From NCBI GenBank assembly GCA_021199655.1, contig JAJQHQ010000050.1:62001-126000 (forward strand): a stretch of DNA of 64,000 nt. The letters are read 5' to 3'. This DNA comes from Lachnospiraceae bacterium. GTDB taxonomy: Bacteria > Bacillota > Clostridia > Lachnospirales > Lachnospiraceae. Both the position numbers and the translations under genes were made by a program. How positions within the stretch are numbered: the first letter of the stretch is position 1; each line of letters starts with the position of its first letter. Below, piece by piece: positions 1-64,000 of this stretch. The notes under the pieces are model-generated. The model made no database searches, was not told the origin of the DNA, and worked only from the letters and a program-made list of their open reading frames with translations.

Positions 1-1556
1 ATATCAGTAATCTTTTTGGCGGAGGAAACAGCGGCGGCCGGGGCTCCATGGATTCAGGCAGCAGTTCATCATCCGCAGATTCCTCGTCCGGCGATTCTTC
101 GTCGGGCGGCCGGGATATGGCGATGGGCGGCGGTATGACGATGGGCGGAGATTTTTCCACCGATGCGTCGGGAGACAGCAGCGGCGGTCGGGGCGGCATG
201 GGTAATTTTTCTGATTTTTCCGACAGTGACATCAGTGATATGGCGGAAGCGTTCGCGAGCGGCGAGATGGATATGAGCGATATCGAGGAAATGTTTTCCG
301 GTGAAGCGGACGGCTCTGAAGATGGTGAAACGGAGGATGCCGGCGCTGCGGATGACAGTGACGAAGTGGCTGACGATTCGAACGGCGCAGGCGTATCTGG
401 TGAGGTTGCAGAAGAAGGGGAAGATGATTCCGGCGAAGCAGGCTCGGAAAGCAGTCTGGAAGAAGCAGCTGAGGCAGAAAGCGGCTCTGCGGAGGAAGAG
501 ACGGAAGCTGCCGCTGCAGTTGCTGCCGAGGATGAGGAGGACGAATCCGAAACAGACCTGACAGATGACCGTCTGAATCAGGAAAATATCATTCTCACGA
601 TTGACGATGTAGAAGACATCCAGACTTTTGTGAGCGGTGTGGACGACGCAACGATTTCCTATACGACCCGTTCTTCGGTTGAGGGCGGTGACCTGACTGA
701 GGCGGAGACTTACACGGTAGCAGGCGTATATTATAGCTACTACACGGTCAGCAACCTGTCCATGGCGGAAGGGGAATTTATCACGGACGATGAGAGCGAC
801 AGCTGCTCAAGAGTCTGCGTACTCGGAAGCAGCGTGGCGAAAGAACTGTTCGGCAGCGCTGCGGAGGCTTATGGAGAGACGCTTTATCTGGATGACCGCG
901 CGTATGAGATTGTCGGCGTGCTTTCTTCTTCGTCTACGGTATCCGGCAGCATCACGCCGGACGAGTCGATTTTTGTGCCGTATGAGACCGGCATCAAATA
1001 CATTACGGGTGAGGACATCAGCCCGGTGATCACTGTGATCTGCAATGATGTTGATCTGGTGGATACGGTAAAAGCAAATGTGGAAACGGTTCTGGAGGAA
1101 AACTACAGCACGGCGGAATTCACGTTCTCCGATGCGAGCAGCAAGCTGGAAGCGGCGGAGTCTTCGAATGAGATTCTGACCATGCTGCTCTCGGCGATGG
1201 CGGTGATCGTTTTTATCGTCGGCGGAATCGGCATTATGAACGTCCTGTTTGTTTCAGTCAAAGAGCGGACCGGCGAGATCGGAATCCTGAAATCACTTGG
1301 CGCGTCACGGAGTACGATTCTGTTTGAGTTCCTGTTTGAGTCGGCTGCGATCAGTCTGATCGGAGGATTCCTCGGAGTCGGAGCCAGTTTTCTGGTGACA
1401 CCGATCGTGGAATACAACGGAATCCGCGTGGAGGCAAATATTAATGCCTGGGCGGCGGCGCTTGCGTTTTCTATCCTGACCGGTACGATTTTCGGATTTT
1501 ATCCGGCGTGGCAGGCTTCCAAGCTGGTGCCTGTGGAGGCGCTGAATTCGGATTAA
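1..1556 (+). CDS. MacB-type ABC transporter permease (5' end outside window)
   Basis: The frame is open from base 3, so the start and first membrane segment lie upstream of the window. The visible part begins with about 190 residues rich in Ser, Gly, Asp and Glu (bases 3-570). A MacB-like extracellular domain follows (SMAEGEFIT, VCVLGSSVAKELFG), then a C-terminal FtsX domain with three hydrophobic segments and the family motif KERTGEIGILKSLGASR near base 1255. Such permeases work with a LolD/MacB ATPase, and one is encoded at 3057. The low-complexity part is unusual for the family. It holds the motif SDISDMAEAFASG, which recurs in the lipoprotein at 1805. Substrate unknown; family assignment is firm. 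Confidence 0.85.
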   Translation, partial: ISNLFGGGNSGGRGSMDSGSSSSSADSSSGDSSSGGRDMAMGGGMTMGGDFSTDASGDSSGGRGGMGNFSDFSDSDISDMAEAFASGEMDMSDIEEMFSGEADGSEDGETEDAGAADDSDEVADDSNGAGVSGEVAEEGEDDSGEAGSESSLEEAAEAESGSAEEETEAAAAVAAEDEEDESETDLTDDRLNQENIILTIDDVEDIQTFVSGVDDATISYTTRSSVEGGDLTEAETYTVAGVYYSYYTVSNLSMAEGEFITDDESDSCSRVCVLGSSVAKELFGSAAEAYGETLYLDDRAYEIVGVLSSSSTVSGSITPDESIFVPYETGIKYITGEDISPVITVICNDVDLVDTVKANVETVLEENYSTAEFTFSDASSKLEAAESSNEILTMLLSAMAVIVFIVGGIGIMNVLFVSVKERTGEIGILKSLGASRSTILFEFLFESAAISLIGGFLGVGASFLVTPIVEYNGIRVEANINAWAAALAFSILTGTIFGFYPAWQASKLVPVEALNSD

Positions 1557-1616
1557 GTGCGTGTGGCGGATCTGAGTTAAGGGCAGAATGGTGACAGAAT
1601 GTTTTTTAAAATATGG

Positions 1617-1751
1617 GTAACTGTTCAGTACCTTCACAGTTACGAGGGGAAAGCCCATTTAAAATCGCTGCGCGATGGGGCTTTCCTCCACATGCTATAT
1701 GTTTTCATACGGTCTTCGCAGCAAGTGCGAAGACCTGTTCTGAACAGTTAC
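1617..1751 (-). repeat. Dispersed palindromic element, family 1, full copy (inverted orientation)
   Basis: Ends are GTAACTGTTCAG (1617-1628) and CTGAACAGTTAC (1740-1751), a perfect 12-bp terminal inverted repeat. Inside lie the core hairpin (AAAGCCCAT pairing with ATGGGGCTTT around CGCTGCGCG) and a second hairpin, GGTCTTCGC/GCGAAGACC. Other copies have ACCTCGCA/TGCGAGGT in that second hairpin, so both arms changed together. It ends 53 bases before the lipoprotein start at 1805. Confidence 0.8.
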
Positions 1752-1804
1752 AAATATGGTTCATAACTCGGCCGCGTCAGAAAAGCGGAGAAAAGAGGAA
1801 AGCT

Positions 1805-3010
1805 ATGAAAAGAAGATCTTTGAGCCTGCTGCTGGCAGCGGCGATGACAATTTCACTGACCGGTTGTGAGAGTGTAAGCGAAGTGGCCGGTTCCGCACAG
1901 AGCGCCGTCAGCGGCGCAGTGGGAACCGTCAGTGAAAAACTGGGTTTTTCGAGTGAAGAGACGGAAACAGAACTGGCCGAAGGGCAGCGAAAGGCAACGA
2001 TTCAGGTCGTTTCGATCACGGGAAATGAACTGACCTATATCGAGGAAACTGAAGAGGAAGCGGAGACGGAGGCCGAGAGTGAGACCGAGACCAGGACAGA
2101 GAATGAATCTGAGACTGAGACGGAAGCTGAGTCCGAAAACGAAACCGGAACCGAGGCGGAAAGCGGGAAGGATATGGTTTCCGGTGAGGACGATGAAACG
2201 GAAATCGAATCGGAGACAGAAGATTACCAGAATGCTTCAGACATGACGCAGGAAGGAAATTTTGGTTCCGGGAATATGCCTGACATGGGAGATTTTGACT
2301 CTGAAAACATGCCGGATATGGGAGATTTTGATTCCGAGAACATGCCGGATATGGGAGATTCTGATTCTGAAAATATGTCTGGTATGAGTGAATCCGATGG
2401 AGAGAGTGATGGTGCAGAGGCCGAGACCGACTCTATGGATAATACGAATGATGTAGTGGATACGGAAGCTTCAGAAGAGACAGAAGCAGAGACCTCCATG
2501 GAGTCGGCAGAAGAGACAGAGGCCGAGACCTCTACAGAATCTTCCGCGGACAGCAGCACAGATGATTCATCCGGGCGAGGCGGTATGCGCGGCGGCGGCC
2601 AGATGGGCGGCATGGATATGAGTGATATTGATGTGAGCGATATTGACGTAAGCGATATGGCCGAAGCATTTGCCGACAGTGATATTGACGTGGACAGTAT
2701 AGCGGAAGCATTTTCAGGCGGCGATGTGGATCTGAGCGGTATGGCGGAGGCATTTTCGAGCGGCGATGTGGACCTGAGCGACATCGCGGATGTTATGAGC
2801 GGCGATAGCGATCTTTCCGAACTCGTCGGCGAAACAGCGCAGGAGACGACGACGGTGTATCTCCAGGTTGGCGTGACGGTCTACACTTCCACCGGAAAAG
2901 AAAAAACCTTCTCCATTCTGGAAGCGGGAGATGAGCTTGAGGTACTCTTTGAGACAGATGCGGATGGAAATGAAGTGATCACGAAGATCTGGATCGTGAG
3001 CACGGAGTGA
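1805..3010 (+). CDS. Acidic repeat-rich lipoprotein of the MacB-type locus
   Basis: 401 residues. It starts MKRRSLSLLL with a signal peptide ending in a lipobox (LTGC, Cys21), so it should be lipid-anchored outside the membrane. Start 1805 is chosen because an AGAGGAAAG ribosome site precedes it; upstream in-frame codons lie in the repeat element. Residues about 80-140 are Glu/Thr rich, then come repeats of the type DSENMPDMGDF and then repeats of the type DVDLSGMAEAFSSG. A short folded C-terminus (about 345-401; YLQVGVTVYTSTGK) resembles a beta domain. In related loci this place usually holds an HlyD-like adaptor, and that fold is not recognisable here. It shares the AEAF repeat with the permease at 1-1556. 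Function unknown; probably an accessory subunit of the exporter. Confidence 0.7.
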   Translation: MKRRSLSLLLAAAMTISLTGCESVSEVAGSAQSAVSGAVGTVSEKLGFSSEETETELAEGQRKATIQVVSITGNELTYIEETEEEAETEAESETETRTENESETETEAESENETGTEAESGKDMVSGEDDETEIESETEDYQNASDMTQEGNFGSGNMPDMGDFDSENMPDMGDFDSENMPDMGDSDSENMSGMSESDGESDGAEAETDSMDNTNDVVDTEASEETEAETSMESAEETEAETSTESSADSSTDDSSGRGGMRGGGQMGGMDMSDIDVSDIDVSDMAEAFADSDIDVDSIAEAFSGGDVDLSGMAEAFSSGDVDLSDIADVMSGDSDLSELVGETAQETTTVYLQVGVTVYTSTGKEKTFSILEAGDELEVLFETDADGNEVITKIWIVSTE

Positions 3011-3056
3011 TGATTTGAAAAGAATAACGGGATAGAACGACAGCGAGGCGGAATAT

Positions 3057-3731
3057 ATGGGTCATATCATAGAAATGCGCGACATCGATAAATTTTATCA
3101 GATTGGCAATTCACAGCTCCATGCACTGAAATCGGTTTCACTGGATGTAGAGGAAGGGGAATTTCTGGCTATTCTGGGGCCGTCCGGTTCCGGAAAAAGT
3201 ACGCTGATGAATATTATCGGCTGTATGGATCATGCGGACGGCGGCACATACATTCTCGACGGGATTGAGGTGCACAACGCAAAGGAACGGCAGCTGACGC
3301 AGATCCGGAATGAAAAGATCGGATTTATTTTTCAGAAATATCACCTGATTCCGACCTACAACGTCGTCCAGAATATCGTGATGCCGCTTCTGATGCGCGG
3401 TATGACGCTGGACGAAGCGGAGGAAGAGAGCGAGGATATCATTAATATGCTGGGTCTTCAGGACCGTGTGCACCATAAGCCGCGCGAGCTTTCCGGCGGG
3501 CAGCAGCAGCGTGTGGCGATTGCGCGTGCCCTGGTCGGGGAACCGGCGATCCTTCTGGCTGACGAGCCGACTGGAGCCCTTGATCAGGGAAGCGGGAAGG
3601 AAGTGCTGAAGCTCTTTCGCCGTCTGAACGAGATGGGAAACACCATCGTGATGATCACACATGATCTTGGCGTCGCGGAGAACGCGAAGCGTATCGTGCG
3701 GATCATTGACGGCGAGCTGCATGATGAGTAA
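3057..3731 (+). CDS. MacB/LolD-type ABC transporter ATP-binding protein
   Basis: 224 residues, the normal length for a stand-alone LolD/MacB-type ATPase. Walker A is GPSGSGKST (about residues 43-51), the signature is [15 protein letters not shown], Walker B is [12 protein letters not shown], followed by the switch His in MITHDLGVA. It would power the permease at 1-1556. It follows the lipoprotein by 46 bases on the same strand and is closed by a strong terminator at 3771, so the three genes look like one operon. Substrate cannot be told; such systems export peptides, drugs or lipoproteins. Confidence 0.92.
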
Positions 3732-3770
3732 AAGAATGCGAGTCACTAAATACGTATTAAGCAGAAAGCT

Positions 3771-3795
3771 GCCCGGGTCCTGGACCCGGGTTTTT
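3771..3795 (+). terminator. Rho-independent terminator of the MacB-type operon
   Basis: CCCGGGTCC (3772-3780) pairs with GGACCCGGG (3782-3790) across a single-base centre and is followed by TTTTT. It lies 40 bases after the ATPase stop codon. Confidence 0.9.
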
Positions 3796-3862
3796 GCCTG
3801 ACTCAAAATGCAAAGAGAATTTCCCTGACTGATCAGGGCCGGAATTTGCGAACAAAAAGAGG

Positions 3863-3891
3863 TTGACAAATACGGGTTCACGAGTTACCCT
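3863..3891 (+). promoter_or_regulatory. Probable cysK promoter
   Basis: TTGACA at 3863-3868 is a consensus -35 box. The only hexamer at 17-bp spacing is TACCCT (3886-3891), a poor -10, so the call rests on the -35 box and its place before cysK. Confidence 0.4.
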
Positions 3892-3908
3892 ATTTATAGA
3901 CTTGTTAT

Positions 3909-3926
3909 CCTAGTGACTAAGTGGGG
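3909..3926 (+). promoter_or_regulatory. Possible CymR/Rrf2 operator before cysK
   Basis: CCTAGTGACTAAGTGGGG contains the near-palindrome CTAGT-G-ACTAAG just downstream of the promoter. Rrf2 regulators of sulfur metabolism bind AT-rich dyads of this general kind, and a CymR-like gene lies after cysK. The link is inference. Confidence 0.4.
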
Positions 3927-3930
3927 AATG

Positions 3931-4064
3931 ATAATTATTCAGGACAGGACCTCGCACTCGCTGCGAGGTACGTGTGAAAACGCATATTTTACAGGAAAAA
4001 GTCCCATCGCGCAGCGATTTTAAATGGACTTTTTCCAGTAACTGTGAAGGTACTGAACAGTTAT
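3931..4064 (+). repeat. Dispersed palindromic element, family 1, full copy
   Basis: It runs from ATTATTCAGGACAGGACCTC to GAAGGTACTGAACAGTTAT. It has the GACCTCGCA/TGCGAGGT hairpin, the core hairpin (AAAAGTCCCAT / ATGGACTTTTT around CGCGCAGCG) and the terminal GTAACTGT/ACAGTTA hairpin. The right end reaches to 13 bases before the cysK start and probably forms its 5' leader. Confidence 0.8.
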
Positions 4065-4077
4065 GGGGAATGGAAGA

Positions 4078-5013
4078 ATGAGCAGAATTTTTGACAGTAT
4101 TACAGATTTAATCGGCGGTACGCCGCTTTTGAACCTGAAGCGTTTTGCAAAAGAAAAGGAACTGGATGTTACATTGCTGGCGAAGCTGGAGTATTTGAAT
4201 CCGGCGGGCAGTGTGAAAGACCGGATCGCGAAATCCATGATTGAGGATGCAGAACAGAAGGGTCTGCTGCAGGAAGGAAGTACGATCATTGAGCCGACGT
4301 CTGGCAATACCGGAATCGGACTGGCTGCGATCGCAGCATCAAAGGGCTATCGGGTGATTCTTATCATGCCGGAAACAATGAGCGTGGAGCGCCGGAATAT
4401 CCTGAAGGCATATGGTGCCGAAGTGGTGCTGACAGACGGCCTGAAGGGGATGAAAGGTGCGATCGAAAAGGCAGCGCAGCTTGCGGAAGAGATTGAGGGC
4501 AGTTTTATCCCGGGACAGTTTGAGAACCCGGCAAACCCGGCGGAGCATCTGCGTTCGACCGGTCCGGAGATCTGGCGGGATACGGATGGCGAGGTTGATA
4601 TTTTTGTGGCGGGCGTCGGTACCGGCGGCACGCTTTCCGGGGTCGGGGAATATCTGAAGTCCCAGAAGCCGGAAGTACAGATCGTAGCAGTGGAGCCTGC
4701 GACATCCCCGGTGCTTTCCGGAGGCCGGCCCGGTGCGCATAAGATTCAGGGAATCGGAGCAGGTTTTGTCCCGGGAACGTTGAATACGGAAATTTATGAC
4801 GAGGTTCTTCCGATTGAAAATGAAGACGCATTTGAGATGGCAAAAGCGCTTGGGAAGACGGAAGGCATTCTGACCGGCATTTCCTCCGGAGCGGCTCTGC
4901 AGGCGGCGGTACAGCTGGCAAAGCGCCCGGAGAATCAGGGTAAGACCATCGTGGTGCTGCTGCCGGACAGCGGAGACCGTTATTACTCAACGCCGCTGTA
5001 TGCAGGAAAGTAA
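4078..5013 (+). CDS. cysK: Cysteine synthase (O-acetylserine sulfhydrylase)
   Basis: 311 residues, PLP-dependent fold-type II enzyme making L-cysteine from O-acetylserine and sulfide. The PLP lysine is Lys47 in NPAGSVKDR, the substrate loop is PTSGNTG (73-79), and the phosphate-binding GTGGT loop lies near residue 180 ([10 protein letters not shown]). Start 4078 gives the usual N-terminus [17 protein letters not shown]. An ATG at 4063 would add five residues but overlaps the repeat end, and GGGGA before 4078 suits the later start. A CymR-like repressor gene follows; in Bacillus CysK binds CymR and is its co-repressor, so the pair may form a cysteine-sensing unit. Confidence 0.96.
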
Positions 5014-5021
5014 TTTTGTTG

Positions 5022-5275
5022 GTAACAGTTCAGAGCAGCAGCGAAATGAAAATACAGGCTGTGCAGGTTTACCTGCTAAAGACTGTATTTTCATTTCGGG
5101 ATGGGCGGGCGCTGATCGTCCAGTGGACGATCGTTTAGCGCCGACCGAAGTGGAACGGAGACGCCCATCAAGCCTCAGACATATGACGCGCAAGCGGCAT
5201 ATAGCCTTCGAAGAAGGCGGTCTGTGGCCTGCTGTTCTGAATAGTTACCTTTTATGTAACAGTTCAGAGCAACGG
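5022..5275 (+). repeat. Composite palindromic element, family 2, with nested AGT-hairpin module
   Basis: The outer ends GTAACAGTTCAGAGCAGCAG (5022) and CTGCTGTTCTGAATAGTTAC (ending 5248) are inverted repeats. Within is CGAAATGAAAATACAG, matched by its complement near 5080-5097. A GATGGGCG/CGCCCATC stem encloses the hairpin module GGCGCT-GATCGTCC-AGT-GGACGATC-GTTTAGCGCC (5109-5162). A partial end (GTAACAGTTCAGAGCAACGG, 5256-5275) follows directly and ends 26 bases before the Rrf2 start. Confidence 0.75.
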
Positions 5276-5301
5276 CAGATTGCAAAAGGAGAAAGAGGAA
5301 A

Positions 5302-5727
5302 ATGAGGATCTCGACAAAAGGAAGATATGCGCTTCGCCTGATGCTGGATCTGGCGATCAACGACTCCGGCGAGCCGATCCGCTTAAAAGATGCGGCCCGA
5401 AGGCAGAATATTTCTGAAAAATATCTGGAGCAGATCATAGCCATTCTGAATAAAGCCGGCTATGTACGCAGTATTCGCGGTCCGCAGGGCGGCTATGTGC
5501 TTGCAAATCGCCCTGCAGACTATACTGCAGGCATGATCCTGCGGCTTACGGAAGGCAGTCTGTGTCCGGTGGAGTATGCTGAAGATGGCTCCGACGGCGA
5601 GGCAGACAGCGCGACTTCCATCCTCTGGGATCGCCTGAACAACGCAATCAATGATGTTGTAGATCACGTGACGCTGGAGGATCTGCTGGAATGGCAGATG
5701 GCGAAAGCAAATTCCTACGTGATATAA
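5302..5727 (+). CDS. Rrf2-family transcriptional regulator, CymR-like
   Basis: 141 residues. It opens with the Rrf2 N-terminus MRISTKGRYALRLMLDLA, a winged helix-turn-helix (about 25-60) and the wing motif RGPQGGYVLA. The Fe-S members IscR and NsrR carry three cysteines after residue 90, but here Cys88 is the only cysteine. That fits the cluster-free CymR type, which represses cysteine and sulfur uptake genes. Position right after cysK supports that role. Start 5302 has GGAGAAAGAGGAAA before it. Likely DNA-binding dimer; target sites may include the dyad at 3909. Confidence 0.85.
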   Translation: MRISTKGRYALRLMLDLAINDSGEPIRLKDAARRQNISEKYLEQIIAILNKAGYVRSIRGPQGGYVLANRPADYTAGMILRLTEGSLCPVEYAEDGSDGEADSATSILWDRLNNAINDVVDHVTLEDLLEWQMAKANSYVI

Positions 5728-5732
5728 ATCAT

Positions 5733-5990
5733 TTACGCAAGCCCGTATTTCTTTTTCAGTTCCTGGATTTCCGCACCGATTTTAAGGACTTTTGCTTCCG
5801 CTTTATCTGCGCGGAGCCGTTCCCGCTCGGTGTTTTTTTGTTCTTCCAGACGTCCTTCCAAACGTCCTTCCAAGCGTCCTTCTTTGTGGCCTTCCAGGAG
5901 TCCTTCTTTGTGTCCTTCCAAACGTCCTTCCATACGCCCTTCTTCCACCAGAAGCTTTCCAAGATACGTCATGTTCATCCCTCGATTCAT
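5733..5990 (-). pseudogene. Orphan C-terminal tail of an Rpn/PD-(D/E)XK-type protein
   Basis: 85 codons that duplicate the end of the neighbouring gene at 6000-6998: MTYLGKLLVEEGR, then repeats of EGRLEG/HKEGLLEG type, then EEQKNTERERLRADKAEA and a final KKYGLA. The nuclease core is missing. It lies 9 bases downstream of the full gene on the same strand, so it looks like the remnant of a tandem paralogue or a tail exchange. It may still be translated from ATG at 5990, but no clear ribosome site precedes it. Confidence 0.6.
5842..5944 (-). repeat. Tandem 12-bp coding repeats in the orphan tail
   Basis: The unit is about TCCTTCCAAACG on the plus strand (EGRL on the minus strand), repeated about eight times with variants, interspersed with TCCTTCTTTGTG (HKEG). 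It matches the array at 6109-6216. Confidence 0.8.
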
Positions 5991-5999
5991 CTTCAGGCT

Positions 6000-6998
6000 T
6001 TAGTTTAATCCATATTGCTTCTTTAACTCTTTTAATTCGGCGGCCAGCTTTCGGGCATCGGCTTCTGCTTTATCTGCGCGGAGCCGTTCCCGCTCAGTAT
6101 TTTTTTGTTCCTCCAGGCGTCCTTCCAAGCGTCCTTCTTTGTGTCCTTCCAAACGTCCTTCCAGGAGTCCTTCTTTGTGGCCTTCCAGGCGTCCTTCCAA
6201 ACGTCCTTCTTTACGCCCGTCAGCTACCAGCAGTTGTCCGAGATATGTCATTTTGACCCCTCCTTTGATGCTTTCCAGTTCGTTGTGATTGAGAAACTTT
6301 GTTGCCATAGCATAAATAGCGGCTTCTATTTTCTGGATATCTTCGTGCGATACCTGCTCTGCTTTCGAGACAATCTCAAAAGCATTCTGAATCCGTTCCA
6401 GCTGGGAGCTTTCTCCGCCATATACCGGGAGCAGCGGCAGCACGACCAGGTCTTCACGGGTAAGTAGTTCTTTCCTGTTGACTTTATCGCGCAGCCTTTC
6501 CAGAAGCTCATCCGCATTGCGCTCGCTCATGATAATAGCCTGCACCCGGTAGGTATAGAGTCCTTCCTTTAGCTCTGTCATGGGATGCTTAATCTTTCCG
6601 GAAAACAGTACGTATGTAGTCACAGGTCTTTGCAGCAGATAGCTGAGGTTGGCCTCATAGGCCCGGAACCTGCGCAGATCTTTGACTCCGCCGTTTGTGG
6701 ACTGGAATTCGAAATGCGCTATGCTGCCGTCTTCCATCAGGAGATTAAAATCCTGATACCCTTTTTTAAGATCAAGATGTATTTCTTCGGTGGGAGCAAA
6801 CGCTTTTACTTTCTGAGTGATTCCAAATACCGGCAGCATTTCTTCCGCGAAGAATTCCATCATCGTCTTCATCACTCCGTCTTCAATCTGGTTTGCAGGA
6901 CTGTCATCATTTGTATGGGAAAGCGGGAGTTGCTTCGCCCGGATTGTATTTTTGCCGGAATTGTGTTTTTTCCTGACAGATTTCTTTCTTTCTGTCAT
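6000..6998 (-). CDS. Rpn-like PD-(D/E)XK nuclease family protein with EGRLEG repeat tail
   Basis: 332 residues. Start 6998 has GGAG nine bases upstream. Residues about 38-230 match the PD-(D/E)XK family grouped with recombination-promoting nucleases (Rpn/YhgA-like, PDDEXK_2). The active-site pattern is an Asp in KKGYQDFNLLMEDGS followed by FEFQS (the E-x-Q variant). After a helical region, MTYLGQLLVADGRKEGR opens a tail of 4-residue repeats (EGRL, EGHK, EGLL) ending in a coiled coil. These repeat tails are typical of the family and expand easily. Function in this organism is unknown; nuclease activity is inferred from the motif. Confidence 0.75.
   Translation of the reverse strand: MTERKKSVRKKHNSGKNTIRAKQLPLSHTNDDSPANQIEDGVMKTMMEFFAEEMLPVFGITQKVKAFAPTEEIHLDLKKGYQDFNLLMEDGSIAHFEFQSTNGGVKDLRRFRAYEANLSYLLQRPVTTYVLFSGKIKHPMTELKEGLYTYRVQAIIMSERNADELLERLRDKVNRKELLTREDLVVLPLLPVYGGESSQLERIQNAFEIVSKAEQVSHEDIQKIEAAIYAMATKFLNHNELESIKGGVKMTYLGQLLVADGRKEGRLEGRLEGHKEGLLEGRLEGHKEGRLEGRLEEQKNTERERLRADKAEADARKLAAELKELKKQYGLN
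6109..6216 (-). repeat. Tandem 12-bp coding repeats in the Rpn-like gene
   Basis: About nine units of the TCCTTCCAAGCG / TCCTTCTTTGTG type, in frame with the gene at 6000-6998. Nearly the same array occurs at 5842-5944, in a different unit order, which points to slippage or recombination between the two. Confidence 0.8.
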
Positions 6999-6999
6999 T

Positions 7000-7399
7000 T
7001 ATTCTGTCTCCATTCTACAACAAATCGTGCTAAATTACAATTGGTTTTTGAAAATTAATGAATTACTTTTATCCGCAGGAAATTTGGATTGTCTGATTCA
7101 TTTTTTCTTTTGTAGAATGAATGAGACTGTAGTCGTCGGGAAGTTCTGCGAACGGCTGCAGACATTATGATAATCAGGAAATGAAGTTGTTAAAAAACGT
7201 TCAAAAGTCTTATATGGTTAAATATATCATCTCAAGATATGAATGTCAATATAAAAATAAATAAACACATAATATATTGATTGAAAGAAATGCAAACATC
7301 TTTAGACTTTTTTCATTGCTGTGTTAATTCTGACTTTATTTATAAAAAATGGTTACGACAGATGTTCGGTCATCTCTTTGATTGCGCCTTCCGCCAGCC
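7000..7399. other. AT-rich gene-free stretch between divergent genes
   Basis: About 400 bases, clearly more AT-rich than the flanks, without a convincing gene. It should hold the promoter of the Rpn-like gene at its left edge. No large repeat of the window's families was seen in it. Confidence 0.6.
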
Positions 7400-7428
7400 T
7401 TTACAATTTCTGTAAATTATCGTATAAT
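7400..7428 (+). promoter_or_regulatory. Sigma-A type promoter of the 2-hydroxyacyl-CoA dehydratase genes
   Basis: TTTACA (7400-7405), a 17-bp spacer, then the consensus TATAAT (7423-7428). Transcription would start about 60 bases before the start at 7494 and include the short repeat end at 7446. Confidence 0.75.
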
Positions 7429-7445
7429 GCGCAGTGTTTGTGCTC

Positions 7446-7473
7446 GTAATTGTGAAAGGTATTGAACAGTTAC
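7446..7473 (+). repeat. Family 1 element, right end only
   Basis: GTAATTGTGAAAGGTATTGAACAGTTAC, shown here only by its ends GTAATTGT and ACAGTTAC, which form a small hairpin. It lies 20 bases before the start codon of the next gene. Confidence 0.65.
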
Positions 7474-7493
7474 GAAAAAAGTGCAATGGAAGG

Positions 7494-8891
7494 ATGAAAA
7501 ATTTGCAGGTTATAGAGACATTCGGCCACTATGTGGAAAAATTGAGTGATACCGACCCGGCGAAAGCGCGGGTCCTTTTAAAGACGGGCTGGCAGGCTCA
7601 GAATCTGAAGTTCCGTTTTACGCCGGATAAAGAGCTGCTTCCGGCAGACCGGTATCTGGCGCGGCTGATGATGGATACGATGCTGCGGCCGCTGAAAAAC
7701 CCGGATCAGAGTGTTTTGGTCAGCGTGTTTACGCCCTGTGAGCTGATGCAGGAGGTGGGACTGTTTCCGTACAATGTGGAGAGCTTTTCCTGTTATCTGT
7801 CCGCTTCAAAAGCGGAGCGGGCGTTTTTGCAGACTGCTGAGGACTGCGGCATTTCGGAGACGCTGTGCAGCTATCATAAGACGTTTATCGGAGCAGCAAA
7901 AAAGGGACTTTTGCCAGCACCGTGCTGTATTGTCTACACGACGCTTGCATGCGATGCGAACCTGCTGACGTTCCGCGAGTTGGCGGAACTGTACGGAGTG
8001 CCGTGTTTTGCAATCGATATACCCGCGTGCCGGCCCAACGCGCAGCGTTCTTACAATGGCCGGCACAATCTGCCGCCAAGCGATAGCGAGGGGGCGTCAC
8101 CCGCGTGCCGGACGAAAATGCCAATTACGAAAGATGACAGGATGTTGTCGCCGGATGACGCGAACGTAGCTTACGTGGCGGAGCAGCTGCGCGAGCTGGC
8201 GGCTTTTTTGGAGAAACATACCGGTAAAAAAATTAACGAGGACAGCCTGCGGGAACGTTTGGCGCGAAGCAGGCGGACGCTTGCGAATTACGACCGTTTT
8301 CAAAAAGAACGAGTGGATAAATATATCCCGGCGGATCTGGTGTCGCCGCTGTACTGTGGTATGACCAATAATATTTTGCTGGGGACAAAAGAGGAAGAGG
8401 CCTATACAGAAAAACTGCTGGCCGATCTGGAAAAGGCCGGTCCGGCGCGGGGAAAGCGCATTTACTGGATGCACATCATCCCGTTCTGGTCAGATGCGGT
8501 AAAGAATGTGTTCCGGCTGAATGAAAATGCGCAGATTGTCGGCTGCGAGCTGGCGCAGGTTGCGAATCTGGAGGCGCATTCGGATGATCCGTATGAGGAT
8601 ATGGCGATGCGGCTGCTTTATAATGCATTGAATGGCAGCATCAGCCGCCGGATCGAAGCGGGCATCCGCCACGCGAAAGAGACGAAGGCGGACGGCGTCG
8701 TCTGGTTTAACCACTGGGGCTGCAAGCATACGCTCGGCGGTTCACAGCTTGCGAAGAAACGGTTTGAGGCGGCCGGTATCCCGACCCTGATCCTGGACGG
8801 AGACGGCTGTGACCGGAGCCACGGAGGCGAAGGGCAGACATCTACGCGGCTGGGAGCTTTTCTGGAGATGCTGAACGCGGAGGATAATTGA
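7494..8891 (+). CDS. 2-hydroxyacyl-CoA dehydratase D-component family protein
   Basis: 465 residues of the HgdB/FldC/BcrC-like family, oxygen-sensitive subunits holding a [4Fe-4S] cluster that remove water from 2-hydroxyacyl-CoA or act in related radical reductions. Candidate cluster cysteines occur in FTPCELM, TTLACDANLLTF and NHWGCKHTLGGSQ. Start is ATG 7494; a TTG at 7503 has better spacing from GGAAGG and is an alternative. The partner and activase are fused in the next gene, 25 bases downstream. Residues about 181-206 are a 26-codon in-frame insert bounded by 13-bp direct repeats (ACCCGCGTGCCGG at 8021 and 8099). Substrate cannot be assigned. Confidence 0.85.
   Translation: MKNLQVIETFGHYVEKLSDTDPAKARVLLKTGWQAQNLKFRFTPDKELLPADRYLARLMMDTMLRPLKNPDQSVLVSVFTPCELMQEVGLFPYNVESFSCYLSASKAERAFLQTAEDCGISETLCSYHKTFIGAAKKGLLPAPCCIVYTTLACDANLLTFRELAELYGVPCFAIDIPACRPNAQRSYNGRHNLPPSDSEGASPACRTKMPITKDDRMLSPDDANVAYVAEQLRELAAFLEKHTGKKINEDSLRERLARSRRTLANYDRFQKERVDKYIPADLVSPLYCGMTNNILLGTKEEEAYTEKLLADLEKAGPARGKRIYWMHIIPFWSDAVKNVFRLNENAQIVGCELAQVANLEAHSDDPYEDMAMRLLYNALNGSISRRIEAGIRHAKETKADGVVWFNHWGCKHTLGGSQLAKKRFEAAGIPTLILDGDGCDRSHGGEGQTSTRLGAFLEMLNAEDN
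8021..8111 (+). repeat. In-frame insert with 13-bp direct repeats inside the dehydratase gene
   Basis: ACCCGCGTGCCGG occurs at 8021-8033 and 8099-8111, exactly 78 bases (26 codons) apart. Removing one repeat and the insert restores a continuous sequence, IDIPACR-TKMP. The insert codes a low-complexity Asn/Ser/Pro/Arg stretch. Confidence 0.75.
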
Positions 8892-8916
8892 AACTCAGGT
8901 AAGAAAGGAAACGGTT

Positions 8917-10839
8917 TTGGAAAAAACGTATTATGTCTGTAAATATACGCCGCTGGAGCTGCTGGCTGCGTTCGGCGGCGAATGTGAAAATCTGAATACA
9001 ATGCCGGAGGGCTTTGACTATGCGGATGAGATCGCGCATCCGAATATCTGCGGCTTTGGAAAATCGGTGCTGGAAGCGGTGCTTGCCGGACAGGTAAAGG
9101 AGCTTGTGCTGGTCAACTGCTGCGACACCATCCGCAGTGTCTATGATCTGTTGGAGGACAGCGGTCAGCTGGACTTCCTCTATATGCTCGATATGCTGCA
9201 TACAAGGTCAGCAGTCTCTGAAAGGACTGTTGACGCAGCCCGTGCCCATCGCCCGGAGGGCGATTTGCATGGCGCGGGTAACCCGAAAGACGAAGCCCGC
9301 GCCGATACCATCTGCAGCCGTGAGCGGGTCGCGGCACAACTAAAAGATCTGGCACAGAAATATGGCGAATACAAGGGTCGTGAATTCGATTATGAAGCGT
9401 TTCGCAGGGCATTTCAGCCGAAAGAACGCACACAGGAGCCGCATCTGGCGGTGCTCGGTGCCCGTATGGGAGACGAACTGTTTGAGATGACCGAAAAGAG
9501 TATGCCTCTTCCGGTCGTGAACGAGACCTGCGTGAATAACCGTTCGGTGGCGTGGACGTTTGCAGACCCGCAGGAGCAGGATGCTGGCCCTGATGCGGGA
9601 ACGCAGATTGCAAATGACGGGCTGTGTCATGAAGCTGACTTCGACGCCCTCATGGACTGGTATGCGGGCGAACTCTTAGGGCAGCTGCCCTGCATGCGGA
9701 TGTTGGATACAGCCGGACGCAAACAGCTTTATCAGGATCCGTCTTTAAAAGGCATCATTTATCATACTGTGAAATTTTGCGATTTTTATAGCTTTGAGTA
9801 TGCGGATATCAAGTCGCATACGGATGTGCCGATTTTGAAAATTGAGTCAGACTATACCGTACAGAGCAGTGGGCAGCTGCTGACGAGGCTGGAGGCGTTT
9901 GCGGAGAGTCTGGAGCTGAATCCGAAGATTATGAAAAAAGCTTCCCGCCCGGATTTATCAGGCGGAAAAGGTGATGGAACTGGTTTGGGAGGAAATACTG
10001 CAGGGGTGGACGGCGACAGCGGTTTTGCGTCGGAGCAGCACGAAAAGGGAGTGCATATGGGAAAAGGATATTTTGCGGGAATTGACAGCGGCTCGACAAG
10101 TACGGACGTGGTGATTTTAAATAAGGAAAAGGAAATCGTGGCAGGCATCATCCTGCCGACCGGTGCAGGCGCGGCGATCGGTGCGGAGCGGGCGCTGGAG
10201 CAGGCGCTGGAACAGGCGCACCTGAATCGGGAGGATATTGATGCGGTGGTCACCACCGGATATGGGCGCACGGCGATACAAGTCGGGGATAAAAGCATCA
10301 CCGAGATCACCTGCCACGCGAGAGGCGCACATTTCCTGAATCCGTCGGTGAGGACGGTCGTTGACATCGGCGGGCAGGACAGCAAGGTGATCCGGCTGGA
10401 TGCGGACGGTTCCGTGAAGAATTTTGTCATGAACGACAAATGTGCGGCGGGTACCGGGCGCTTTCTGGAAATGATGGCGCGGACGATGGAAATGACACTG
10501 GATGAGATCAGTAAAGCGGGGCTTTCCTACGACGAGGATATCACGATTTCCAGTATGTGTACGGTGTTCGCGGAGTCGGAGGTCGTTTCTCTGATCGCAC
10601 AGAACAAAAAACCGGACGATATCGTCCACGGTCTGAACAAGGCGGTCGCAGCAAAGACTGCGGCGCTCGTAAAACGCGTCGGTGGCGAGGAAGCCTACAT
10701 GATGACCGGCGGCGTTGCACAGAATCAGGGACTGGTAAAGACTCTGGAGGAGCGCCTGGGCACGAAACTTATCATCAGCGAGAAGGCGCAGCTCTGCGGA
10801 GCATTAGGTGCGGCGCTGTATGCGGCGGATATGGAATGA
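8917..10839 (+). CDS. 2-hydroxyacyl-CoA dehydratase-like subunit fused to its activase ATPase
   Basis: 640 residues, starting at TTG 8917 with GAAAGGAAA upstream. Residues about 1-340 resemble a second dehydratase subunit. From Met381 (base 10057) the protein is a complete activase (BadF/BcrA/HgdC type): phosphate loop GIDSGSTSTDVV, DIGGQDSKVI, cluster cysteines in NDKCAAGTGRF and SSMCTVFAESE, adenosine motif TGGVAQN. Activases hydrolyse ATP to push one electron into the dehydratase. They are normally separate proteins of about 260 residues, so this is a fusion. GGGAG precedes ATG 10057, so separate activase might also be made. A palindromic insert lies in frame at 9239-9278. Confidence 0.85.
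   Translation: MEKTYYVCKYTPLELLAAFGGECENLNTMPEGFDYADEIAHPNICGFGKSVLEAVLAGQVKELVLVNCCDTIRSVYDLLEDSGQLDFLYMLDMLHTRSAVSERTVDAARAHRPEGDLHGAGNPKDEARADTICSRERVAAQLKDLAQKYGEYKGREFDYEAFRRAFQPKERTQEPHLAVLGARMGDELFEMTEKSMPLPVVNETCVNNRSVAWTFADPQEQDAGPDAGTQIANDGLCHEADFDALMDWYAGELLGQLPCMRMLDTAGRKQLYQDPSLKGIIYHTVKFCDFYSFEYADIKSHTDVPILKIESDYTVQSSGQLLTRLEAFAESLELNPKIMKKASRPDLSGGKGDGTGLGGNTAGVDGDSGFASEQHEKGVHMGKGYFAGIDSGSTSTDVVILNKEKEIVAGIILPTGAGAAIGAERALEQALEQAHLNREDIDAVVTTGYGRTAIQVGDKSITEITCHARGAHFLNPSVRTVVDIGGQDSKVIRLDADGSVKNFVMNDKCAAGTGRFLEMMARTMEMTLDEISKAGLSYDEDITISSMCTVFAESEVVSLIAQNKKPDDIVHGLNKAVAAKTAALVKRVGGEEAYMMTGGVAQNQGLVKTLEERLGTKLIISEKAQLCGALGAALYAADME
9239..9278 (+). repeat. In-frame double-stem palindrome inside the dehydratase-activase gene
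   Basis: The outer arms CCCGTGCC and GGCGCGGG enclose ATCGCCC-gga-GGGCGAT and a TTTGCAT stretch. The inner hairpin and following bases resemble the intergenic element after galactokinase (ATCGCCC-gca-GGGTGATT, 63084-63101). The reading frame stays open. Confidence 0.65.
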
Positions 10840-10996
10840 GACGGCGGTATTTGCTGCGGATACGGCTGATAGTTCTGTCAGGTATATGTACTGGTGCAGG
10901 CAGAAACCTGTTTGCAGAAATCGTATAATTTCAGTGGCAATGGAGTTTGTTTTGTAGTAAAATAAGCGTAACAATGGAGCCGGAAAGGAGAGCATT

Positions 10997-11347
10997 ATGG
11001 CAAAGCGAGGCGGTTTTCAGGGCGGGATGCCCGGAAATATGAACAACCTGATGAAGCAGGCGCAGAAGATGCAGAAACAGATGGAGGAGAATCAGCAGGC
11101 GCTTGAGGAGAAAGAGTTTACAGCGACAGCCGGAGGCGGCGCGGTAGAGGTGACTGTTTCCGGGAAAAGAGAAGTGACGAAGGTGACGCTCTCGGAGGAA
11201 GTCGTAGATCCGGATGATATTGAGATGTTGCAGGATCTGATCGTGGCTGCGACCAACGAGGCGCTGCGTAAGGTAGAAGAAGAGGCGGCTGCCATGATGT
11301 CGAAGTATACGGGCGGCATGGGCGGACTTGGAGGATTCGGATTCTGA
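10997..11347 (+). CDS. YbaB/EbfC family nucleoid-associated protein
   Basis: 116 residues. N-terminal [17 protein letters not shown], central [15 protein letters not shown] and [19 protein letters not shown] are typical of YbaB/EbfC, small dimeric DNA-binding proteins. GGAAAGGAG precedes the start. The stop overlaps the recR start (TGATG), a coupling common in bacteria. The dnaX gene often found upstream is absent here; a dehydratase-activase gene precedes instead. Confidence 0.93.
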
Positions 11348-11943
11348 TGGATTACTACGGAAAACGGATGTCGAAGCTGATCGAGCAGCTTTCCGCACTG
11401 CCTGGTATTGGAAACAAATCTGCGCAGCGTCTGGCGTTTCATCTGATCCATATGCCGCAGGAGCGCGTAAAGCAGCTGACAGACGCAATCACGGACGCAC
11501 GGGAAAACGTCTGTTACTGCAAGGAATGCTGTACGCTGACTGATCAGGAAATCTGTCCGATCTGCAGTAACCCTGCACGCGATAAAAAGACGATCATGGT
11601 GGTGGAAACGACCAGAGATCTGGCCGCGTATGAGAAGACCGGAAAATACGAGGGCGTGTACCATGTGCTTCACGGCGCGATCTCTCCGATGCTTGGAATC
11701 GGCCCGGGTGATATCCGCCTCAAAGAGCTGATCAAACGCCTCGAGGGCGATGTGAATGAAGTCATCATCGCGACCAATTCCAGTCTCGAAGGCGAGACGA
11801 CCGCGATGTACATCAGCAAGCTGATCAAGCCGACCGGCATTAAGGTTACGCGCATCGCGAGCGGCGTGCCTGTCGGCGGCGATCTGGAGTACATAGATGA
11901 GATGACGCTGCTGCGGGCGCTGGAGGGACGGGTGGAATTGTAG
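11347..11943 (+). CDS. recR: Recombination protein RecR
   Basis: 198 residues, normal RecR length. Helix-hairpin-helix near the start (LSALPGIGNKSAQRLAFHL), a four-cysteine zinc finger (CYCKECCTLTDQEICPIC) and a Toprim domain (VVETTRDLAAYEKTGKYEG to HGAISPMLGIGPGDI). RecR acts with RecO and RecF to load RecA at gaps. Its start overlaps the stop of ybaB by one base, so translation is probably coupled. Confidence 0.97.
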   Translation: MDYYGKRMSKLIEQLSALPGIGNKSAQRLAFHLIHMPQERVKQLTDAITDARENVCYCKECCTLTDQEICPICSNPARDKKTIMVVETTRDLAAYEKTGKYEGVYHVLHGAISPMLGIGPGDIRLKELIKRLEGDVNEVIIATNSSLEGETTAMYISKLIKPTGIKVTRIASGVPVGGDLEYIDEMTLLRALEGRVEL

Positions 11944-11950
11944 AGTTCTC

Positions 11951-11990
11951 GTAACTATTCAGGACAGTACCTCGCACTTGCTGCGAGGTC
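11951..11990 (+). repeat. Family 1 element, left end only
   Basis: GTAACTATTCAGGACAGTAC followed by the CTCGCACTTGCTGCGAG hairpin. It fills the gap between the convergent recR and yyaC genes and touches the yyaC stop codon. It could serve as a bidirectional terminator but has no T-run. Confidence 0.75.
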
Positions 11991-12638
11991 TCACCCGCAC
12001 ACATCCAGAATACATTTGCAGATATGTTCTGCCATTGACATGATCAGGGACAGACGCACGCTCTGCAGCACAAGATAGGGTCGGCTGCTCTGAGCTCCGG
12101 CAATACCGGTGATGGAGATATCACCCACCGCCGGTAACTCTTTTTTGACGCCCATACCGGGGCGTATACTTCCGGAACGGATCAGCACGGAGCCAACTTT
12201 ATACTGACATCCAAGAGAAGCATCCACAGCGATTATGGCGCTGTCCGGGTGCTTTTTTTTAATCTGTGCAAGCGTTTCTGCCAGATTGCAGGCATGCACA
12301 GGTGTTTCCAGAGTGCCGTAAATGGCAAGAGAATCCCCTGCGCTTTTTTTCAGAAGACTGCCGGTGAGCGGCCCCAGGCTGTCGCCGACAATCCGGTCTG
12401 TGCCGATGCAGAGGATGACCGGCTTCGTGTGGGAGAAATCTGCGCTGGCGGCTGCGGCTGGAAGTACCTTGTCCGCGGCGGATTTGTTTTGGTTGAATCG
12501 AATGGTGCCGGTTTCGAAAGATGCGGTGGCCGCTAGAAGCTGCGCAAGCTGTTCCGGATCCAGCAGCCGGGGTTCGCTGCATATAGTTGATCTCCACAGG
12601 CTGTGTAAGCCGGTTTGAATGGAAGTTGTAGCAGACAT
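11991..12638 (-). CDS. YyaC-type spore protease family protein (DUF1256)
   Basis: 215 residues. KPVILCIGTDRIVGDSLGP, GTLETPVHACNLAETL and IIAVDASLG are the family blocks of YyaC, a sporulation-linked protein with a hydrogenase-maturation-protease-like fold. Start 12638 has GGAAAGG seven bases upstream; an earlier in-frame Met at 12701 would lengthen the protein without homology. Its presence supports an endospore-forming host. The exact substrate of the family is not established. Confidence 0.85.
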   Translation of the reverse strand: MSATTSIQTGLHSLWRSTICSEPRLLDPEQLAQLLAATASFETGTIRFNQNKSAADKVLPAAAASADFSHTKPVILCIGTDRIVGDSLGPLTGSLLKKSAGDSLAIYGTLETPVHACNLAETLAQIKKKHPDSAIIAVDASLGCQYKVGSVLIRSGSIRPGMGVKKELPAVGDISITGIAGAQSSRPYLVLQSVRLSLIMSMAEHICKCILDVCG

Positions 12639-12717
12639 TTTCATTCCTTTCCGCAGAGAGCTGAACGTGATATATTGCTGTGGGAACAACTGTGGCAACA
12701 TATTTCATTACTGAAAT

Positions 12718-12870
12718 GTAACTGCCTGGCACATTCGCAGTTACGCTAAAATATTTATCATTACCAGTTTATCCCGCCGGAGGAAAAATATTCAGGAGTT
12801 GTGGAGGTTTCGATTGAAATCACCGTGGTTATTTTATATGATAGGAAATGTGAAGATACTGAACAGTTAC
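12718..12870 (+). repeat. Degenerate family 1 ends
   Basis: Two fragments: GTAACTG ... CAGTTAC as a small inverted repeat at 12718-12744, and a right end GTGAAGATACTGAACAGTTAC-like piece at 12850-12870 (shown: GATACTGAACAGTTAC). The second ends 52 bases before the next start codon. Nothing else was recognised in the bases between. Confidence 0.55.
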
Positions 12871-12922
12871 AGATACGGAATAGTTACATATGATACAGAA
12901 CAGCAGGACGAGGAGAGAAACG

Positions 12923-13867
12923 ATGAACAGAAATAAGAGAATATTAACGGTAATACCGATGACAAAAGAACAAAGGACACGCCTGGAAGCCGCTATGCCG
13001 GACTCTGCATTTGTGTATGCAGAAGCGGAAAAGGTCACGCAGGAACAGGTGCGCGATGCGGATATTATTCTGGGAAACGTACCGGTATCGATGCTGAGCC
13101 AGGCGGAACATCTGGAATGGCTGCATCTGAACACAGCCGGTTTTGAGCAGTATACCGTGCCGGGGGTTCTCCGTGCAGGGACTCTGCTTACCAACAGTAC
13201 AGGAGCCTACGGGAAAGCGGTGTCGGAGCATTTGTTTGTGATGGCGCTGGCCATACAGAAACGCCTTCCGGCCTATCGGGACAATCAGAGAAACCATATC
13301 TGGCGCGACGAAGGTGAAGTGGTTTCCATGAGCGACGCGAGGGTACTTGTGCTTGGGACAGGCGATATCGGGAGTCATTTTGCGTCTCTGGCGCATGCGT
13401 TTGGCGCATATGTGACCGGCGTAAAGCGGACGCCGGGAACCTGCCCGGAAGGAGTGGATGAGCTTCATCTGATGGATGATCTGGACTCTCTTTTGCCGCA
13501 GGCGGATGTGGTAGCCGCTTTTTTGCCGAGTACTGCTCAGACCAAAGGACTGTTTGACCGGGAGAAGCTTTCTCTTATGAAAAAGGGAAGCATTTTTGTC
13601 AACGGTGGCCGGGGCGATCTGGTTTGCACAGAGGATCTGTGTGATGTGCTGGAATCCGGACATCTTCTTGGGGCAGCGCTGGATGTGACGGATCCAGAAC
13701 CGCTTCCGGCGGATCACCGGCTGTGGGAGATTCCAAATGCGTTTGTGACGCCCCATATCTCCGGCTATTATCATCTGCCGGAGACACTGAAAAACATTGT
13801 GGAGATCTGTATCGAAAATGTCAGGCGGTACGCCTGCGGGGAAGAGATGAGGAATGTTGTGAAGTAA
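12923..13867 (+). CDS. D-isomer 2-hydroxyacid dehydrogenase family protein
   Basis: 314 residues. The NAD-binding glycine motif is VLGTGDIGSHFA. The catalytic triad is visible as Arg in NGGRGDLV, Glu in DPEPLPADH and His in VTPHISG. Start 12923 (MNRNKRILTVIPM) has GAGGAGAG upstream. Homologues reduce 2-oxo acids or oxidise D-2-hydroxyacids; substrate unknown. It stands alone between repeat fragments and a terminator. Confidence 0.88.
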   Translation: MNRNKRILTVIPMTKEQRTRLEAAMPDSAFVYAEAEKVTQEQVRDADIILGNVPVSMLSQAEHLEWLHLNTAGFEQYTVPGVLRAGTLLTNSTGAYGKAVSEHLFVMALAIQKRLPAYRDNQRNHIWRDEGEVVSMSDARVLVLGTGDIGSHFASLAHAFGAYVTGVKRTPGTCPEGVDELHLMDDLDSLLPQADVVAAFLPSTAQTKGLFDREKLSLMKKGSIFVNGGRGDLVCTEDLCDVLESGHLLGAALDVTDPEPLPADHRLWEIPNAFVTPHISGYYHLPETLKNIVEICIENVRRYACGEEMRNVVK

Positions 13868-13937
13868 TAATTGATGAAGCAGAAACAGAGATGACCCTGC
13901 AGACCGGCGATGATACGCCAGTGAAGATCTGGATAAG

Positions 13938-13965
13938 AGGAGGACCTGAAGGCCTCCTTTTTTTA
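13938..13965 (+). terminator. Rho-independent terminator
   Basis: AGGAGG pairs with CCTCCT across ACCTGAAGG and is followed by a run of seven T. It lies about 70 bases after the dehydrogenase stop. Confidence 0.85.
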
Positions 13966-14028
13966 AAACAATTTTTTTCTTTTAACCATAAAATGCTAAA
14001 TTCTGCATAAAGTATATAGTAAAGTTAT

Positions 14029-14055
14029 GTAACTGTAAAAGTATTGAACAGTTAC
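14029..14055 (+). repeat. Family 1 element, right end only
   Basis: GTAACTGT and ACAGTTAC flank AAAAGTATTGA. It lies about 100 bases before the LysM protein start. Confidence 0.65.
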
Positions 14056-14158
14056 AAGGCTATTTCCTGCGGAGTCGCTGCCGGAAAACCGTGCGCGGAA
14101 ATTGTTTGCGCCCGGGCGGGACGGCGGAGCGAAGCCCATGAAAAGGAGTGTGCGGATT

Positions 14159-15793
14159 ATGGGGAATGAAAATTTGCTGCCTAAGAACATACGTCAGATT
14201 GGAGAGATACAGGGCAGACGGAAGATCTATCTGGAAGATTATGTGATGACTTACATACGGAAGATGGAAAACAGGGGGAACGATGACTTTCTGGGGATTC
14301 TTCTGGGAGAACGAAAATGTACGGAGGAAGCGGAGTATGTGTTCGTGCGGGGAATCATGGAGGTTCCGGGAGAGACGGATGGAGAACAGCTGAAGCAGAA
14401 GCTGCGTGGAATGCCAGAGGCTGGACAGACGCAGCGGGAACCACGAGGGGCGGCTGTAGCGGAACAGGCGGAGGAAGGAAAGAAAACTGCCGGAGAGAGT
14501 GTACCGGAAAAAGAGAAAACCGGGCTGTGGCAGGCATTTCAGAAGCGTTATGGGACGCGGGAGGACTGGGCTGCGGAAGACGATCAGGGAACTGCAGGAA
14601 AACAGGAAAAACAGGAAGGCGTAGCGGATAATGTAAAGACAGAAGAGAAGGTCAGCATGAAAAGTGACCAAAGAAAGAACGGGAAAGATGATTCTGCAAT
14701 TCCAAAAGACCGATGGGAGAGGCTTCGCAGGGATCAGGCAGCGCATTTTCCGGGAAGTCAGGTCGTGGGCTGCTGTGTGATCGGAACATGGGAAACAGGG
14801 CAGATGGAGGAGCTGACGGGGCAGATCCCGGAGGCAAAGCAAATGCTTTATCATCTGCAGGATCAGGAGGAACGTCTTTACTGGCTTGAAGGAGAACGAT
14901 ATGAAGGCATAGCGGGCTATTTTGTCTTTTATGAGCAGAACCGGCAGATGCAGGAGTATCTTTCGGAGCTGTTTGGCGAGTCGAGCGTGGAGAAAGAGAG
15001 CGCTCCGGATAACGCGATCATCAGCTTCCGGGAAAAAGTGAAAAACAAAGCGGATGAGAAAAGCAGAAGCTTTCTGAAGCTTGCCAGTTCTTTCTTTGTG
15101 GTGGGAGCGCTGCTTGTCGGCGTGATCGCGGTGAATCGTGTATCGGATCTTCGTCAGACGGCGAGTGTGACCGGAACGACAACGGCTTCTCTGGAGGATG
15201 GGCAGGGAACAGTGTCGGATTCCGGAGATACGTTTTCAAGTGCATCAGACAGTATGTCCGTCTCAGCAGATGCCAAAAGCGATGCGGCAGACCAGTCAGA
15301 TAGCGCAGATAATGTAGAGAGTGTGGCAGACGCCGCGGAAAATACCGCGGATGTCAGTGATATTCTGACAGGCTCGGATGCGTTCTGGGCAGAAGATGAA
15401 ACTGATGTTAGTGCGGCTGCATCTGAGTCAGCGGTCTCATCAGGCGCCTCGAATGATGCAGGCACCGCTTCTGCGGCGGATGCAGGCACAGACTCAGGCG
15501 TAAGCCCGGTTTCTGCAGCGGACGCAGCATCTGACACGGGTACAACGTCCGCTACAGGCACCGCTTCTGACACGGCGGCCGCCGATACAGACGAGACCTC
15601 CGGCACAGAAACCGCCGTGGAGGCGACAAGCCGGCAGGTGCAGGCTTCTTATACGATACGCATGGGTGATACGCTGGCGGAAATCTGTGCGAAATATTAC
15701 GGGAGCCTGGATCGTCTGGAGGAACTCTGCGAGGTGAACGGAATTGAAGACGCAGATCATATCATACCCGGACAGAAGATCATGCTGCCATGA
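14159..15793 (+). CDS. Membrane protein with C-terminal LysM domain
   Basis: 544 residues. An N-terminal soluble domain (about 1-60 and 180-270) is split by a charged low-complexity segment. Its segments YVFVRGIMEVPG and FPGSQVVGCCVIGTW recall MPN/JAMM folds but lack the His-x-His site, so that likeness is tentative. One membrane helix lies near 305-325 (ASSFFVVGALLVGVIAVN). A long Ser/Ala/Asp/Thr-rich linker leads to a LysM domain at about 497-543 (YTIRMGDTLAEICAKYYGS, IIPGQKIMLP), which binds peptidoglycan. Start 14159 has AAAAGGAG 10 bases upstream. Probably anchors a cytoplasmic domain to the cell wall. Confidence 0.75.
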   Translation: MGNENLLPKNIRQIGEIQGRRKIYLEDYVMTYIRKMENRGNDDFLGILLGERKCTEEAEYVFVRGIMEVPGETDGEQLKQKLRGMPEAGQTQREPRGAAVAEQAEEGKKTAGESVPEKEKTGLWQAFQKRYGTREDWAAEDDQGTAGKQEKQEGVADNVKTEEKVSMKSDQRKNGKDDSAIPKDRWERLRRDQAAHFPGSQVVGCCVIGTWETGQMEELTGQIPEAKQMLYHLQDQEERLYWLEGERYEGIAGYFVFYEQNRQMQEYLSELFGESSVEKESAPDNAIISFREKVKNKADEKSRSFLKLASSFFVVGALLVGVIAVNRVSDLRQTASVTGTTTASLEDGQGTVSDSGDTFSSASDSMSVSADAKSDAADQSDSADNVESVADAAENTADVSDILTGSDAFWAEDETDVSAAASESAVSSGASNDAGTASAADAGTDSGVSPVSAADAASDTGTTSATGTASDTAAADTDETSGTETAVEATSRQVQASYTIRMGDTLAEICAKYYGSLDRLEELCEVNGIEDADHIIPGQKIMLP

Positions 15794-15801
15794 AGAATAT
15801 T

Positions 15802-16075
15802 GTATCTATTCAGAACAGCAGGCCACAGGTCTACGCTCCGCTTCGGTCGTCGCTAAACGGACGTCCACTGGACGTCCAGCGACGCCTTCTTCGAAGGCTA
15901 TATGCCGCTTGCACGTCATATTCTCCGCTGCCGCTCCGGTCGGTGCTAAACGAGCGCCACTGGCGCTCAGCACCTGAGGCTTGATGGGCGTCTCCGTTCC
16001 ACTTCGGTCGGCGCTAAACGGACATCCACTGGATGTCCAGCGCCCGCCCATCTCGAAATGAAAATTAACTTTACA
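15802..16075 (-). repeat. Composite palindromic element, family 2, with three AGT-hairpin modules
   Basis: Left edge GTATCTATTCAGAACAGCAG, right edge CTCGAAATGAAAATTAAC. It is the inverted counterpart of the element at 5022. It carries three hairpin modules in minus orientation at about 15829-15883, 15922-15973 and 15990-16043. Their stem arms differ (GGACGTCC, GAGCGCC, GGACATCC) but each arm stays complementary to its partner. CTTCTTCGAAGG (15888) is shared with 5208-5219. Confidence 0.75.
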
Positions 16076-16098
16076 AGCCATTCTGTCTGTGCTATAGT
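16070..16098 (+). promoter_or_regulatory. Sigma-A type promoter before the HTH-GHKL-DUF4325 gene
   Basis: TTTACA (16070-16075), 17-bp spacer, TATAGT (16093-16098). It starts right at the edge of the composite repeat, 58 bases before the chosen start codon. Confidence 0.7.
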
Positions 16099-16155
16099 TA
16101 AAAATATAAAAAATAAAGTTAAATACAGCGGGGCATGACGAATCGGGAGGAGCTA

Positions 16156-17181
16156 ATGAGTTTTACACAGGAACGCCGTGAACAGATAAAAGGCTATATT
16201 CTTGAGAAGATAACAGAAAGACAGGACGGTATTGCAAAAAAGACGGCGGATAATTTTCAAATATCACTAAATTCCGTGTATCGATATTTCAGGGAAATGG
16301 AAAAAGACGGAATTATCAAAAAGGGCGAAAAAGGATACAGACTTGTAAACCGACAGAAAACAATTCTGTTAAAACGGTCAAAGGGAGAGCTGCTGGAAGA
16401 AGATTCTATTTTTAAGGAATATATAGAAGAGTATATAAAGGGCTTGCAGGATAACGTTGTAAGAATCTGGCAGTATTCTTTTATGGAGATGATGAACAAT
16501 GCCATCGATCATTCTCTGGCTGAGGATGTATACCTCATTGTTTCACAGAATTATATGGACACAACGATTATGATCGTGGACAATGGGGTGGGAATTTTTC
16601 AGAAAATCAAAGATTATTACCAGTATCCTGAGTTGGAAGACGCCATTCAGGAACTGTTTAAGGGAAAACTGACGACAGATTCCGAGCACCATTCAGGAGA
16701 AGGAATTTTTTTTACTTCCAGAATACTGGACAGTTTTGCCGCGGTTTCTGATGGAAAGATATTTGCACATGATAAATTTTCAGAGAAATTGATGGACATT
16801 GCAGAGGAGGATGCTCTGAAAAACCTGACAGATGGAAGAGGAACCATTATTTATATGCGGCTTTCCAATTTCAGTAAAAAAGTATTAAAAGAGGTGTTTG
16901 ATATGTTTTCTGATACAGATGGAGGGTTTGTAAAAACGCGTGTTCCTGTAAAAAATATATTTGAGATGGATCCGGTGTCGCGGTCACAGGCAAAGCGTCT
17001 GTGCCAGAGACTTGATAAATTCAGGGAGGTGGAGCTGGATTTTGAAGGGGTACAGGACATAGGGCAGGGATTTGCTCACGAGCTGTTTGTTGTATTCCAG
17101 AATGCCCATAAAGAAGTGCGGCTGACTCCGGTCAATGCTTCGGCGGATATAGAAAAAATGATTCATCATGTGAAAGGGTGA
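16156..17181 (+). CDS. Winged-HTH, GHKL ATPase and DUF4325 (STAS-like) protein
   Basis: 341 residues. Residues about 1-70 form a winged helix (KTADNFQISLNSVYRYFREM). A GHKL ATP-binding domain follows, with N-box EMMNNAIDHS, G1 DNGVGIF and G2 SGEGIFFTSR. The last about 95 residues match DUF4325, a STAS-like fold (GFVKTRVPVKNIF to LDFEGVQDIGQGFAHEL). Start 16156 is preferred because GGGAGGAG lies just before it; ATG 16135 is an alternative. The combination suggests an ATP-dependent, DNA-binding switch. The gene is more AT-rich than its neighbours, hinting at transfer. Biological role is not known. Confidence 0.8.
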   Translation: MSFTQERREQIKGYILEKITERQDGIAKKTADNFQISLNSVYRYFREMEKDGIIKKGEKGYRLVNRQKTILLKRSKGELLEEDSIFKEYIEEYIKGLQDNVVRIWQYSFMEMMNNAIDHSLAEDVYLIVSQNYMDTTIMIVDNGVGIFQKIKDYYQYPELEDAIQELFKGKLTTDSEHHSGEGIFFTSRILDSFAAVSDGKIFAHDKFSEKLMDIAEEDALKNLTDGRGTIIYMRLSNFSKKVLKEVFDMFSDTDGGFVKTRVPVKNIFEMDPVSRSQAKRLCQRLDKFREVELDFEGVQDIGQGFAHELFVVFQNAHKEVRLTPVNASADIEKMIHHVKG

Positions 17182-17230
17182 GGATTATCGGAAACAGCCT
17201 TGTTATTTCAGACTATGCATGATAGAATTT

Positions 17231-17283
17231 AAGACAATTCAAAACAGTACTTCGCACTTGCTGCGAAGATGGTGAACAGTTAT
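17231..17283 (+). repeat. Degenerate short family 1 element
   Basis: AATTCAAAACAGTACTTCGC, a CTTCGCA/TGCGAAG hairpin, then GGTGAACAGTTAT. The hairpin arms differ from the usual CTCGCA/TGCGAG in a paired way. It ends 35 bases before the next start. Confidence 0.65.
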
Positions 17284-17318
17284 AAGGGCAGCACAACAGG
17301 GGAAAGTATAGATAAAAT

Positions 17319-18629
17319 ATGGATAAAAATAAGTGGAAAGAACGTTTTCAGAAATTAAAAGAATGGCTGTTGTTTCCGGGCGATGTGGACGATGACGATC
17401 TGGATGACTTTATGGACAGCTATGAGGTAGATTCGGGAGCGCCTGATGATGCTTCGGACAAAAAGGCAGAGGAAAAGGAAGAACGCGAGCTGACGCTGGA
17501 GGAGCTTCTGGCGCGCAACCGCAGACGCCGCCGGATCGCGCAGGGGGTACTCGTCGCTCTGGTTCTGTGCGTGGCGCTTGGGTTTTATATTTACAACCGC
17601 AACCATACGTTTGAGGATTATGTGATTTCAAAATCGATTGAAAACACGATGACTTCCGGCACACAGTATGAGGCAGTCGGCAAGTATCTGTATCGTTACA
17701 ATTCGGACGGCGTTTCCTGCGTGACGCGCAAAAACGAGGTGAAGTGGAGCATCACTTACAGTATGCAGGCGCCGATCGTGGATGTCTGCGGCACGACGAT
17801 GGTGATCGCGGAGCAGCAGGGTACGCAGGTGTATGTGGTAAATGAGGACGGTTTGCTCGGAAGCTTCACCTGCCTGCTGCCGATTCTGAAGGTACGGGTG
17901 TCAAATCAGGGCGTAGTGGCAGTGGTGCTGCAGGACGATGATGTGACCTGGATCCGCCTGTATGACGCGGAAGGCAACAGCATCGCCAACGATAAGACGA
18001 CAATCTCGGATTCCGGCTACCCGCTGGACGTGGATCTGTCTCCGAACGGCGAAAAGATGGTCGTCTCTTATCTGGGAATCGACGAGGGTGTGATGACGTC
18101 AAACGTGGTGTTTTATGACTTTGGTTCTGACGGGGATTCTGACTCGGATCATGAGATGAGCCGTGAAACCTTTGCCGGGAGCGCGGTGCCGCAGGTGTAT
18201 TTTGTCGACAATACCACGGCGGTCGCCGTTGCGGACGACGGGTTTGCGGTATTTAACGGAAACGCGCTAAGTAAGACTGCGGAGCAGAGCTTTGATGAGG
18301 AAATTGTGAGCTGCTTTTATGATGATGATATGATCGGTTTTCTGTTTTCCGATACGACCGACGAATACAGCTATCGGATGGAGCTGTACAATTATCGCGG
18401 GAAGCAGAAAAAATCAGTGGGAGTGGACGCAGATTTTGATGAGATCAAGATAGAAAACGGGCAGATTCTGATGACGACCTCCACGTCCATCAGTGTTTAT
18501 ACAAAGAACGGTGCCCTGCGCTTTTCCTCCGCCTATGAAAAGGAGATCACGGATGTCTTTTACTTTAAGGAATACCGGCGCTATCTGGTGATTACGCAGG
18601 ACAGCTTCGACCGAATCCGGATCTGCTAA
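17319..18629 (+). CDS. DUF5711 family membrane-anchored protein
   Basis: 436 residues. An acidic cytoplasmic N-terminus (DVDDDDLDDFMDSYE) is followed by an Arg-rich stretch and one membrane helix at about 72-92 (GVLVALVLCVALGFYIYN). The rest is an extracytoplasmic domain of repeating beta strands resembling PQQ/WD-type blades (LYRYNSDGVSCVTRKNEVKW, VYVVNEDGLLGSF). This is the layout of DUF5711 proteins of Lachnospiraceae. A CvpA family gene follows, also as in related genomes. Function unknown. Confidence 0.7.
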   Translation: MDKNKWKERFQKLKEWLLFPGDVDDDDLDDFMDSYEVDSGAPDDASDKKAEEKEERELTLEELLARNRRRRRIAQGVLVALVLCVALGFYIYNRNHTFEDYVISKSIENTMTSGTQYEAVGKYLYRYNSDGVSCVTRKNEVKWSITYSMQAPIVDVCGTTMVIAEQQGTQVYVVNEDGLLGSFTCLLPILKVRVSNQGVVAVVLQDDDVTWIRLYDAEGNSIANDKTTISDSGYPLDVDLSPNGEKMVVSYLGIDEGVMTSNVVFYDFGSDGDSDSDHEMSRETFAGSAVPQVYFVDNTTAVAVADDGFAVFNGNALSKTAEQSFDEEIVSCFYDDDMIGFLFSDTTDEYSYRMELYNYRGKQKKSVGVDADFDEIKIENGQILMTTSTSISVYTKNGALRFSSAYEKEITDVFYFKEYRRYLVITQDSFDRIRIC

Positions 18630-18670
18630 TACCGGGAGAATGCCGGATTTCCTGTGAAAACAGACGTTTT

Positions 18671-18717
18671 CATACAGTACCTCGCAGCAGGTGCGAGGTA
18701 CTGTCCTGAGTAGTGAC
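18671..18717 (-). repeat. Family 1 element, left end only (inverted)
   Basis: Reads CATACAGTACCTCGCAGCAG then GTGCGAGGTACTGTCCTGAG and TAGTGAC, the inverse of the usual left end. It lies 32 bases before the CvpA gene start. Confidence 0.75.
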
Positions 18718-18749
18718 AGGTCTGTACAGAATGGATAGAGGAGAACATT

Positions 18750-19781
18750 ATGAACATCAATATACTGGAAATTGCTGTGCTTGTGGTGACAGTGCTGCTG
18801 ATCATCTCCGGTTTTCGCCGGGGCTTTGTCAGAAAACTGGCATCTATGCTGTCTCTGGTGCTGTCGATCGCGCTGGTGTCAGCGGTGCTGCCCTATGTGA
18901 CAGACTTTATTAAGGAAAATACGCCGGTCTACGACTATATCGTTGAACAGTGCGAGAACGTGCTGATCAGCCAGCTTGTCGGCATTTCCACCGGCTCTTC
19001 CGGGATATCCGGCTCTTCGGGAAACACAGGGACATTCATCTTGTCCACATCATCTGAAAGCACGAGCGCGAGCGACTATCTGGCCAGTCTGACCCGCGAG
19101 GAGGCAAAGGCACTCATGGAGCAGTATGGCTACGGAGAATATGCTTCTCTGGTGGATTCGCTCTCGGATGAGGAATTTGAAGCGTACAAAGAGCAGTATC
19201 TTGGGGAATACGTCTCGCAGCTGTTTTCGGGAAATTCGGGTTCTGACAGCAGCTCGGGCGAAAGCAGTGATTTGGATACAGGCAGCATTGCGAGCGTGAT
19301 CAGTTCGCTGACACTTGACAAAAGCACGCAGAATGAGATCATTGACAGCCTTCCGCTGCCGGAAGTGATCAAAGATATGCTGGTCAATCACAACAATAAT
19401 GATGGGTACGAGGCCCTTGACGTTTCAAATTTCCAGGGATATATTGTTGAGTATCTTGCCACACTGATTTTGAATGTCATTTCTTTTATCGTGGCGGTAC
19501 TTCTTGTGCACATCGTGCTGCGGCTGCTGATCATGGTGCTGGATATCATCGCGCATTTTCCGGTGATCGGGTTCGTAAATCGTCTGGCGGGAGCAGGACT
19601 TGGAATTGTGGAAGCGCTGTTTCTGCTGTGGCTGTTTTTCCTGATTCTGACCATCCTGCAGGCGACCAGCGCCGGGGAGACGATGCTTTTGATGGTAGAG
19701 GAGAGCAGCCTGCTTTCCTGGCTGTACGAGTCGAACCTGTTTCTGCGCATTGTGCTGTGGGCGGCGGCGATGTTTGCGTGA
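18750..19781 (+). CDS. CvpA family membrane protein
   Basis: 343 residues. Starts MNINILEIAVLVVTVLLIIS followed by GFRRGFVRKLASMLSLVLS, the typical CvpA opening with two helices, then a long extracytoplasmic loop rich in Ser/Gly (about 65-200) and two or three more helices near 225-315. CvpA proteins are linked to colicin V production in E. coli and to cell-envelope stress more generally. The loop is much longer than in the classical protein of about 160 residues. It lies 120 bases after the DUF5711 gene and may be co-transcribed. Confidence 0.78.
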   Translation: MNINILEIAVLVVTVLLIISGFRRGFVRKLASMLSLVLSIALVSAVLPYVTDFIKENTPVYDYIVEQCENVLISQLVGISTGSSGISGSSGNTGTFILSTSSESTSASDYLASLTREEAKALMEQYGYGEYASLVDSLSDEEFEAYKEQYLGEYVSQLFSGNSGSDSSSGESSDLDTGSIASVISSLTLDKSTQNEIIDSLPLPEVIKDMLVNHNNNDGYEALDVSNFQGYIVEYLATLILNVISFIVAVLLVHIVLRLLIMVLDIIAHFPVIGFVNRLAGAGLGIVEALFLLWLFFLILTILQATSAGETMLLMVEESSLLSWLYESNLFLRIVLWAAAMFA

Positions 19782-19899
19782 TGCATTAATGAGAGGATGC
19801 CGCCCGGCGAGGACAAACATATGTTGTTTACAAATAGAAATGGTACAAAAGGAAATAGCGAATATTGTTTTTTATAAAATGTAACGAGGGGATGAACAC

Positions 19900-20997
19900 A
19901 TGAAGAAAATGAATCTTGCAATTTTAGGAGCAGGCAGAATCGCGACAACGATGGCGGAAACGGTATCACGGATGGATGAGGTGAATCTGTACGCGATCGC
20001 GGCCCGCGATGGTGAGCGTGCAAAGGCGTTTGCCGAAAAATATGGTGCGGATAAGTCTTATGGAAGCTATGAGGAAATGCTGTGCGACGATCAGGTGGAG
20101 CTGGTCTATATCGCAACGCCGCATTCGCATCACTGCGAACACGCGAAGCTGTGTATCCATCATGGAAAGCCGGTATTGTGTGAGAAAGCGTTCACACAGA
20201 ACGCGGCTCAGGCGCGGGAAGTGCTGGAGCTGGCGCAAGAGAAGAAGGTCTTTATCACCGAGGCAATGTGGACACGCTATACACCGCAGTCGAGGAAAGT
20301 AAGAGAGCTGCTGTTTGGGGAAAATTCCTTTAGCTGGGATCCAACGGTGTCTGGGCAGTCTGTTCTGAATCCTTCTGTATCGGCAGGCGCTGCTGCTGTA
20401 GGAAGCTGCGGGAAAAACAAAAACGTGGTGGCTGGGGAAAACCGTCCGGGCGGCGGCCGCATCGGCAAGATCGTTGGTCTGACCGCGAATCTGGGCTATT
20501 CTCTTTTGGATAAAGAACGTATGGTACGTCCGGATCTGGCCGGCGGGGCGCTGCTCGACCTTGGCGTTTATACGCTGAATTTTGCGACCTGGGTGCTGGG
20601 CGACGACATTCAGAGCCTTTCGACTTCGATGGTGCTTCACGAGACGGGTGTGGACAAGTCCGAGTTTGTCAATCTCGTATATCCGAACGGAACGATCGCA
20701 GGACTGTTCAACACGATGGAAGCAGTCTCAGACCGCCGCGGGATCATTTTTGGGACGGAAGGCCGTATAGAGGTGGAAAATACCAACAATTTTGAAGAAA
20801 TCCGCATTTACAACAATGAATATGAACTGGTAGAGACGATTCCACAGCCAGAGCAGATCACAGGCTACGAATACGAAGTGCTTGCCTGCAAGCGTGCGAT
20901 CGAGGCGGGAAAGCTGGAGTGTGAGGAAATGCCGCACGCGCATACGATCCGCGTGATGGAGATGCTGGATGAGATTCGAAGCAGGTGGGAAAAATGA
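19900..20997 (+). CDS. Gfo/Idh/MocA family NAD(P)-dependent oxidoreductase
   Basis: 365 residues. The N-terminal Rossmann domain opens LAILGAGRIATTMAETV. The family motifs VYIATPHSHHCEHAKLCI and KPVLCEKAFTQN carry the conserved Lys, and DLGVYTLNFATWVLGDD forms part of the C-terminal domain. Similar enzymes oxidise sugars or dihydrodiols. A 39-codon in-frame insert at 20316-20441, bounded by TGGGGAAAA repeats, sits where the family has a short loop. Its stop overlaps the start of the next gene (ATGA). Confidence 0.9.
   Translation: MKKMNLAILGAGRIATTMAETVSRMDEVNLYAIAARDGERAKAFAEKYGADKSYGSYEEMLCDDQVELVYIATPHSHHCEHAKLCIHHGKPVLCEKAFTQNAAQAREVLELAQEKKVFITEAMWTRYTPQSRKVRELLFGENSFSWDPTVSGQSVLNPSVSAGAAAVGSCGKNKNVVAGENRPGGGRIGKIVGLTANLGYSLLDKERMVRPDLAGGALLDLGVYTLNFATWVLGDDIQSLSTSMVLHETGVDKSEFVNLVYPNGTIAGLFNTMEAVSDRRGIIFGTEGRIEVENTNNFEEIRIYNNEYELVETIPQPEQITGYEYEVLACKRAIEAGKLECEEMPHAHTIRVMEMLDEIRSRWEK
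20316..20441 (+). repeat. In-frame insert with 9-bp direct repeats in the oxidoreductase gene
   Basis: TGGGGAAAA at 20316-20324 and 20433-20441, exactly 117 bases (39 codons) apart. The insert codes a Ser/Gly/Asn/Val-rich stretch between FGEN and RIGKIVGL. Confidence 0.6.
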
Positions 20998-22952
20998 TGC
21001 GTTCACAGGCGGAACTTAGAAGACAGTTAAGAGAAATAGACTACAAAGGATATAAGGCGTACAAGGTGCTGGAGGGCGAATACGATTTCGGCGCCTACCG
21101 CCTTGCGATTGACCATGTGCAGGGAGATCCGTTCGCGACGCCGTCGCGGGTGCGGATCATCTATCATAATCGGGGTAATATCGCGCCGCAGTATTTTGAA
21201 AGCCGCCACCGCCGGATCGCCGTGGAGGATTATTTGCTGCGGCGGCTGCACCGGAATCTGCGTGCGGAATCGACGTCACGCCCGGCATTTTGGCAGGACA
21301 CAGAAGCCTTTTCGGCACGATCCGGACGACAGGGCGGAAGACCGGAATCCGGTCAGAACTACAGAGGAAACCGTGAAAGCAGAGATGACAGAGGCAGAAG
21401 AGACGAGCAGGTGCGGGACTATAGTGAAAATAGTGGCCGCGCGGGGCGGGGCTCGGGAAAGAGCGGCCTCGTCACGGCCTGTCGCGCAGGGCAGGAAATT
21501 CTGGAGCGTACTGCAATGTGTCTTTCTGTGAACGAAATAGAGGCGCGGATCGAGGTTGGATTTCCGGCATTCGGGCGCACGATTGCGGCGGGCGAGCTGG
21601 AGAAGATCCTGTTTGATTTCCTGCCCGAGGCTGCGGAGAAAACGTTTCACCTGAATCCGCAGATGAAGCGGGAGCTTGACGCAGTCGTAGAGCTGGCGGA
21701 CGACCAGCAGTACATACGGGATGCGCTGGACGGTTTGGGGCTGGTAGCTTTTGTAGCAGACGGTTCGGTACTGCCGCGGGAGAGCGGCGTGTCGCAGCGG
21801 CCGATGAAAAACTCAGTAAAATTCGAAAGCCCGGAATCTCTGGCGGTGACGCTGAAATTGCCGCATCGCGGAAGCGTGCGCGGCATGGGGATCAGAAAGG
21901 GTGTCACGGTGATCGCGGGCGGCGGATTTCACGGAAAATCGACTCTTTTGAAAGCGCTGGAACGCGGCGTATACAACCATATTGCCGGGGATGGCAGGGA
22001 ATTGGTCATCACGGATCAGAGTGCGTTCAAGCTTCGCGCAGAAGAGGGGCGCTGCATTCATGAGACGGATATCTCTATGTTTATCAATAACCTGCCAACC
22101 AGAGCAGACACGACCCGGTTTTCCACGGAAAACGCGAGCGGCAGCACATCCCAGGCGGCGAACACGGTCGAAGCGCTGGCTGCGGACAGCCGTTTGCTTT
22201 TGATTGATGAGGATACTTCGGCGACCAATTTTATGGTGCGTGATGAGCGCATGGCGCAGCTTGTCTCCGATGAAAAGGAACCGATCAAACCGTTCATCCG
22301 CAGCATTCGCAGTCTGTATGAAGACCTTGGCGTATCGACGATTCTGGTCGTAGGCAGCTCCGGCGATTATCTGACGGTGGCGGACACCGTGCTGCAGATG
22401 GACTGCTATGTGGCAAAAGATGTCACGGCACGCGCAAAGGAGATCTGTGAGCAGCAATATGAGGGCGTGCGTGATGGAATGGCACAGGATGTCAGCGGGC
22501 AGCCGGACAAAGAAACCATGCCGGGGACAGCGAACGTGAAGCGGCAGGAGAATTCGACGAAAAATCTGCCTGAAATGGGAGTGAAGAGCCGGGAAGCAGC
22601 AGCGCAACGTACCGCCTGGCTGAAAAAGCCGGTTCGCGCAAAACAGATTGAAAAGGCACGCACCCACGGATGGGATACTTTAAGTCTGGACAAGACAGAG
22701 ATTGACCTGCGTTATCTGGAACAGGTCGTTGACGAAAGCCAGACGGCTGCGCTGGCTTATCTGATGCAGTATATTCTGGGCCGTATGGCAGACGGCAAAA
22801 AGACCGCCGCCGCTCTGGCGGAGGAAGCGGCGAGGAAAATCGAGAAAGACGGAATCCTGTCTGTCACTCCGAAAAATTACGGGGCGGGCGCTGCCGCAGC
22901 AGTGAGACGGCAGGAAATCCTGGCATGTCTGGCCAGATATCGGATGCTGTAG
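20994..22952 (+). CDS. Predicted ATPase of the ABC class (COG3044)
   Basis: 652 residues. The core matches the ABC-ATPase family of about 570 residues: GFHGKSTLLKALERGVYNHI is a variant P-loop, DISMFINNLP and STENASGSTSQAANTVEAL are family blocks, and LLIDEDTSATNFMVRD is the Walker B region. Two segments appear inserted: an Arg/Gly/Asp-rich stretch (about 95-165) and one near 500-540. It starts at ATG 20994, overlapping the previous stop, so translational coupling is likely; ATG 20997 is equally possible. No transmembrane partner is seen and the role is unknown. Confidence 0.85.
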   Translation: MMRSQAELRRQLREIDYKGYKAYKVLEGEYDFGAYRLAIDHVQGDPFATPSRVRIIYHNRGNIAPQYFESRHRRIAVEDYLLRRLHRNLRAESTSRPAFWQDTEAFSARSGRQGGRPESGQNYRGNRESRDDRGRRDEQVRDYSENSGRAGRGSGKSGLVTACRAGQEILERTAMCLSVNEIEARIEVGFPAFGRTIAAGELEKILFDFLPEAAEKTFHLNPQMKRELDAVVELADDQQYIRDALDGLGLVAFVADGSVLPRESGVSQRPMKNSVKFESPESLAVTLKLPHRGSVRGMGIRKGVTVIAGGGFHGKSTLLKALERGVYNHIAGDGRELVITDQSAFKLRAEEGRCIHETDISMFINNLPTRADTTRFSTENASGSTSQAANTVEALAADSRLLLIDEDTSATNFMVRDERMAQLVSDEKEPIKPFIRSIRSLYEDLGVSTILVVGSSGDYLTVADTVLQMDCYVAKDVTARAKEICEQQYEGVRDGMAQDVSGQPDKETMPGTANVKRQENSTKNLPEMGVKSREAAAQRTAWLKKPVRAKQIEKARTHGWDTLSLDKTEIDLRYLEQVVDESQTAALAYLMQYILGRMADGKKTAAALAEEAARKIEKDGILSVTPKNYGAGAAAAVRRQEILACLARYRML

Positions 22953-22975
22953 GGGAGAAGAGAGCTCCCCCTTTC
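22952..22975. terminator. Possible terminator between convergent genes
   Basis: GGGGAG (22952-22957) pairs with CTCCCC (22965-22970), followed by CTTTCC. Weak T-run; the stem begins inside the stop codon of the ABC-class ATPase. Confidence 0.4.
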
Positions 22976-22979
22976 CGAT

Positions 22980-24332
22980 TTACAGGCAACCTGTCATGTA
23001 GAAAGGAATGTAGAGAATGTTGTTTTCATATTTTAGATCTTTTGTATAGATGATATATCTGTCCTGCATCTTTATCGGATATTTTTTTGCCAGCGCATCA
23101 AAGGACTTATGTGTTCTGTAACCGGAGGATTTCACCTCAATGGGACAGATCTTTCGGTTTTTCACAAGCAGGAAATCGATCTTGTATTTTTTTTCTGGTT
23201 CCGTTTCATCTTCCTGATACCGGAATTCATGGAAAAATAAATCATATCCTTTCGCGCGCAGCATCTGTGCGGTCATGTTTTCCATAATCATCCCCTGGTT
23301 GATGCCAAGACGGTCAAAAATAAGGGATTTATAGATATCCTCGTCTGTCTGACCGCCCGATTTCATAATCTGCGATACCAGAAGGCCCGTATCGCCCATG
23401 TATAGTTTAAAATTGCTTCGATCAGCGAAAGCCTCCATTGCAATCTCTGGCTCGGTTATGTTAATACACTCATTGCCGATCATGGATTCTGAAATGAAAT
23501 GAACCGCATCCACATAGTTTTTATAACGGGCATTTTTATCGATCTTAGTGAATTTAAAATGCGAATTATGGTTTTGGAGCTGCTCCGGGATAGTCTGAAA
23601 GACGACCGAGGCTTTTTCACGGTTTTCACTGTCATATTTTTTTAAATCTTCTCTGTATAAGTCAAGAATCGTTCTTTTTATGAAATCAATCTGGGTGTAA
23701 GTGCCCCCGGAGACAAACGCATCGACCGCCTGCGGCATGCCGCCCACCGCCATATATGTGCGGAATCGCTTCATAATTTCCCTGTGAATGCCGTCGCCGA
23801 GAGGCTTGCGATTTTGGAATGCCGCATCAATCGCAGGAAAAGTAACCGTATCATTATTTGCCCATAAAAACTCTTCGAAATCCATGGGAAACATTTTTAT
23901 ACGGTATTCTTCTGATGGGATCAGAATATCTTTGACATTCTGGCGGATGGAGATCAGCGACCCGGTTTCAATATAATCATACCTTCCATCAGCAACCAGA
24001 TATTTGATCGCCTGTCTGGCAGGAGGAAAGAGTTGTACTTCGTCGAAAATAATAACTGCTTTCCGCCTGGGAAGTTCTTTTTTCTTCAGTAAAAACAGGT
24101 TCCGAAAAAAAGCATCCAGATCCTGAAGGTTTTCCTCGAAATTACGTTTGATGTCCTTGCTTTCATTTGCGAAATCCAGTATGAGATAATCTTCATATTG
24201 GGTTTTGGCAAATTCTTCTACGATTGTGCTTTTTCCGATACGTCTGGCGCCTTCAAGCATAACTGCGGATTTACCATTGGAGAGTTGTTTCCATTCTTCT
24301 AATTTTCTGTATACTTTTCGCTTAAACAGCAT
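22980..24332 (-). CDS. AAA family ATPase, DUF4143 type
   Basis: 450 residues. Walker A is GARRIGKST (28-36), Walker B VIIFDEVQLF (near 100), then a DUF4143 domain and a C-terminal PD-(D/E)XK-like segment, KIDFLLVKNRKICPIEVKSS (about 405-425). Such AAA_14/DUF4143 proteins are abundant in gut Clostridia and poorly understood; the nuclease-like end suggests DNA or defence roles (inference). The gene is AT-richer than its flanks. Its upstream region holds a 33-bp periodic array and a shared operator-like site. Confidence 0.85.
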   Translation of the reverse strand: MLFKRKVYRKLEEWKQLSNGKSAVMLEGARRIGKSTIVEEFAKTQYEDYLILDFANESKDIKRNFEENLQDLDAFFRNLFLLKKKELPRRKAVIIFDEVQLFPPARQAIKYLVADGRYDYIETGSLISIRQNVKDILIPSEEYRIKMFPMDFEEFLWANNDTVTFPAIDAAFQNRKPLGDGIHREIMKRFRTYMAVGGMPQAVDAFVSGGTYTQIDFIKRTILDLYREDLKKYDSENREKASVVFQTIPEQLQNHNSHFKFTKIDKNARYKNYVDAVHFISESMIGNECINITEPEIAMEAFADRSNFKLYMGDTGLLVSQIMKSGGQTDEDIYKSLIFDRLGINQGMIMENMTAQMLRAKGYDLFFHEFRYQEDETEPEKKYKIDFLLVKNRKICPIEVKSSGYRTHKSFDALAKKYPIKMQDRYIIYTKDLKYENNILYIPFYMTGCL

Positions 24333-24364
24333 AAAATACCTCCCTGCCTCAGACGTTACCTCAT

Positions 24365-24376
24365 TTACTTGTGTAA
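24365..24376 (-). promoter_or_regulatory. Operator-like 12-mer upstream of the DUF4143 ATPase gene
   Basis: TTACTTGTGTAA lies 32 bases upstream of the ATPase start. The identical 12-mer (inverted) forms the centre of the palindrome over the GntR promoter at 24555-24578. Shared control by the GntR protein is inferred. Confidence 0.5.
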
Positions 24377-24395
24377 GTAGTATACCCCTTTTTCA

Positions 24396-24527
24396 CGAAA
24401 ATCACAATTGTTTATTTCGCATATTTCCCGAAAAATGAAAATGTTTTTACTGTAACAACCACGAAAATAAAAAATGTTTTTACGCATATAATCCCGAAAA
24501 TTAAAAAAGTTCCTGGTGCAAAAACTT
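24396..24527. repeat. Four 33-bp periodic repeats
   Basis: Units begin with CGAAAA at 24396, 24429, 24462 and 24495, exactly 33 bases apart. Each continues with an A-rich stretch and, in most units, TGTTTTTAC or TGTTTATTTC and GCATAT. On the minus strand they read as an open 11-residue period (KNIFYFRGC, KNIFIFREI). They are not exact enough for CRISPR and no cas gene is nearby. Confidence 0.7.
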
Positions 24528-24528
24528 C

Positions 24529-24578
24529 TTGACAGAATATACATTTGGTGATATGGTTCATTACACAAGTAATGAACC
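24529..24578 (+). promoter_or_regulatory. Promoter and overlapping palindromic operator of the GntR/ABC operon
   Basis: TTGACA (24529-24534), 17-bp spacer, TATGGT (24552-24557). The palindrome GGTTCATTAC-ACAA-GTAATGAACC (24555-24578) begins inside the -10 box, the usual place for autorepression by a YtrA-type regulator. Confidence 0.7.
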
Positions 24579-24606
24579 AACGAACATATATTGGCGTATG
24601 AAAATA

Positions 24607-24642
24607 CCCCGTCCATATAAATGCGCTGCGCGCAGGACGGGG
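24607..24642 (+). repeat. Free-standing core hairpin
   Basis: CCCCGTCC pairs with GGACGGGG around ATATAAATGCGCTGCGCGCA. This loop resembles the core of family 1. A near copy with a re-paired stem (CCGCGTCC/GGACGCGG) lies inside the ABC ATPase gene at 26374-26409. Here it lies in the leader of the GntR gene. Confidence 0.65.
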
Positions 24643-24662
24643 CTATGAAAGGAAGTGGGTAA

Positions 24663-25070
24663 ATGAATGAGATCCTTTCACAGGAAAAATCCATTTACAT
24701 TCAGATTAAAGAAATGATAGAAAACGACATCCTGCGGGATATTCTTTTGGAGGAAGAGCGAGTGCCGAGTACGAATGAGCTGGCGAAAGCTTATTCGATC
24801 AATCCGGCTACTGCAGCGAAAGGTGTAAACCTGCTCGTAGATGAAGACATCCTTTACAAAAAGAGGGGAATCGGGATGTTCGTCCGGACAGGGGCAAAAA
24901 AGAAAATCGTGGAGAAGCGGAAGAAAAACTTCTATGATGACTATGTAAAACGCCTGATGGCGGAGGCAGCCAGCCTTGGCATCACCAGAGAAGAACTGAT
25001 CATGATGATACAGGAAGACGGCGCCGAGGGAAATCCTTATGCGAAAGAGAATAATAAAGCAGCGGGATAA
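24663..25070 (+). CDS. GntR family regulator, YtrA subfamily
   Basis: 135 residues, short as in YtrA-type regulators. Winged helix with the family blocks SIYIQIKEMIENDILRD, RVPSTNELAKAYSINPATA and KKRGIGMFVRTGAK, then a short helical tail instead of a ligand domain. Such proteins repress ABC exporter operons and are relieved by envelope-active compounds. ABC genes follow at 25293-28057. GAAAGGAAGTGGGTAA precedes the start. The stop codon is already part of the next repeat element. Confidence 0.9.
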   Translation: MNEILSQEKSIYIQIKEMIENDILRDILLEEERVPSTNELAKAYSINPATAAKGVNLLVDEDILYKKRGIGMFVRTGAKKKIVEKRKKNFYDDYVKRLMAEAASLGITREELIMMIQEDGAEGNPYAKENNKAAG

Positions 25071-25253
25071 TTATTCAGGACAGTACCTCGCACTTGCTGC
25101 GAGGTGCGTATGAAACGTAAATATTGCAAGGGAAAATCCCATCGCGGCGCTGAACGTCCAGTGGACGTTCGCTTAGCGCCGACCGAAGCGGCAGCGGAGA
25201 CGCGATTTTAAATGGATTTTCCCTGCGTAACTGTGAAGGTACTGAACAGTTAC
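25068..25253 (+). repeat. Family 1 element with an AGT-hairpin module nested in its core
   Basis: Left end TTATTCAGGACAGTACCTCG with hairpin, right end GTAACTGTGAAGGTACTGAA to CAGTTAC. The core stem (GGGAAAATCCCATCGCG / CGCGATTTTAAATGG) is split by the module GGCGCT-GAACGTCC-AGT-GGACGTTC-GCTTAGCGCC plus GACCGAAGCGG (25146-25201). The structure shows one element inserted in another. It ends 39 bases before the ABC ATPase start. Confidence 0.8.
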
Positions 25254-25292
25254 GCAGCGGGATAAAGATGGGGATATGGAGGAGAAAAAGGT

Positions 25293-26474
25293 ATGAGCAA
25301 GATTGTGGCATCCGGGATCGTGAAGCGATACGGGGAGAAGGAAGTGCTTCACGGCATTGACCTGGAACTGGAGCAGGGCAAGATCTACGGCCTGATCGGG
25401 CGCAACGGTGCCGGGAAGACGACGCTGTTGTCTATCCTAAGCTCGCAGAATCCTGCGACGGAAGGGGCAGTGACGGTGGAGGTTTCTCCTGACGATGCGA
25501 AGCCGGATGACTGGCAGGGAAAGAGCAGCAGTGCCGGGAACGGATCGAATATCGTAAAAATGAGACCGCGGTCTGCGGTTGTTCGTGAGCCGGTCTGGGA
25601 GAACCCGAAAGCGCTCTCGCATCTGTGTTTTTCGCGGGAGCTGAATCAGATGGTTGGAAACAGCGCAAATACGATGAAGGTGAAAGAGTACCTGAAGATC
25701 GCGTCGCTGTTCCTTCCGCACTGGGATCAGAAGATGGCGGATCACCTTGTAGCGGAGTTTGGGCTGGATACGAAGAAAAAGATCAGTAAGCTGTCCAAAG
25801 GCATGCTTTCGATGGTGACGATCGTTGTGGCGCTCGCGAGCGGGGCGGAGTTCACGTTTCTGGATGAGCCGGTCGCGGGGCTGGATGTGGTCGCGAGGGA
25901 GAAGTTTTATCAGCTTCTGCTGGAGGAATTCACCGAGACCGGCCGGACGTTTGTGATCTCGACTCATATTATTGAGGAGGCAGCGGACATTTTTGAGGAA
26001 GTGATCCTGCTGGATGAAGGGAAAATCCTTTTAAAAGAGAATCTGGAGGAACTGCTGGAGCGTGCCTGGTGCGTGAGCGGACGTGAGGATGAGGTGGACC
26101 GCGCGACCGCGGGATATACACAGCACCATGCAGAACGTCTGGGCAGAAGCAAGAGTGTTACGATTCTGGAGCCGAAGCAGGGCGAAGTAAGAGAAAATGA
26201 GCAGACGGATCGGCTGGAGCCGAAGCCAGATGGAGCCGGAGAAAGCAGGCAGATGGATTGGCAGGCGGACACGGACATGGAGTGCAGTCAGTCAGGCGGG
26301 CAGCCCGGATTTACAAGGGGTAATGCTGATGTAGAAACGCCCCTTCGTCCCGATGGGACTCAGCGGCAGAACGCCGCGTCCATACAAATGCGCTTCGCGC
26401 GGGACGCGGCTGTTACGGTTCAGAAGGTGAGCCTGCAGAAGCTGTTCGTGGCGCTGTGCGGTGAGGAGCATTGA
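25293..26474 (+). CDS. ABC transporter ATP-binding protein of the GntR operon
   Basis: 393 residues against about 290-300 usual for YtrB-like ATPases. Walker A GRNGAGKTT, signature region LSKGMLSMVTIVVALASG, Walker B FTFLDEPVAGLD, switch His in ISTHIIEEAADIF. Extra length sits in a segment at about 60-105 and in a low-complexity stretch at about 285-375. The latter contains a copy of the core hairpin (26374-26409) read in frame. The family C-terminus resumes with VSLQKLFVALCGEE. GGAGGAG precedes the start. Partner permeases follow at 26537 and 27332. Confidence 0.88.
   Translation: MSKIVASGIVKRYGEKEVLHGIDLELEQGKIYGLIGRNGAGKTTLLSILSSQNPATEGAVTVEVSPDDAKPDDWQGKSSSAGNGSNIVKMRPRSAVVREPVWENPKALSHLCFSRELNQMVGNSANTMKVKEYLKIASLFLPHWDQKMADHLVAEFGLDTKKKISKLSKGMLSMVTIVVALASGAEFTFLDEPVAGLDVVAREKFYQLLLEEFTETGRTFVISTHIIEEAADIFEEVILLDEGKILLKENLEELLERAWCVSGREDEVDRATAGYTQHHAERLGRSKSVTILEPKQGEVRENEQTDRLEPKPDGAGESRQMDWQADTDMECSQSGGQPGFTRGNADVETPLRPDGTQRQNAASIQMRFARDAAVTVQKVSLQKLFVALCGEEH
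26374..26409 (+). repeat. Core hairpin inside the ABC ATPase coding sequence
   Basis: CCGCGTCC / GGACGCGG around ATACAAATGCGCTTCGCGC. Compared with the intergenic copy at 24607, the fourth-last stem pair differs on both sides, so the pairing is kept. The reading frame is not interrupted. Confidence 0.65.
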
Positions 26475-26497
26475 GGTAACTATTACTGAACAGTTAC
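26475..26497 (+). repeat. Minimal family 1 remnant
   Basis: GTAACTATTACTGAACAGTTAC-type fragment, that is left GTAACTATT joined directly to right ACTGAACAGTTAC. It lies 39 bases before the next gene. Confidence 0.55.
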
Positions 26498-26536
26498 GAG
26501 TGGAGAATACTGGGATGTGAGTGAGGGAAATAGCAA

Positions 26537-27292
26537 ATGAATGCAGAGAATCATTTTGGGGCGGCGGCACAAAACGGTAGAGGGAAGAATACGACAAAAA
26601 AAGAAATAGTGGGAGCGTCCCGCACACTGCGCATAGTCTGCTATTTTGGCGGACTCTGCCTGCAGATGTTCGGATACGCTCTGCTCGTCGCGGTAATCTG
26701 GGATCTGTTCGTGCCGATTGTGAGAGGAGAAACGGGCGGGAGCTGGCCGCTGTCATGGAAGCTGGCCGCAGCACTGCTGGAAGATTTTCCGCCTTATCTT
26801 CTGCTTGCGGGCGGCGTGACAGTATGGATCTGTCCGTCATTTCTTTTTAATAATACCATTACGACGATGATTGTCATGAACGCCACGAGACGTCTGACTG
26901 CTTTGAGCATGTGGCTTTGTGAGGGCGTGGTGATAATGGTTGTGTTTGGAATCGCCGGGCTTTTTTCCATGTTTGGGATGGGGACATTTTGGATGGAATG
27001 GCTGCCGCTGATCTTTGCCGCTGAGGCATTTGCGGTTCTGATCGGAATCTTTTTTGGCATGGTATCCATACGAAACAGAACGCTCGGAATTACTTTCAAT
27101 GCCCTGTTTGCCGGGGGCTTTGCCTTTTTCTGCGGTCTGGTTGCGGGGCTGGAAGGTGAGACATCGATTTTTAATCAGAATGTTCTGAAATGGATGCAAT
27201 CTTCCCTGATGCCGGTGATTGACCTTGCCATTTATGCGGCGGCCGGAGCGGTGAGTCTGAGGGGACTGCGAAAAATAGAAGTGCGCAGATAA
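26537..27292 (+). CDS. ABC transporter membrane subunit (first)
   Basis: 251 residues with about six hydrophobic segments, for example near 38-58, 80-100, 125-150, 155-180, 190-210 and 220-240. No strong signature, but the place directly after a YtrB-like ATPase and before a second membrane protein fits a permease of a GntR-controlled exporter. GAGGGAAA precedes the start. Substrate unknown. Confidence 0.65.
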   Translation: MNAENHFGAAAQNGRGKNTTKKEIVGASRTLRIVCYFGGLCLQMFGYALLVAVIWDLFVPIVRGETGGSWPLSWKLAAALLEDFPPYLLLAGGVTVWICPSFLFNNTITTMIVMNATRRLTALSMWLCEGVVIMVVFGIAGLFSMFGMGTFWMEWLPLIFAAEAFAVLIGIFFGMVSIRNRTLGITFNALFAGGFAFFCGLVAGLEGETSIFNQNVLKWMQSSLMPVIDLAIYAAAGAVSLRGLRKIEVRR

Positions 27293-27331
27293 TAACTGCG
27301 CGCGGGGCGGGACTACGGAGAGGATTTTAAT

Positions 27332-28057
27332 ATGATTACGATGAAAAGAGCAATCAAAAATCAGTTTCAGATCAATGCAAATAAATGCCTGGCAGTTTTG
27401 CTGCTCGAACTGGGTTTCTTTCTGGCAGGGATGCTCATTCTCGCCATTCTGATGAGCTTTGCAATTGATGAAGGAGAGGGGACGTTTCCGCTTGCGACTA
27501 TCCTTGCGGCTTTTGCTGGCGCGGTATTTTTGTTTGCGAATTTCGGGGCGGATTATACGTCGCAGTTTCACACGCAGATTTCCCTTGGCTGTACAAGAAA
27601 GGAGTTTTTTGTGTCTGTGCTTTTGAAGCATCTGCTCCTGAGTGCATGCGGAATGGTGGTTTTGCTGGTATTGGCTGCTGCGGAGGATGCACTGAATGTC
27701 CGGCTGTATCCGATGGAGGAACCGGAATTTGCCATCTTCCCGATTCTTTTGCGGTATGGCGTTGCGGCTGTGCTGGGCCTGCCTGCGGCGGCTGCACTTT
27801 TTGGAGCACTGTGCAACCGGTTCGGGCAGAACGTGAGAGTTGTCTTTTTCATCCTCTGGATGATGTTCTGGTTTGGAATGCAGTGGGTGATGGATGCGAT
27901 TTTTGAGCCGGAGAAGGAAATTCCGGGACTGTTTCGGGGGATTGCGGGTGTGATCACGGCGGTTCCGTCCGGTTTGTGGCCGGTCGTGGGAGCACTGGCG
28001 TTTCTTCTGGCGCTCGGAGGAGCTTGGGGACTTATGCGGACGCAGCAGGTGAATTGA
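27332..28057 (+). CDS. ABC transporter membrane subunit (second)
   Basis: 241 residues, about six membrane helices. The stretch FHTQISLGCTRKEFFVSVLLK is interrupted here as SLGCTRKEFF, a motif common in ABC-2-like permeases of Firmicutes, where a cytoplasmic loop carries G-x-T/S-R-K/R. It follows the first permease by 39 bases and probably completes the exporter. The operon ends in the truncated gene at 28068. Confidence 0.7.
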   Translation: MITMKRAIKNQFQINANKCLAVLLLELGFFLAGMLILAILMSFAIDEGEGTFPLATILAAFAGAVFLFANFGADYTSQFHTQISLGCTRKEFFVSVLLKHLLLSACGMVVLLVLAAAEDALNVRLYPMEEPEFAIFPILLRYGVAAVLGLPAAAALFGALCNRFGQNVRVVFFILWMMFWFGMQWVMDAIFEPEKEIPGLFRGIAGVITAVPSGLWPVVGALAFLLALGGAWGLMRTQQVN

Positions 28058-28067
28058 GTTATGAGTT

Positions 28068-28841
28068 TTACATACGCACTATATGGGAATCAAAGAGGGC
28101 GGGAAGCTGGCGATCATGGCCGGTGCCGGTCCGATGGGACTGGGGGCGTTGACTTACGCGCTGCACCGCGATGTGCGCCCATCCATGATCGTGGTTACGG
28201 ACCTGAATCAGGAGCGTCTGGATCGCGCGGCTTCTCTGTTCCCGCCTGCGGAGGCGGCGAAGGACGGCATTGATCTGCGTTTTGTAAACACCGGAAGCTG
28301 TGAGGATCCGGTGGCAGAGCTTCGTGCCATTTCCGGCGGAACAGGGTTTGATGATGTGCTCTGCTATGCTCCGGTCGCTTCTGTGGTCACACAGTGCAGC
28401 GCGATCCTCGGGCGCGACGGCTGCCTGAATTTTTTTGCGGGGCCGACAGACACACAGTTTTCCGCGACAATGAATTTTTACGATGTTCATTACAATTCGA
28501 CCCATGTCATGGGTACGACCGGCGGCAATACCGACGACATGATCGAATCCCTGCGTCTGACCGCGGAAGGGCGTATCAACCCGGCTGTTATGGTGACACA
28601 CATTGGCGGACTGGACGCAGCCGCAGAAACAACGCTGAATCTTCCGAAGATTCCGGGAGGCAAGAAGCTGATCTACACCCATCTTACCATGCCGCTGACC
28701 GCCTTGACGGATCTGCGCGCGAAAGGTGAGGCGGAGCATGACGCCAGATTTATTGCCCTGGCGGATATTGTTGATGCGAACAACGGCCTCTGGTGCCCGG
28801 ACGCGGAGGAATATCTGCTGGCGAATTTTATAACAGAATAA
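28068..28841 (+). pseudogene. 5'-truncated zinc-type alcohol dehydrogenase (sorbose-1-phosphate reductase-like)
   Basis: Only the NAD-binding and C-terminal part is left. The frame is closed by TGA at 28062-28064 and similarity begins about base 28074, at HYMGIKEGGKLAIMAGAG then PMGLGALTYAL. The N-terminal zinc and substrate domain of about 150 residues is absent. The rest reads through intact to FITE. Homologues are SorE-type reductases of sugar phosphates. The junction lies 10-15 bases after the second ABC permease, so a deletion or insertion event fused two regions here. ATG 28083 could still give a 252-residue protein, unlikely to be active. Confidence 0.75.
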
Positions 28842-29061
28842 AGTGTGCCGATCGCATCCTTTTCTGATCTGATTTTCTCCTGATCTCTCTGGGCGGGCAC
28901 GCTTTATGTCCGTGAACCATAGTATGCGGCGGACGTCTGCTGACGATTATACAGTATGCGGCAGACGCGGCAGATTCTGCGAATGCGTATTTTCGAATAA
29001 GCAGGTTTTGCGGGCAGCCGGCTGCTGTAACAGAAGAAAAAGATACAGGAGGAAATACAGA

Positions 29062-29823
29062 ATGGAAGCGATGGAAACACGCAGAAACGCAATTGTAGAA
29101 CTGATTAATAAAAATGGCACGGTGAGCTTTGCTCAGATCAGGGAGGCGTTCCCGGACGTATCGGAGATGACGCTGCGCACGGATTTAAAGACGCTGGATG
29201 AGGCAAAGAGAATTCTTCGTATCCACGGCGGCGCAAAGTCTGTGCAGACGATCTTTGGCACCGACGGGCTGCTGAGCAGCAAAGCGTACCAGAACATTGC
29301 CGAAAAGCAGGTCATCGCTCAGAAGGCGCTCACTTTGCTTCATGAAGGGACAAGTCTTTTTCTTGATTCCGGGAGCACCACGACTGCTTTCGCGAAGCTG
29401 ATCCCTGATCAGGCAGACCTGATCTACACGACCGGCTTAAGCTGCGCCGCTGAGTTAAAGGAGCTTTCCCGGCCGACTGTCATGATCCCGGGCGGACAGC
29501 TGAACCGCTTCAGTCAGAGTGTATTCGGCAGCCTTGCGGTCCGTGAACTTGAACGCGTCAATTTCGACCAGGCGTTTCTGGGAACAACAGGGTTTGATTT
29601 TTCCGCAGGCTTTACCTGCGGGATCAGTGAGGAAGCCATTTTAAAACAGACAGCGATCCGGCAGGCGGATCAGGTCATTGTGCTGATGGATTCCTCAAAA
29701 ATAAACGTAAAATGCAGTTTCCGCTTCAGTCGGCTTTCCGATGTGGACATCATCGTATCCGACGGGAACCTGCCGGAAGAATTTCTTGCAAAATGCAGGG
29801 AACAACAAGTCACGGTTCTGTAG
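29062..29823 (+). CDS. DeoR family transcriptional regulator of sugar metabolism
   Basis: 253 residues. The N-terminal DeoR HTH reads METRRNAIVELINKNGTVSF and TLRTDLKTLDEAKRILRIHG; the sensor domain has FLDSGSTTTAFAKLIP and the C-terminal FLGTTGFDFSAGFTC and LMDSSKINV blocks. DeoR proteins sense sugar phosphates and repress neighbouring operons. Start 29062 with CAGGAGGAAA upstream is preferred over a longer frame from 28906. It sits directly before the PTS genes and is their likely regulator. Confidence 0.9.
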   Translation: MEAMETRRNAIVELINKNGTVSFAQIREAFPDVSEMTLRTDLKTLDEAKRILRIHGGAKSVQTIFGTDGLLSSKAYQNIAEKQVIAQKALTLLHEGTSLFLDSGSTTTAFAKLIPDQADLIYTTGLSCAAELKELSRPTVMIPGGQLNRFSQSVFGSLAVRELERVNFDQAFLGTTGFDFSAGFTCGISEEAILKQTAIRQADQVIVLMDSSKINVKCSFRFSRLSDVDIIVSDGNLPEEFLAKCREQQVTVL

Positions 29824-29886
29824 GATTAACATCACCGTATTGACAGCAGACCAGAGCCGATCAGCCATTATTTTAAGGAGAATGAA

Positions 29887-31839
29887 ATGAAAGCAAAGGT
29901 ACAAAGCTTCGGCAAATTTTTATCGGCGATGGTGATGCCGAATATTGGCGCCCTGATTGCGTTTGGTTTTCTTGCCGCATTGTTTATCGATACCGGATGG
30001 ATTCCAAATGAAGGATTCAACAGCATGGTCAGCCCCATGCTTACTTATCTGATCCCCATTCTGATCGCCTCTACCGGCGGCTATATGGTCGGCGGGGAGC
30101 GGGGACGCGTGGCAGGCGCGATCGCTGTCATCGGTGCGATCATGAGCAACACGGATGTGACAATGCTGATGGCGGCCATGATCATGGGTCCGCTTGCGGG
30201 CTTTTGCATCAAAAAGTTTGATGAGGCGATGGATGGCCATATGCCCGCAGGCTTTGAGATGCTGATCAATAACTTTTCTGTCGGCATTATCGGTATGCTG
30301 CTGGCAATGCTTGGCTATGTTCTGATCGGACCGGTCATGAGCGCGATCCTTTCCGTTCTGACTGCGGGGGTCAACGTCATGATCAATAACAATCTGCTTC
30401 CGCTCGTCTCGATCCTGCTTGAACCGGCAAAAGTGCTTTTCCTGAATAATGCGATTAATCATGGCGTGTTCACGCCGATCGCGACGGCGCAGGCCACGGA
30501 AGCCGGAAAATCCATCATGTATATGCTGGAGACCAACCCCGGACCTGGACTTGGCGTGCTGCTGGCCTACATGTTCTTCTGCAAGGATAAGGCGACAAAG
30601 GATTCCGCCCCGGGCGCAGTGATCATCCATCTGCTCGGCGGTATTCATGAGATCTATTTCCCGTATATCCTGATGAACCCGATCGTCATTATCGCGCCGA
30701 TCGTGGGTAATATGGCCGCTATTTTCTGGTTCAGCATTACCGGATGCGGCCTGGTAGGCCCCGCTTCCCCCGGCTCTGTCATTGCCTATTTGATGATGAC
30801 GCCCGGTTCGGATATGCTTAAGGTCATCATCGGTGTTCTGCTCGCAACAGGCGTCTCCTTCGTTATCGCCGCTCCGATCGTGCGCATGGCGGGTGAAAAG
30901 AGCCTGGAGGCAGCGCAGGGTCAGGTGGCAGCGATGAAAGCGGAATCCAAAGGGCAGACAGCAGCGGTACCGGCAAACGAAAAGCTCGCGGATTCCTCCG
31001 CAGTGAAGAAGATCATTTTCGCCTGTGACGCAGGCATGGGTTCTTCGGCGATGGGCGCGACGAAATTCCGTAACCGCATCAAAGACGTCCGTCCGGACAT
31101 CAAGGTGACGAATACTTCGGTAGATAACATCCCGGGCGACTGTGATATCGCGGTCGTGCAGACGACGCTGGCGGCCCGCGCACAAAAATCCGCGCCGCAG
31201 GCACAGCTGATTACCATCGGAAACTTTCTTGCAGACCCGGCGCTGGACGAGCTCTACGCACAGCTGACCGCTGCCGGCGCCGCAAATGCAGACGCAGTGA
31301 AAGAAGCCGCGGCAGCCGAAAGCACCCCGTCTGTAAACACACCATCCGGGACAAACACACCGAATGCTTCCGTCGGCGAAGCAGCTTCTGCCGCAGAAGA
31401 AGACACGCCCTTTGAGAAAAAGCAGGTGATCATCGCAGACGGCATCCGGCTTGGCCTGAAGCCGGTGAGCAAGGAGGAAGCTATCCGGGCGGCCGGTGAA
31501 CTTCTTGAAAAACTTGGTTATGTCGGGCACAATTATGTGGAAGCAATGCAGGAACGCGAAAAACTGACCACTACCTATATGGGCATGGGTGTGGCGATCC
31601 CGCATGGCACCACACAGGCAAAGGGAACTGTAAAGAAGACCGGCATTGTTTTTCTCCAGTATCCGGAAGGCGTTGATTTTGGAGAGGAAAAGGCACAGCT
31701 GATCTTCGGCATCGCAGGAATCGGTGATGAACATCTGGATCTGCTCGCAAAGCTCTGTACCATGCTTGAGGATGAAGAGCGCCTGGAAATCCTGAAGACG
31801 ACAAAGGATGTCGACTGGGTACTTGAGCAGCTTTCGTAA
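29887..31839 (+). CDS. PTS transporter EIICBA, mannitol family
   Basis: 650 residues. EIIC membrane domain (about 1-340) with MtlA blocks FGKFLSAMVMPNIGALIAFG, NNAINHGVFTPIA and HLLGGIHEIYFPYIL. EIIB has the phospho-cysteine in IIFACDAGMGSS (Cys380). EIIA has the phospho-histidine in GVAIPHGTTQ (His573). A Pro/Ala/Ser/Thr-rich linker joins B and A. The order and domain set equal MtlA, but no mannitol-1-phosphate dehydrogenase lies nearby and a sugar-phosphate reductase fragment precedes, so another hexitol is possible. GGAG precedes the start. Confidence 0.92.
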   Translation: MKAKVQSFGKFLSAMVMPNIGALIAFGFLAALFIDTGWIPNEGFNSMVSPMLTYLIPILIASTGGYMVGGERGRVAGAIAVIGAIMSNTDVTMLMAAMIMGPLAGFCIKKFDEAMDGHMPAGFEMLINNFSVGIIGMLLAMLGYVLIGPVMSAILSVLTAGVNVMINNNLLPLVSILLEPAKVLFLNNAINHGVFTPIATAQATEAGKSIMYMLETNPGPGLGVLLAYMFFCKDKATKDSAPGAVIIHLLGGIHEIYFPYILMNPIVIIAPIVGNMAAIFWFSITGCGLVGPASPGSVIAYLMMTPGSDMLKVIIGVLLATGVSFVIAAPIVRMAGEKSLEAAQGQVAAMKAESKGQTAAVPANEKLADSSAVKKIIFACDAGMGSSAMGATKFRNRIKDVRPDIKVTNTSVDNIPGDCDIAVVQTTLAARAQKSAPQAQLITIGNFLADPALDELYAQLTAAGAANADAVKEAAAAESTPSVNTPSGTNTPNASVGEAASAAEEDTPFEKKQVIIADGIRLGLKPVSKEEAIRAAGELLEKLGYVGHNYVEAMQEREKLTTTYMGMGVAIPHGTTQAKGTVKKTGIVFLQYPEGVDFGEEKAQLIFGIAGIGDEHLDLLAKLCTMLEDEERLEILKTTKDVDWVLEQLS

Positions 31840-31885
31840 ATTGGAATACAAACAAATAATCAGAAAAGAAAGGAAGAAAAATATT

Positions 31886-32143
31886 ATGAAAACATTTGAC
31901 TACACCATCACAGACGAACTCGGTATCCACGCACGCCCGGCTGGAGAGCTGGTAAAAGAGGCGAAGAAATACACCTCCACGATCTCCATCAATGCGAACG
32001 GCAGAAAAGTAAACGCTACAAAGCTGATGATGATCATGAGTCTTGGCGTAAAGAAAGGGGTTACCGTAACGATCGAGGCGGACGGCGAGGACGAGGATGC
32101 GGCGATCGCCGGTCTGCAGACATTTTTCTCGGAAAATCTGTAA
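31886..32143 (+). CDS. HPr family phosphocarrier protein lacking Ser46
   Basis: 85 residues. The phospho-histidine is His15 in GIHARPAGEL. The position that in Gram-positive HPr is Ser46, target of HPr kinase in catabolite repression, is Lys46 here (VNATKLMMIMSLG). The protein can therefore pass phosphate from enzyme I but should not act as the CcpA co-effector. AAAGGAAG precedes ATG 31886. It lies between EIICBA and enzyme I in a self-contained PTS operon; the genome probably has another, general HPr. Confidence 0.93.
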   Translation: MKTFDYTITDELGIHARPAGELVKEAKKYTSTISINANGRKVNATKLMMIMSLGVKKGVTVTIEADGEDEDAAIAGLQTFFSENL

Positions 32144-32214
32144 TAGGTCACACCACCTCTTCCACACCGCATCGTCTGGGCGGTGTGGAAGGCTCATAAG
32201 AAGGGGGTTCTCTT

Positions 32215-33828
32215 ATGGAACAATATCAGGGCAAAACGATTTTTAATAAAATTGCGATTGGGAAGGTTTTTTTCTATCAGAAAAAGGAAACGCAGGTAAA
32301 AAGACGGCACGTTGAAGACGCCGAGGCGGAAATCGTCCGCTTCAATGCCGCAAAAGAGACTGCACTGGCCCAGCTGGATCAGATCTATGAAAAAGCACTG
32401 AAGGAAGTGGGCGCGGACAATGCGGCTGTTTTCGAAGTCCATAAGATGATGATGGAGGACGAGGATTATCTGGACTCCATTTATAATATGATCCGCGGGG
32501 AGCTCATTAACGCAGAATATGCGGTCGCGACGACCGGAGATAATTTTGCGGAAATGTTCGCGCAGATGGACGATGCCTATATGCAGGCACGCGCGGCGGA
32601 TGTGAGGGACATCTCGGAACGTCTGGTCGCAGTACTGTGCGGGACCGGCACGGATATGCATGCTCTTGGCGAGCCTGTCATTCTGATGGCGGACGATCTG
32701 GCTCCCAGCGAGACCGTGCAGATGGATAAATCCAAAATTCTGTCCTTCGTGACCCGCCATGGATCTTCCAATTCCCATACGGCTATCCTGGCCCGCACGA
32801 TGAATATTCCCGCGGTGATCGGCATCGACATTCAGGAAGAATGGGCCGGTAAGACGGCCATCGTAGACGGTTATACCGGGACTGTGTTCATCGACCCGGA
32901 TGAGACGACGCTGGAGCAGATGAGCGCGAAAATGCGCGATGATGAGCGAAAACAGCAGCTTTTAAGAGAACTCCGCGGGAAAGAGACCATTACCAGAAGC
33001 GGCAAAAAAATTCACCTGTATGCCAACATCGGCGGCGTTTCCGATGTCGCTCAGGTGCTGCAAAACGACGGCGAGGGGATCGGCCTGTTCCGGAGCGAAT
33101 TCCTCTATCTGGAATCCGATACCTTTCCGACTGAGGAAGAGCAGCTCAAGGCCTACAAAATGGTTGCCCAGAACATGGCTGGCAAAAAAGTCGTTGTCCG
33201 GACACTGGATATCGGCGCCGACAAGCAGGTAGATTATTTCAATCTTGAAAAAGAGGACAATCCTGCCATGGGCTACCGCGCGATCCGCATCTGCCTGGAC
33301 CGGCAGGAAATCTTCCGCACACAGCTGCGCGCACTTCTGCGGGCAAGCGCGTTCGGCAACATCTCCATTATGTTCCCGATGATCATTTCCGTGCAGGAAG
33401 TGCTGGAGAGCAAACGGATTCTTGAGGAAGTAAAAACGGAGCTCCGCGAGCAGAATATCCCGTATAAGGACGTCGAAGTCGGCATCATGATCGAGACACC
33501 GGCTGCCGTTTGGATCAGTGAAGAGCTGGCGAAGGAAGTGGATTTCTTCAGCATCGGTACCAATGATCTGACCCAGTACACCCTGGCAATCGACCGGCAG
33601 AATCCGAAGCTGGATAACATTTATGATTCCCACCACCCGGCAGTCCTTCGATCGATCCGTACAGTCATCGAAAACGGGCACAAGGGCGGGGCCTGGGTCG
33701 GCATCTGCGGGGAACTCGGCGCGGACACCTCTCTGACCGAAACCTTTGTCGAAATGGGAATTGATGAACTGTCTGTCTCTCCGTCCTTTATCCTGCCGGT
33801 GCGGGAGGCAGTGCGGAATCTCCGGTAA
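32215..33828 (+). CDS. Phosphoenolpyruvate-protein phosphotransferase (PTS enzyme I)
   Basis: 537 residues, slightly shorter than the usual 570. The active-site histidine is His188 in SSNSHTAILART; the PEP-binding barrel shows GIGLFRSEFLY, DIGADKQVDYF and the C-terminal SIGTNDLTQYTLAIDR and GICGELGAD. It transfers phosphate from PEP to HPr His15. Last gene of the PTS operon, closed by the hairpin at 33974. A dedicated enzyme I next to its own HPr and EII is uncommon and makes the locus independent of the general PTS. Confidence 0.93.
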   Translation: MEQYQGKTIFNKIAIGKVFFYQKKETQVKRRHVEDAEAEIVRFNAAKETALAQLDQIYEKALKEVGADNAAVFEVHKMMMEDEDYLDSIYNMIRGELINAEYAVATTGDNFAEMFAQMDDAYMQARAADVRDISERLVAVLCGTGTDMHALGEPVILMADDLAPSETVQMDKSKILSFVTRHGSSNSHTAILARTMNIPAVIGIDIQEEWAGKTAIVDGYTGTVFIDPDETTLEQMSAKMRDDERKQQLLRELRGKETITRSGKKIHLYANIGGVSDVAQVLQNDGEGIGLFRSEFLYLESDTFPTEEEQLKAYKMVAQNMAGKKVVVRTLDIGADKQVDYFNLEKEDNPAMGYRAIRICLDRQEIFRTQLRALLRASAFGNISIMFPMIISVQEVLESKRILEEVKTELREQNIPYKDVEVGIMIETPAAVWISEELAKEVDFFSIGTNDLTQYTLAIDRQNPKLDNIYDSHHPAVLRSIRTVIENGHKGGAWVGICGELGADTSLTETFVEMGIDELSVSPSFILPVREAVRNLR

Positions 33829-33973
33829 TCTGTGTGGCCGGACGTGGCTACTACCAGGAGTGGGGCTATCGAAAAATAGGATATCCGTTTTGAAAAAACC
33901 ATTTTAACAACAGATGCAGACCTGGAATTTATTTGACTTTATGAATAACACTATTATCTGTTAACCTTTCCTT

Positions 33974-34007
33974 AAAGCCCTGTGCAGTATTTCTGTACGG
34001 GGCTTTT
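33974..34007 (+). terminator. Terminator after the PTS operon
   Basis: AAAGCCCTGTGCAG pairs imperfectly with CTGTACGGGGCTTTT. The T-run is short but the place, 145 bases after enzyme I, fits. Confidence 0.65.
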
Positions 34008-34055
34008 ACCTACGAGGAAGTTACAACGGTTTATTTTTGGCACTGATATTGCACC

Positions 34056-34084
34056 TTGACATATGACAAGTATCTGGGTATACT
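34056..34084 (+). promoter_or_regulatory. Sigma-A type promoter of the HipA-like kinase operon
   Basis: TTGACA (34056-34061), 17-bp spacer, TATACT (34079-34084). The leader is very short: AGGAGG at 34091 and ATG at 34103. Confidence 0.8.
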
Positions 34085-34102
34085 TTTCTCAGGAGGATTT
34101 TT

Positions 34103-34927
34103 ATGAACGGCGATATTGTAAAAGAAAAACAGGATCTGACATATTTGTCCTGGACGCGAACCCGAAATTCTTCCGGGACGGCAGGATCATTCCTGAAAGC
34201 ATATTCTGAACTGGGCGGGGAGAAGATTTATTATAAACTGTCCAATTATGACTCTATGCGCGGTGCCATCGGGCACGAATGTGTAAATGAGCTGATTGTT
34301 GATCGGTTGCTTACAATACTGGGCGTCGGGCATTTGCATTATCAGCTGATTCATGCGGATATTCTGGTCAATGAACAGCAGCAGGAAGTATATCTTAGCG
34401 CTTTCAGGGATTTTAAGAAGCGTGGAGAGAGTAAAATCGCGTTGGATGTATATTATGACAGTGAGCATCGAGAGGGCGAAACTCCTCTGGAGTTTTGTGT
34501 TCGCAACGGCTGGGCAGATTATATCTATACGATGTTTGTCGTGGACTATCTGATCCTGAACCGGGATCGGCACGGTGCGAATATTGAAGTGCTGCGCGAC
34601 AGCCGAAAGCGGACGATACGTCTGGCACCGCTTTTTGACCATGGTCTGTCGCTGCTTTTTAACTGCCTGACGGATGAAAGCATTCGGGAGTATGATGTAA
34701 TGGAAGATCGGCTTACCAACACATTTATCGGTTCCCGATCAACGATGGAGAATTTGAAACTGATACCGGCGGGAAGGTTTCCGAAATTGAATCCTCTTTT
34801 ACCTCAACACAGGGATACACTTATGCAGGGACTGGAGGATGTGATTCCGCAGAATCTGCGGGATAAAATATGGGAAATGATCTGGAAACGGTGGTGTGTT
34901 TATGAAGATATTTGCAATCCGGGATGA
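34103..34927 (+). CDS. HipA-like kinase domain protein
   Basis: 274 residues. SSGTAGSFLKAYSELGG and KIYYKLSNYDS form the nucleotide-binding N-part; GHECVNELIVDRLL follows; the catalytic loop is LILNRDRHGANIEVL and the metal-binding aspartate is in APLFDHGLSLLF. This is the HipA/PI3K-like kinase fold, here as a short protein without the N-terminal HipA subdomain. HipA toxins phosphorylate tRNA synthetases; the target here is unknown. The gene overlaps the next one by 26 bases. Lower GC than the PTS operon suggests acquisition. Confidence 0.8.
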   Translation: MNGDIVKEKQDLTYLSWTRTRNSSGTAGSFLKAYSELGGEKIYYKLSNYDSMRGAIGHECVNELIVDRLLTILGVGHLHYQLIHADILVNEQQQEVYLSAFRDFKKRGESKIALDVYYDSEHREGETPLEFCVRNGWADYIYTMFVVDYLILNRDRHGANIEVLRDSRKRTIRLAPLFDHGLSLLFNCLTDESIREYDVMEDRLTNTFIGSRSTMENLKLIPAGRFPKLNPLLPQHRDTLMQGLEDVIPQNLRDKIWEMIWKRWCVYEDICNPG

Positions 34928-35717
34928 AAGTGCCGCAGTTCAAAAGGATCTGGCGTGGCTTCTCTATTATGAAATGGAAAAACGCTTTTACATTGAACTG
35001 CCTGACGATGCGGATGAGTGGGAGACGCCGCTTCTTTTGTCTTCATTTGTAAAAAAAGGAGAAAGAACGGTCAATTCTTACTGGAGCAGGGTGTGGGTGC
35101 AGCAGAGGATCGTGCCCACGGATCGTCAGAATATCGGGCAGGTGTTAAAAGATAACGGCCTGAAAGAATATGATGAGTTTGAACTGCTTCTGCTGTCTAT
35201 GGGAAGATGCGCGCAGGACGATTATTATCTTGTTCCGCTTAAGGAGCAGGAGCTTCCTTCGCAGATACAGGGGCGCTTTGAGGAAAGGATCGAAGATGTT
35301 ATTTCACTTGGGCGAAAAACCCTGCTGGTGTTTTTCCGGGACGGGATGATCCGCAAGTGCGACATGACTGTCTGGTTTCAGGACCATTCCCGGTTTTCCA
35401 TCCTGGTAAAAAGAGAAGACCTGTTTGACAGTGTGCAGGTTGAAACCGGAGGGCATGGAGTTGCCTGGGATGAGAATTTAAGCATCCCGGATTATATTTT
35501 ACATTGGTACGGGGAAGCTGTGCCGCTGGTGACGGAAGATTTTCGGGCTTTTGCGGCGCAGCGGATCATCACTGCAGGTGAGGCGGCGGAGATTCTGAAC
35601 TGCTCCCGGCAGAACATCAATGACCTGATCAGGCGCGGCAGGCTTCATCCTGTGAAAGTGACGTCAAAAAGTACTCTGCTGCTGAAAAGCGAGGTCTTGA
35701 GGCGGAACTGGCAGTGA
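34902..35717 (+). CDS. DUF2442-like and excisionase-type HTH partner of the HipA-like kinase
   Basis: 271 residues. Residues about 1-120 form an unrecognised domain (MKIFAIRDESAAVQKDLAWL). The middle, TLLVFFRDGMIRKCDM to FDSVQVETGGHGVAWDENL, matches the DUF2442 pattern. The C-terminal 45 residues are a MerR/excisionase-like HTH (ITAGEAAEILNCSRQNINDL). It overlaps the kinase gene by 26 bases, implying coupled translation. Gene order (kinase first, DNA-binding partner second) is reversed against hipBA. Likely an antitoxin or regulator of the kinase; this is inference from context. Confidence 0.7.
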   Translation: MKIFAIRDESAAVQKDLAWLLYYEMEKRFYIELPDDADEWETPLLLSSFVKKGERTVNSYWSRVWVQQRIVPTDRQNIGQVLKDNGLKEYDEFELLLLSMGRCAQDDYYLVPLKEQELPSQIQGRFEERIEDVISLGRKTLLVFFRDGMIRKCDMTVWFQDHSRFSILVKREDLFDSVQVETGGHGVAWDENLSIPDYILHWYGEAVPLVTEDFRAFAAQRIITAGEAAEILNCSRQNINDLIRRGRLHPVKVTSKSTLLLKSEVLRRNWQ

Positions 35718-35730
35718 AAAAGAAAAACAC

Positions 35731-35807
35731 TTGCCAGAACCCATTAAAACTGTTATAGTTCAAGTTGGAAATTTAACTCAAAACGATTTGATTCAAAACG
35801 GTTTGAA
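35731..35807 (+). promoter_or_regulatory. Promoter and double palindromic operator before the DUF234 ATPase
   Basis: TTGCCA (35731-35736), 17-bp spacer, TATAGT (35754-35759). Just downstream are two adjoining dyads, TCAAAACGATTTGA (35778-35791) and TTCAAAACGGTTTGAA (35792-35807). Two copies in tandem near +15 suggest binding of a repressor, perhaps the HTH protein encoded upstream. Confidence 0.6.
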
Positions 35808-35861
35808 TAAAATAAAACTGAGTAAAACGAATAAAGCGGTTTTCAAAGATGGAGGCGGGAA

Positions 35862-37280
35862 ATGTTTTTAGCCAGAGAACGGGAATTAAACAGCCTGAAC
35901 GAACTGTATAACAGGACCGGATTTCGAATGACGATATTGTATGGGAGACGACGTATCGGAAAATCCACGCTGATCGCAGAATTTATTAAAGACAAAAGGG
36001 CTGTTTTTTATACGGCTACAAAAGTGGGGAAAGAGAGGAATCTCGAACTGTTTTCTGAGCAGGTCGTTTCTGTTCTTGATCCTGATTTTGCGCAGGCTTC
36101 TTTTCCGACGATAGAAGCTGTCTTTGATTTTATCACGCGGAAAATGGGAAACGAATCGTTGATTCTGGTCATCGATGAGCTTCCATATTGGGCGGAAAAA
36201 GATGAGGCTTTGCTTACTGTCCTTCAGAAATATATTGATACGCAGTGGGCGGATAAAAATCTCATGGTTATTTTATGCGGATCCGCGCTCAGCTTTATGG
36301 AAAAGAAAGTGCTGAGTGAGAAAAGCCCTCTGTTTGGAAGAAGAACTTCTCAGATAAAACTGGAAGCGTTTGATTACAAAGACTCTGCACTTTTTGTTCC
36401 AAATTATTCTTCGGAAGAAAAAGCGGTTTGTTATGGAATCACAGGCGGTGTGGCCAGATATCTTGCTCTGCTGGACAGTACTCAAAGTCTGGATGACAAT
36501 ATAAAACGGCTCTTTTTCCGGACGGATGGTTATCTGTATGATGAGACCAGAAATTTTCTTACACAGGAATTTTCAGATGTTACACTGATCAATAATGTGA
36601 TTGAGCAGGTGGCTTCCGGCGTGAACACAGTGAATGGGATTTCACAGAAAGTCGGGGAAAGCGCTTCCACGGTTTTGTATTCTCTTGAACGTCTGATGGA
36701 GATCGATCTGGTCGAGAAGCGAAAATGTATCACGGAAGAAAAGAACCGTAAAAAAACACAATACATTTTAAAGGATCATATGTTCAGATTTTGGTATCAG
36801 TTTATTCCCAAAGCAGCCAGTGTGATTGAACTAGGACACGGTGATCTTTATTATGAGCAGGTGGTAAAACCGAATCTGCACGCATTTATGGGAGGCGTCT
36901 TTGAGGATATGTGCCGCCGCTATACGCTGGAGCAGGGAATAATGGGCGCATACGGCAGTTTTCTTACCAATGTGGGAAGCTGGTGGGGCATGGAGACAAT
37001 GTCAGATTCTGAACAAAAAAGGCTTCAGCAGCCGGTGGATATTGATGTGGTCGCGATTTCGGAGCCGGATAAGACTGCAGTGATTGGGGAATGCAAATTT
37101 AAAAATGAAAAAATTGATAAAAACATATACGAAACACTGATCCGAAGATCATCGCTGATCAGTGGGAAGTATCGTGTCACAAAACACCTGTTTTTTTCGC
37201 TTGGCGGCTACACAGACTGGTTTGAAACCTTAAATGACAGCAATGCGGTGCTTTTGACACTGGAGGATTTGTACCGGTAA
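35862..37280 (+). CDS. Archaeal-type AAA ATPase with DUF234 domain
   Basis: 472 residues. Walker A GRRRIGKST (28-36), Walker B LILVIDELPYW, a winged helix near 255-290 (NTVNGISQKVGESASTVLYS), then DUF234, a PD-(D/E)XK-like domain with VAISEPDKTAVIGECKFKN as the likely active site. GGAGGCGGGAA precedes the start. A decayed copy of its last about 50 codons lies at 61288-61437. Members of this ATPase group are common in archaea and Clostridia; role unknown, possibly mobile or defence-related. Confidence 0.85.
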   Translation: MFLARERELNSLNELYNRTGFRMTILYGRRRIGKSTLIAEFIKDKRAVFYTATKVGKERNLELFSEQVVSVLDPDFAQASFPTIEAVFDFITRKMGNESLILVIDELPYWAEKDEALLTVLQKYIDTQWADKNLMVILCGSALSFMEKKVLSEKSPLFGRRTSQIKLEAFDYKDSALFVPNYSSEEKAVCYGITGGVARYLALLDSTQSLDDNIKRLFFRTDGYLYDETRNFLTQEFSDVTLINNVIEQVASGVNTVNGISQKVGESASTVLYSLERLMEIDLVEKRKCITEEKNRKKTQYILKDHMFRFWYQFIPKAASVIELGHGDLYYEQVVKPNLHAFMGGVFEDMCRRYTLEQGIMGAYGSFLTNVGSWWGMETMSDSEQKRLQQPVDIDVVAISEPDKTAVIGECKFKNEKIDKNIYETLIRRSSLISGKYRVTKHLFFSLGGYTDWFETLNDSNAVLLTLEDLYR

Positions 37281-37324
37281 AAGTATTTCTGATCAGGAAC
37301 TCCTGTGAAAAAATTATTTTCATG

Positions 37325-37353
37325 TTGCGATATGCGATGAAAAAGATTATAAT
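37325..37353 (+). promoter_or_regulatory. Probable promoter of the PrsA/SurA-like lipoprotein gene
   Basis: TTGCGA (37325-37330), 17-bp spacer, TATAAT (37348-37353), giving a leader of about 150 bases. Confidence 0.55.
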
Positions 37354-37511
37354 AGTTCGATGAGTGCCGCCGTGGAAAGAAGACGGAGAGCGGTGCGGAT
37401 AAAACAAAATGCAGAAAGCATAAGCAGAGAGAAAAGCTGCGCTGCCAAAAGGGGAGTTTTGTAACCTGGAACGGCGCTTTTGCATGAGGGGAAACGGAGG
37501 ATTTTTTTACA

Positions 37512-39044
37512 ATGAATACGGGAATGAAAAGAGTGGGTATGACTCTGCTGAGCGCGAGTCTGGTGATGACTTCGCTGGCGGGCTGCTCGAAGAGTGAGGA
37601 GTCGTCATTTGACGCGGACGCGACTGTACTGACGGTGAATGAGGAGACGGTTTCAGCCGGACTGGTGAACTTTGCGGTGCATTATTCGCAGGCGCAGACG
37701 CAGGAGATGTATGAGTATTATTTCGGGGACAATCCTTATACCTATGCGTATAGCGACGATTATACGATCGGAGATATGGTGATCGAAGGCTGTGTTGAGA
37801 CGTTCCATGAGCTGATTCTGGCAAGACAGCATATGGATGAGTATGATGTTTCCCTGACGGAGGATGAGGAGACGGCAATCGCTGAAGCCGCTGCCGCGTT
37901 TATCGAGGCGAATGACGAAGAGACTCTGGAGGCGATGTCTGCGACGCAGGAGATCGTGGAGGAATATCTGGAGCTGATCACGATCCAGACGAAGATGGAA
38001 GTCGCGATGTGTGCGGATGTGGATACCGAGGTATCTGATGAGGAAGCGGCACAGCGGCGGATTGAGTATGTCTATGTCGCTATGGAGACCGAGGGAGAGA
38101 CAGAAGAGGAGACCGAGACGGAGGAAGCGGAGAGCGAGAGCGCCGCGGAGGACGAGACTGAAGATGAAACGGCAGCTGAGACGGAAGAAGAGACCGTGGC
38201 GGAGACCGCTGTGGACGAGGAGTCTGAGACGGCGCTTTTGACCGGCAATACCGCGTCGAAGACGACATCGTCTGATGAGACCGAGACGGAAGAAGCTACT
38301 GAAGATGCTTCGGAAGATGACGAGGAAGAGACCGAAGAAGCTGCGGAAACGGAGGATGCTTCCGAGGCCGATACTGAGGAAGAGACAGAAACTGAGACCG
38401 AAACGGAAGATCCGGATGTTGTAGCGGCGATGGAGGAGGCTTACGCGAAGGCGGAGCAGATCATCGCGCTGATGCAGGATGATGAGGATCTGGAACTGGC
38501 GGATGCGGCTGCTCAGATCGATGAGGATCTTTCTACAAATGAGATCACATTCGGTGCCGACAGCACTTCTGTTGTGGAAGGCCTGATCACGTCCACAGAA
38601 GGCCTTGAAGATGATACTCTGGTGGATTATCCGGTAGAGGCTTCGAGCGGCTATTATGTAGTACATGTGATCAGCGCGTTTGATGAGGAAGCGACTGAAG
38701 AGGAAAAAGAAAGTATCATCGAAGACCGGAAAGACGAAATGATCGATGACCTTTATGCAGAGTGGGAAGAAGACAGTGAACTTACTACGGATTCAGATGT
38801 GCTGGCGACGATCACGTTCGACTACAACCTGTATCTGTATGAGGAGGAAGAGACCGAGACGGAGACAGAGGCAGAATCTGAGACCGGTACAGAGGAAGAG
38901 TCCGAATCTGGTACGGAAGCGGACTCAGATGAAGAGGCAGAGTCTGACACGGAAGCGGAATCAGATGCGGAGACAGAAGCTGAGGCGGACACGGAAGCAG
39001 AAGTAACGGAGACAGATGCTGCTGAGGAGACTGAGACAGAATAA
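37512..39044 (+). CDS. SurA/PrsA-like peptidylprolyl isomerase-type lipoprotein with acidic tracts
   Basis: 510 residues. Signal peptide with lipobox LAGC (Cys near 25). Residues about 35-190 are an all-helical SurA/PrsA N-domain (TVLTVNEETVSAGLVNFAV, EYLELITIQTKMEVAM). Two Glu/Thr-rich tracts (about 195-300 and 445-510) follow or end it. Between them is a part of a parvulin-like domain (QDDEDLELADAAAQIDEDL, VDYPVEASSGYYVVHVISAF). Such foldases act outside the membrane. The first tract lies where the parvulin domain should begin (IEYVYVAMET), so it appears inserted into the fold. Confidence 0.75.
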   Translation: MNTGMKRVGMTLLSASLVMTSLAGCSKSEESSFDADATVLTVNEETVSAGLVNFAVHYSQAQTQEMYEYYFGDNPYTYAYSDDYTIGDMVIEGCVETFHELILARQHMDEYDVSLTEDEETAIAEAAAAFIEANDEETLEAMSATQEIVEEYLELITIQTKMEVAMCADVDTEVSDEEAAQRRIEYVYVAMETEGETEEETETEEAESESAAEDETEDETAAETEEETVAETAVDEESETALLTGNTASKTTSSDETETEEATEDASEDDEEETEEAAETEDASEADTEEETETETETEDPDVVAAMEEAYAKAEQIIALMQDDEDLELADAAAQIDEDLSTNEITFGADSTSVVEGLITSTEGLEDDTLVDYPVEASSGYYVVHVISAFDEEATEEEKESIIEDRKDEMIDDLYAEWEEDSELTTDSDVLATITFDYNLYLYEEEETETETEAESETGTEEESESGTEADSDEEAESDTEAESDAETEAEADTEAEVTETDAAEETETE

Positions 39045-39067
39045 AATCCGGACAGACGGAAACGTAG

Positions 39068-39104
39068 AAACGGATAGGGGAGAAAGGGATTCCTCTATCC
39101 GTTT
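39068..39104 (+). terminator. Hairpin after the lipoprotein gene
   Basis: AAACGGATAG pairs with CTATCCGTTT around GGGAGAAAGGGATTCCT. No proper T-run, so terminator function is only likely from position. Confidence 0.5.
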
Positions 39105-39197
39105 ATCAACGGAGACATAACAGGATTACATCTTCAGACTTTTGTGAAAACATCGTAATGAATCAAAATTCAGTTTGGATATACGAGGAGAAACACG

Positions 39198-40034
39198 ATG
39201 AAATACGAGACGATTGACATCAAAAACAAAAATTCCATGGAATATGCGGCGCTTCATCTTTTCCTTTTCGAGGACTCGCCGGAGATTCCGATCAAAACGC
39301 GCCCGATCGTGGTCATCTGCCCGGGCGGCGGCTACGAGTTTACCTCAGACCGCGAGGCGGATATCATAGCGGTACAGTATCTGTCTATGGGCTATCATGC
39401 AGCGGTACTGCGCTACTCCGTGGCTCCGGCCGTATATCCGACTGCGCTTCTGGAGCTTGGGCGTGCGGTAGCTGTGATCCGTGAAAACGCGGATGAGTGG
39501 CATATTGATAAGGAAAAAATCGTTGTCTCCGGCTTCTCTGCGGGCGGACATCTGGCGGCGAACTACGCGATGTTCTGGAATCGGGATTTTCTGGCGGAGG
39601 CATTGTCAGAGGAAGCGGATGGGGCAAAGGCTGTTTCAGCAGCCGACCTTCAGCCGAATGCAATGATCCTGTGCTACCCGGTCATTACATCGGGAGAATA
39701 TGCGCATGAGGGTTCGTTCCGCAAGCTGCTCGGCGAAGATTACGAGGCGAAAAAAGAAGAGCTGTCTCTGGAATCATGTGTCGGAGATCAGGTGCCGCGC
39801 ACCTTTATCTGGCATACATATGAGGATGACTGTGTACCGGTGCAGAATACGCTGCTTTTGGCGAACGCGCTGGTGCAGCATCATATTCCGACAGAGATCC
39901 ATATATTTGAAAAGGGCGGACACGGCCTGTCGCTTGGCACCCGCCTGACCGGCTCAGCGGACGGCGGCTGGACACAGAGCGAGGTCGCCGTGTGGCCGCA
40001 GCTTGTACACACCTGGATGGAAAGCTGGATATAA
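39198..40034 (+). CDS. Alpha/beta hydrolase, acetylesterase (BD-FAE/AXE-like)
   Basis: 278 residues. Oxyanion motif CPGGGYEFTS, nucleophile Ser in VSGFSAGGHLA, acid Asp in TYEDDCVPVQN and His in EKGGHGLSLG. No signal peptide, so it acts in the cytoplasm, probably deacetylating xylo-oligosaccharides or similar sugars (inference from the family). AGGAGAAA precedes the start. It is a single gene with a family 1 element after it. Confidence 0.88.
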   Translation: MKYETIDIKNKNSMEYAALHLFLFEDSPEIPIKTRPIVVICPGGGYEFTSDREADIIAVQYLSMGYHAAVLRYSVAPAVYPTALLELGRAVAVIRENADEWHIDKEKIVVSGFSAGGHLAANYAMFWNRDFLAEALSEEADGAKAVSAADLQPNAMILCYPVITSGEYAHEGSFRKLLGEDYEAKKEELSLESCVGDQVPRTFIWHTYEDDCVPVQNTLLLANALVQHHIPTEIHIFEKGGHGLSLGTRLTGSADGGWTQSEVAVWPQLVHTWMESWI

Positions 40035-40053
40035 TTACACACCTGAACGGATT

Positions 40054-40188
40054 GTAACTATTCAGGACAGTACCTCGCACTTGCTGCGAGGTACGTATGA
40101 AAGTATATAGCATGTGGGGAAAAGCCCCATCGCAAAGCGATTTTAAATGGGCTTTTCCCTCGTAACTGTGAAGGTACTGAACAGTTAC
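40054..40188 (+). repeat. Family 1 element, best full-length copy (135 bp)
   Basis: GTAACTATTCAGGACAGTAC, hairpin CTCGCAcTTGCTGCGAG, then TACGTATGAAAGTATATAGC, the core hairpin GGGAAAAGCCCCAT / ATGGGCTTTTCCC around CGCAAAGCGATTTTAA, and finally GTAACTGT-GAAGGTACTGA-ACAGTTAC. It lies between convergent genes and overlaps the shikimate kinase stop codon by a few bases. Confidence 0.85.
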
Positions 40189-40682
40189 GAACGGATTTCT
40201 TTACAAATCTGCAGCGCGGACTTTCCATCCGTTTCAACCGTAATATCAGCGGCTTCCAGATATTTTGGAAGCCGTTTTTTCATCAGGGCTTCAATATACT
40301 CCACATTCATATTCCCTTCCAGAAGCGGGCGATTGTGAGCATTTTTTACACGGTCATAGATCGTTTCGGGAGCGGCACTAAGGTAAATGATCTTTCCGCT
40401 GCGGCGCATTGCCGCTACGTTTTCCTTCCGCATCGGGACACCGCCGCCGCAGGAGACCACAGTATTATTCGTACATTCAAGCCCCTTTAGCAGAGCCGTT
40501 TCCAGCGCGCGGAAACAGTCTTCGCCATCCTCCGCAAAGATCTGCGAGATCGTGCGCCCTTCCTGCTTTTCGATCTGTTCATCCATTTCGATGAGACGCA
40601 TTCCATACTCATCGCGTAGCGCACGCGCAACGGTTGATTTTCCGGCCCCCATAAATCCGATCAAAAAGATATTTTCATTCAT
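40185..40682 (-). CDS. aroK: Shikimate kinase
   Basis: 165 residues, normal length. P-loop GFMGAGKSTVARAL, shikimate-binding DEQIEKQEGRTISQIF with the DE and R residues, VSCGGGVPMRKEN, and lid region HNRPLLEGN. Phosphorylates shikimate in the chorismate pathway. It is alone here, not within an aro operon. The stop codon lies in the end of the family 1 element. Confidence 0.95.
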   Translation of the reverse strand: MNENIFLIGFMGAGKSTVARALRDEYGMRLIEMDEQIEKQEGRTISQIFAEDGEDCFRALETALLKGLECTNNTVVSCGGGVPMRKENVAAMRRSGKIIYLSAAPETIYDRVKNAHNRPLLEGNMNVEYIEALMKKRLPKYLEAADITVETDGKSALQICKEIRS

Positions 40683-40689
40683 AACGTTA

Positions 40690-41040
40690 CTTCCTGTTCC
40701 TTCATTTCATTTATTTCAGATATACTTCACTGACTGCACAGACTGGTTTTCGCCGCTGCGCAGCACATTTTCATTTCGATGCTGCTCTCTACCTTAACAT
40801 AAATTGCCGGATGTTGCAATACAAACAGCCAGGCCACGTTACAGGTCACACCATGACTAAATTAACCTTGCTTCAAGCACTACAGGAAACAGGCCACATT
40901 TTAGACACAGTCTTATCCCGAAATGGACACAATCTTTCCCTAAAATCTAAAGTTAGTATTGCGCGGGTGTGAAGCACGCAGCAATCCGTGGTATCAGATA
41001 ATTTCTTGCTCGAATTATCTGATAAAATAACAGATTACGC
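40690..41040. other. Gene-free stretch with two hairpins
   Basis: No gene seen. At 40958-40985 is the hairpin ATTGC ... GCAAT enclosing GTGTGAAGCAC, followed by CCGTGGTATCA, related to the hairpin at 49082. At 40993-41023 is an 11-bp perfect inverted repeat, ATCAGATAATT / AATTATCTGAT, 36 bases before the ABC ATPase gene; it may be an operator or an attenuator. Confidence 0.55.
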
Positions 41041-41058
41041 AGAACGGGAGGGACTATC

Positions 41059-42270
41059 TTGATCGAAGTAACCCATCTTACAAAGCGCTACGGCTCCAAT
41101 GCCGCGGTGGATGACTTATCTTTTACCGTAGAAAAAGGACAGATCTACGGTTTTCTGGGGCCGAACGGCGCCGGAAAATCCACGACAATGAACATTCTGA
41201 CCGGATACATCGCGCCGACCTCCGGCGAGGTGGTGATCGACGGACACAATATTCTGGAAGAACCGGAGGAAGCCAGAAAATGCATCGGATATCTGCCGGA
41301 GATTCCGCCGGTGTACCCGGATATGACGGTACTTGAATATCTGCAGTTTGCTGCTGAGCTGAAAAAAATACCGAAAAACGAGCGGGAACAGATGATCCTT
41401 GAGGTCATGCAGACGACCGGCCTGATGGAAATGCAGGGGCGGCTGATCCGCAACCTTTCCAAAGGCTACCGGCAGAGGACCGGGCTGGCACAGGCGGTGC
41501 TTGGATACCCGGATATTATTATTCTGGATGAGCCGATGGTCGGACTTGATCCGAAGCAGATCATCGAGATCCGCGAACTGATCAAAAGTCTCGGCCAGAA
41601 GCATACGGTCATCTTAAGTTCTCATATTCTTTCCGAGATCAGCGCGATCTGCGATCATATCATGATCATCGCGCATGGGAAACTGGTGGCGAGCGATACA
41701 CCGGATAATCTGATGAAACTGATGAAAGGCTCCGGTTCTCTGGAGCTTACGATCCGCGGCAGGGAAGCAGATACGAGAAAAATGTTAAGTTCCCTTCCCG
41801 GAGTTGATTCTCTGGATGTAAAAGCTTCTGCTGAGGCCGGAGCCTGTGATGTGGTAATAAAGACGGAAGCCGACAACGATCTGCGGGAAATGATCTTCTA
41901 TATGTGTGCGCAGGAGAAAAAAGCGATCCTGCGTATGCAGCATACGCACGTATCCCTCGAGGATATCTTCCTTGAACTGACGGAGGATCATCCGGCTGAA
42001 CAGAAGCCAAAGAAGAAGCGGCGCTTCGGGTTTGGCGGAAAAACAGCGAAGCAGGATGCAGAAGATGGAGAATTTTCTGCGGACAGCAATGAAAATATGG
42101 ATGCGATCGCCGGCACAGGGTACGGCGATGCGGAAGGCGGTGCCGATATGGAGGACGCAGCTGTTACAGACAGATCAGGGAATACAGCGGGCAGTGGATA
42201 CGGCACGGCAGGGACCCCGGGGTTGAAGAATCATTCCGGAGCCGCCAATCCGCAGGAAGGAGAGGAATGA
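41059..42270 (+). CDS. Gld-type ABC transporter ATP-binding protein
   Basis: 403 residues. Walker A GPNGAGKST, signature LSKGYRQRTGLAQAV, Walker B IIILDEPMVGLDP, His switch LSSHILSEI. The last about 90 residues are a low-complexity Gly/Asp/Glu tail (after KPKKKRRFGFGG) not found in typical members. The start is TTG 41059 after GGGAGG. With the permease, GldG-like and DUF4340 genes downstream it forms a locus seen in many Clostridia and Bacteroidetes. Substrate unknown. Confidence 0.9.
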   Translation: MIEVTHLTKRYGSNAAVDDLSFTVEKGQIYGFLGPNGAGKSTTMNILTGYIAPTSGEVVIDGHNILEEPEEARKCIGYLPEIPPVYPDMTVLEYLQFAAELKKIPKNEREQMILEVMQTTGLMEMQGRLIRNLSKGYRQRTGLAQAVLGYPDIIILDEPMVGLDPKQIIEIRELIKSLGQKHTVILSSHILSEISAICDHIMIIAHGKLVASDTPDNLMKLMKGSGSLELTIRGREADTRKMLSSLPGVDSLDVKASAEAGACDVVIKTEADNDLREMIFYMCAQEKKAILRMQHTHVSLEDIFLELTEDHPAEQKPKKKRRFGFGGKTAKQDAEDGEFSADSNENMDAIAGTGYGDAEGGADMEDAAVTDRSGNTAGSGYGTAGTPGLKNHSGAANPQEGEE

Positions 42271-42271
42271 T

Positions 42272-43135
42272 ATGCTGGCAATATATAAAAAGGAAGTCAA
42301 AGGTCTTTTGAATTCGATGGTTGGCTTTGTGTTTATGGCGCTTTTCCTTCTGGTGACCGGTATTTATTTTGCCGCGTACAACCTGCAGTCAGCCTACCCG
42401 AAATTTGCCTATACCCTTTCAGCAGTACTGATCGTGCTGCTGGTGGCGGTGCCGATCCTGACGATGCGTGTGCTGGCTGAGGAACAGAAGCAGAAGACCG
42501 ACCAGCTCCTGCTGACCGCGCCGGTGACGGTAACGGAGATTGTGGTGGGGAAATTTCTGGCACTGATGACGATTTTTCTGATCCCAATGCTGATCCTGGT
42601 GTTTTATCCGCTGATTCTTTCACAGTTCGGAACAATTTATTTTGCTGAGACCTATACGGCGATGTTTGGCTTTTTCCTGATGGGCTGCAGCTTTCTGGCA
42701 ATCGGACTTTTTATTTCGTCCGTAACGGAAAGCCAGATCATCGCGGCCGTACTGACATTTCTGGTCCTGTTTGTATTTTATCTGATGGACGGCATCGCCG
42801 GGTTCTTTCCGGAGACAGCGTCCGGGTCCTTTTATGTGCTGCTTGTGATTGTCCTGATCGCGGCGCTGGTGATTTATTCAATAATAAAAAACGCCCTCAT
42901 TGCCGCCATTTGCGGCATCGTGGGGGAAGCGGCGCTGATCATCGCCTATGTGACGAACGCAAGTGTGTATGAAGGGCTGATCCAGGATATCTTAAGTGTG
43001 TTCAGTATTTCGGATCATTTTTCTGAGTTTTACAGCGGCATATTTGACATCACAGGCCTTGTATATTATGTATCCGTAATCGTAATCGCACTGTTTCTGA
43101 CCGTTGAGACGATCCAGAAACGGCGCTGGGGCTAA
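42272..43135 (+). CDS. Gld-type ABC-2 permease (GldF-like)
   Basis: 287 residues with six or seven membrane segments. MLAIYKKEVKGLLNSMVGFV and MRVLAEEQKQKTDQLLLTAP are family blocks of ABC-2 permeases paired with GldG. It starts one base after the ATPase stop, preceded by GGAAGGAGAGG, so translation is coupled. Confidence 0.9.
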   Translation: MLAIYKKEVKGLLNSMVGFVFMALFLLVTGIYFAAYNLQSAYPKFAYTLSAVLIVLLVAVPILTMRVLAEEQKQKTDQLLLTAPVTVTEIVVGKFLALMTIFLIPMLILVFYPLILSQFGTIYFAETYTAMFGFFLMGCSFLAIGLFISSVTESQIIAAVLTFLVLFVFYLMDGIAGFFPETASGSFYVLLVIVLIAALVIYSIIKNALIAAICGIVGEAALIIAYVTNASVYEGLIQDILSVFSISDHFSEFYSGIFDITGLVYYVSVIVIALFLTVETIQKRRWG

Positions 43136-43172
43136 AGAAACTGATCAGGACAGCTATGGAGGTGTAAACTTG

Positions 43173-44876
43173 ATGAATCCAAATAATGAAGAAGCGAATA
43201 AGCAGGAGCAGGAAAAAAAGAAGAGGCGCCCGCGTCTGAAGAAAAATATGCGTCAGCTGCGGCACGGCTCCTACAGCATCGCGCTGACCGTGATCGTGGT
43301 GGTGGCGGTGCTGATCGTGAATCTGATCGCCGGACAGATTCCATCGCAGTACACACAGATCGACTTAAGCGGACAGCAGCTTTCCGTGTTGACGGATACG
43401 ACAAAGGAGCTCATTGAGGGACTGACCGAAGATGTCACCATTTACTATATTCTGGAGGATGACAACCGGGATTCCTATGTATCCAGACTTCTGGAGCGAT
43501 ATGATGATCTCTCCTCTCATCTGACTGTGATCGAGAAGGATCCGGTGCTGTATCCGCAGTTTACTTCGCAGTATACCGATGAGACACTCACAGATAACAG
43601 TGTGATCGTCGTGTGCGGGGACAACAGCAGGGTGATTTCCTACGATGATATGTATGAGTATGAGTTCAGCTACACTTATTACTCTTACACGGCCAGCGGT
43701 TTCGACGCCGAGGGGCTGATCACCAGCGCGATCGCGGCGCTGACCAGCGACGATATTCCGAAGCTGTATACGCTGACCGGACACAATGAGCTGGAGCTGA
43801 CAGACACGCTGACCACTTCGATTGAAAAAGAAAATATTGAGGTGGAGGAACTCAATCTGGTGACTTCAGACGCGGTGCCGGACGACGCGGACTGTCTGCT
43901 GATCTGTTCGCCGACGTCGGATATCTCGGAAGCAGAGGCGCAGAAGATCATCAATTATCTGCGGCGCGGCGGCAGCGCGATCATCATTACCGATTATGTT
44001 ACGACTGAACTGACCAACCTGAATACGGTGCTGGAATATTACGGAACCGAGCTGGTGGACGGCATCGTCATCGAGGGCAACAGCAACTATTATGTGCAGG
44101 TACCGTACTATCTGGTGCCGGATATCAACAGCACGGATGTATCGTCTGACCTTTCCGGCGGCAATGCGTATGTACTGATGTCAGCGGCGCAGGGCATTGA
44201 GACCACGGACGACGCACGGGATACGCTGTCCATCAGCAGTATCCTCACAACCTCTGACAACTCTTATTCGAAGGTTGATGTACAGAATATGACGACCTAT
44301 GAGGAGGAGGACGGAGATATCGACGGACCGTTTGACATCGGCGTGCTGATCACGGAGACGGTCGAACTGACAGATGAGCTTCTCGAGGAGACATCTTCCG
44401 TGGATGAGGATGTGGACCTGGTAAGCTGGCTGGATGAGCTGGAAGTCGAGGAAGAGACGGAGACTGAAACCGAAGAGGCGGATGAGGAAGCAGAGGAAGA
44501 GACCGAAGCAGCCGAGGATGATACGGAAGCTGCGGAAGACACGGCCGAAACCGAGGAAGAATCAGAATCCGAGACAGAAGAGGAAGAGACGACGGAAGCC
44601 GAGACGAAGATTGCGGTGTTTACCTCCTCTACTCTCGTAAATGACTCTGCGAATTCCATGGTATCCGGCGGCAACTATCAGCTGTTTGTGAATACCTTAA
44701 GCTGGGCCTGCGATCAGGAAAGCTCGGTATCCGTACCGTCCAAGAGTGTGAGCGTCGAATATCTGACATTGACATCCGCATCCATCAGCTTCTGGAGCAT
44801 CATAGCGATCGCCATCATTCCGGGCGGCCTTCTGATCATCGGTCTGGGCATCTGGCTGAGCCGGAGAAAACGATAA
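43173..44876 (+). CDS. GldG-like substrate-binding membrane protein with acidic tract
   Basis: 567 residues. An N-terminal charged segment, a membrane helix near 35-55 (YSIALTVIVVVAVLIVN), then an extracytoplasmic ABC_transp_aux domain (SGQQLSVLTDTTKELIEG, LYTLTGHNELEL, SAIIITDYVTTEL). A Glu/Thr-rich tract of about 60 residues (about 425-485) is inserted before the last strand and the C-terminal helix. Start 43173 with GGAGGTG upstream is chosen; TTG 43170 is one codon earlier. Confidence 0.85.
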   Translation: MNPNNEEANKQEQEKKKRRPRLKKNMRQLRHGSYSIALTVIVVVAVLIVNLIAGQIPSQYTQIDLSGQQLSVLTDTTKELIEGLTEDVTIYYILEDDNRDSYVSRLLERYDDLSSHLTVIEKDPVLYPQFTSQYTDETLTDNSVIVVCGDNSRVISYDDMYEYEFSYTYYSYTASGFDAEGLITSAIAALTSDDIPKLYTLTGHNELELTDTLTTSIEKENIEVEELNLVTSDAVPDDADCLLICSPTSDISEAEAQKIINYLRRGGSAIIITDYVTTELTNLNTVLEYYGTELVDGIVIEGNSNYYVQVPYYLVPDINSTDVSSDLSGGNAYVLMSAAQGIETTDDARDTLSISSILTTSDNSYSKVDVQNMTTYEEEDGDIDGPFDIGVLITETVELTDELLEETSSVDEDVDLVSWLDELEVEEETETETEEADEEAEEETEAAEDDTEAAEDTAETEEESESETEEEETTEAETKIAVFTSSTLVNDSANSMVSGGNYQLFVNTLSWACDQESSVSVPSKSVSVEYLTLTSASISFWSIIAIAIIPGGLLIIGLGIWLSRRKR

Positions 44877-44950
44877 AAATAAGCGCGGGGCATGGTCTGC
44901 GTCCCGCATAAAAGGCGATGCGGGACATGTCAGGAAAGGATTCGCATATT

Positions 44951-46294
44951 ATGAAAAAAAATAAAAGCTTTAAATTAATAGCAGGAGTCGTGGTGATCGC
45001 GGTTCTGGGCGGCGTGTATTACGGCCTGACTGTTTACAACGAAAAGACAGAAGAAGCCGAGGAGGAAGCGGCTGCGGGAGAGACGATACTGGAGGTGGAT
45101 ACCTCTGCTCTTACGGCAGTGACCTATACGATTGACGGGGAGCAGGTCTCTTTCTCACTGCAGGACGACGACACCTGGCAGAAGGATGACGACGAGACAT
45201 TCCCGGTTGATTCGTCCGCACTGCTGGCACCGCTCGATGAGGCTGCTGAACTGAAATCCGTACGGACGCTGACGGAGGTGGAAGACATTTCGGAATATGG
45301 CCTCGATGAGCCGCAGAATACGATCACCCTTACAGATGAGGACGGTACAGAGACGGTCATCACGATTGGTGACAATAATGCTTCTACCGGAAATGATTAT
45401 CTGATGCTGAATGAGGATGAGACGACCATTTACACAGTATCGACCGACTTAAGCAGCGCGTTTTCGGATGACCTTTATGATTATGCCGAGAGCGAAGAGC
45501 TTCCGACCCTGCAGGCCTCCACGATTGTCAGCATCAGCCTGGAGCAGGCGGATGGGGAGAGCTATGACCTGTATCTGGAGGACGCGATCTGGATGGTGAG
45601 CGGAACCGATCTGTCGATTGAGACGGAAGAAGAAACAGAAGCGGAGACTGACGAAGACGAGACCGCAGCAGAAGCAGATACAGAGAGTGAGACGGAAGAA
45701 GTGACAGAAACAGAAACGGAGGAAGAAGCTGAGACTGAGGAAGAGACAGAAGCAGTAACCATCACGGCGGAGGAACTTGCAGCCGGCGTTGAGGCGGATG
45801 CGGATATCGCCGATACCCTGACCAGCGCGCTCGCGGGGCTTTCCTACACAGACTATCTGGATCACAACTGTACGGACCTCTCGGAATATGGCCTTGATGA
45901 ACCGGCAGCCACCCTGACTATCACCTATGAAGAAGAGGTGGAGACAGAGGAAGAAACTGAAACGGAAGAAGCTGCGGATGAAACAGAGGCAGATACCGAT
46001 ACGGACGGTGAAACGGAATCCGCAGAAGAAACGGAAACAGAGACTGAGACCGAGACAGAAGTACAGACGATTGAGCTGACGATCACCTTCTTCATAGGCG
46101 ATACAGACGACAGCGGCAATTATTATGTGCAGATGGAAGGCTCTACTGAAGTGCACACCATTTCCAGCTCTGTGCTGTCGACTGTCTTTGGCTATACGGC
46201 GTCCGAAATGATCGCGCCGGAGGAAGAGGAGACGGAGATCGAAACGGAAGCAGAAAGCGAGACCGAGGCGGAGACTGAGGATGCGACGGAATGA
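44951..46294 (+). CDS. DUF4340 domain membrane-anchored protein with acidic tracts
   Basis: 447 residues. N-terminal anchor (LIAGVVVIAVLGGVYYGL), then two related halves, each with the phrase SEYGLDEP (near 116 and 316) followed by a beta hairpin and a D-N/D-S-G turn. In the second half the hairpin TLTITYEEE ... ELTITFFIGDTD is split by about 45 Glu/Thr residues; another tract joins the halves and a third ends the protein. DUF4340 proteins accompany Gld-type ABC genes; function unknown. AGGAAAGG precedes ATG 44951. Confidence 0.85.
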   Translation: MKKNKSFKLIAGVVVIAVLGGVYYGLTVYNEKTEEAEEEAAAGETILEVDTSALTAVTYTIDGEQVSFSLQDDDTWQKDDDETFPVDSSALLAPLDEAAELKSVRTLTEVEDISEYGLDEPQNTITLTDEDGTETVITIGDNNASTGNDYLMLNEDETTIYTVSTDLSSAFSDDLYDYAESEELPTLQASTIVSISLEQADGESYDLYLEDAIWMVSGTDLSIETEEETEAETDEDETAAEADTESETEEVTETETEEEAETEEETEAVTITAEELAAGVEADADIADTLTSALAGLSYTDYLDHNCTDLSEYGLDEPAATLTITYEEEVETEEETETEEAADETEADTDTDGETESAEETETETETETEVQTIELTITFFIGDTDDSGNYYVQMEGSTEVHTISSSVLSTVFGYTASEMIAPEEEETEIETEAESETEAETEDATE

Positions 46295-46324
46295 AAGTCG
46301 CGATGAATAAAATATCACTGAAAA

Positions 46325-46350
46325 GGGGCTGTATTCACAGCCCCTTTTTT
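46325..46350 (+). terminator. Terminator of the Gld-type operon
   Basis: GGGGCTGT / ACAGCCCC with loop ATTC and TTTTTT. Strong rho-independent form. Confidence 0.92.
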
Positions 46351-46575
46351 ACTTTATAGGAAACTTCGTTCCTATAAAGTAAAAACGCTCCGCGAGGGCG
46401 CTGGATGTCCAGTGGACATCCGCTTAGCGCCGACCGGAACGGAGTGGAGAGCGCACTCGCGCGTAAAGAATTATGTCGCTGAAGCGACCGCGTCTACGCT
46501 CCGCTTCGGTCGTTGCTAAACGAGCGCCACTGGCGCTCAGCAACGGCGCGAGAATGCGCCAAGGCGCATTCTTTT
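46351..46575. repeat. Cluster of palindromes with two opposed AGT-hairpin modules
   Basis: ACTTTATAGGAA / TTCCTATAAAGT (46351-46380); module GGCGCT-GGATGTCC-AGT-GGACATCC (46398-46450, plus orientation); GTCGCT-ga-AGCGAC near 46473; module in minus orientation with GAGCGCC-ACT-GGCGCTC (46491-46545); perfect palindrome AGAATGCGCC-AA-GGCGCATTCT (46551-46572). No gene lies in this stretch. Confidence 0.75.
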
Positions 46576-46599
46576 TTACCACCGAAACTATGAGCGTGT

Positions 46600-47823
46600 C
46601 TATATCATCCAGATTGGGACAATATAATTTTGAGAATTGATCGCGGAAAGCTCCGGGCGCATGCAAAGCACAGCGCCGGTTCCGCGGGGAACCGTGCCTT
46701 TGTCCAGTATGGAAAAAGTTCCCGCCAGTTCGCTGCCCGGATTCACGGATCGTTTAATCTCCAGCGGATGCAGCTGGCCGTCACTCTCCATCACCAGATC
46801 AATCTCATTGCTGCTCTTGTCACGATAGTACCAGAGCAGGCATTCCTGCGCATTGTTCTGAAAACTCTTCAAAATTTCCGACACCACATAATTTTCCAAA
46901 ATAGAACCGTTGATCGCTCCGTTCTGCAGAATATCCGGGGAACTATAGCGGGTCAGATACGCAACCAATCCCGTATCAAAGAAATACATCTTCGGTGTTT
47001 TCACTGTCCTTTTCAGAAGATTGTTGGAATAAGGTCTCAGATAAAAAATGATATCAGACTTTTCCAACACCTGCAGCCAGCGTTTGGCGGTATCGTCTGA
47101 TACGCCCACATCCTGCGCAATATCATGAATATTCAGCATTTGCCCGGCTCTGCAGGCCGCCGCACGAACGAAGTCCTGAAACAGAAGCTTATCTGTCAAA
47201 GCCACCAGTTCGCTGACGTCCCGATCTATATAGGTTTGTAAATAGCTGGAATAAAATACATCACGGTCTGTAAATTTTCCACTGACATATCCGGGAAGAG
47301 ACCCTTTCCAGATTCGTTGATAGATTCCCTCCAGATTGACCGGTGCGCCTGTATTTTTACGAATTTTCAAAGCTTTTAAATCCACTGAAAAAGGCATACA
47401 CGCTCCCGAACCGTAAACCTCATGCGCAGACAGACCGGGCATGTGCAGCAGAGCGGTTCGCCCCGCCAGTGACTCCTGTGCAAGCTCCATCATATGAAAT
47501 GCCTGAGAACCGGTCAGCCAGAAAGAACCTGGGGCTGCGCCATTATCAATAGCAATTTTAATATAAGAAAAAAGTTCAGGCGCATACTGTATTTCATCAA
47601 TCAAAACCGGTAAATCGTGCATCTGCAGGAAAAGAGCCGGGTCGTGCCTGGCCAGCTTCCGCTCTTCCATATCATCCAGTGTCACATAATTTCGCTCACC
47701 GGACATCAGTTTCCGCAGTACCGTAGTCTTCCCAACCTGACGTGGTCCGGTGATCAATAAACAGGCATACTCCTGAGAAAGGGCAAGGATTTTACTTTCT
47801 ATATCTCTTTTAATATAATTCAT
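46600..47823 (-). CDS. AAA family ATPase, DUF4143 type (second)
   Basis: 407 residues. Walker A GPRQVGKTTVLRKL (about 25-38), Walker B LPVLIDEIQYAPE, sensor region SFWLTGSQAFHMM, DUF4143 with winged helix (IAQDVGVSDDTAKRWLQVL), and C-terminal PD-(D/E)XK-like EIDLVMESDGQLHPLEIKRS. Different subgroup from the protein at 22980. Start 47823 has AGAAGGAGGGCATC upstream. Stand-alone gene; role unknown. Confidence 0.88.
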   Translation of the reverse strand: MNYIKRDIESKILALSQEYACLLITGPRQVGKTTVLRKLMSGERNYVTLDDMEERKLARHDPALFLQMHDLPVLIDEIQYAPELFSYIKIAIDNGAAPGSFWLTGSQAFHMMELAQESLAGRTALLHMPGLSAHEVYGSGACMPFSVDLKALKIRKNTGAPVNLEGIYQRIWKGSLPGYVSGKFTDRDVFYSSYLQTYIDRDVSELVALTDKLLFQDFVRAAACRAGQMLNIHDIAQDVGVSDDTAKRWLQVLEKSDIIFYLRPYSNNLLKRTVKTPKMYFFDTGLVAYLTRYSSPDILQNGAINGSILENYVVSEILKSFQNNAQECLLWYYRDKSSNEIDLVMESDGQLHPLEIKRSVNPGSELAGTFSILDKGTVPRGTGAVLCMRPELSAINSQNYIVPIWMI

Positions 47824-47915
47824 CTGATGCCCTCCTTCTGGCTAATATACGATTCAATCTTATTTTAGCCTGGATCTAGATTTTGTCAAGGCTGTTTTTT
47901 TACAGAAAAACAGAG

Positions 47916-47944
47916 TTGTATGGTGATGCTGGTTGTGCTATGAT
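47916..47944 (+). promoter_or_regulatory. Probable promoter of the D-lactate-type dehydrogenase gene
   Basis: TTGTAT (47916-47921), 17-bp spacer, TATGAT (47939-47944), 36 bases before the start. Confidence 0.5.
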
Positions 47945-47979
47945 AATTTATCAATGATCATTCAGGGAGGAACGCTCAG

Positions 47980-48960
47980 ATGAAATTATATGTGTACAGC
48001 ATGCGGGAGTTTGACGAGCTTCCGTGTTTTGAAAAATTTTGTAAAAAATATGGGATTGAATACGACTACACGACGGAGACGCCGTGCCTTGAGAATCTGG
48101 ATTACTGCCGGGGATATGAAGTGGTCGATATCATCACGACCGTAATTGACCGGCCGATGCTGGATCGTTTTCATGAACTTGGAGTACGCTGCCTGACGAC
48201 GAGAACGATTGGCTATGACCATATCGACACGGCGTACGCGAAGCAGTTGGGCATCGGCGTGATTCATGTTAGTTATTCGCCGAACAGCGTGGCAGACTAC
48301 ACGATTATGATGATGCTGATGGGCTGCCGGAAACTGCCGCATATCATGGAGCGCGCTGCGGTGCAGGATTATACGCTGAAAGGAAAACTCGGCCGGGAGA
48401 TCCAGGACTGCACGGTGGGGATCATCGGCACCGGGCGGATCGGGAAAACGGTTATCCGTCACCTTTCCGGCTTCGGCTGCAAAATGCTTGCCTATGACAT
48501 TTATGAAAGTGATGAGGTCAGGGAGTACGCGCAGTACGTGGATCTGGACACCATTTACCGGGAGTGCGACATTATCACGCTGCACGCCCCGGCTACAGAC
48601 GACAATTATCATATGATCAACGCGCAGGCGATCGAGAAGATGAAGCAGGACGTGATCCTGATCAACTGCGCGCGAGGCGCTCTGGTGGACACGGACGCGC
48701 TGATCGACGGCATTGAGAACGGGAAGATCGGCTTCGCCGGCCTGGACGTCGTTGAGCATGAGAGCGGACTTTATTATTTCAACCGAATGGGTGAGCCGCT
48801 GCACAACCCGAAGCTGGCGATCCTGCGCTCGTACTCAAACGTTCTTGTAAGTCCGCACACCGCCTTTTACACGGACGAGGCAGTGGCTAATATGGCGGAA
48901 AATTCCATCCTCGGCGCCATGAAATTCATGAATGGAGAGGAGACGCCGTTTCTTGTATGA
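47980..48960 (+). CDS. D-lactate dehydrogenase / D-2-hydroxyacid dehydrogenase (LdhA/VanH-like)
   Basis: 326 residues. NAD-binding GIIGTGRIGKTVIRHL, catalytic Arg in NCARGALVDT, Glu in GLDVVEHESG and His in VSPHTAFYTDEA. The N-terminus MKLYVYSMREFDELPCFEKF is of the D-LDH/VanH group. It reduces a 2-oxo acid, probably pyruvate, to the D-hydroxyacid; in VanH-like cases for D-Ala-D-Lac synthesis, but no van genes are near. GGGAGGAA precedes the start. Confidence 0.9.
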   Translation: MKLYVYSMREFDELPCFEKFCKKYGIEYDYTTETPCLENLDYCRGYEVVDIITTVIDRPMLDRFHELGVRCLTTRTIGYDHIDTAYAKQLGIGVIHVSYSPNSVADYTIMMMLMGCRKLPHIMERAAVQDYTLKGKLGREIQDCTVGIIGTGRIGKTVIRHLSGFGCKMLAYDIYESDEVREYAQYVDLDTIYRECDIITLHAPATDDNYHMINAQAIEKMKQDVILINCARGALVDTDALIDGIENGKIGFAGLDVVEHESGLYYFNRMGEPLHNPKLAILRSYSNVLVSPHTAFYTDEAVANMAENSILGAMKFMNGEETPFLV

Positions 48961-48972
48961 TACAAGGGACAA

Positions 48973-49013
48973 AAGGTCAGGAAAGGAACGCTTGAGTTCC
49001 GATTCCTGACCTT
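48973..49013 (+). terminator. Long hairpin after the dehydrogenase gene
   Basis: AAGGTCAGGAA / TTCCTGACCTT with inner GGAAC/GTTCC. No T-run, so a transcription-end function is only probable. Confidence 0.5.
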
Positions 49014-49081
49014 GGGGACCGAAAAAACATGAGAAAGTAGCCATTTTTCGAAGAAAAATGAGCGGATTTCGAAGGTTTTTA

Positions 49082-49120
49082 GGATTTCGGGAGTGCGAAG
49101 CACGAAGAAATCCGTAGTAT
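49082..49120. repeat. Hairpin related to that at 40958
   Basis: GGATTTC / GAAATCC enclosing GTGCGAAGCAC, followed by GTAGTATCA. The copy at 40958 has ATTGC/GCAAT at the same place with GTGTGAAGCAC and GTGGTATCA, so the stem changed in a paired way. Confidence 0.55.
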
Positions 49121-49145
49121 CATACTTTTTGGCGCAGAAAGTCCC

Positions 49146-50513
49146 TCACCGGTTCTCCAGCGGCACATACGGCACATGGTGGCCGACGTATTTATAGGCC
49201 GGACGGATGATCTTGCCGCCGTTGACCAGCTCCTCCATGCGGTGGGCACACCAGCCTGCCATACGGGAGATCGCAAAGATCGGTGTGAACATCTCCTGCG
49301 GGATGCCCAGCATGGAGTACACGAAGCCGCTGTAAAAGTCGACGTTGCAGCAGAGCGGCTTGTGCAGATGCTTTTCATGTGTCAGGACGTCGCGCGCGAT
49401 GCGCTCGACATTTTCATAGAGAGAATATTCACGCGTCAGACCCTTCTCCTCGGAGAGCGATCTGGCGTATTCTTTTAAGATGACCGCACGCGGGTCGGAG
49501 CAGGTATAGACCGCGTGGCCCATGCCGTAGATCAGGCCGCGGCCGTCAAATGCTTCTTTGTTGATGATCTTTTTCAGGTAATCAGCAATCTGGTCTTCAT
49601 TTTCCCAGTCCGATACATGTGCGCGGATGTCGGCAAACATCTGCTCGACCTTCAGGTTCGCGCCGCCGTGCTTCGGGCCTTTGAGCGAACCTAAGGACGC
49701 GGAGATCGCGGAATAGGTATCGGTCTCTGTCGAAGAGACGACGTGGGTAGTGAAGGTGGAATTGTTGCCGCCGCCGTGCTCCGCATGGATGACGAGCGCG
49801 ATATCAAGCACCCGTGCCTCCAGCTCAGTGTACTGTCCGTCCTCCCGCAGCGTCCGCAGGATATTTTCCGCCGTGGAAAGCTTCGGATCCGGATAGCGGA
49901 TGACGAGGCTCTCATCATCGTGATAATGTTTGTGTGCGTGGTACGCGTACACCGAGATCAGCGGCAGCGACGCGATCAGGGAAAGGCTCTGGCGCAGGAC
50001 ATTCGGGATGGAGATATCGTCCGGATTTTCATCATAGGAGTAAAGCGTCAGCACACTTCTCTGCAGCGCGTTCATCAGATTGCTGCTCGGCGCTTTCATG
50101 ATGACGTCGCGTACGAATTTATTCGGAAGCTCACGGTACTGCGCGAGGATTTTCAGAAATGAGTCCAGCTGCGCCCGGTTCGGCAGTGCGCCGAAGAGCA
50201 GCAGATATACGATCTCTTCATAATTGAAGCGGCGGCCCGCAAAGCCGTTTTTCAGATCCATAATGTTGTAGCCCTGAAAATAGAGCTGGCCTTCATCCGG
50301 TATTTTCTTGCCATTTTCTATGCGGAAAGCCACCACATCCGAGATCTCGGTCAGACCGGTCAGGACGCCCTTACCGTCGGATTCACGGAGCCCCCGTTTT
50401 ACATCATATTCGGTATACAGGTTCAGGTCAAACTGACTGGAGCTTAAGCAGTATTTCGCAAGCTCTTCCAGCCGGATGTCCCGGATCTTTTTTTCTGTTT
50501 CACTGATAGCCAT
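49146..50513 (-). CDS. Citrate synthase (citrate/2-methylcitrate synthase family)
   Basis: 455 residues, the longer type I-like form common in Clostridia. Catalytic histidines lie in LVIHAEHGGGNNSTF and GMGHAVYTCSDPRA, and the acid residue in NVDFYSGFVYSMLGIP. Condenses oxaloacetate with acetyl-CoA, first step toward glutamate in anaerobes. Start 50513 (MAISETEKKIRD) has GAAAGGAG upstream. Single gene; family members may also use propionyl-CoA. Confidence 0.95.
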   Translation of the reverse strand: MAISETEKKIRDIRLEELAKYCLSSSQFDLNLYTEYDVKRGLRESDGKGVLTGLTEISDVVAFRIENGKKIPDEGQLYFQGYNIMDLKNGFAGRRFNYEEIVYLLLFGALPNRAQLDSFLKILAQYRELPNKFVRDVIMKAPSSNLMNALQRSVLTLYSYDENPDDISIPNVLRQSLSLIASLPLISVYAYHAHKHYHDDESLVIRYPDPKLSTAENILRTLREDGQYTELEARVLDIALVIHAEHGGGNNSTFTTHVVSSTETDTYSAISASLGSLKGPKHGGANLKVEQMFADIRAHVSDWENEDQIADYLKKIINKEAFDGRGLIYGMGHAVYTCSDPRAVILKEYARSLSEEKGLTREYSLYENVERIARDVLTHEKHLHKPLCCNVDFYSGFVYSMLGIPQEMFTPIFAISRMAGWCAHRMEELVNGGKIIRPAYKYVGHHVPYVPLENR

Positions 50514-50540
50514 AGGTGACTCCTTTCGCTGCTGTTGATG

Positions 50541-50733
50541 CTATTCGTCTGGAACAGCAGGCCACAGCCTGTCTTTTCCTTGCACTGCTGTTCTGGACTG
50601 TAAACAAAAAAGATGGCACGACACCCACGTGTCTCCACGTCGTAAGTCCGCCATCCTTGCCGGTAACTACAGTTTTCGTTTTCATACGTACCTCGCAGCA
50701 GGTGCGAGGTACTGTCCTGATTAAATAACAGTT
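50541..50733 (-). repeat. Degenerate family 2 copy and family 1 left end upstream of citrate synthase
   Basis: 50541-50605: CTGGAACAGCAG ... CTGCTGTTCTGG inverted repeat with GGCCACAGCCTGTC inside. 50683-50733: CATACGTACCTCGCAGCAGG then TGCGAGGTACTGTCCTGA, an inverted family 1 left end. Between them ACGTGTCTCCACGT and CACCCACGTG are minor dyads. Both lie in the 5' region of the citrate synthase gene. Confidence 0.6.
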
Positions 50734-50742
50734 TACCATACT

Positions 50743-50910
50743 TTACAGGAAAAAGTAAAGCACAAGAATTCCAATCAGCGCCGCAGCAAGCAGCACTGCC
50801 AGTATGATCAGGAAAATCTGCGCGGGCGTAAGGCCATTGCCGCGGTTTTTATCGGAGCGCTCCCAGGAATCCTCCCAGTCGCTTTTCATTTCACGTTCGG
50901 TTCGGTTCAT
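50743..50910 (-). CDS. Small single-span membrane protein (55 residues)
   Basis: Reads MNRTEREMKSDWEDSWERSD, then KNRGNGLTPAQ, then the hydrophobic end IFLIILAVLLAAALIGILVL and YFFL. A strong ribosome site (GGGAGGT, eight bases before ATG) supports expression. The charged, Trp-containing N-terminus should face the cytoplasm. Codon use is like the neighbours. No family recognised. It lies upstream of and co-directional with citrate synthase, with a repeat element between. Confidence 0.65.
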   Translation of the reverse strand: MNRTEREMKSDWEDSWERSDKNRGNGLTPAQIFLIILAVLLAAALIGILVLYFFL

Positions 50911-50930
50911 GTGTCGGTACCTCCCTGGCT

Positions 50931-52612
50931 TTACACTACGGTCTCGCGAATGATTTTACCGTCAAATTGTATTTCGTGTGTGCCGATATGCTTTTTTTTC
51001 TCTTTGTTGAAACAAAAACTGATCAGCCAGCCAACGGGAAGATCATAGCGTTTCAGATATCCGCAGAGCTGCTCTCTCCCGGCCTGTTCATAGCTTTCTC
51101 CGTGCCAGATCTTAGCTTCGATCACATATTGATGTCCCCCGTAGTCCACAACAATATCTGTCCGGGTTTTATCAAATGATTCCGATTCCATGTAATAATT
51201 TCCGCTGCCATTGATAATTGGCTTCAGGAATGTGAGGAAGATCATTCTTGCCTCGTTCTCCAGAAAATCGGAAGTGCGGTCTGCATATATACTCTGGTAG
51301 TGGGCAGCAAAACGTTCGATAATCTTATCCATATCCAATTCGGTGGAGGACTTCAGCTGAAACTTTTCCAGATCCCCTTCCTTATAGATGCGGGAAGTGG
51401 TCCGTTCCTGCAGGAGTTCATCACAGATAATGGTTTCAAAAATACGGTTTGAAATCACTGTTTTTCCTTTCAGGCTTTTAAACCATCCAAACATAGTTCC
51501 AAATTTTACCAGATTGTCGTTCAGATTGAAAGGAATATTTTCCCGACAGACGACAATCCGATATACCAGATCCTTTAATTTTTTATCGTAATCCAGCTTC
51601 TTGTTCAGATCATCGAAGAGTGTGTTCTGCTCATTCAGGATGAGTTTTACCGCTCGCTGGAATCCATCCTGCGACCAGGCAGCTTCCTTTGACTCAAAAC
51701 CAGGTTCCCTGCTTACTTTTACGTCAATCAGCCAGCAGAGACGTGACACCAGAAACGGATAGCCGGATGTATACGCGTAAATCTGGTCAGCAAACCATGC
51801 CGTATCGAAGTCAAATCCGTGATCTCTGCGGTATTCTTTTAGCATGGTTTCAATTTCGCCCGTGTGAAAAGACATATCCACATCGAAATCTGCAGTGATA
51901 TCATAAGGAGAGCCCGCCATTTTAATCCGCCTTCGGCGAAGGGCGAGCCTGCGTCCTCGATTCGCAGAGCGAATCGGGACATACCAGGGGCTGTTGTACT
52001 GATGCTCCTTATTCGGACGCATCTTAACCTGAATATTTTTGATGTCATATACTCCGGCCAGAACAACGCTCTTAAAAGTGCAGTCATCTCCTTCTGACGC
52101 ACTGAGATATTTTCTTCTGAGCATCTCGAGAAAGCTCAGAAACAGTTCATTATTGGAGATTTCATCTACTTCGTCAATAAAAAGAATGAGTTCACGGTCA
52201 CTGCCTGCGCATAATTCGGTAATTCGCTCTCCGAGCCTGATAAGAGATTCCCCGAAACCGTCTTTGTCTGAAGCAATAAAGGGAGCACTCCATGCGTTCA
52301 GAAGTTCTTTCGAAATGGCTGACATGGCAAGCTGTTTTTTTACTTCGGTAATAAACATCTGAGTAAACCAGCGTTCTGATTTTGCGGCATCACCCTGCCC
52401 TTCAAAAGATATTTTTATTACATAATAATCGTTTTTCAGCGCGGCTCTCAATCTGGAAATGGTGGTGGTTTTTCCATACTGTCGGGCTCTGTTGATTGTA
52501 AAATATTTGTTTTTTCAATCAAGTCTGCTATGATCGTGCGGATGCGGTCAGAGGTATCGACCATATAATGTTTATCCGGAAAACAGATGCCGGTTGTATT
52601 AAATTCCTTCAT
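50931..52612 (-). pseudogene. AAA-like ATPase with PD-(D/E)XK C-terminus, frameshifted near the Walker A motif
   Basis: The gene begins at ATG 52612 after AAAGGAGG with MKEFNTTGICFPDKHYMVD, the family N-terminus. About base 52510 a run of six A (coding strand) shifts the frame; seven would keep it. After it the family P-loop YFTINRARQYGKTTTISRL and the rest follow in the other frame to 50931. Walker B is LILFIDEVDEISNNE; the nuclease-like end is RTDIVVDYGGHQYVIEAK. An in-frame palindromic insert lies at 51918-51980. Either a real disruption, a sequencing error or slippage. Confidence 0.8.
51918..51980 (-). repeat. Double-hairpin element inside the AAA ATPase coding sequence
   Basis: GATTCGC-aga-GCGAATC (51959-51975) within GTCC ... 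GGAC, plus CCTTCG-g-CGAAGG (51930-51942). The order and flanks (GTCCCGATT, AATCGAGGACG, GGCGGGCTC) match the intergenic element at 63045-63113. It codes an Arg-rich stretch (NRGRRLALRRRRIKMAG) without breaking the frame. Confidence 0.7.
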
Positions 52613-52819
52613 GATGGCCTCCTTTCCTGAAAAATCCCTTGCGTGCTTTTCATTGTATCATATACGAATTCTTTTTAATAGCCTGAATTGAAAAATAATC
52701 GTATCTGCTCTGAAAGAAATATTTTAAGGAGAGACGCAATGGTTTGCTTTCACAGGGCTTCTTAAATTTTCATAAAATGATTGCATGTCGTTCCTGATAT
52801 CATTAAAATGAAAGAAACA

Positions 52820-52848
52820 GTTTTGAACTGCGGCCTGCTGTTCAAAAC
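52820..52848. repeat. Hairpin before the ABC ATPase gene, resembling a family 2 end
   Basis: GTTTTGAAC / GTTCAAAAC around TGCGGCCTGCT; the part CTGCGGCCTGCTGTTC is close to CTGTGGCCTGCTGTTC of family 2. Confidence 0.5.
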
Positions 52849-52873
52849 AGGTATGAAAGGAATCGGATTTCTC

Positions 52874-53578
52874 ATGGACGCGTATGTAAAGCTGGAGCAT
52901 GTGACGAAGATTTACCGCATGGGCGAGGTCGAGATCCATGCGGTGGACGGGATCGATTTTGAGATAGAAAAAGGCGAATTTGTCGTGATCGTCGGGCCGA
53001 GCGGCGCCGGGAAGACGACAGTTTTAAATATCCTGGGCGGCGTGGATTCAGCGAGCAGCGGGCGCGTTCTGGTGGACGGGAATGATATCGCGAAATACAA
53101 CCAGCGAAAGCTGACGGCTTATCGGAGGAATGACATTGGCTTTGTTTTTCAGTTTTATAATCTGGTGCAGAACCTGACCGCGCTGGAGAATGTAGAGCTG
53201 GCGAATCAGATCTGCCGCCATCCGCTGAATGCGGAGACGGTGCTGAAAGAGGTCGGTCTGGAGCTGCGGATGAAGAATTTTCCGGCGCAGCTTTCCGGCG
53301 GGGAGCAGCAGCGCGTGTCGATCGCTCGGGCGCTGGCGAAGAATCCAAAGCTTCTGCTCTGTGACGAACCGACCGGTGCGCTGGATTACCAGACCGGCAA
53401 GTCGATTTTGAAGCTTTTGCAGGATATGTGCCGGGAGCGGGGGATGACGGTGATCGTGATCACACACAATTCGGCGATCGCACCGATGGCGGACCGCGTG
53501 ATCCGGATCAAGAACGGACAGGTGGCTGACCTGTATATGAATGAGACGCCGATGTCGGTGGAAAAGATTGAGTGGTAG
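52874..53578 (+). CDS. ABC transporter ATP-binding protein (LolD/MacB-like)
   Basis: 234 residues. Walker [10 protein letters not shown], signature [18 protein letters not shown], Walker [15 protein letters not shown], switch His in VITHNSAIA. Start ATG 52874 ([17 protein letters not shown]) is chosen from the family N-terminus; ATG 52853 is possible. Partner is the large permease that begins right after it, possibly overlapping if GTG 53572 is used. Confidence 0.9.
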
Positions 53579-53589
53579 TAACGATTAAT

Positions 53590-56500
53590 ATGAAAAAACG
53601 TGCGTTGAAAAAAGACTTCCGTATGGAAGTAAAAAAATCGATGAACCGCTTTCTGTCCATTTTTCTGATCGTGGCATTGGGCGTGTCTTTTTTCTCCGGG
53701 CTTCAGTCTGCGGCGCCGGATATGCGCGCTACGGAAGACGCTTATTATGACGATTCCAATCTGATGGATATCCGTGTGGTCAGTACGATGGGGCTGACGG
53801 ACGACGATGTCAGCGCGATTGCGGATGTGGAAGGCGTGGCGCTGGTCGAAGGCGGCTATATGGAAGACGTTTACGTGGGGGACGATGAATCACGGTCGGT
53901 ACTTCACGTAGAGGCTCTTCTGGAGACGATGAATCAGGTCGCTCTGATGGAAGGCTCTCTTCCGGAGAATGCGGGTGAATGCTACCTGGATCAGGCTTTT
54001 GCGGATACGTACGGCTATGAGGTCGGTGATGTACTGGAGATCACGGTGGAGGATGAGGACGACAGTGCTCTGATACACAGGAAGCTTACGGTTACCGGTA
54101 TCGGCTACAGCTCCAGCTATATCGCGCTGGACCGCGGGAGCACGACGCTTGGGACGGGTGAAGTCACTGGCTTTGTTTACGTGACTGCAGAGGAGTTTGA
54201 TTCGGAAGTCTACAGTGTCGTGTACGTGCAGGTGGAGGGCGCGAAGGAAGAGATGGCCTACACGGACGCATACGATGATCTGGTGGATACGGTTCTGGAG
54301 CGGATTGAGGATATTGAGGATGTGCGGTGCGAGGTCCGTTATGTGGAAGTGACCGAAGAGGCCGAATCCGAGATTGAGGAGGCAAAGCAGGAAGTAGAGG
54401 ACGGCAAAGCAGAGCTGGCGGACGCGAAGGTGGAGCTTGAGGATGCCAAAGCCGAGGCCGAGTCGGAGCTGGCCGAGGCGGAATCCGAGCTTCTGGATGC
54501 GGAGGAACAGCTGGCGGACGGCAAAGCGGAGCTGGAAGACTCAAAAGAGACCGTAGCGGAGGCTGAGTCGGAGCTGGCGGACGGCGAATCCGAGCTTGCT
54601 GAAAATGAGGAGACGATTGCGGAGGCGCGAAGCCAGATAAAGGATGCATTTGCAACGCTGAAATCCGGCGAGGTGGATTATAAAAACGGACTGGCCGAGT
54701 ATGAGAGCGAGTCGGAGGAAGCGACGGCGCAGCTGGAGTCGGCGCAGGAAGAGATCGATTCCGGTTGGGAACAGATCGCTTCCGGATGGGAGCAGTACAA
54801 CGCCGGTCTGGCAGAGGTCACGTCTGGTGAGACACAGATCGCAGAAGCGGAATCTGAACTCGCCGCCGGACAGACCGCGTACGAGCAGGGCGTGAAGGAG
54901 CTGGCCGCGAGCCGGAGCGCCTATGAGACGTCAGAGTCTGAGCTGGCAGCCGGCAGGACGGCTCTTGAGGAGGCAAAAGAGGAGCTTTCGGCACAGCAGA
55001 GCACGTACGACGCAGGACGCAGTGAACTGGATGCGGCGTGGGAGACTTACAACACGGGAGCGGCGGAACTGGCAACCTCGCAAAGCGCCTATGATACAGC
55101 AGCCGCGCAGGTGGAAACTCTGCGTACGAGCTATAATACGGCCGCGGCGGCGGTGACGAGCGCGCAAAGAGCCTATGATACGGCGACTGCACAGGTGTCG
55201 GCTCTGACATCCGAAATCGCGGCGCTGAACAGTGAGATCGCGGCACTGAAAGAGCAGATCGCAGCAGCCGGGGATACTTCTTCAGGCGATGGAAAGGACA
55301 CATCCGCGGGATTCGGGAGCACTTCAGCAGGCGGAACGGATGCTGCGGCGCTGGAAGCGCAGCTGGCAGAAAAACAGGCGACTTTGGAACAAAAGCAGAG
55401 TGCGCTGGCCACGGCAAACGCTCAGGTGGCTTCCCTGCCGCAGACGATCGCGGAGGCACAGGCGACCGCGTCCGCGCTGCAAAGTCAGCTGACGACTGCC
55501 GAAAGCACGCTCGCCGCGCAAAAGACAGCACTGGATACCGCATCCGCGACTTTGGCGGCGACGAAGGAGCAGCTGGACGCGCAGGAAACACAGATGGCAG
55601 CGGCGAAAGCGGCACTGGATACCGCTGCAGCGCAGATTGCGGAACAGGAAACGACCCTGACAGCTGGAGAAACACAGCTTGCGGCTGCGAAAACGCAGCT
55701 GGAAGAGGGGCAGGCGACGCTGGATACGACCGCGGCTCAGTTATCATCCGGGCAGACGGAGCTGGCAGCGAAAAAACAGGAGCTTGCGGAAGCGAAAGAG
55801 ACACTTGCTGCCACAAAGACGCAGCTTGAGGAGTCGGAAGAGTCTCTTGCGGAAGCACAGTCGGAAGTAGACGATGGTTATACCGCCCTTGAGGATGCGC
55901 GCGTGCAGCTTTCCGAGGCACGGGTCGAGCTGGACGACGGCTGGGAGGAGTATTATTCTTCCTTATATGAATATAAATACGGAGTCAAACAGCTTTCCGA
56001 GGGACGGCAGGAGATAGAAGACGCACGGGCTGAACTGATTGATGCGCAGGAGCAGATCGCGGATGCGGAATCCGAGATCGCGGAAAATGAGCAGACGATC
56101 GCGGACGGCTGGGCAGATTATGAGGAAGGAAAAGCCGAGGCGGAGCAGGAAATCGCGGACGCGGAGCAGGAGATCGCCGACGCAGAACAGGAAATCGCGG
56201 AGGCGGAGCAGGAAATTGCCGATGCAGAAGAAGAACTCTCCGAACTCAGCTATCCGAACTGGTATGTGTATGACCGCAGCTGCCTTCCGGAAAACACCGA
56301 ATACGGTGAAAACGCAGATCGTATGACAAACATCGCGCAGGTGTTCCCGGTGATCTTTTTCCTTGTAGCGGCGCTGATCAGTCTGACCACCATGACCCGC
56401 ATGGTCGAGGAGGAGCGCACCCAGATCGGTACCTTAAAAGCGCTCGGCTACGGGAAATGGGATATTGCCAAAAAATATCTGAAATACGCATTCTGGGCGA

Positions 56501-57996
56501 CCCTGTGCGGAAGCGTGTTCGGCATATTATTCGGAGAAAAGGTCTTTCCGTGGGTGATCATCAAGGCTTACCAGATCCTGTACGTGTACCAGCCGAATAT
56601 CCTGCTGCCGTACAACTGGGAGTATGGTCTGGCCGCTTCCGGCATTGCGCTGGTATGTACAGTCGGTGCTGCACTTGCTTCGTGCTATCGCGCGCTCGGC
56701 ACCGCTCCGGCGCAGCTGATGCGACCGCCCACACCGAAAGAGGGAAAACGTGTTTTCCTGGAACATATTCCATTTATATGGAAGCATCTCAACTTCAACT
56801 GGAAATCGACGGTGCGGAACCTCATGCGCTACAAAAGACGTATGCTGATGACCATTCTCGGCATCGGCGGCTGCATGGGTCTGCTGCTGGTGGGCTACGG
56901 CCTGCGGGATTCTATCGGGGATGTTGGCGTACTGCAGTTCAGTGAGCTTCAGACCTACGACGCGATGCTTGTCTATGATGCGGAGGCCAAAGAGACCGAT
57001 CTGGAGGAACTGTACGGGGAAGTGGCGTCTGAGAAAGCAATCACGTCCTCGAAGCGTTTTTACATGCAGAGTGTGGACATTGCCCAGCAGGATGCGGACG
57101 GTACCGGGAAACAGTGGTCAATTTATCTCTATGTGCCGGAGGATCTGGACGAGATCGGGGCATATCTGACCTTCCGCAGCCGGACAGAAGATGAGACTTA
57201 TGAGCTGACGGACGAGGGCGCGATCATCACGGAAAAGATTGCGCAGGAATTTGCCCTTACCGCCGGGGATACGCTGATGGTCAGCACGGACGGCGGCGGA
57301 ACGGCTGAAATCCCGATCGCGGCTGTCTGCGAGAACTATCTTTATAATTATATCTATCTGACGCCGATGCTTTACGAGGAAACGTTCGGTGAGGAGCCGG
57401 AGTACAACAGTATTTTCTTCTGTGTAACGGATGAAACGGCCAATGCGGACAACGACGATATGGGCAAGTCTGGCAGTGATGCCGCTCCGGCAACGCTCGA
57501 AGAGATCGGCAGCGCGCTCCTGACCTGCGACGCGTCATTAAGCATTACCTACGTATCCTCCCTGCAGGAGACGATAGAAACGATGCTGAGCGCACTGGAT
57601 CTGGTCATCATCGTGCTGATCGTATCGGCAGGGCTGCTGGCATTTGTCGTACAGTACAACCTGAACAACATCAGCATCAATGAGCGCCGTCGGGAGCTGG
57701 CGACCCTGAAAGTGCTGGGCTTCTTTGATGGAGAAGTGTCCGCCTACATATTCAGGGAAAATGTCGTCACTACCATCATAGGCGCCGCCGCCGGCTGCCT
57801 GATCGGCAAGGGACTTCATTCTTTCGTCATTACCACAGTGGAAGTCGACACCTGCATGTTCGGACGCTCCATCTATCCGATGAGCTTCCTCTACAGTGCG
57901 CTGTTTACAGTCGCGTTTTCGGTCATCGTGAATATCGCGATGCATTTTAAGCTGAAGAAGATTGATATGGTAGAGTCGCTCAAGAGTGTGGAGTAG
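53590..57996 (+). CDS. Large FtsX-family ABC permease with about 630-residue coiled coil
   Basis: 1468 residues. First helix near 25-45 (FLSIFLIVALGVSFFSGL), a MacB-like extracellular domain to about 250, then from about 256 to 886 an almost unbroken Ala/Glu/Gln/Ser-rich coiled coil with heptad-like units (AESELADGESELAENEETI). A first FtsX domain follows (VFPVIFFLVAALISLTTMTR, EERTQIGTLKALGYGKWDIA), then a second with another extracellular part and the C-terminal ETMLSALDLVIIVLIVSAGL and RRRELATLKVLGFFDGEV. Long coiled coils in such permeases can reach into the wall. GTG 53572 is an alternative start. Cargo unknown. Confidence 0.88.
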   Translation: MKKRALKKDFRMEVKKSMNRFLSIFLIVALGVSFFSGLQSAAPDMRATEDAYYDDSNLMDIRVVSTMGLTDDDVSAIADVEGVALVEGGYMEDVYVGDDESRSVLHVEALLETMNQVALMEGSLPENAGECYLDQAFADTYGYEVGDVLEITVEDEDDSALIHRKLTVTGIGYSSSYIALDRGSTTLGTGEVTGFVYVTAEEFDSEVYSVVYVQVEGAKEEMAYTDAYDDLVDTVLERIEDIEDVRCEVRYVEVTEEAESEIEEAKQEVEDGKAELADAKVELEDAKAEAESELAEAESELLDAEEQLADGKAELEDSKETVAEAESELADGESELAENEETIAEARSQIKDAFATLKSGEVDYKNGLAEYESESEEATAQLESAQEEIDSGWEQIASGWEQYNAGLAEVTSGETQIAEAESELAAGQTAYEQGVKELAASRSAYETSESELAAGRTALEEAKEELSAQQSTYDAGRSELDAAWETYNTGAAELATSQSAYDTAAAQVETLRTSYNTAAAAVTSAQRAYDTATAQVSALTSEIAALNSEIAALKEQIAAAGDTSSGDGKDTSAGFGSTSAGGTDAAALEAQLAEKQATLEQKQSALATANAQVASLPQTIAEAQATASALQSQLTTAESTLAAQKTALDTASATLAATKEQLDAQETQMAAAKAALDTAAAQIAEQETTLTAGETQLAAAKTQLEEGQATLDTTAAQLSSGQTELAAKKQELAEAKETLAATKTQLEESEESLAEAQSEVDDGYTALEDARVQLSEARVELDDGWEEYYSSLYEYKYGVKQLSEGRQEIEDARAELIDAQEQIADAESEIAENEQTIADGWADYEEGKAEAEQEIADAEQEIADAEQEIAEAEQEIADAEEELSELSYPNWYVYDRSCLPENTEYGENADRMTNIAQVFPVIFFLVAALISLTTMTRMVEEERTQIGTLKALGYGKWDIAKKYLKYAFWATLCGSVFGILFGEKVFPWVIIKAYQILYVYQPNILLPYNWEYGLAASGIALVCTVGAALASCYRALGTAPAQLMRPPTPKEGKRVFLEHIPFIWKHLNFNWKSTVRNLMRYKRRMLMTILGIGGCMGLLLVGYGLRDSIGDVGVLQFSELQTYDAMLVYDAEAKETDLEELYGEVASEKAITSSKRFYMQSVDIAQQDADGTGKQWSIYLYVPEDLDEIGAYLTFRSRTEDETYELTDEGAIITEKIAQEFALTAGDTLMVSTDGGGTAEIPIAAVCENYLYNYIYLTPMLYEETFGEEPEYNSIFFCVTDETANADNDDMGKSGSDAAPATLEEIGSALLTCDASLSITYVSSLQETIETMLSALDLVIIVLIVSAGLLAFVVQYNLNNISINERRRELATLKVLGFFDGEVSAYIFRENVVTTIIGAAAGCLIGKGLHSFVITTVEVDTCMFGRSIYPMSFLYSALFTVAFSVIVNIAMHFKLKKIDMVESLKSVE

Positions 57997-58010
57997 GTTC
58001 TAATATGTAC

Positions 58011-58150
58011 GCCCATCTGCGGGGCACCTGCAGACACGCTCTCGCTTAGAAAACGACGCAGCGGTACTAAGCGCAGTCTGCGCCTGACGGCTTGACTTTG
58101 CTAAGGACCGGCGTCGTTTTAATAGTCTGCAGGTACTCCCGCAGATGGGC
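58011..58150. repeat. 140-bp nested palindrome
   Basis: Outer arms GCCCATCTGCGGG / CCCGCAGATGGGC and ACCTGCAGAC / GTCTGCAGGT; inner arms AAAACGACGC / GCGTCGTTTT; centre CGGTACTAAGC / GCTAAGGACCG with CAGTCTG. No T-run. Lies 15 bases after the large permease. Confidence 0.75.
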
Positions 58151-58276
58151 TACAGGTAGATTTCATTAACGAAAGCAAAGAATACCAGGACTGTACGCAA
58201 CATTTCACATGCAAAAGCAAATATCTTTGGTGAACTGAAAGGAGTTCTGAACTTATTATATGCCGAATAGTACGTA

Positions 58277-58443
58277 GCCTCAGGCATCCACAAGCAGACG
58301 GTAGGCAGATTTTTGCAGGGTTTTCGAGCATAGCTTCCCTTGCTTCGCCATTGTTTGAGCGAAGCGAGTTCCAGCGAAGCAAGGGATAATAAGCGGCGCA
58401 AGAAAACCGCAAAAATCAACGTGGCTGCGGTGGATGCCGAGGC
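58277..58443. repeat. 167-bp nested palindrome
   Basis: Arms from outside in: GCCTCAGGCATCCAC / GTGGATGCCGAGGC; GATTTTTGCAGGGTTTTC / GAAAACCGCAAAAATC; TCCCTTGCTTCGC / GCGAAGCAAGGGA. Bases 58151-58276 and 58444-58564 hold no gene that I can support. Confidence 0.75.
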
Positions 58444-58564
58444 AAGGCATTAGGCAGGCAATTGTAAAAGTTTGAAATTCGGAAAGATTTAACTGGACGC
58501 ATACCAGAAAAATGTGTATGATAGGTTTTAGGTATTATTTAAGCAGAGAGGAGGATTTTACGAA

Positions 58565-59257
58565 ATGCTTGAGGAACTGAAGAAACAGGTCTATGAAGCG
58601 AATATGGAGCTGCCGAAGCGCAATCTGGTGACGTACACATGGGGAAATGTGAGCGGACTGGACCGGGAGACGGGGTATTTCGTGATTAAGCCGAGCGGCG
58701 TGGATTATGAGAAGCTGACGCCGGATGATATGGTTGTGATGGATCTGAACTGCAATAAGATCGAGGGCCGCTATAAGCCATCCTCAGACACGGCGACGCA
58801 TGCGGAGCTGTATAAGGCGTTTCCGGAGCTGGGAGGTGTTGCTCATACGCATTCGCCGTGGGCGACCTCATGGGCGCAGGCAGGACGGGATATTCCCTGC
58901 TACGGGACGACGCATGCGGATTATATGTATGGTCCGATCCCGTGCGCGAGAAGCCTGACACCGGAGGAGATCAACGGAGAATATGAGAAAAATACCGGTC
59001 TGGTGATCATCGAGACCTTTAAGACAAGAGGCATCAATCCGGTCTATGTGCCGGCGGTGCTCTGCTCGAACCATGGTCCGTTCACCTGGGGCAAGGATGC
59101 TGCGGAAGCAGTACATAACGCAGTGGTGCTGGAAGAGGTGGCAAAGATGGCCTGCCGCACCGAGCTGATCAACCCGCGGGTGACGCCCGCTCCGGACTCC
59201 ATCAAGGAGAAACATTTCATGAGAAAGCACGGCGCGAATGCGTACTACGGGCAGTGA
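58565..59257 (+). CDS. araD: L-ribulose-5-phosphate 4-epimerase
   Basis: 230 residues, as E. coli AraD (231). Zinc ligands His94 and His96 in [11 protein letters not shown], His170 in [10 protein letters not shown]; substrate and fold motifs [28 protein letters not shown]. It turns L-ribulose 5-phosphate into D-xylulose 5-phosphate. Transketolase genes follow on the same strand, consistent with pentose flow into the pentose phosphate pathway. GGAGGA precedes the start. Confidence 0.93.
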
Positions 59258-59362
59258 AATTTTTTCGGTATAGAACCGGCTGATGCAGCGGGCAGATGAG
59301 AGAAAGCTCCACCTGTCTGCGATAAAGCTGGGAAAATGTATAGAAAAGAAAGGGATACAGTG

Positions 59363-60202
59363 ATGACTATTCTTGAGCTTCAAAAAATGGCGAACGAAGT
59401 TCGCAAGGGCATTGTGACAGCTGTGCACAGTGCGAAGGCAGGGCATCCGGGCGGATCGCTCTCCGCAGCGGATGTATTTACGTATCTGTATTTTCAGGAG
59501 ATGAACATCGATCCGACGAATCCGAAGGATCCGGACCGCGATCGTTTCGTCCTTTCCAAGGGGCACAACGCACCGGGATATTATTCCGCAATGGCTCACC
59601 GCGGCTATTTTCCGGTAGAGGATCTGGTGACGCTGCGTCATACCGGATCTCATCTGCAGGGGCATCCGTGCATGCAGCATATTGCCGGTATTGATATGTC
59701 CTCCGGTTCTCTTGGCCAGGGCATTTCCGCGGCAGTCGGCATGGCGCTCGCCGGAAAGATGGATCAGAAGTCTTATCGTGTCTATACACTGCTCGGCGAC
59801 GGCGAGATCCAGGAAGGTCAGGTCTGGGAAGCAGCGATGTTTGCCGGACACCGCAAGCTGGACAATCTCTGCGTGATCGTGGACAACAATGGCCTGCAGA
59901 TCGACGGCAGGATTGAGGACGTCTGCTCCCCGTATCCGATCGACAAGAAGTTTGAAGCGTTTAATTTCCATGTGATCAACGTGGCGGACGGCAATGACAT
60001 GCAGCAGCTCGCGGACGCGTTTGCGGAGGCGAGAACGGTTAAGGGCATGCCGACTGCTATCATTATGAAGACTGTCAAAGGTAAGGGTGTTTCCTTCATG
60101 GAAGGACAGGCCGGATGGCATGGCAAAGCGCCGAACGATGAAGAATATGCGATCGCGATGGCAGATCTGGAGAAAGTGGGGGAAGCATTATGTCAGAAGT
60201 AA
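59363..60202 (+). CDS. Transketolase, N-terminal subunit
   Basis: 279 residues. Thiamine diphosphate-binding half: AKAGHPGGSLSAADVFTYLY, RFVLSKGHNAPGYYSAM, GSLGQGISAAVGMAL and the GDGEIQEGQVWEA ... NNG motif. The C-terminal half is encoded by the next gene with a 13-base overlap, the split form usual in Clostridia and archaea. Start 59363 has AAAGGGA upstream. Confidence 0.95.
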   Translation: MTILELQKMANEVRKGIVTAVHSAKAGHPGGSLSAADVFTYLYFQEMNIDPTNPKDPDRDRFVLSKGHNAPGYYSAMAHRGYFPVEDLVTLRHTGSHLQGHPCMQHIAGIDMSSGSLGQGISAAVGMALAGKMDQKSYRVYTLLGDGEIQEGQVWEAAMFAGHRKLDNLCVIVDNNGLQIDGRIEDVCSPYPIDKKFEAFNFHVINVADGNDMQQLADAFAEARTVKGMPTAIIMKTVKGKGVSFMEGQAGWHGKAPNDEEYAIAMADLEKVGEALCQK

Positions 60203-61128
60203 AAAAGATTGCGACAAGACAGAGCTATGGTGAGGCTCTGGCTGAGCTCGGAAAAGAGCATGAAAACCTTGTGGTTCTGGACGCTGACCTTGCAAACGCG
60301 ACCAAGACCGACACCTTTAAGAAGGTATTTCCGGAGCGCCATATTGACTGCGGTATCGCGGAGTGCAACATGATGGGCATTGCCGCGGGTCTTTCCACGA
60401 CCGGCAAGGTACCGTTTGTCAGCACCTTTGCGATGTTCGCTTCCGGACGTGCCTATGAGCAGGTAAGGAATTCCATCGGTTATCCGCATCTGAATGTCAA
60501 GATCGGTGCGACACACGCAGGTATCTCCGTTGGTGAGGACGGCGCGTCCCATCAGTGCAACGAGGATCTGGCTCTGATGCGCGAGATTCCGGGCATGGTA
60601 GTCATCAACCCGTCCGACGACATCGAGGCGAAGGCCGCTGTAAAGGCCGCTTATGAGCATGAAGGTCCGGTTTATCTGCGCTTTGGCCGTCTGGCGGTGC
60701 CGGTGATCAATGACAATCCGGATTATAAATTTGAGATCGGCAAGGGCGTAGTGCTCAAAGAGGGCACGGACGTAACGATCATCGCGACCGGCCTTTGCGT
60801 CGGCAGTGCGCTGGATGCAGCCGCGATGCTGGAAAAAGATGGCGTATCCGCTCAGGTGGTCAACATCCACACGATCAAGCCGCTCGATGAGGAGCTGGTC
60901 GTTGCGTGCGCGAAGAAGACCGGCAAGGTTGTGACCGTGGAAGAGCATTCCGTGATCGGCGGCCTCGGCAGCGCTGTCTGCGACACCCTTTGCGCGAAAG
61001 CGCCGACACAGGTGCTGAAGATCGGCGTACAGGATGTGTTCGGTGAGTCCGGTCCGGCGATGGAGCTTCTGAAGAAGTACAAGCTTGATGGCGCGGGTGT
61101 TTATGAGCAGGTAAAAGCCTGGGTATGA
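60190..61128 (+). CDS. Transketolase, C-terminal subunit
   Basis: 312 residues. Pyrimidine-binding domain with catalytic Glu in DCGIAECNMMGIAAG, VPFVSTFAMFASGRAYEQV, GATHAGISVGEDGASHQ, and the C-terminal TVEEHSVIGGLGSAV. Overlaps the previous gene by 13 bases; GTGGGGGAAG serves as ribosome site. Forms the active enzyme with the N-terminal subunit. Confidence 0.95.
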   Translation: MSEVKKIATRQSYGEALAELGKEHENLVVLDADLANATKTDTFKKVFPERHIDCGIAECNMMGIAAGLSTTGKVPFVSTFAMFASGRAYEQVRNSIGYPHLNVKIGATHAGISVGEDGASHQCNEDLALMREIPGMVVINPSDDIEAKAAVKAAYEHEGPVYLRFGRLAVPVINDNPDYKFEIGKGVVLKEGTDVTIIATGLCVGSALDAAAMLEKDGVSAQVVNIHTIKPLDEELVVACAKKTGKVVTVEEHSVIGGLGSAVCDTLCAKAPTQVLKIGVQDVFGESGPAMELLKKYKLDGAGVYEQVKAWV

Positions 61129-61238
61129 TCGAATCGGGCAGGAAGCGGCTTTCTGCCTCCTGTTCGTCTGCGCCGGCCGTGTCTGGCGTTAGCCGGAAAT
61201 ATTTCTTGCGCATAAAATAAAACAAAAGAAACAAAAGA

Positions 61239-61274
61239 GAAACCGTTTGGAATCGATCCGGCGGTTTCTTTTTT
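61239..61274 (+). terminator. Terminator after transketolase
   Basis: GAAACCG / CGGTTTC around TTTGGAATCGATCCGG, followed by TTTTTT. Confidence 0.85.
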
Positions 61275-61287
61275 GAAAAAGCATTTT

Positions 61288-61437
61288 GAAATACTGATCC
61301 GGCGTTCGACTCTGATCAGTGGAAAGTATCGTGTTACAAAATACCTGTTCTTTTCGCTTAGCGGCTATACAGACTGGTTTGCGGACTTAAAGGACAGTAA
61401 TGTGGTGCTGTTGACGTTAGAAGATCTGTACCGGTAA
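61288..61437 (+). pseudogene. Remnant: 3' end of a DUF234 ATPase gene
   Basis: Reads ILIRRSTLISGKYRVTKYLF, FSLSGYTDWFADLKDSNV and VLLTLEDLYR-stop. The last about 48 codons of the gene at 35862-37280 read nearly the same (LIRRSSLISGKYRVTKHLF). Nothing upstream of 61288 resembles the rest of the gene. Similarity goes on a little past the stop. A decayed second copy, cut at its 5' side by or near the transketolase terminator. Confidence 0.85.
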
Positions 61438-61485
61438 AAGCGTTTATGTTCAGGTCTTGTGATGTGGAAATATGTATGTTAAACT

Positions 61486-61561
61486 GTAACTATTCAGGAC
61501 AGTACCTCGCACCTGCTGCGAGGTACGTATGAAAACGTAACTGTGAAGGTACTGAACAGTT
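61486..61561 (+). repeat. Family 1 element without core
   Basis: Left end GTAACTATTCAGGACAGTAC with hairpin CTCGCAccTGCTGCGAG and ACGTATGAAAAC, joined directly to the right end GTAACTGTGAAGGTACTGAA-CAGTT. The core hairpin is absent, showing that ends and core behave as separate modules. It lies 80 bases before the galactokinase gene. Confidence 0.8.
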
Positions 61562-61641
61562 GTGTTAAACTTAGGCAGACTCCGGCAGCGAAACAGGCTG
61601 TCATGAAAAAGTATCAACTCTCAGGATGAAGGAGGAACAGG

Positions 61642-63015
61642 ATGAAATTACCGGAGCTTCAGACACTGGAACGTATCTACGGCGAGACGGAGCGCAGCAT
61701 GGCGCGCTATCAGTCTCTGGCGGATAACTATAAAAAGTATTTTATGGCGGATGCGGCGGGCGCGTCAAAATCAGCCGGGAAGGACACGGCCGGATCCGGT
61801 GCGGATGACTGTGAGGTACAGTTTTTCACATCACCGGGAAGGACGGAGATCGTCGGGAACCACACGGATCACAACGGCGGGAAGATCCTGGCGGGCAGTA
61901 TCAGCCTGGACACGATCGGCGCTGCCTGCCCGAACGGCACCGATGTGATCACGATCATCAGTGAGGGATACCGCGACAGGATTATCGTGGATCTGACCAG
62001 GCTGGAGCGTGTGCCGAAGAACAAGGGTACGTTTTCTCTGGTAGCGGGCATGGCGATGGCTGCGCGGAAGATGGGATTTACGGTATCCGGATTTAATGCT
62101 TATGTGTCGACAGAAGTGATCTCGGCTGCAGGCGTAAGCTCATCGGCTTCCTTTGAGATGCTTGTCTGCGCGATCATTAATACCTTTTTCAACGATGGGA
62201 AGATGCGCTGTATTGATTACGCGCGGATCGGTCAGTACGCGGAGAACCATTTCTGGGACAAGGCATCAGGGCTGATGGATCAGATGGCGTGTGCGGTCGG
62301 CGGTACGATCCTGCTGGATTTTTCGAAAGAGGATGAAAATATCTGCAAACAGGTCGACTTTTCCTTTTCGCAGCTGGGCTACGACCTTGTGATCGTCAAC
62401 ACTGGCAAGGGGCACGCGGATTTAAGCGATGAGTATTCCAGTGTTCCTCTGGAAATGAAGGAGACCGCAAAGGCGCTCGGCGCGAAGCTGCTGTGCGAGA
62501 CCAGTGAAGAGGCGCTGCTTGAGAAGCTGGCTGATGCTACAAAAGACGAAAGAGCTGTTCCTGCTTCCAACACAAAAAACACTGTGCATTCGGACATTGC
62601 TGCCCGGAAACTCAATAATGACCGCGCTATTTTGCGCGCCCTGCATTTCTTTGAAGAAAATAAGCGGGTGGACACCGCGTATCAGGCGGCGCTGGATCGC
62701 GATGAAGCAGCGCTTTTAAAGGCAATCGACGAGTCCGGGCGTTCCTCCTGGGAGTGGCTGCAGAACTGCTACTGCATCCGCAGCCCGAAGGAGCAGAAGG
62801 TGTCGCTGACCCTCGCGCTCACAAGGCTGTTCCTGAACCGTACCGGTCGGGGCGTTTGCCGCGTGCACGGCGGCGGATTCGCGGGCGTGATCGCGTGCGT
62901 ACTTCCGAAAGAGGAGACCGCTGATTATGTGAACTACATTGCGCAGTTTGTGGGCAAAGAAAATGTGTATCCGATGAATATCCGGACATTTGGGGCCGGG
63001 CCTGTTATGTCATAG
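61642..63015 (+). CDS. Galactokinase-like GHMP kinase
   Basis: 457 residues, about 60 more than E. coli GalK. Sugar-binding GRTEIVGNHTDHNGG (galactokinase signature), ATP-loop VISAAGVSSSASFEMLV, catalytic Asp region GLMDQMACAVGG and GHMP C motif VHGGGFAGVIACVLP. Extra residues lie at about 35-55 (Ala/Ser/Gly/Asp) and near 300-320. Phosphorylates galactose at C1 in the Leloir pathway if the assignment is exact; no galT or galE lies nearby in the window. GGAGGAA precedes the start. Confidence 0.9.
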   Translation: MKLPELQTLERIYGETERSMARYQSLADNYKKYFMADAAGASKSAGKDTAGSGADDCEVQFFTSPGRTEIVGNHTDHNGGKILAGSISLDTIGAACPNGTDVITIISEGYRDRIIVDLTRLERVPKNKGTFSLVAGMAMAARKMGFTVSGFNAYVSTEVISAAGVSSSASFEMLVCAIINTFFNDGKMRCIDYARIGQYAENHFWDKASGLMDQMACAVGGTILLDFSKEDENICKQVDFSFSQLGYDLVIVNTGKGHADLSDEYSSVPLEMKETAKALGAKLLCETSEEALLEKLADATKDERAVPASNTKNTVHSDIAARKLNNDRAILRALHFFEENKRVDTAYQAALDRDEAALLKAIDESGRSSWEWLQNCYCIRSPKEQKVSLTLALTRLFLNRTGRGVCRVHGGGFAGVIACVLPKEETADYVNYIAQFVGKENVYPMNIRTFGAGPVMS

Positions 63016-63113
63016 ATTCGCGCAGCGAATCTGTGACGAAGAATGTCCCGATTTTCGCAGAAAATCGAGGACGGAACTGCCGCATCGCCCGCAGGGTGAT
63101 TCTGCATACGGCG
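63015..63113 (+). repeat. Triple-hairpin intergenic element after galactokinase
   Basis: GATTCGC-gca-GCGAATC (63015-63031), GTCC-CGATTTTC-gca-GAAAATCG-AGGAC (63045-63072), ATCGCCC-gca-GGGTGAT (63084-63100) and CGGCGGCTC at the end. Parts match the in-frame inserts at 51918-51980 and 9239-9278. Confidence 0.7.
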
Positions 63114-63145
63114 GCTCACCGATTTATGTAGAAAGGAGCAAAATT

Positions 63146-63583
63146 ATGGACATTGAATTACTGAGAAAAGACATGGTAGCAGCTATGAAGGCGAAGGATA
63201 AGCCGCGCAAGGAGGCCATCTCGTCTCTGATTTCCGCAGTAAAAAAAGTGGCGATCGATGAGGGCTGCCGCGACGACATCCCGGAGGAGATGGTGAACCG
63301 CGTCATCTTAAAGGAAATGAAGACGGTAAAAGAACAGATCGATACCTGCCCGGACGCACGCGCGGACCTGAAAGCGGAATATCAGTTCCGTTATGACGTG
63401 ATCTCCGAGTACGCGCCGAAGCTGCTGTCCGCAGAGGAAGTAAAGGCAATCCTGCAGGAGAAATTTGCGGATGTGCTGGCTACGAAGAACAAGGGCCAGA
63501 TCATGAAAGCAGTAATGGCTGAGCTGAAGGGCAAGGCGGACGGCAAGGTCATCAATCAGGTCGTGGCCGAGCTGTGCCAGTAA
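63146..63583 (+). CDS. GatB/YqeY domain protein
   Basis: 145 residues, normal YqeY length. LRKDMVAAMKAKDKPRKEAI, a long helical middle (KEQIDTCPDARADLKAEYQF) and GQIMKAVMAELKGKADGKVI fit the family, which resembles the tRNA-binding tail of GatB. GAAAGGAG precedes ATG 63146; longer upstream frames run through the repeat. Function of free YqeY proteins is not settled; a role in tRNA amidation is inferred in the literature. Confidence 0.9.
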   Translation: MDIELLRKDMVAAMKAKDKPRKEAISSLISAVKKVAIDEGCRDDIPEEMVNRVILKEMKTVKEQIDTCPDARADLKAEYQFRYDVISEYAPKLLSAEEVKAILQEKFADVLATKNKGQIMKAVMAELKGKADGKVINQVVAELCQ

Positions 63584-63590
63584 TATTTAT

Positions 63591-63654
63591 GTAACAGTTC
63601 AGAACAGTATCGAAATGAAAAGACAGACTGTGGCCTGCTGTTCTGAATAGTTAC
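63591..63654 (+). repeat. Family 2 element, short copy
   Basis: GTAACAGTTCAGAACAGTAT, CGAAATGAAAAGACAGACTG, then GGCCTGCTGTTCTGAATAGT-TAC. The ends are inverted repeats; no nested module. It lies 34 bases before the next start. Confidence 0.8.
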
Positions 63655-63688
63655 AATTTTATAATTAGAACGAAAGAAGGAAGAACCA

Positions 63689-64000
63689 TTGATACAGAAG
63701 GACAACGCATGGAATACTTACACGGAAGAACAGCTTGAGGAACTGGAAGCTTTGGCAAAACGATACAGGGCATTTCTGGACGCAGGGAAGACCGAGCGTG
63801 AGTGCGTAGCGGAGACGGTGCGCATCGTGCGCGCGCAGGGCTACCGCAGTCTGGACGAGGTACGTGCCCTGGGCAGCCGCCTGCAGGCGGGAGATAAAGT
63901 TTACGCGGTCGGCATGGAGAAAACGATCGCGCTGTTTTTGATCGGAGAGCAGCCGCTGGAGAAAGGCATGCGGATCCTGGGCGCGCATATCGATTCGCCG
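63689..64000 (+). CDS. M18 family aminopeptidase (3' end outside window)
   Basis: 104 codons are visible, frame open to the last base. It starts at TTG 63689 with GAAGGAAG upstream: LIQKDNAWNTYTEEQLEELE and later MEKTIALFLIGEQPLEKGMR and ILGAHIDSP. The last phrase is the first zinc-ligand motif (HIDSP) of M18 aminopeptidases (Ape1/ApeA type), which take N-terminal residues from peptides in the cytoplasm. The length, N-terminal helix and motif place agree with the family. Confidence 0.85.
   Translation, partial: MIQKDNAWNTYTEEQLEELEALAKRYRAFLDAGKTERECVAETVRIVRAQGYRSLDEVRALGSRLQAGDKVYAVGMEKTIALFLIGEQPLEKGMRILGAHIDSP

Follow-up and report, generated by a model that had tools for sequence, protein, structure and literature searches.

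A hairpin module found seven times in the window, which here means the whole 64-kb stretch of DNA analysed, is a tiny, sharply bounded mobile element of gut-type bacteria. It is usually 54 nt long and takes the place of about 3 nt of its target, most often G-A-N, without target duplication. As 54 nt are exchanged for 3, the net gain of 51 nt preserves the reading frame, and copies lie within real genes. The host genome of the window (3.98 Mb, 110 contigs) carries about 100 copies. All seven hairpins reported in the first-pass annotation are present, though their coordinates have been slightly corrected, and the apex AGT, the TTAGC, the arms and the four basal stems were found as given there. 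The window copies, with the nucleotides that stand in their place at the empty counterparts, and the repeat that carries two of them are as follows.

5108..5161, plus strand: module copy of 54 nt, with arms GATCGTCC/GGACGATC; empty counterparts have GAA or GGA.
15830..15883, minus strand: module copy of 54 nt, with basal stem GTCGCT/AGCGAC; empty counterparts have GGT or AGT, and the filled copy has an extra C.
15922..15974, minus strand: module copy of 53 nt; empty counterparts have GAC.
15991..16044, minus strand: module copy of 54 nt, inside the loop of a hairpin, GATGGGCG/CGCCCATC; empty counterparts have GGA or GAA.
25146..25200, plus strand: module copy of 55 nt, flanked by CATCGC and GCGAT; empty counterparts have GCA, GAA, AAA or GTA, and the filled copy has an extra C.
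46397..46450, plus strand: module copy of 54 nt, with arms GGATGTCC/GGACATCC; empty counterparts have GAT (or AAT).
46493..46544, minus strand: module copy of 52 nt, with arms GAGCGCC/GGCGCTC; empty counterparts have GAG.
46360..46576, no strand assigned: host repeat with hairpins of its own, containing two modules as separate insertions.

Read in one orientation, the module consists of G-NN-GCT, an arm of 7-8 nt, AGT, the matching arm, G(T/C)TT, AGC-NN-C, GACCG and a tail ending in NAGA. The main fold is a bulged 14-bp hairpin with AGT at the apex. On its 3′ side, GACCG and a short linker are followed by a 2-bp mini-hairpin, GC-GGA-GC, and then by NAGA. Boundary, target and empty-site counts were made only on copies with AGA located 8-17 nt past GACCG and with 30-nt flanks. 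Among the 173 distinct contexts that qualified, the module is 54 nt long in 125, 53 nt in 23 and 55 nt in 11, and its first base is G in 166; the 3′ end is GAGA in 85, TAGA in 62, AAGA in 18 and CAGA in 8, where the AGA is an inclusion criterion. A listing made without the AGA requirement shows the same boundary in most rows. The base directly after NAGA is C in 111 of the 173 contexts. In place of the GTAG/GGAG foot noted earlier, the unit ends in NAGA, sometimes plus C. GNNGCT at one end and NAGA at the other do not form an inverted repeat, and the module has neither the terminal inverted repeats nor the target-site duplication of a MITE.

The short motif GACCGAAGCGGAG has 21 matches in the window at up to 2 mismatches (mean of 2.5 and maximum of 6 in shuffles), of which 6 fall within modules, and by itself is weak evidence for the module. 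An Rfam scan of the window at the gathering score returned three matches, none at the modules; these are two GA-cis RNAs and a Clostridiales-1 RNA, with spans 8023-8105(+), 26329-26414(-) and 48958-49122(+).

A BLAST search of the host genome with the stretch 46360-46600 gave 69 matches. A covariance model built from 30 modules found at least 123 matches there at E≤0.1, including all seven window copies, and by our own count at least 107 at E≤1e-5; the scan scored 150 of 2048 candidates, making these numbers lower bounds, and two of the weak matches overlap on opposite strands. Copy number in genomes of the same genus ranges from 0 to 114, with one or more copies in 24 of 25. Across the order, a scan with strict filters and 14 candidates scored per genome sets a floor of at least 78 of 392 genomes, and at least 44 of 173 genera, with a match at E≤1e-5. 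Among the matches listed, contigs with the exact pattern have mostly Lachnospiraceae titles, together with Butyrivibrio, Eubacterium, Clostridiales and related labels, and include one contig each from Butyrivibrio sp. LC3010 and Clostridium sp. ASF356, both of which we take to be cultivable. No exact pattern match was detected in viral contigs. In one single-contig genome (G285), 9 of the 10 module matches lie in 0.3 Mb of the 2.9 Mb (G285:C1:2527536-2822269), which suggests either that this region was transferred or that the assembly is chimeric.

Mobility of the palindromic module, a suggestion of the first-pass annotation, is strongly supported, and the empty sites are better evidence for it than covariation. 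It rests on filled and empty alleles, movement itself never having been seen directly. Each of the seven window copies has an empty counterpart elsewhere in its own genome. The module has identical ends in 81 context clusters, with insertions across several different repeat families, and an empty-like match was found for 24 of these clusters, about 15 of which were judged to be clear. At the clear sites, three nucleotides stand where the filled site has the module, and these are mostly G-A-N; the main form begins with G at 14 of the sites and has A in second place at about 10. The triplets seen are GAT, GAG, GAA and GAC, also GGT, GCA and GTC, and AAT in one. The first base of the replaced triplet is sometimes not G (AAT, AGT, AAA), and the footprint is not always exactly 3 nt, as several sites have an extra C or a 2-nt reading. 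No target duplication was seen at the filled/empty site pairs. The repeat at 46360-46576 illustrates the alleles: both modules are present in C10 as well as in C107 (97% identity) and C60 (94%), only one is present in C90, and C13, C99, C66 and C56 have none. In this pair, the copies at 46397 and 46493 are inverted relative to each other, yet are two separate insertions.

Target flanks are biased, with T at 2% of -1 positions and 0% of -2 positions over the 81 clusters, against a background of 24%. A stem of at least 5 bp adjoins the site in 25 of the 81 clusters versus 16.9% of swapped-flank controls (p=0.0014), and one of at least 8 bp in none versus 1.3%; for duplex energy at the target sites, p=0.035. 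The preference of insertion sites for hairpin loops is modest. An impression gained from a few sites, that hairpin loops are the only targets, was reduced by this controlled test to a mere preference.

The decisive evidence for in-frame insertion is a filled/empty pair of isoleucyl-tRNA synthetase genes (TIGR00392, above cut-off). The gene is 879 nt in G000, where it contains a module, and 828 nt in the close relative G013, which has GAA at the module position, and the proteins share 99% identity; the difference of 51 nt corresponds to 17 codons. Insert-free orthologs were examined for this gene and for a phosphopantetheinyl transferase gene in which one module is nested in another; neither shifts the frame, and the inner module stands in place of GAT in the outer arm. 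The peptide pair is absent from six related proteins, although this stretch is variable. Pfam families represented in module-bearing genes are ThiF, class I tRNA synthetase, methyltransferase, radical SAM, phosphopantetheinyl transferase and relaxase. In 41 stretches (40 chosen around modules, and the window), 55 of 66 modules are intergenic and 11 fall in open frames of 100 codons or more, intergenic DNA making up 15% of the surveyed stretches. Several of the 11 frames are real genes, encoding the isoleucyl-tRNA synthetase, a ThiF-family protein, a methyltransferase, a radical-SAM protein and the phosphopantetheinyl transferase. A wider scan required an open frame of 200 codons or more, with 25 codons on each side of the module. 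Of 200 distinct modules, 28 qualified, though some of the frames are probably antisense artefacts; the length is 54 nt in 24 of the 28, versus 130 of the 200 overall. Ready-made peptides of 17 residues thereby gain a route into essential enzymes.

Two further observations concern genes of this kind. The isoleucyl-tRNA synthetase genes of G014 and G012 (L285 and L287) carry a different palindromic element, in frame and shortly downstream of the module site. By eye it looks like the repeat that hosts the module in context cluster 34, which hints that several kinds of protein-coding palindrome form a guild. A MobA/VirD2-type relaxase gene in a named relative (L155) contains an in-frame module and is a plausible vehicle for transfer between species.

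Paired change in the stems was assessed in 48 distinct variants, hand-picked for variety from 95 distinct 54-mers, an approach that over-represents rare variants in the test. Rows entered the test only if 7 or more of 8 arm positions (or 6 or more of 7) and 4 or more of 6 basal positions were paired, so the finding that 98.0% of pair cells are paired, versus 88.7% in shuffles, is for the main stem partly by construction. Change on both sides occurs in 9 of 17 pairs (shuffled mean 6.6, 9 reached in 2 of 500 shuffles), and the covariation score of 0.329, versus 0.142 in shuffles, was reached in none of 500. Shifting the stem partners abolishes the signal. The number of further pair types is not exceptional (18 versus 16.7 in shuffles; 94 of 500).

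The tail mini-stem played no part in row selection, and the same arm and basal pairing selection was applied to its rows and to those of the open-frame scan. In 167 distinct sequences, all with a tail of 19 or 20 nt ending in AGA, the inner pair is CG in 149, TA in 16, CA in 1 and TG in 1, and the outer pair is GC in 147, AT in 16, GT in 2 and GA in 2. What had been taken for a plain 3′ flank therefore includes a second, previously unreported mini-hairpin that covaries.

Over 189 parsed modules, taken with a looser pairing filter, 2565 of 2601 stem cells are Watson-Crick pairs, 7 are G-T and 14 are A-C. This near-absence of wobble would fit hairpins that must be perfect as DNA whenever the module moves, or hairpin-templated correction, and its scarcity on either strand is unlike what usually results from long-lived RNA selection. 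These cells, and the covariation in the 48 variants, support the first suggestion that arms and basal stem vary yet stay paired and that the fold is kept. All four combinations were seen for 20 of the 28 pairs of variable stem pairs, indicating that the variants are not merely a few clonal ancestors. Whole-copy descent from a few ancestors, the outcome that the first-pass annotation would have taken as refutation, is thus contradicted by these combinations, but holds for some copies that were amplified along with a larger repeat.

The same annotation compared the module to REP palindromes with a GTAG tag, and it is conceivable, though unlikely, that the module is a REP element moved by a RAYT (Y1) transposase that is present or was recently lost. 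The asymmetric bulge of the hairpin, the high copy number and some palindromic target sites are in keeping with this, and REPs located within palindromes are on record in the accessible text of PMC3733652. However, there is no fixed tag, given the four different bases found before AGA (counts above), the would-be tag is part of a tail 3′ of the hairpins, the unit of 54 nt includes a second hairpin, and about 3 nt of the target are lost. The transposase that this explanation calls for was searched for using PF01797, which had no match in 14 of 30 genomes of the genus, including carriers with 32, 27 and 33 copies. Y1 was not detected in 9 of the 24 module-carrying genus genomes, and was also not matched in four of seven chosen carriers (G407, G285, G358 and G012, the last also in the genus set). 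The 30 Y1 loci examined from the host genome and genus include 28 IS200-type TnpA, one that is RAYT-like by reading and one that is neither. The RAYT-like protein, of 201 aa, is encoded in G001 (L228, G001:C122) and is the sole such protein among the 30 loci, and no module was found beside its gene. The presence of this gene in G001, and of a module and a Y1 fragment in a single locus of G014 (L229), are in favour of a RAYT. A RAYT/IS200 origin as a requirement was rejected, as Y1 went undetected in many carriers and the Y1 loci are mostly IS200-type TnpA.

Reverse transcriptase (PF00078) was detected in 9 of 14 genomes searched, with no match in the carriers G012, G006 and G275, while G016 has 11 matches and no modules. 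A reverse-transcriptase mover was rejected since PF00078 does not correlate with modules over the 14 genomes. Neither Y1 nor reverse transcriptase was detected in G012, a carrier genome that is 100% complete. Carriers may hold old copies or relics, and these absences consequently argue against a present need for such enzymes, not against a past role. The 40 largest clusters among 2051 neighbouring open frames include no transposase common to many contexts, and the sole TnpB cluster among the 40 is from the two IS605 loci of the host genome.

Modules also sit inside other modules, where GAT of the outer arm is replaced, and MITE-like repeats carry them too. In G379, a single-contig genome, the five modules read of 13 matches (L334, L339, L346, L353 and L359) are all in one larger repeat, the outer parts of which are MITE-like, and the module seems to have been amplified there as a passenger. 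Likewise, the five modules read of 10 matches in G285 are all in another larger repeat. These copies, together with strict Watson-Crick arms and few intermediates that would suit hairpin-templated correction, could be explained by a unit that is not itself mobile and is spread as a passenger of MITE-like repeats, with recombination or template switching between hairpins. This is improbable as a full account, because the same ends recur in all 81 context clusters, several different repeat families and unrelated coding genes have been hit, and the isoleucyl-tRNA synthetase gene has a clean empty ortholog.

A further type of landing site is seen at L337 (G275:C1:1811794-1811847), where the module breaks the T-loop of a putative tRNA (anticodon GTT) just past TTCGA; four called tRNA genes lie alongside. 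Similar T-arm contexts were identified by reading at L151, L171 and L348, and ARAGORN calls none of these four module-interrupted putative tRNA genes. In the module orientation, the universal T-loop presumably presents G-R-N beside TCGAA, a match to the target motif.

The modules show no strand bias relative to the dominant coding strand or the G-rich strand (36:30 each for 66 modules in 41 stretches), and in regions with 80% or more of the coding bases on one strand the count is 28:17 (p=0.14). Between co-directional genes, 29 of 39 modules are oriented along transcription (29:10, p=0.0034), which may be due to selection after insertion, and few sites, 5 of 53, are divergent. Both figures would also be expected of a conserved regulatory or structural RNA (a terminator, processing site or sRNA) under selection in transcripts, as would the z-scores of -1.3 to -3.6 for four folded copies, two of the four spans being one base off. 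Such an RNA is nevertheless very unlikely, considering the rarity of G-U pairs (7 of 2601), the occurrence of both orientations in coding genes and of modules in tRNA-like genes, the range from 0 to 114 copies within one genus and the lack of an Rfam match at the window modules.

TnpB loci were examined in the host genome, where both of those detected (L048, L079 and L080, in C48 and C15) have a module in the right end, shortly past the TnpB gene and in the expected omega-RNA region, and in G007, where the related right end L234 has no module at the same point. From this one module-free case, the IS looks like both target and vehicle, and the module does not look like a conserved native part of the right end. 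That the module is an escaped and multiplied piece of IS605/TnpB omega-RNA, as its position in both host TnpB loci might imply, is barely credible in view of L234.

The module is probably a mobile element of about 54 nt that is moved in trans as a folded strand replacing about 3 nt, and that in addition spreads as a passenger. A putative enzyme would recognise both hairpins and swap the folded strand for a short target, somewhat favouring targets in hairpin loops or in the T-loops of tRNAs. A copy whose stem is broken would be a poor substrate, which would keep the stems strictly Watson-Crick. Multiplication of copies as passengers of larger repeats would provide a second route, one that the data support, and copies in IS605-type and conjugative genes might be carried between species. 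More tentatively, the exchange of a folded two-hairpin strand of about 54 nt for a codon-sized G-R-N, by an enzyme that is neither Y1 nor reverse transcriptase, may represent a new kind of transposition, although we hold this stronger proposal to be doubtful. If true, the exchange would by its nature preserve the reading frame, and the module could colonise essential proteins, the T-loops of tRNAs and mobile elements, itself included. The family offers exact empty and filled alleles, a replacement of about 3 nt, a target bias, exact hairpin variants and named carrier strains, which together make the mechanism testable.

Screening of titles and abstracts, with subscription papers outside its scope, found no published description of this element, and several known systems share some of its features. 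Non-autonomous elements derived from IS200/IS605 are likewise hairpin-bearing and without inverted terminal repeats, and a lagging-strand insertion habit is described for IS200/IS605 in the accessible part of PMC6006769. In contrast, the module is inside and not at the IS605 ends of the host genome, has no strand bias and occurs in carriers without Y1. The GC42 elements of yeast mitochondria are, according to the portion of PMC4478555 consulted, tiny GC-rich hairpins that are gained and lost at homologous sites and merge together, and GC clusters are flanked there by putative AG/ACT target duplications. The module is similarly a small hairpin present or absent at homologous sites, but shows target loss instead of duplication and belongs to a different domain of life.

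REPs are short, high-copy palindromes that sometimes occur within other palindromes, and the CGTC REPs have no known transposase, as far as the available text of PMC3733652 goes. The module resembles REPs and REPINs in being a short high-copy palindrome that is sometimes within palindromes. It differs in being longer, with a second hairpin, in the loss of target nucleotides and in having no fixed, unpaired GTAG or CGTC foot, and no regular RAYT gene flanked by the repeats was found.

Compared by description, the nearest system in behaviour appears to be that of the Rickettsia palindromic elements. The classic protein-coding palindromes are those of Rickettsia, and to our knowledge what moves them is an open question. 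In the accessible text of PMC10969869 and PMC3733652, they are small palindromic repeats with many copies that are both intergenic and in frame inside unrelated genes, and a size of about 150 bp, in Rickettsia, is given in that of PMC10969869. The module is also palindromic, dispersed in many copies, and found both between genes and in frame within unrelated protein genes, but it is only about 54 nt in length, occurs in Lachnospiraceae and their relatives, and has two hairpins that covary and a replacement footprint mapped at 3 nt.
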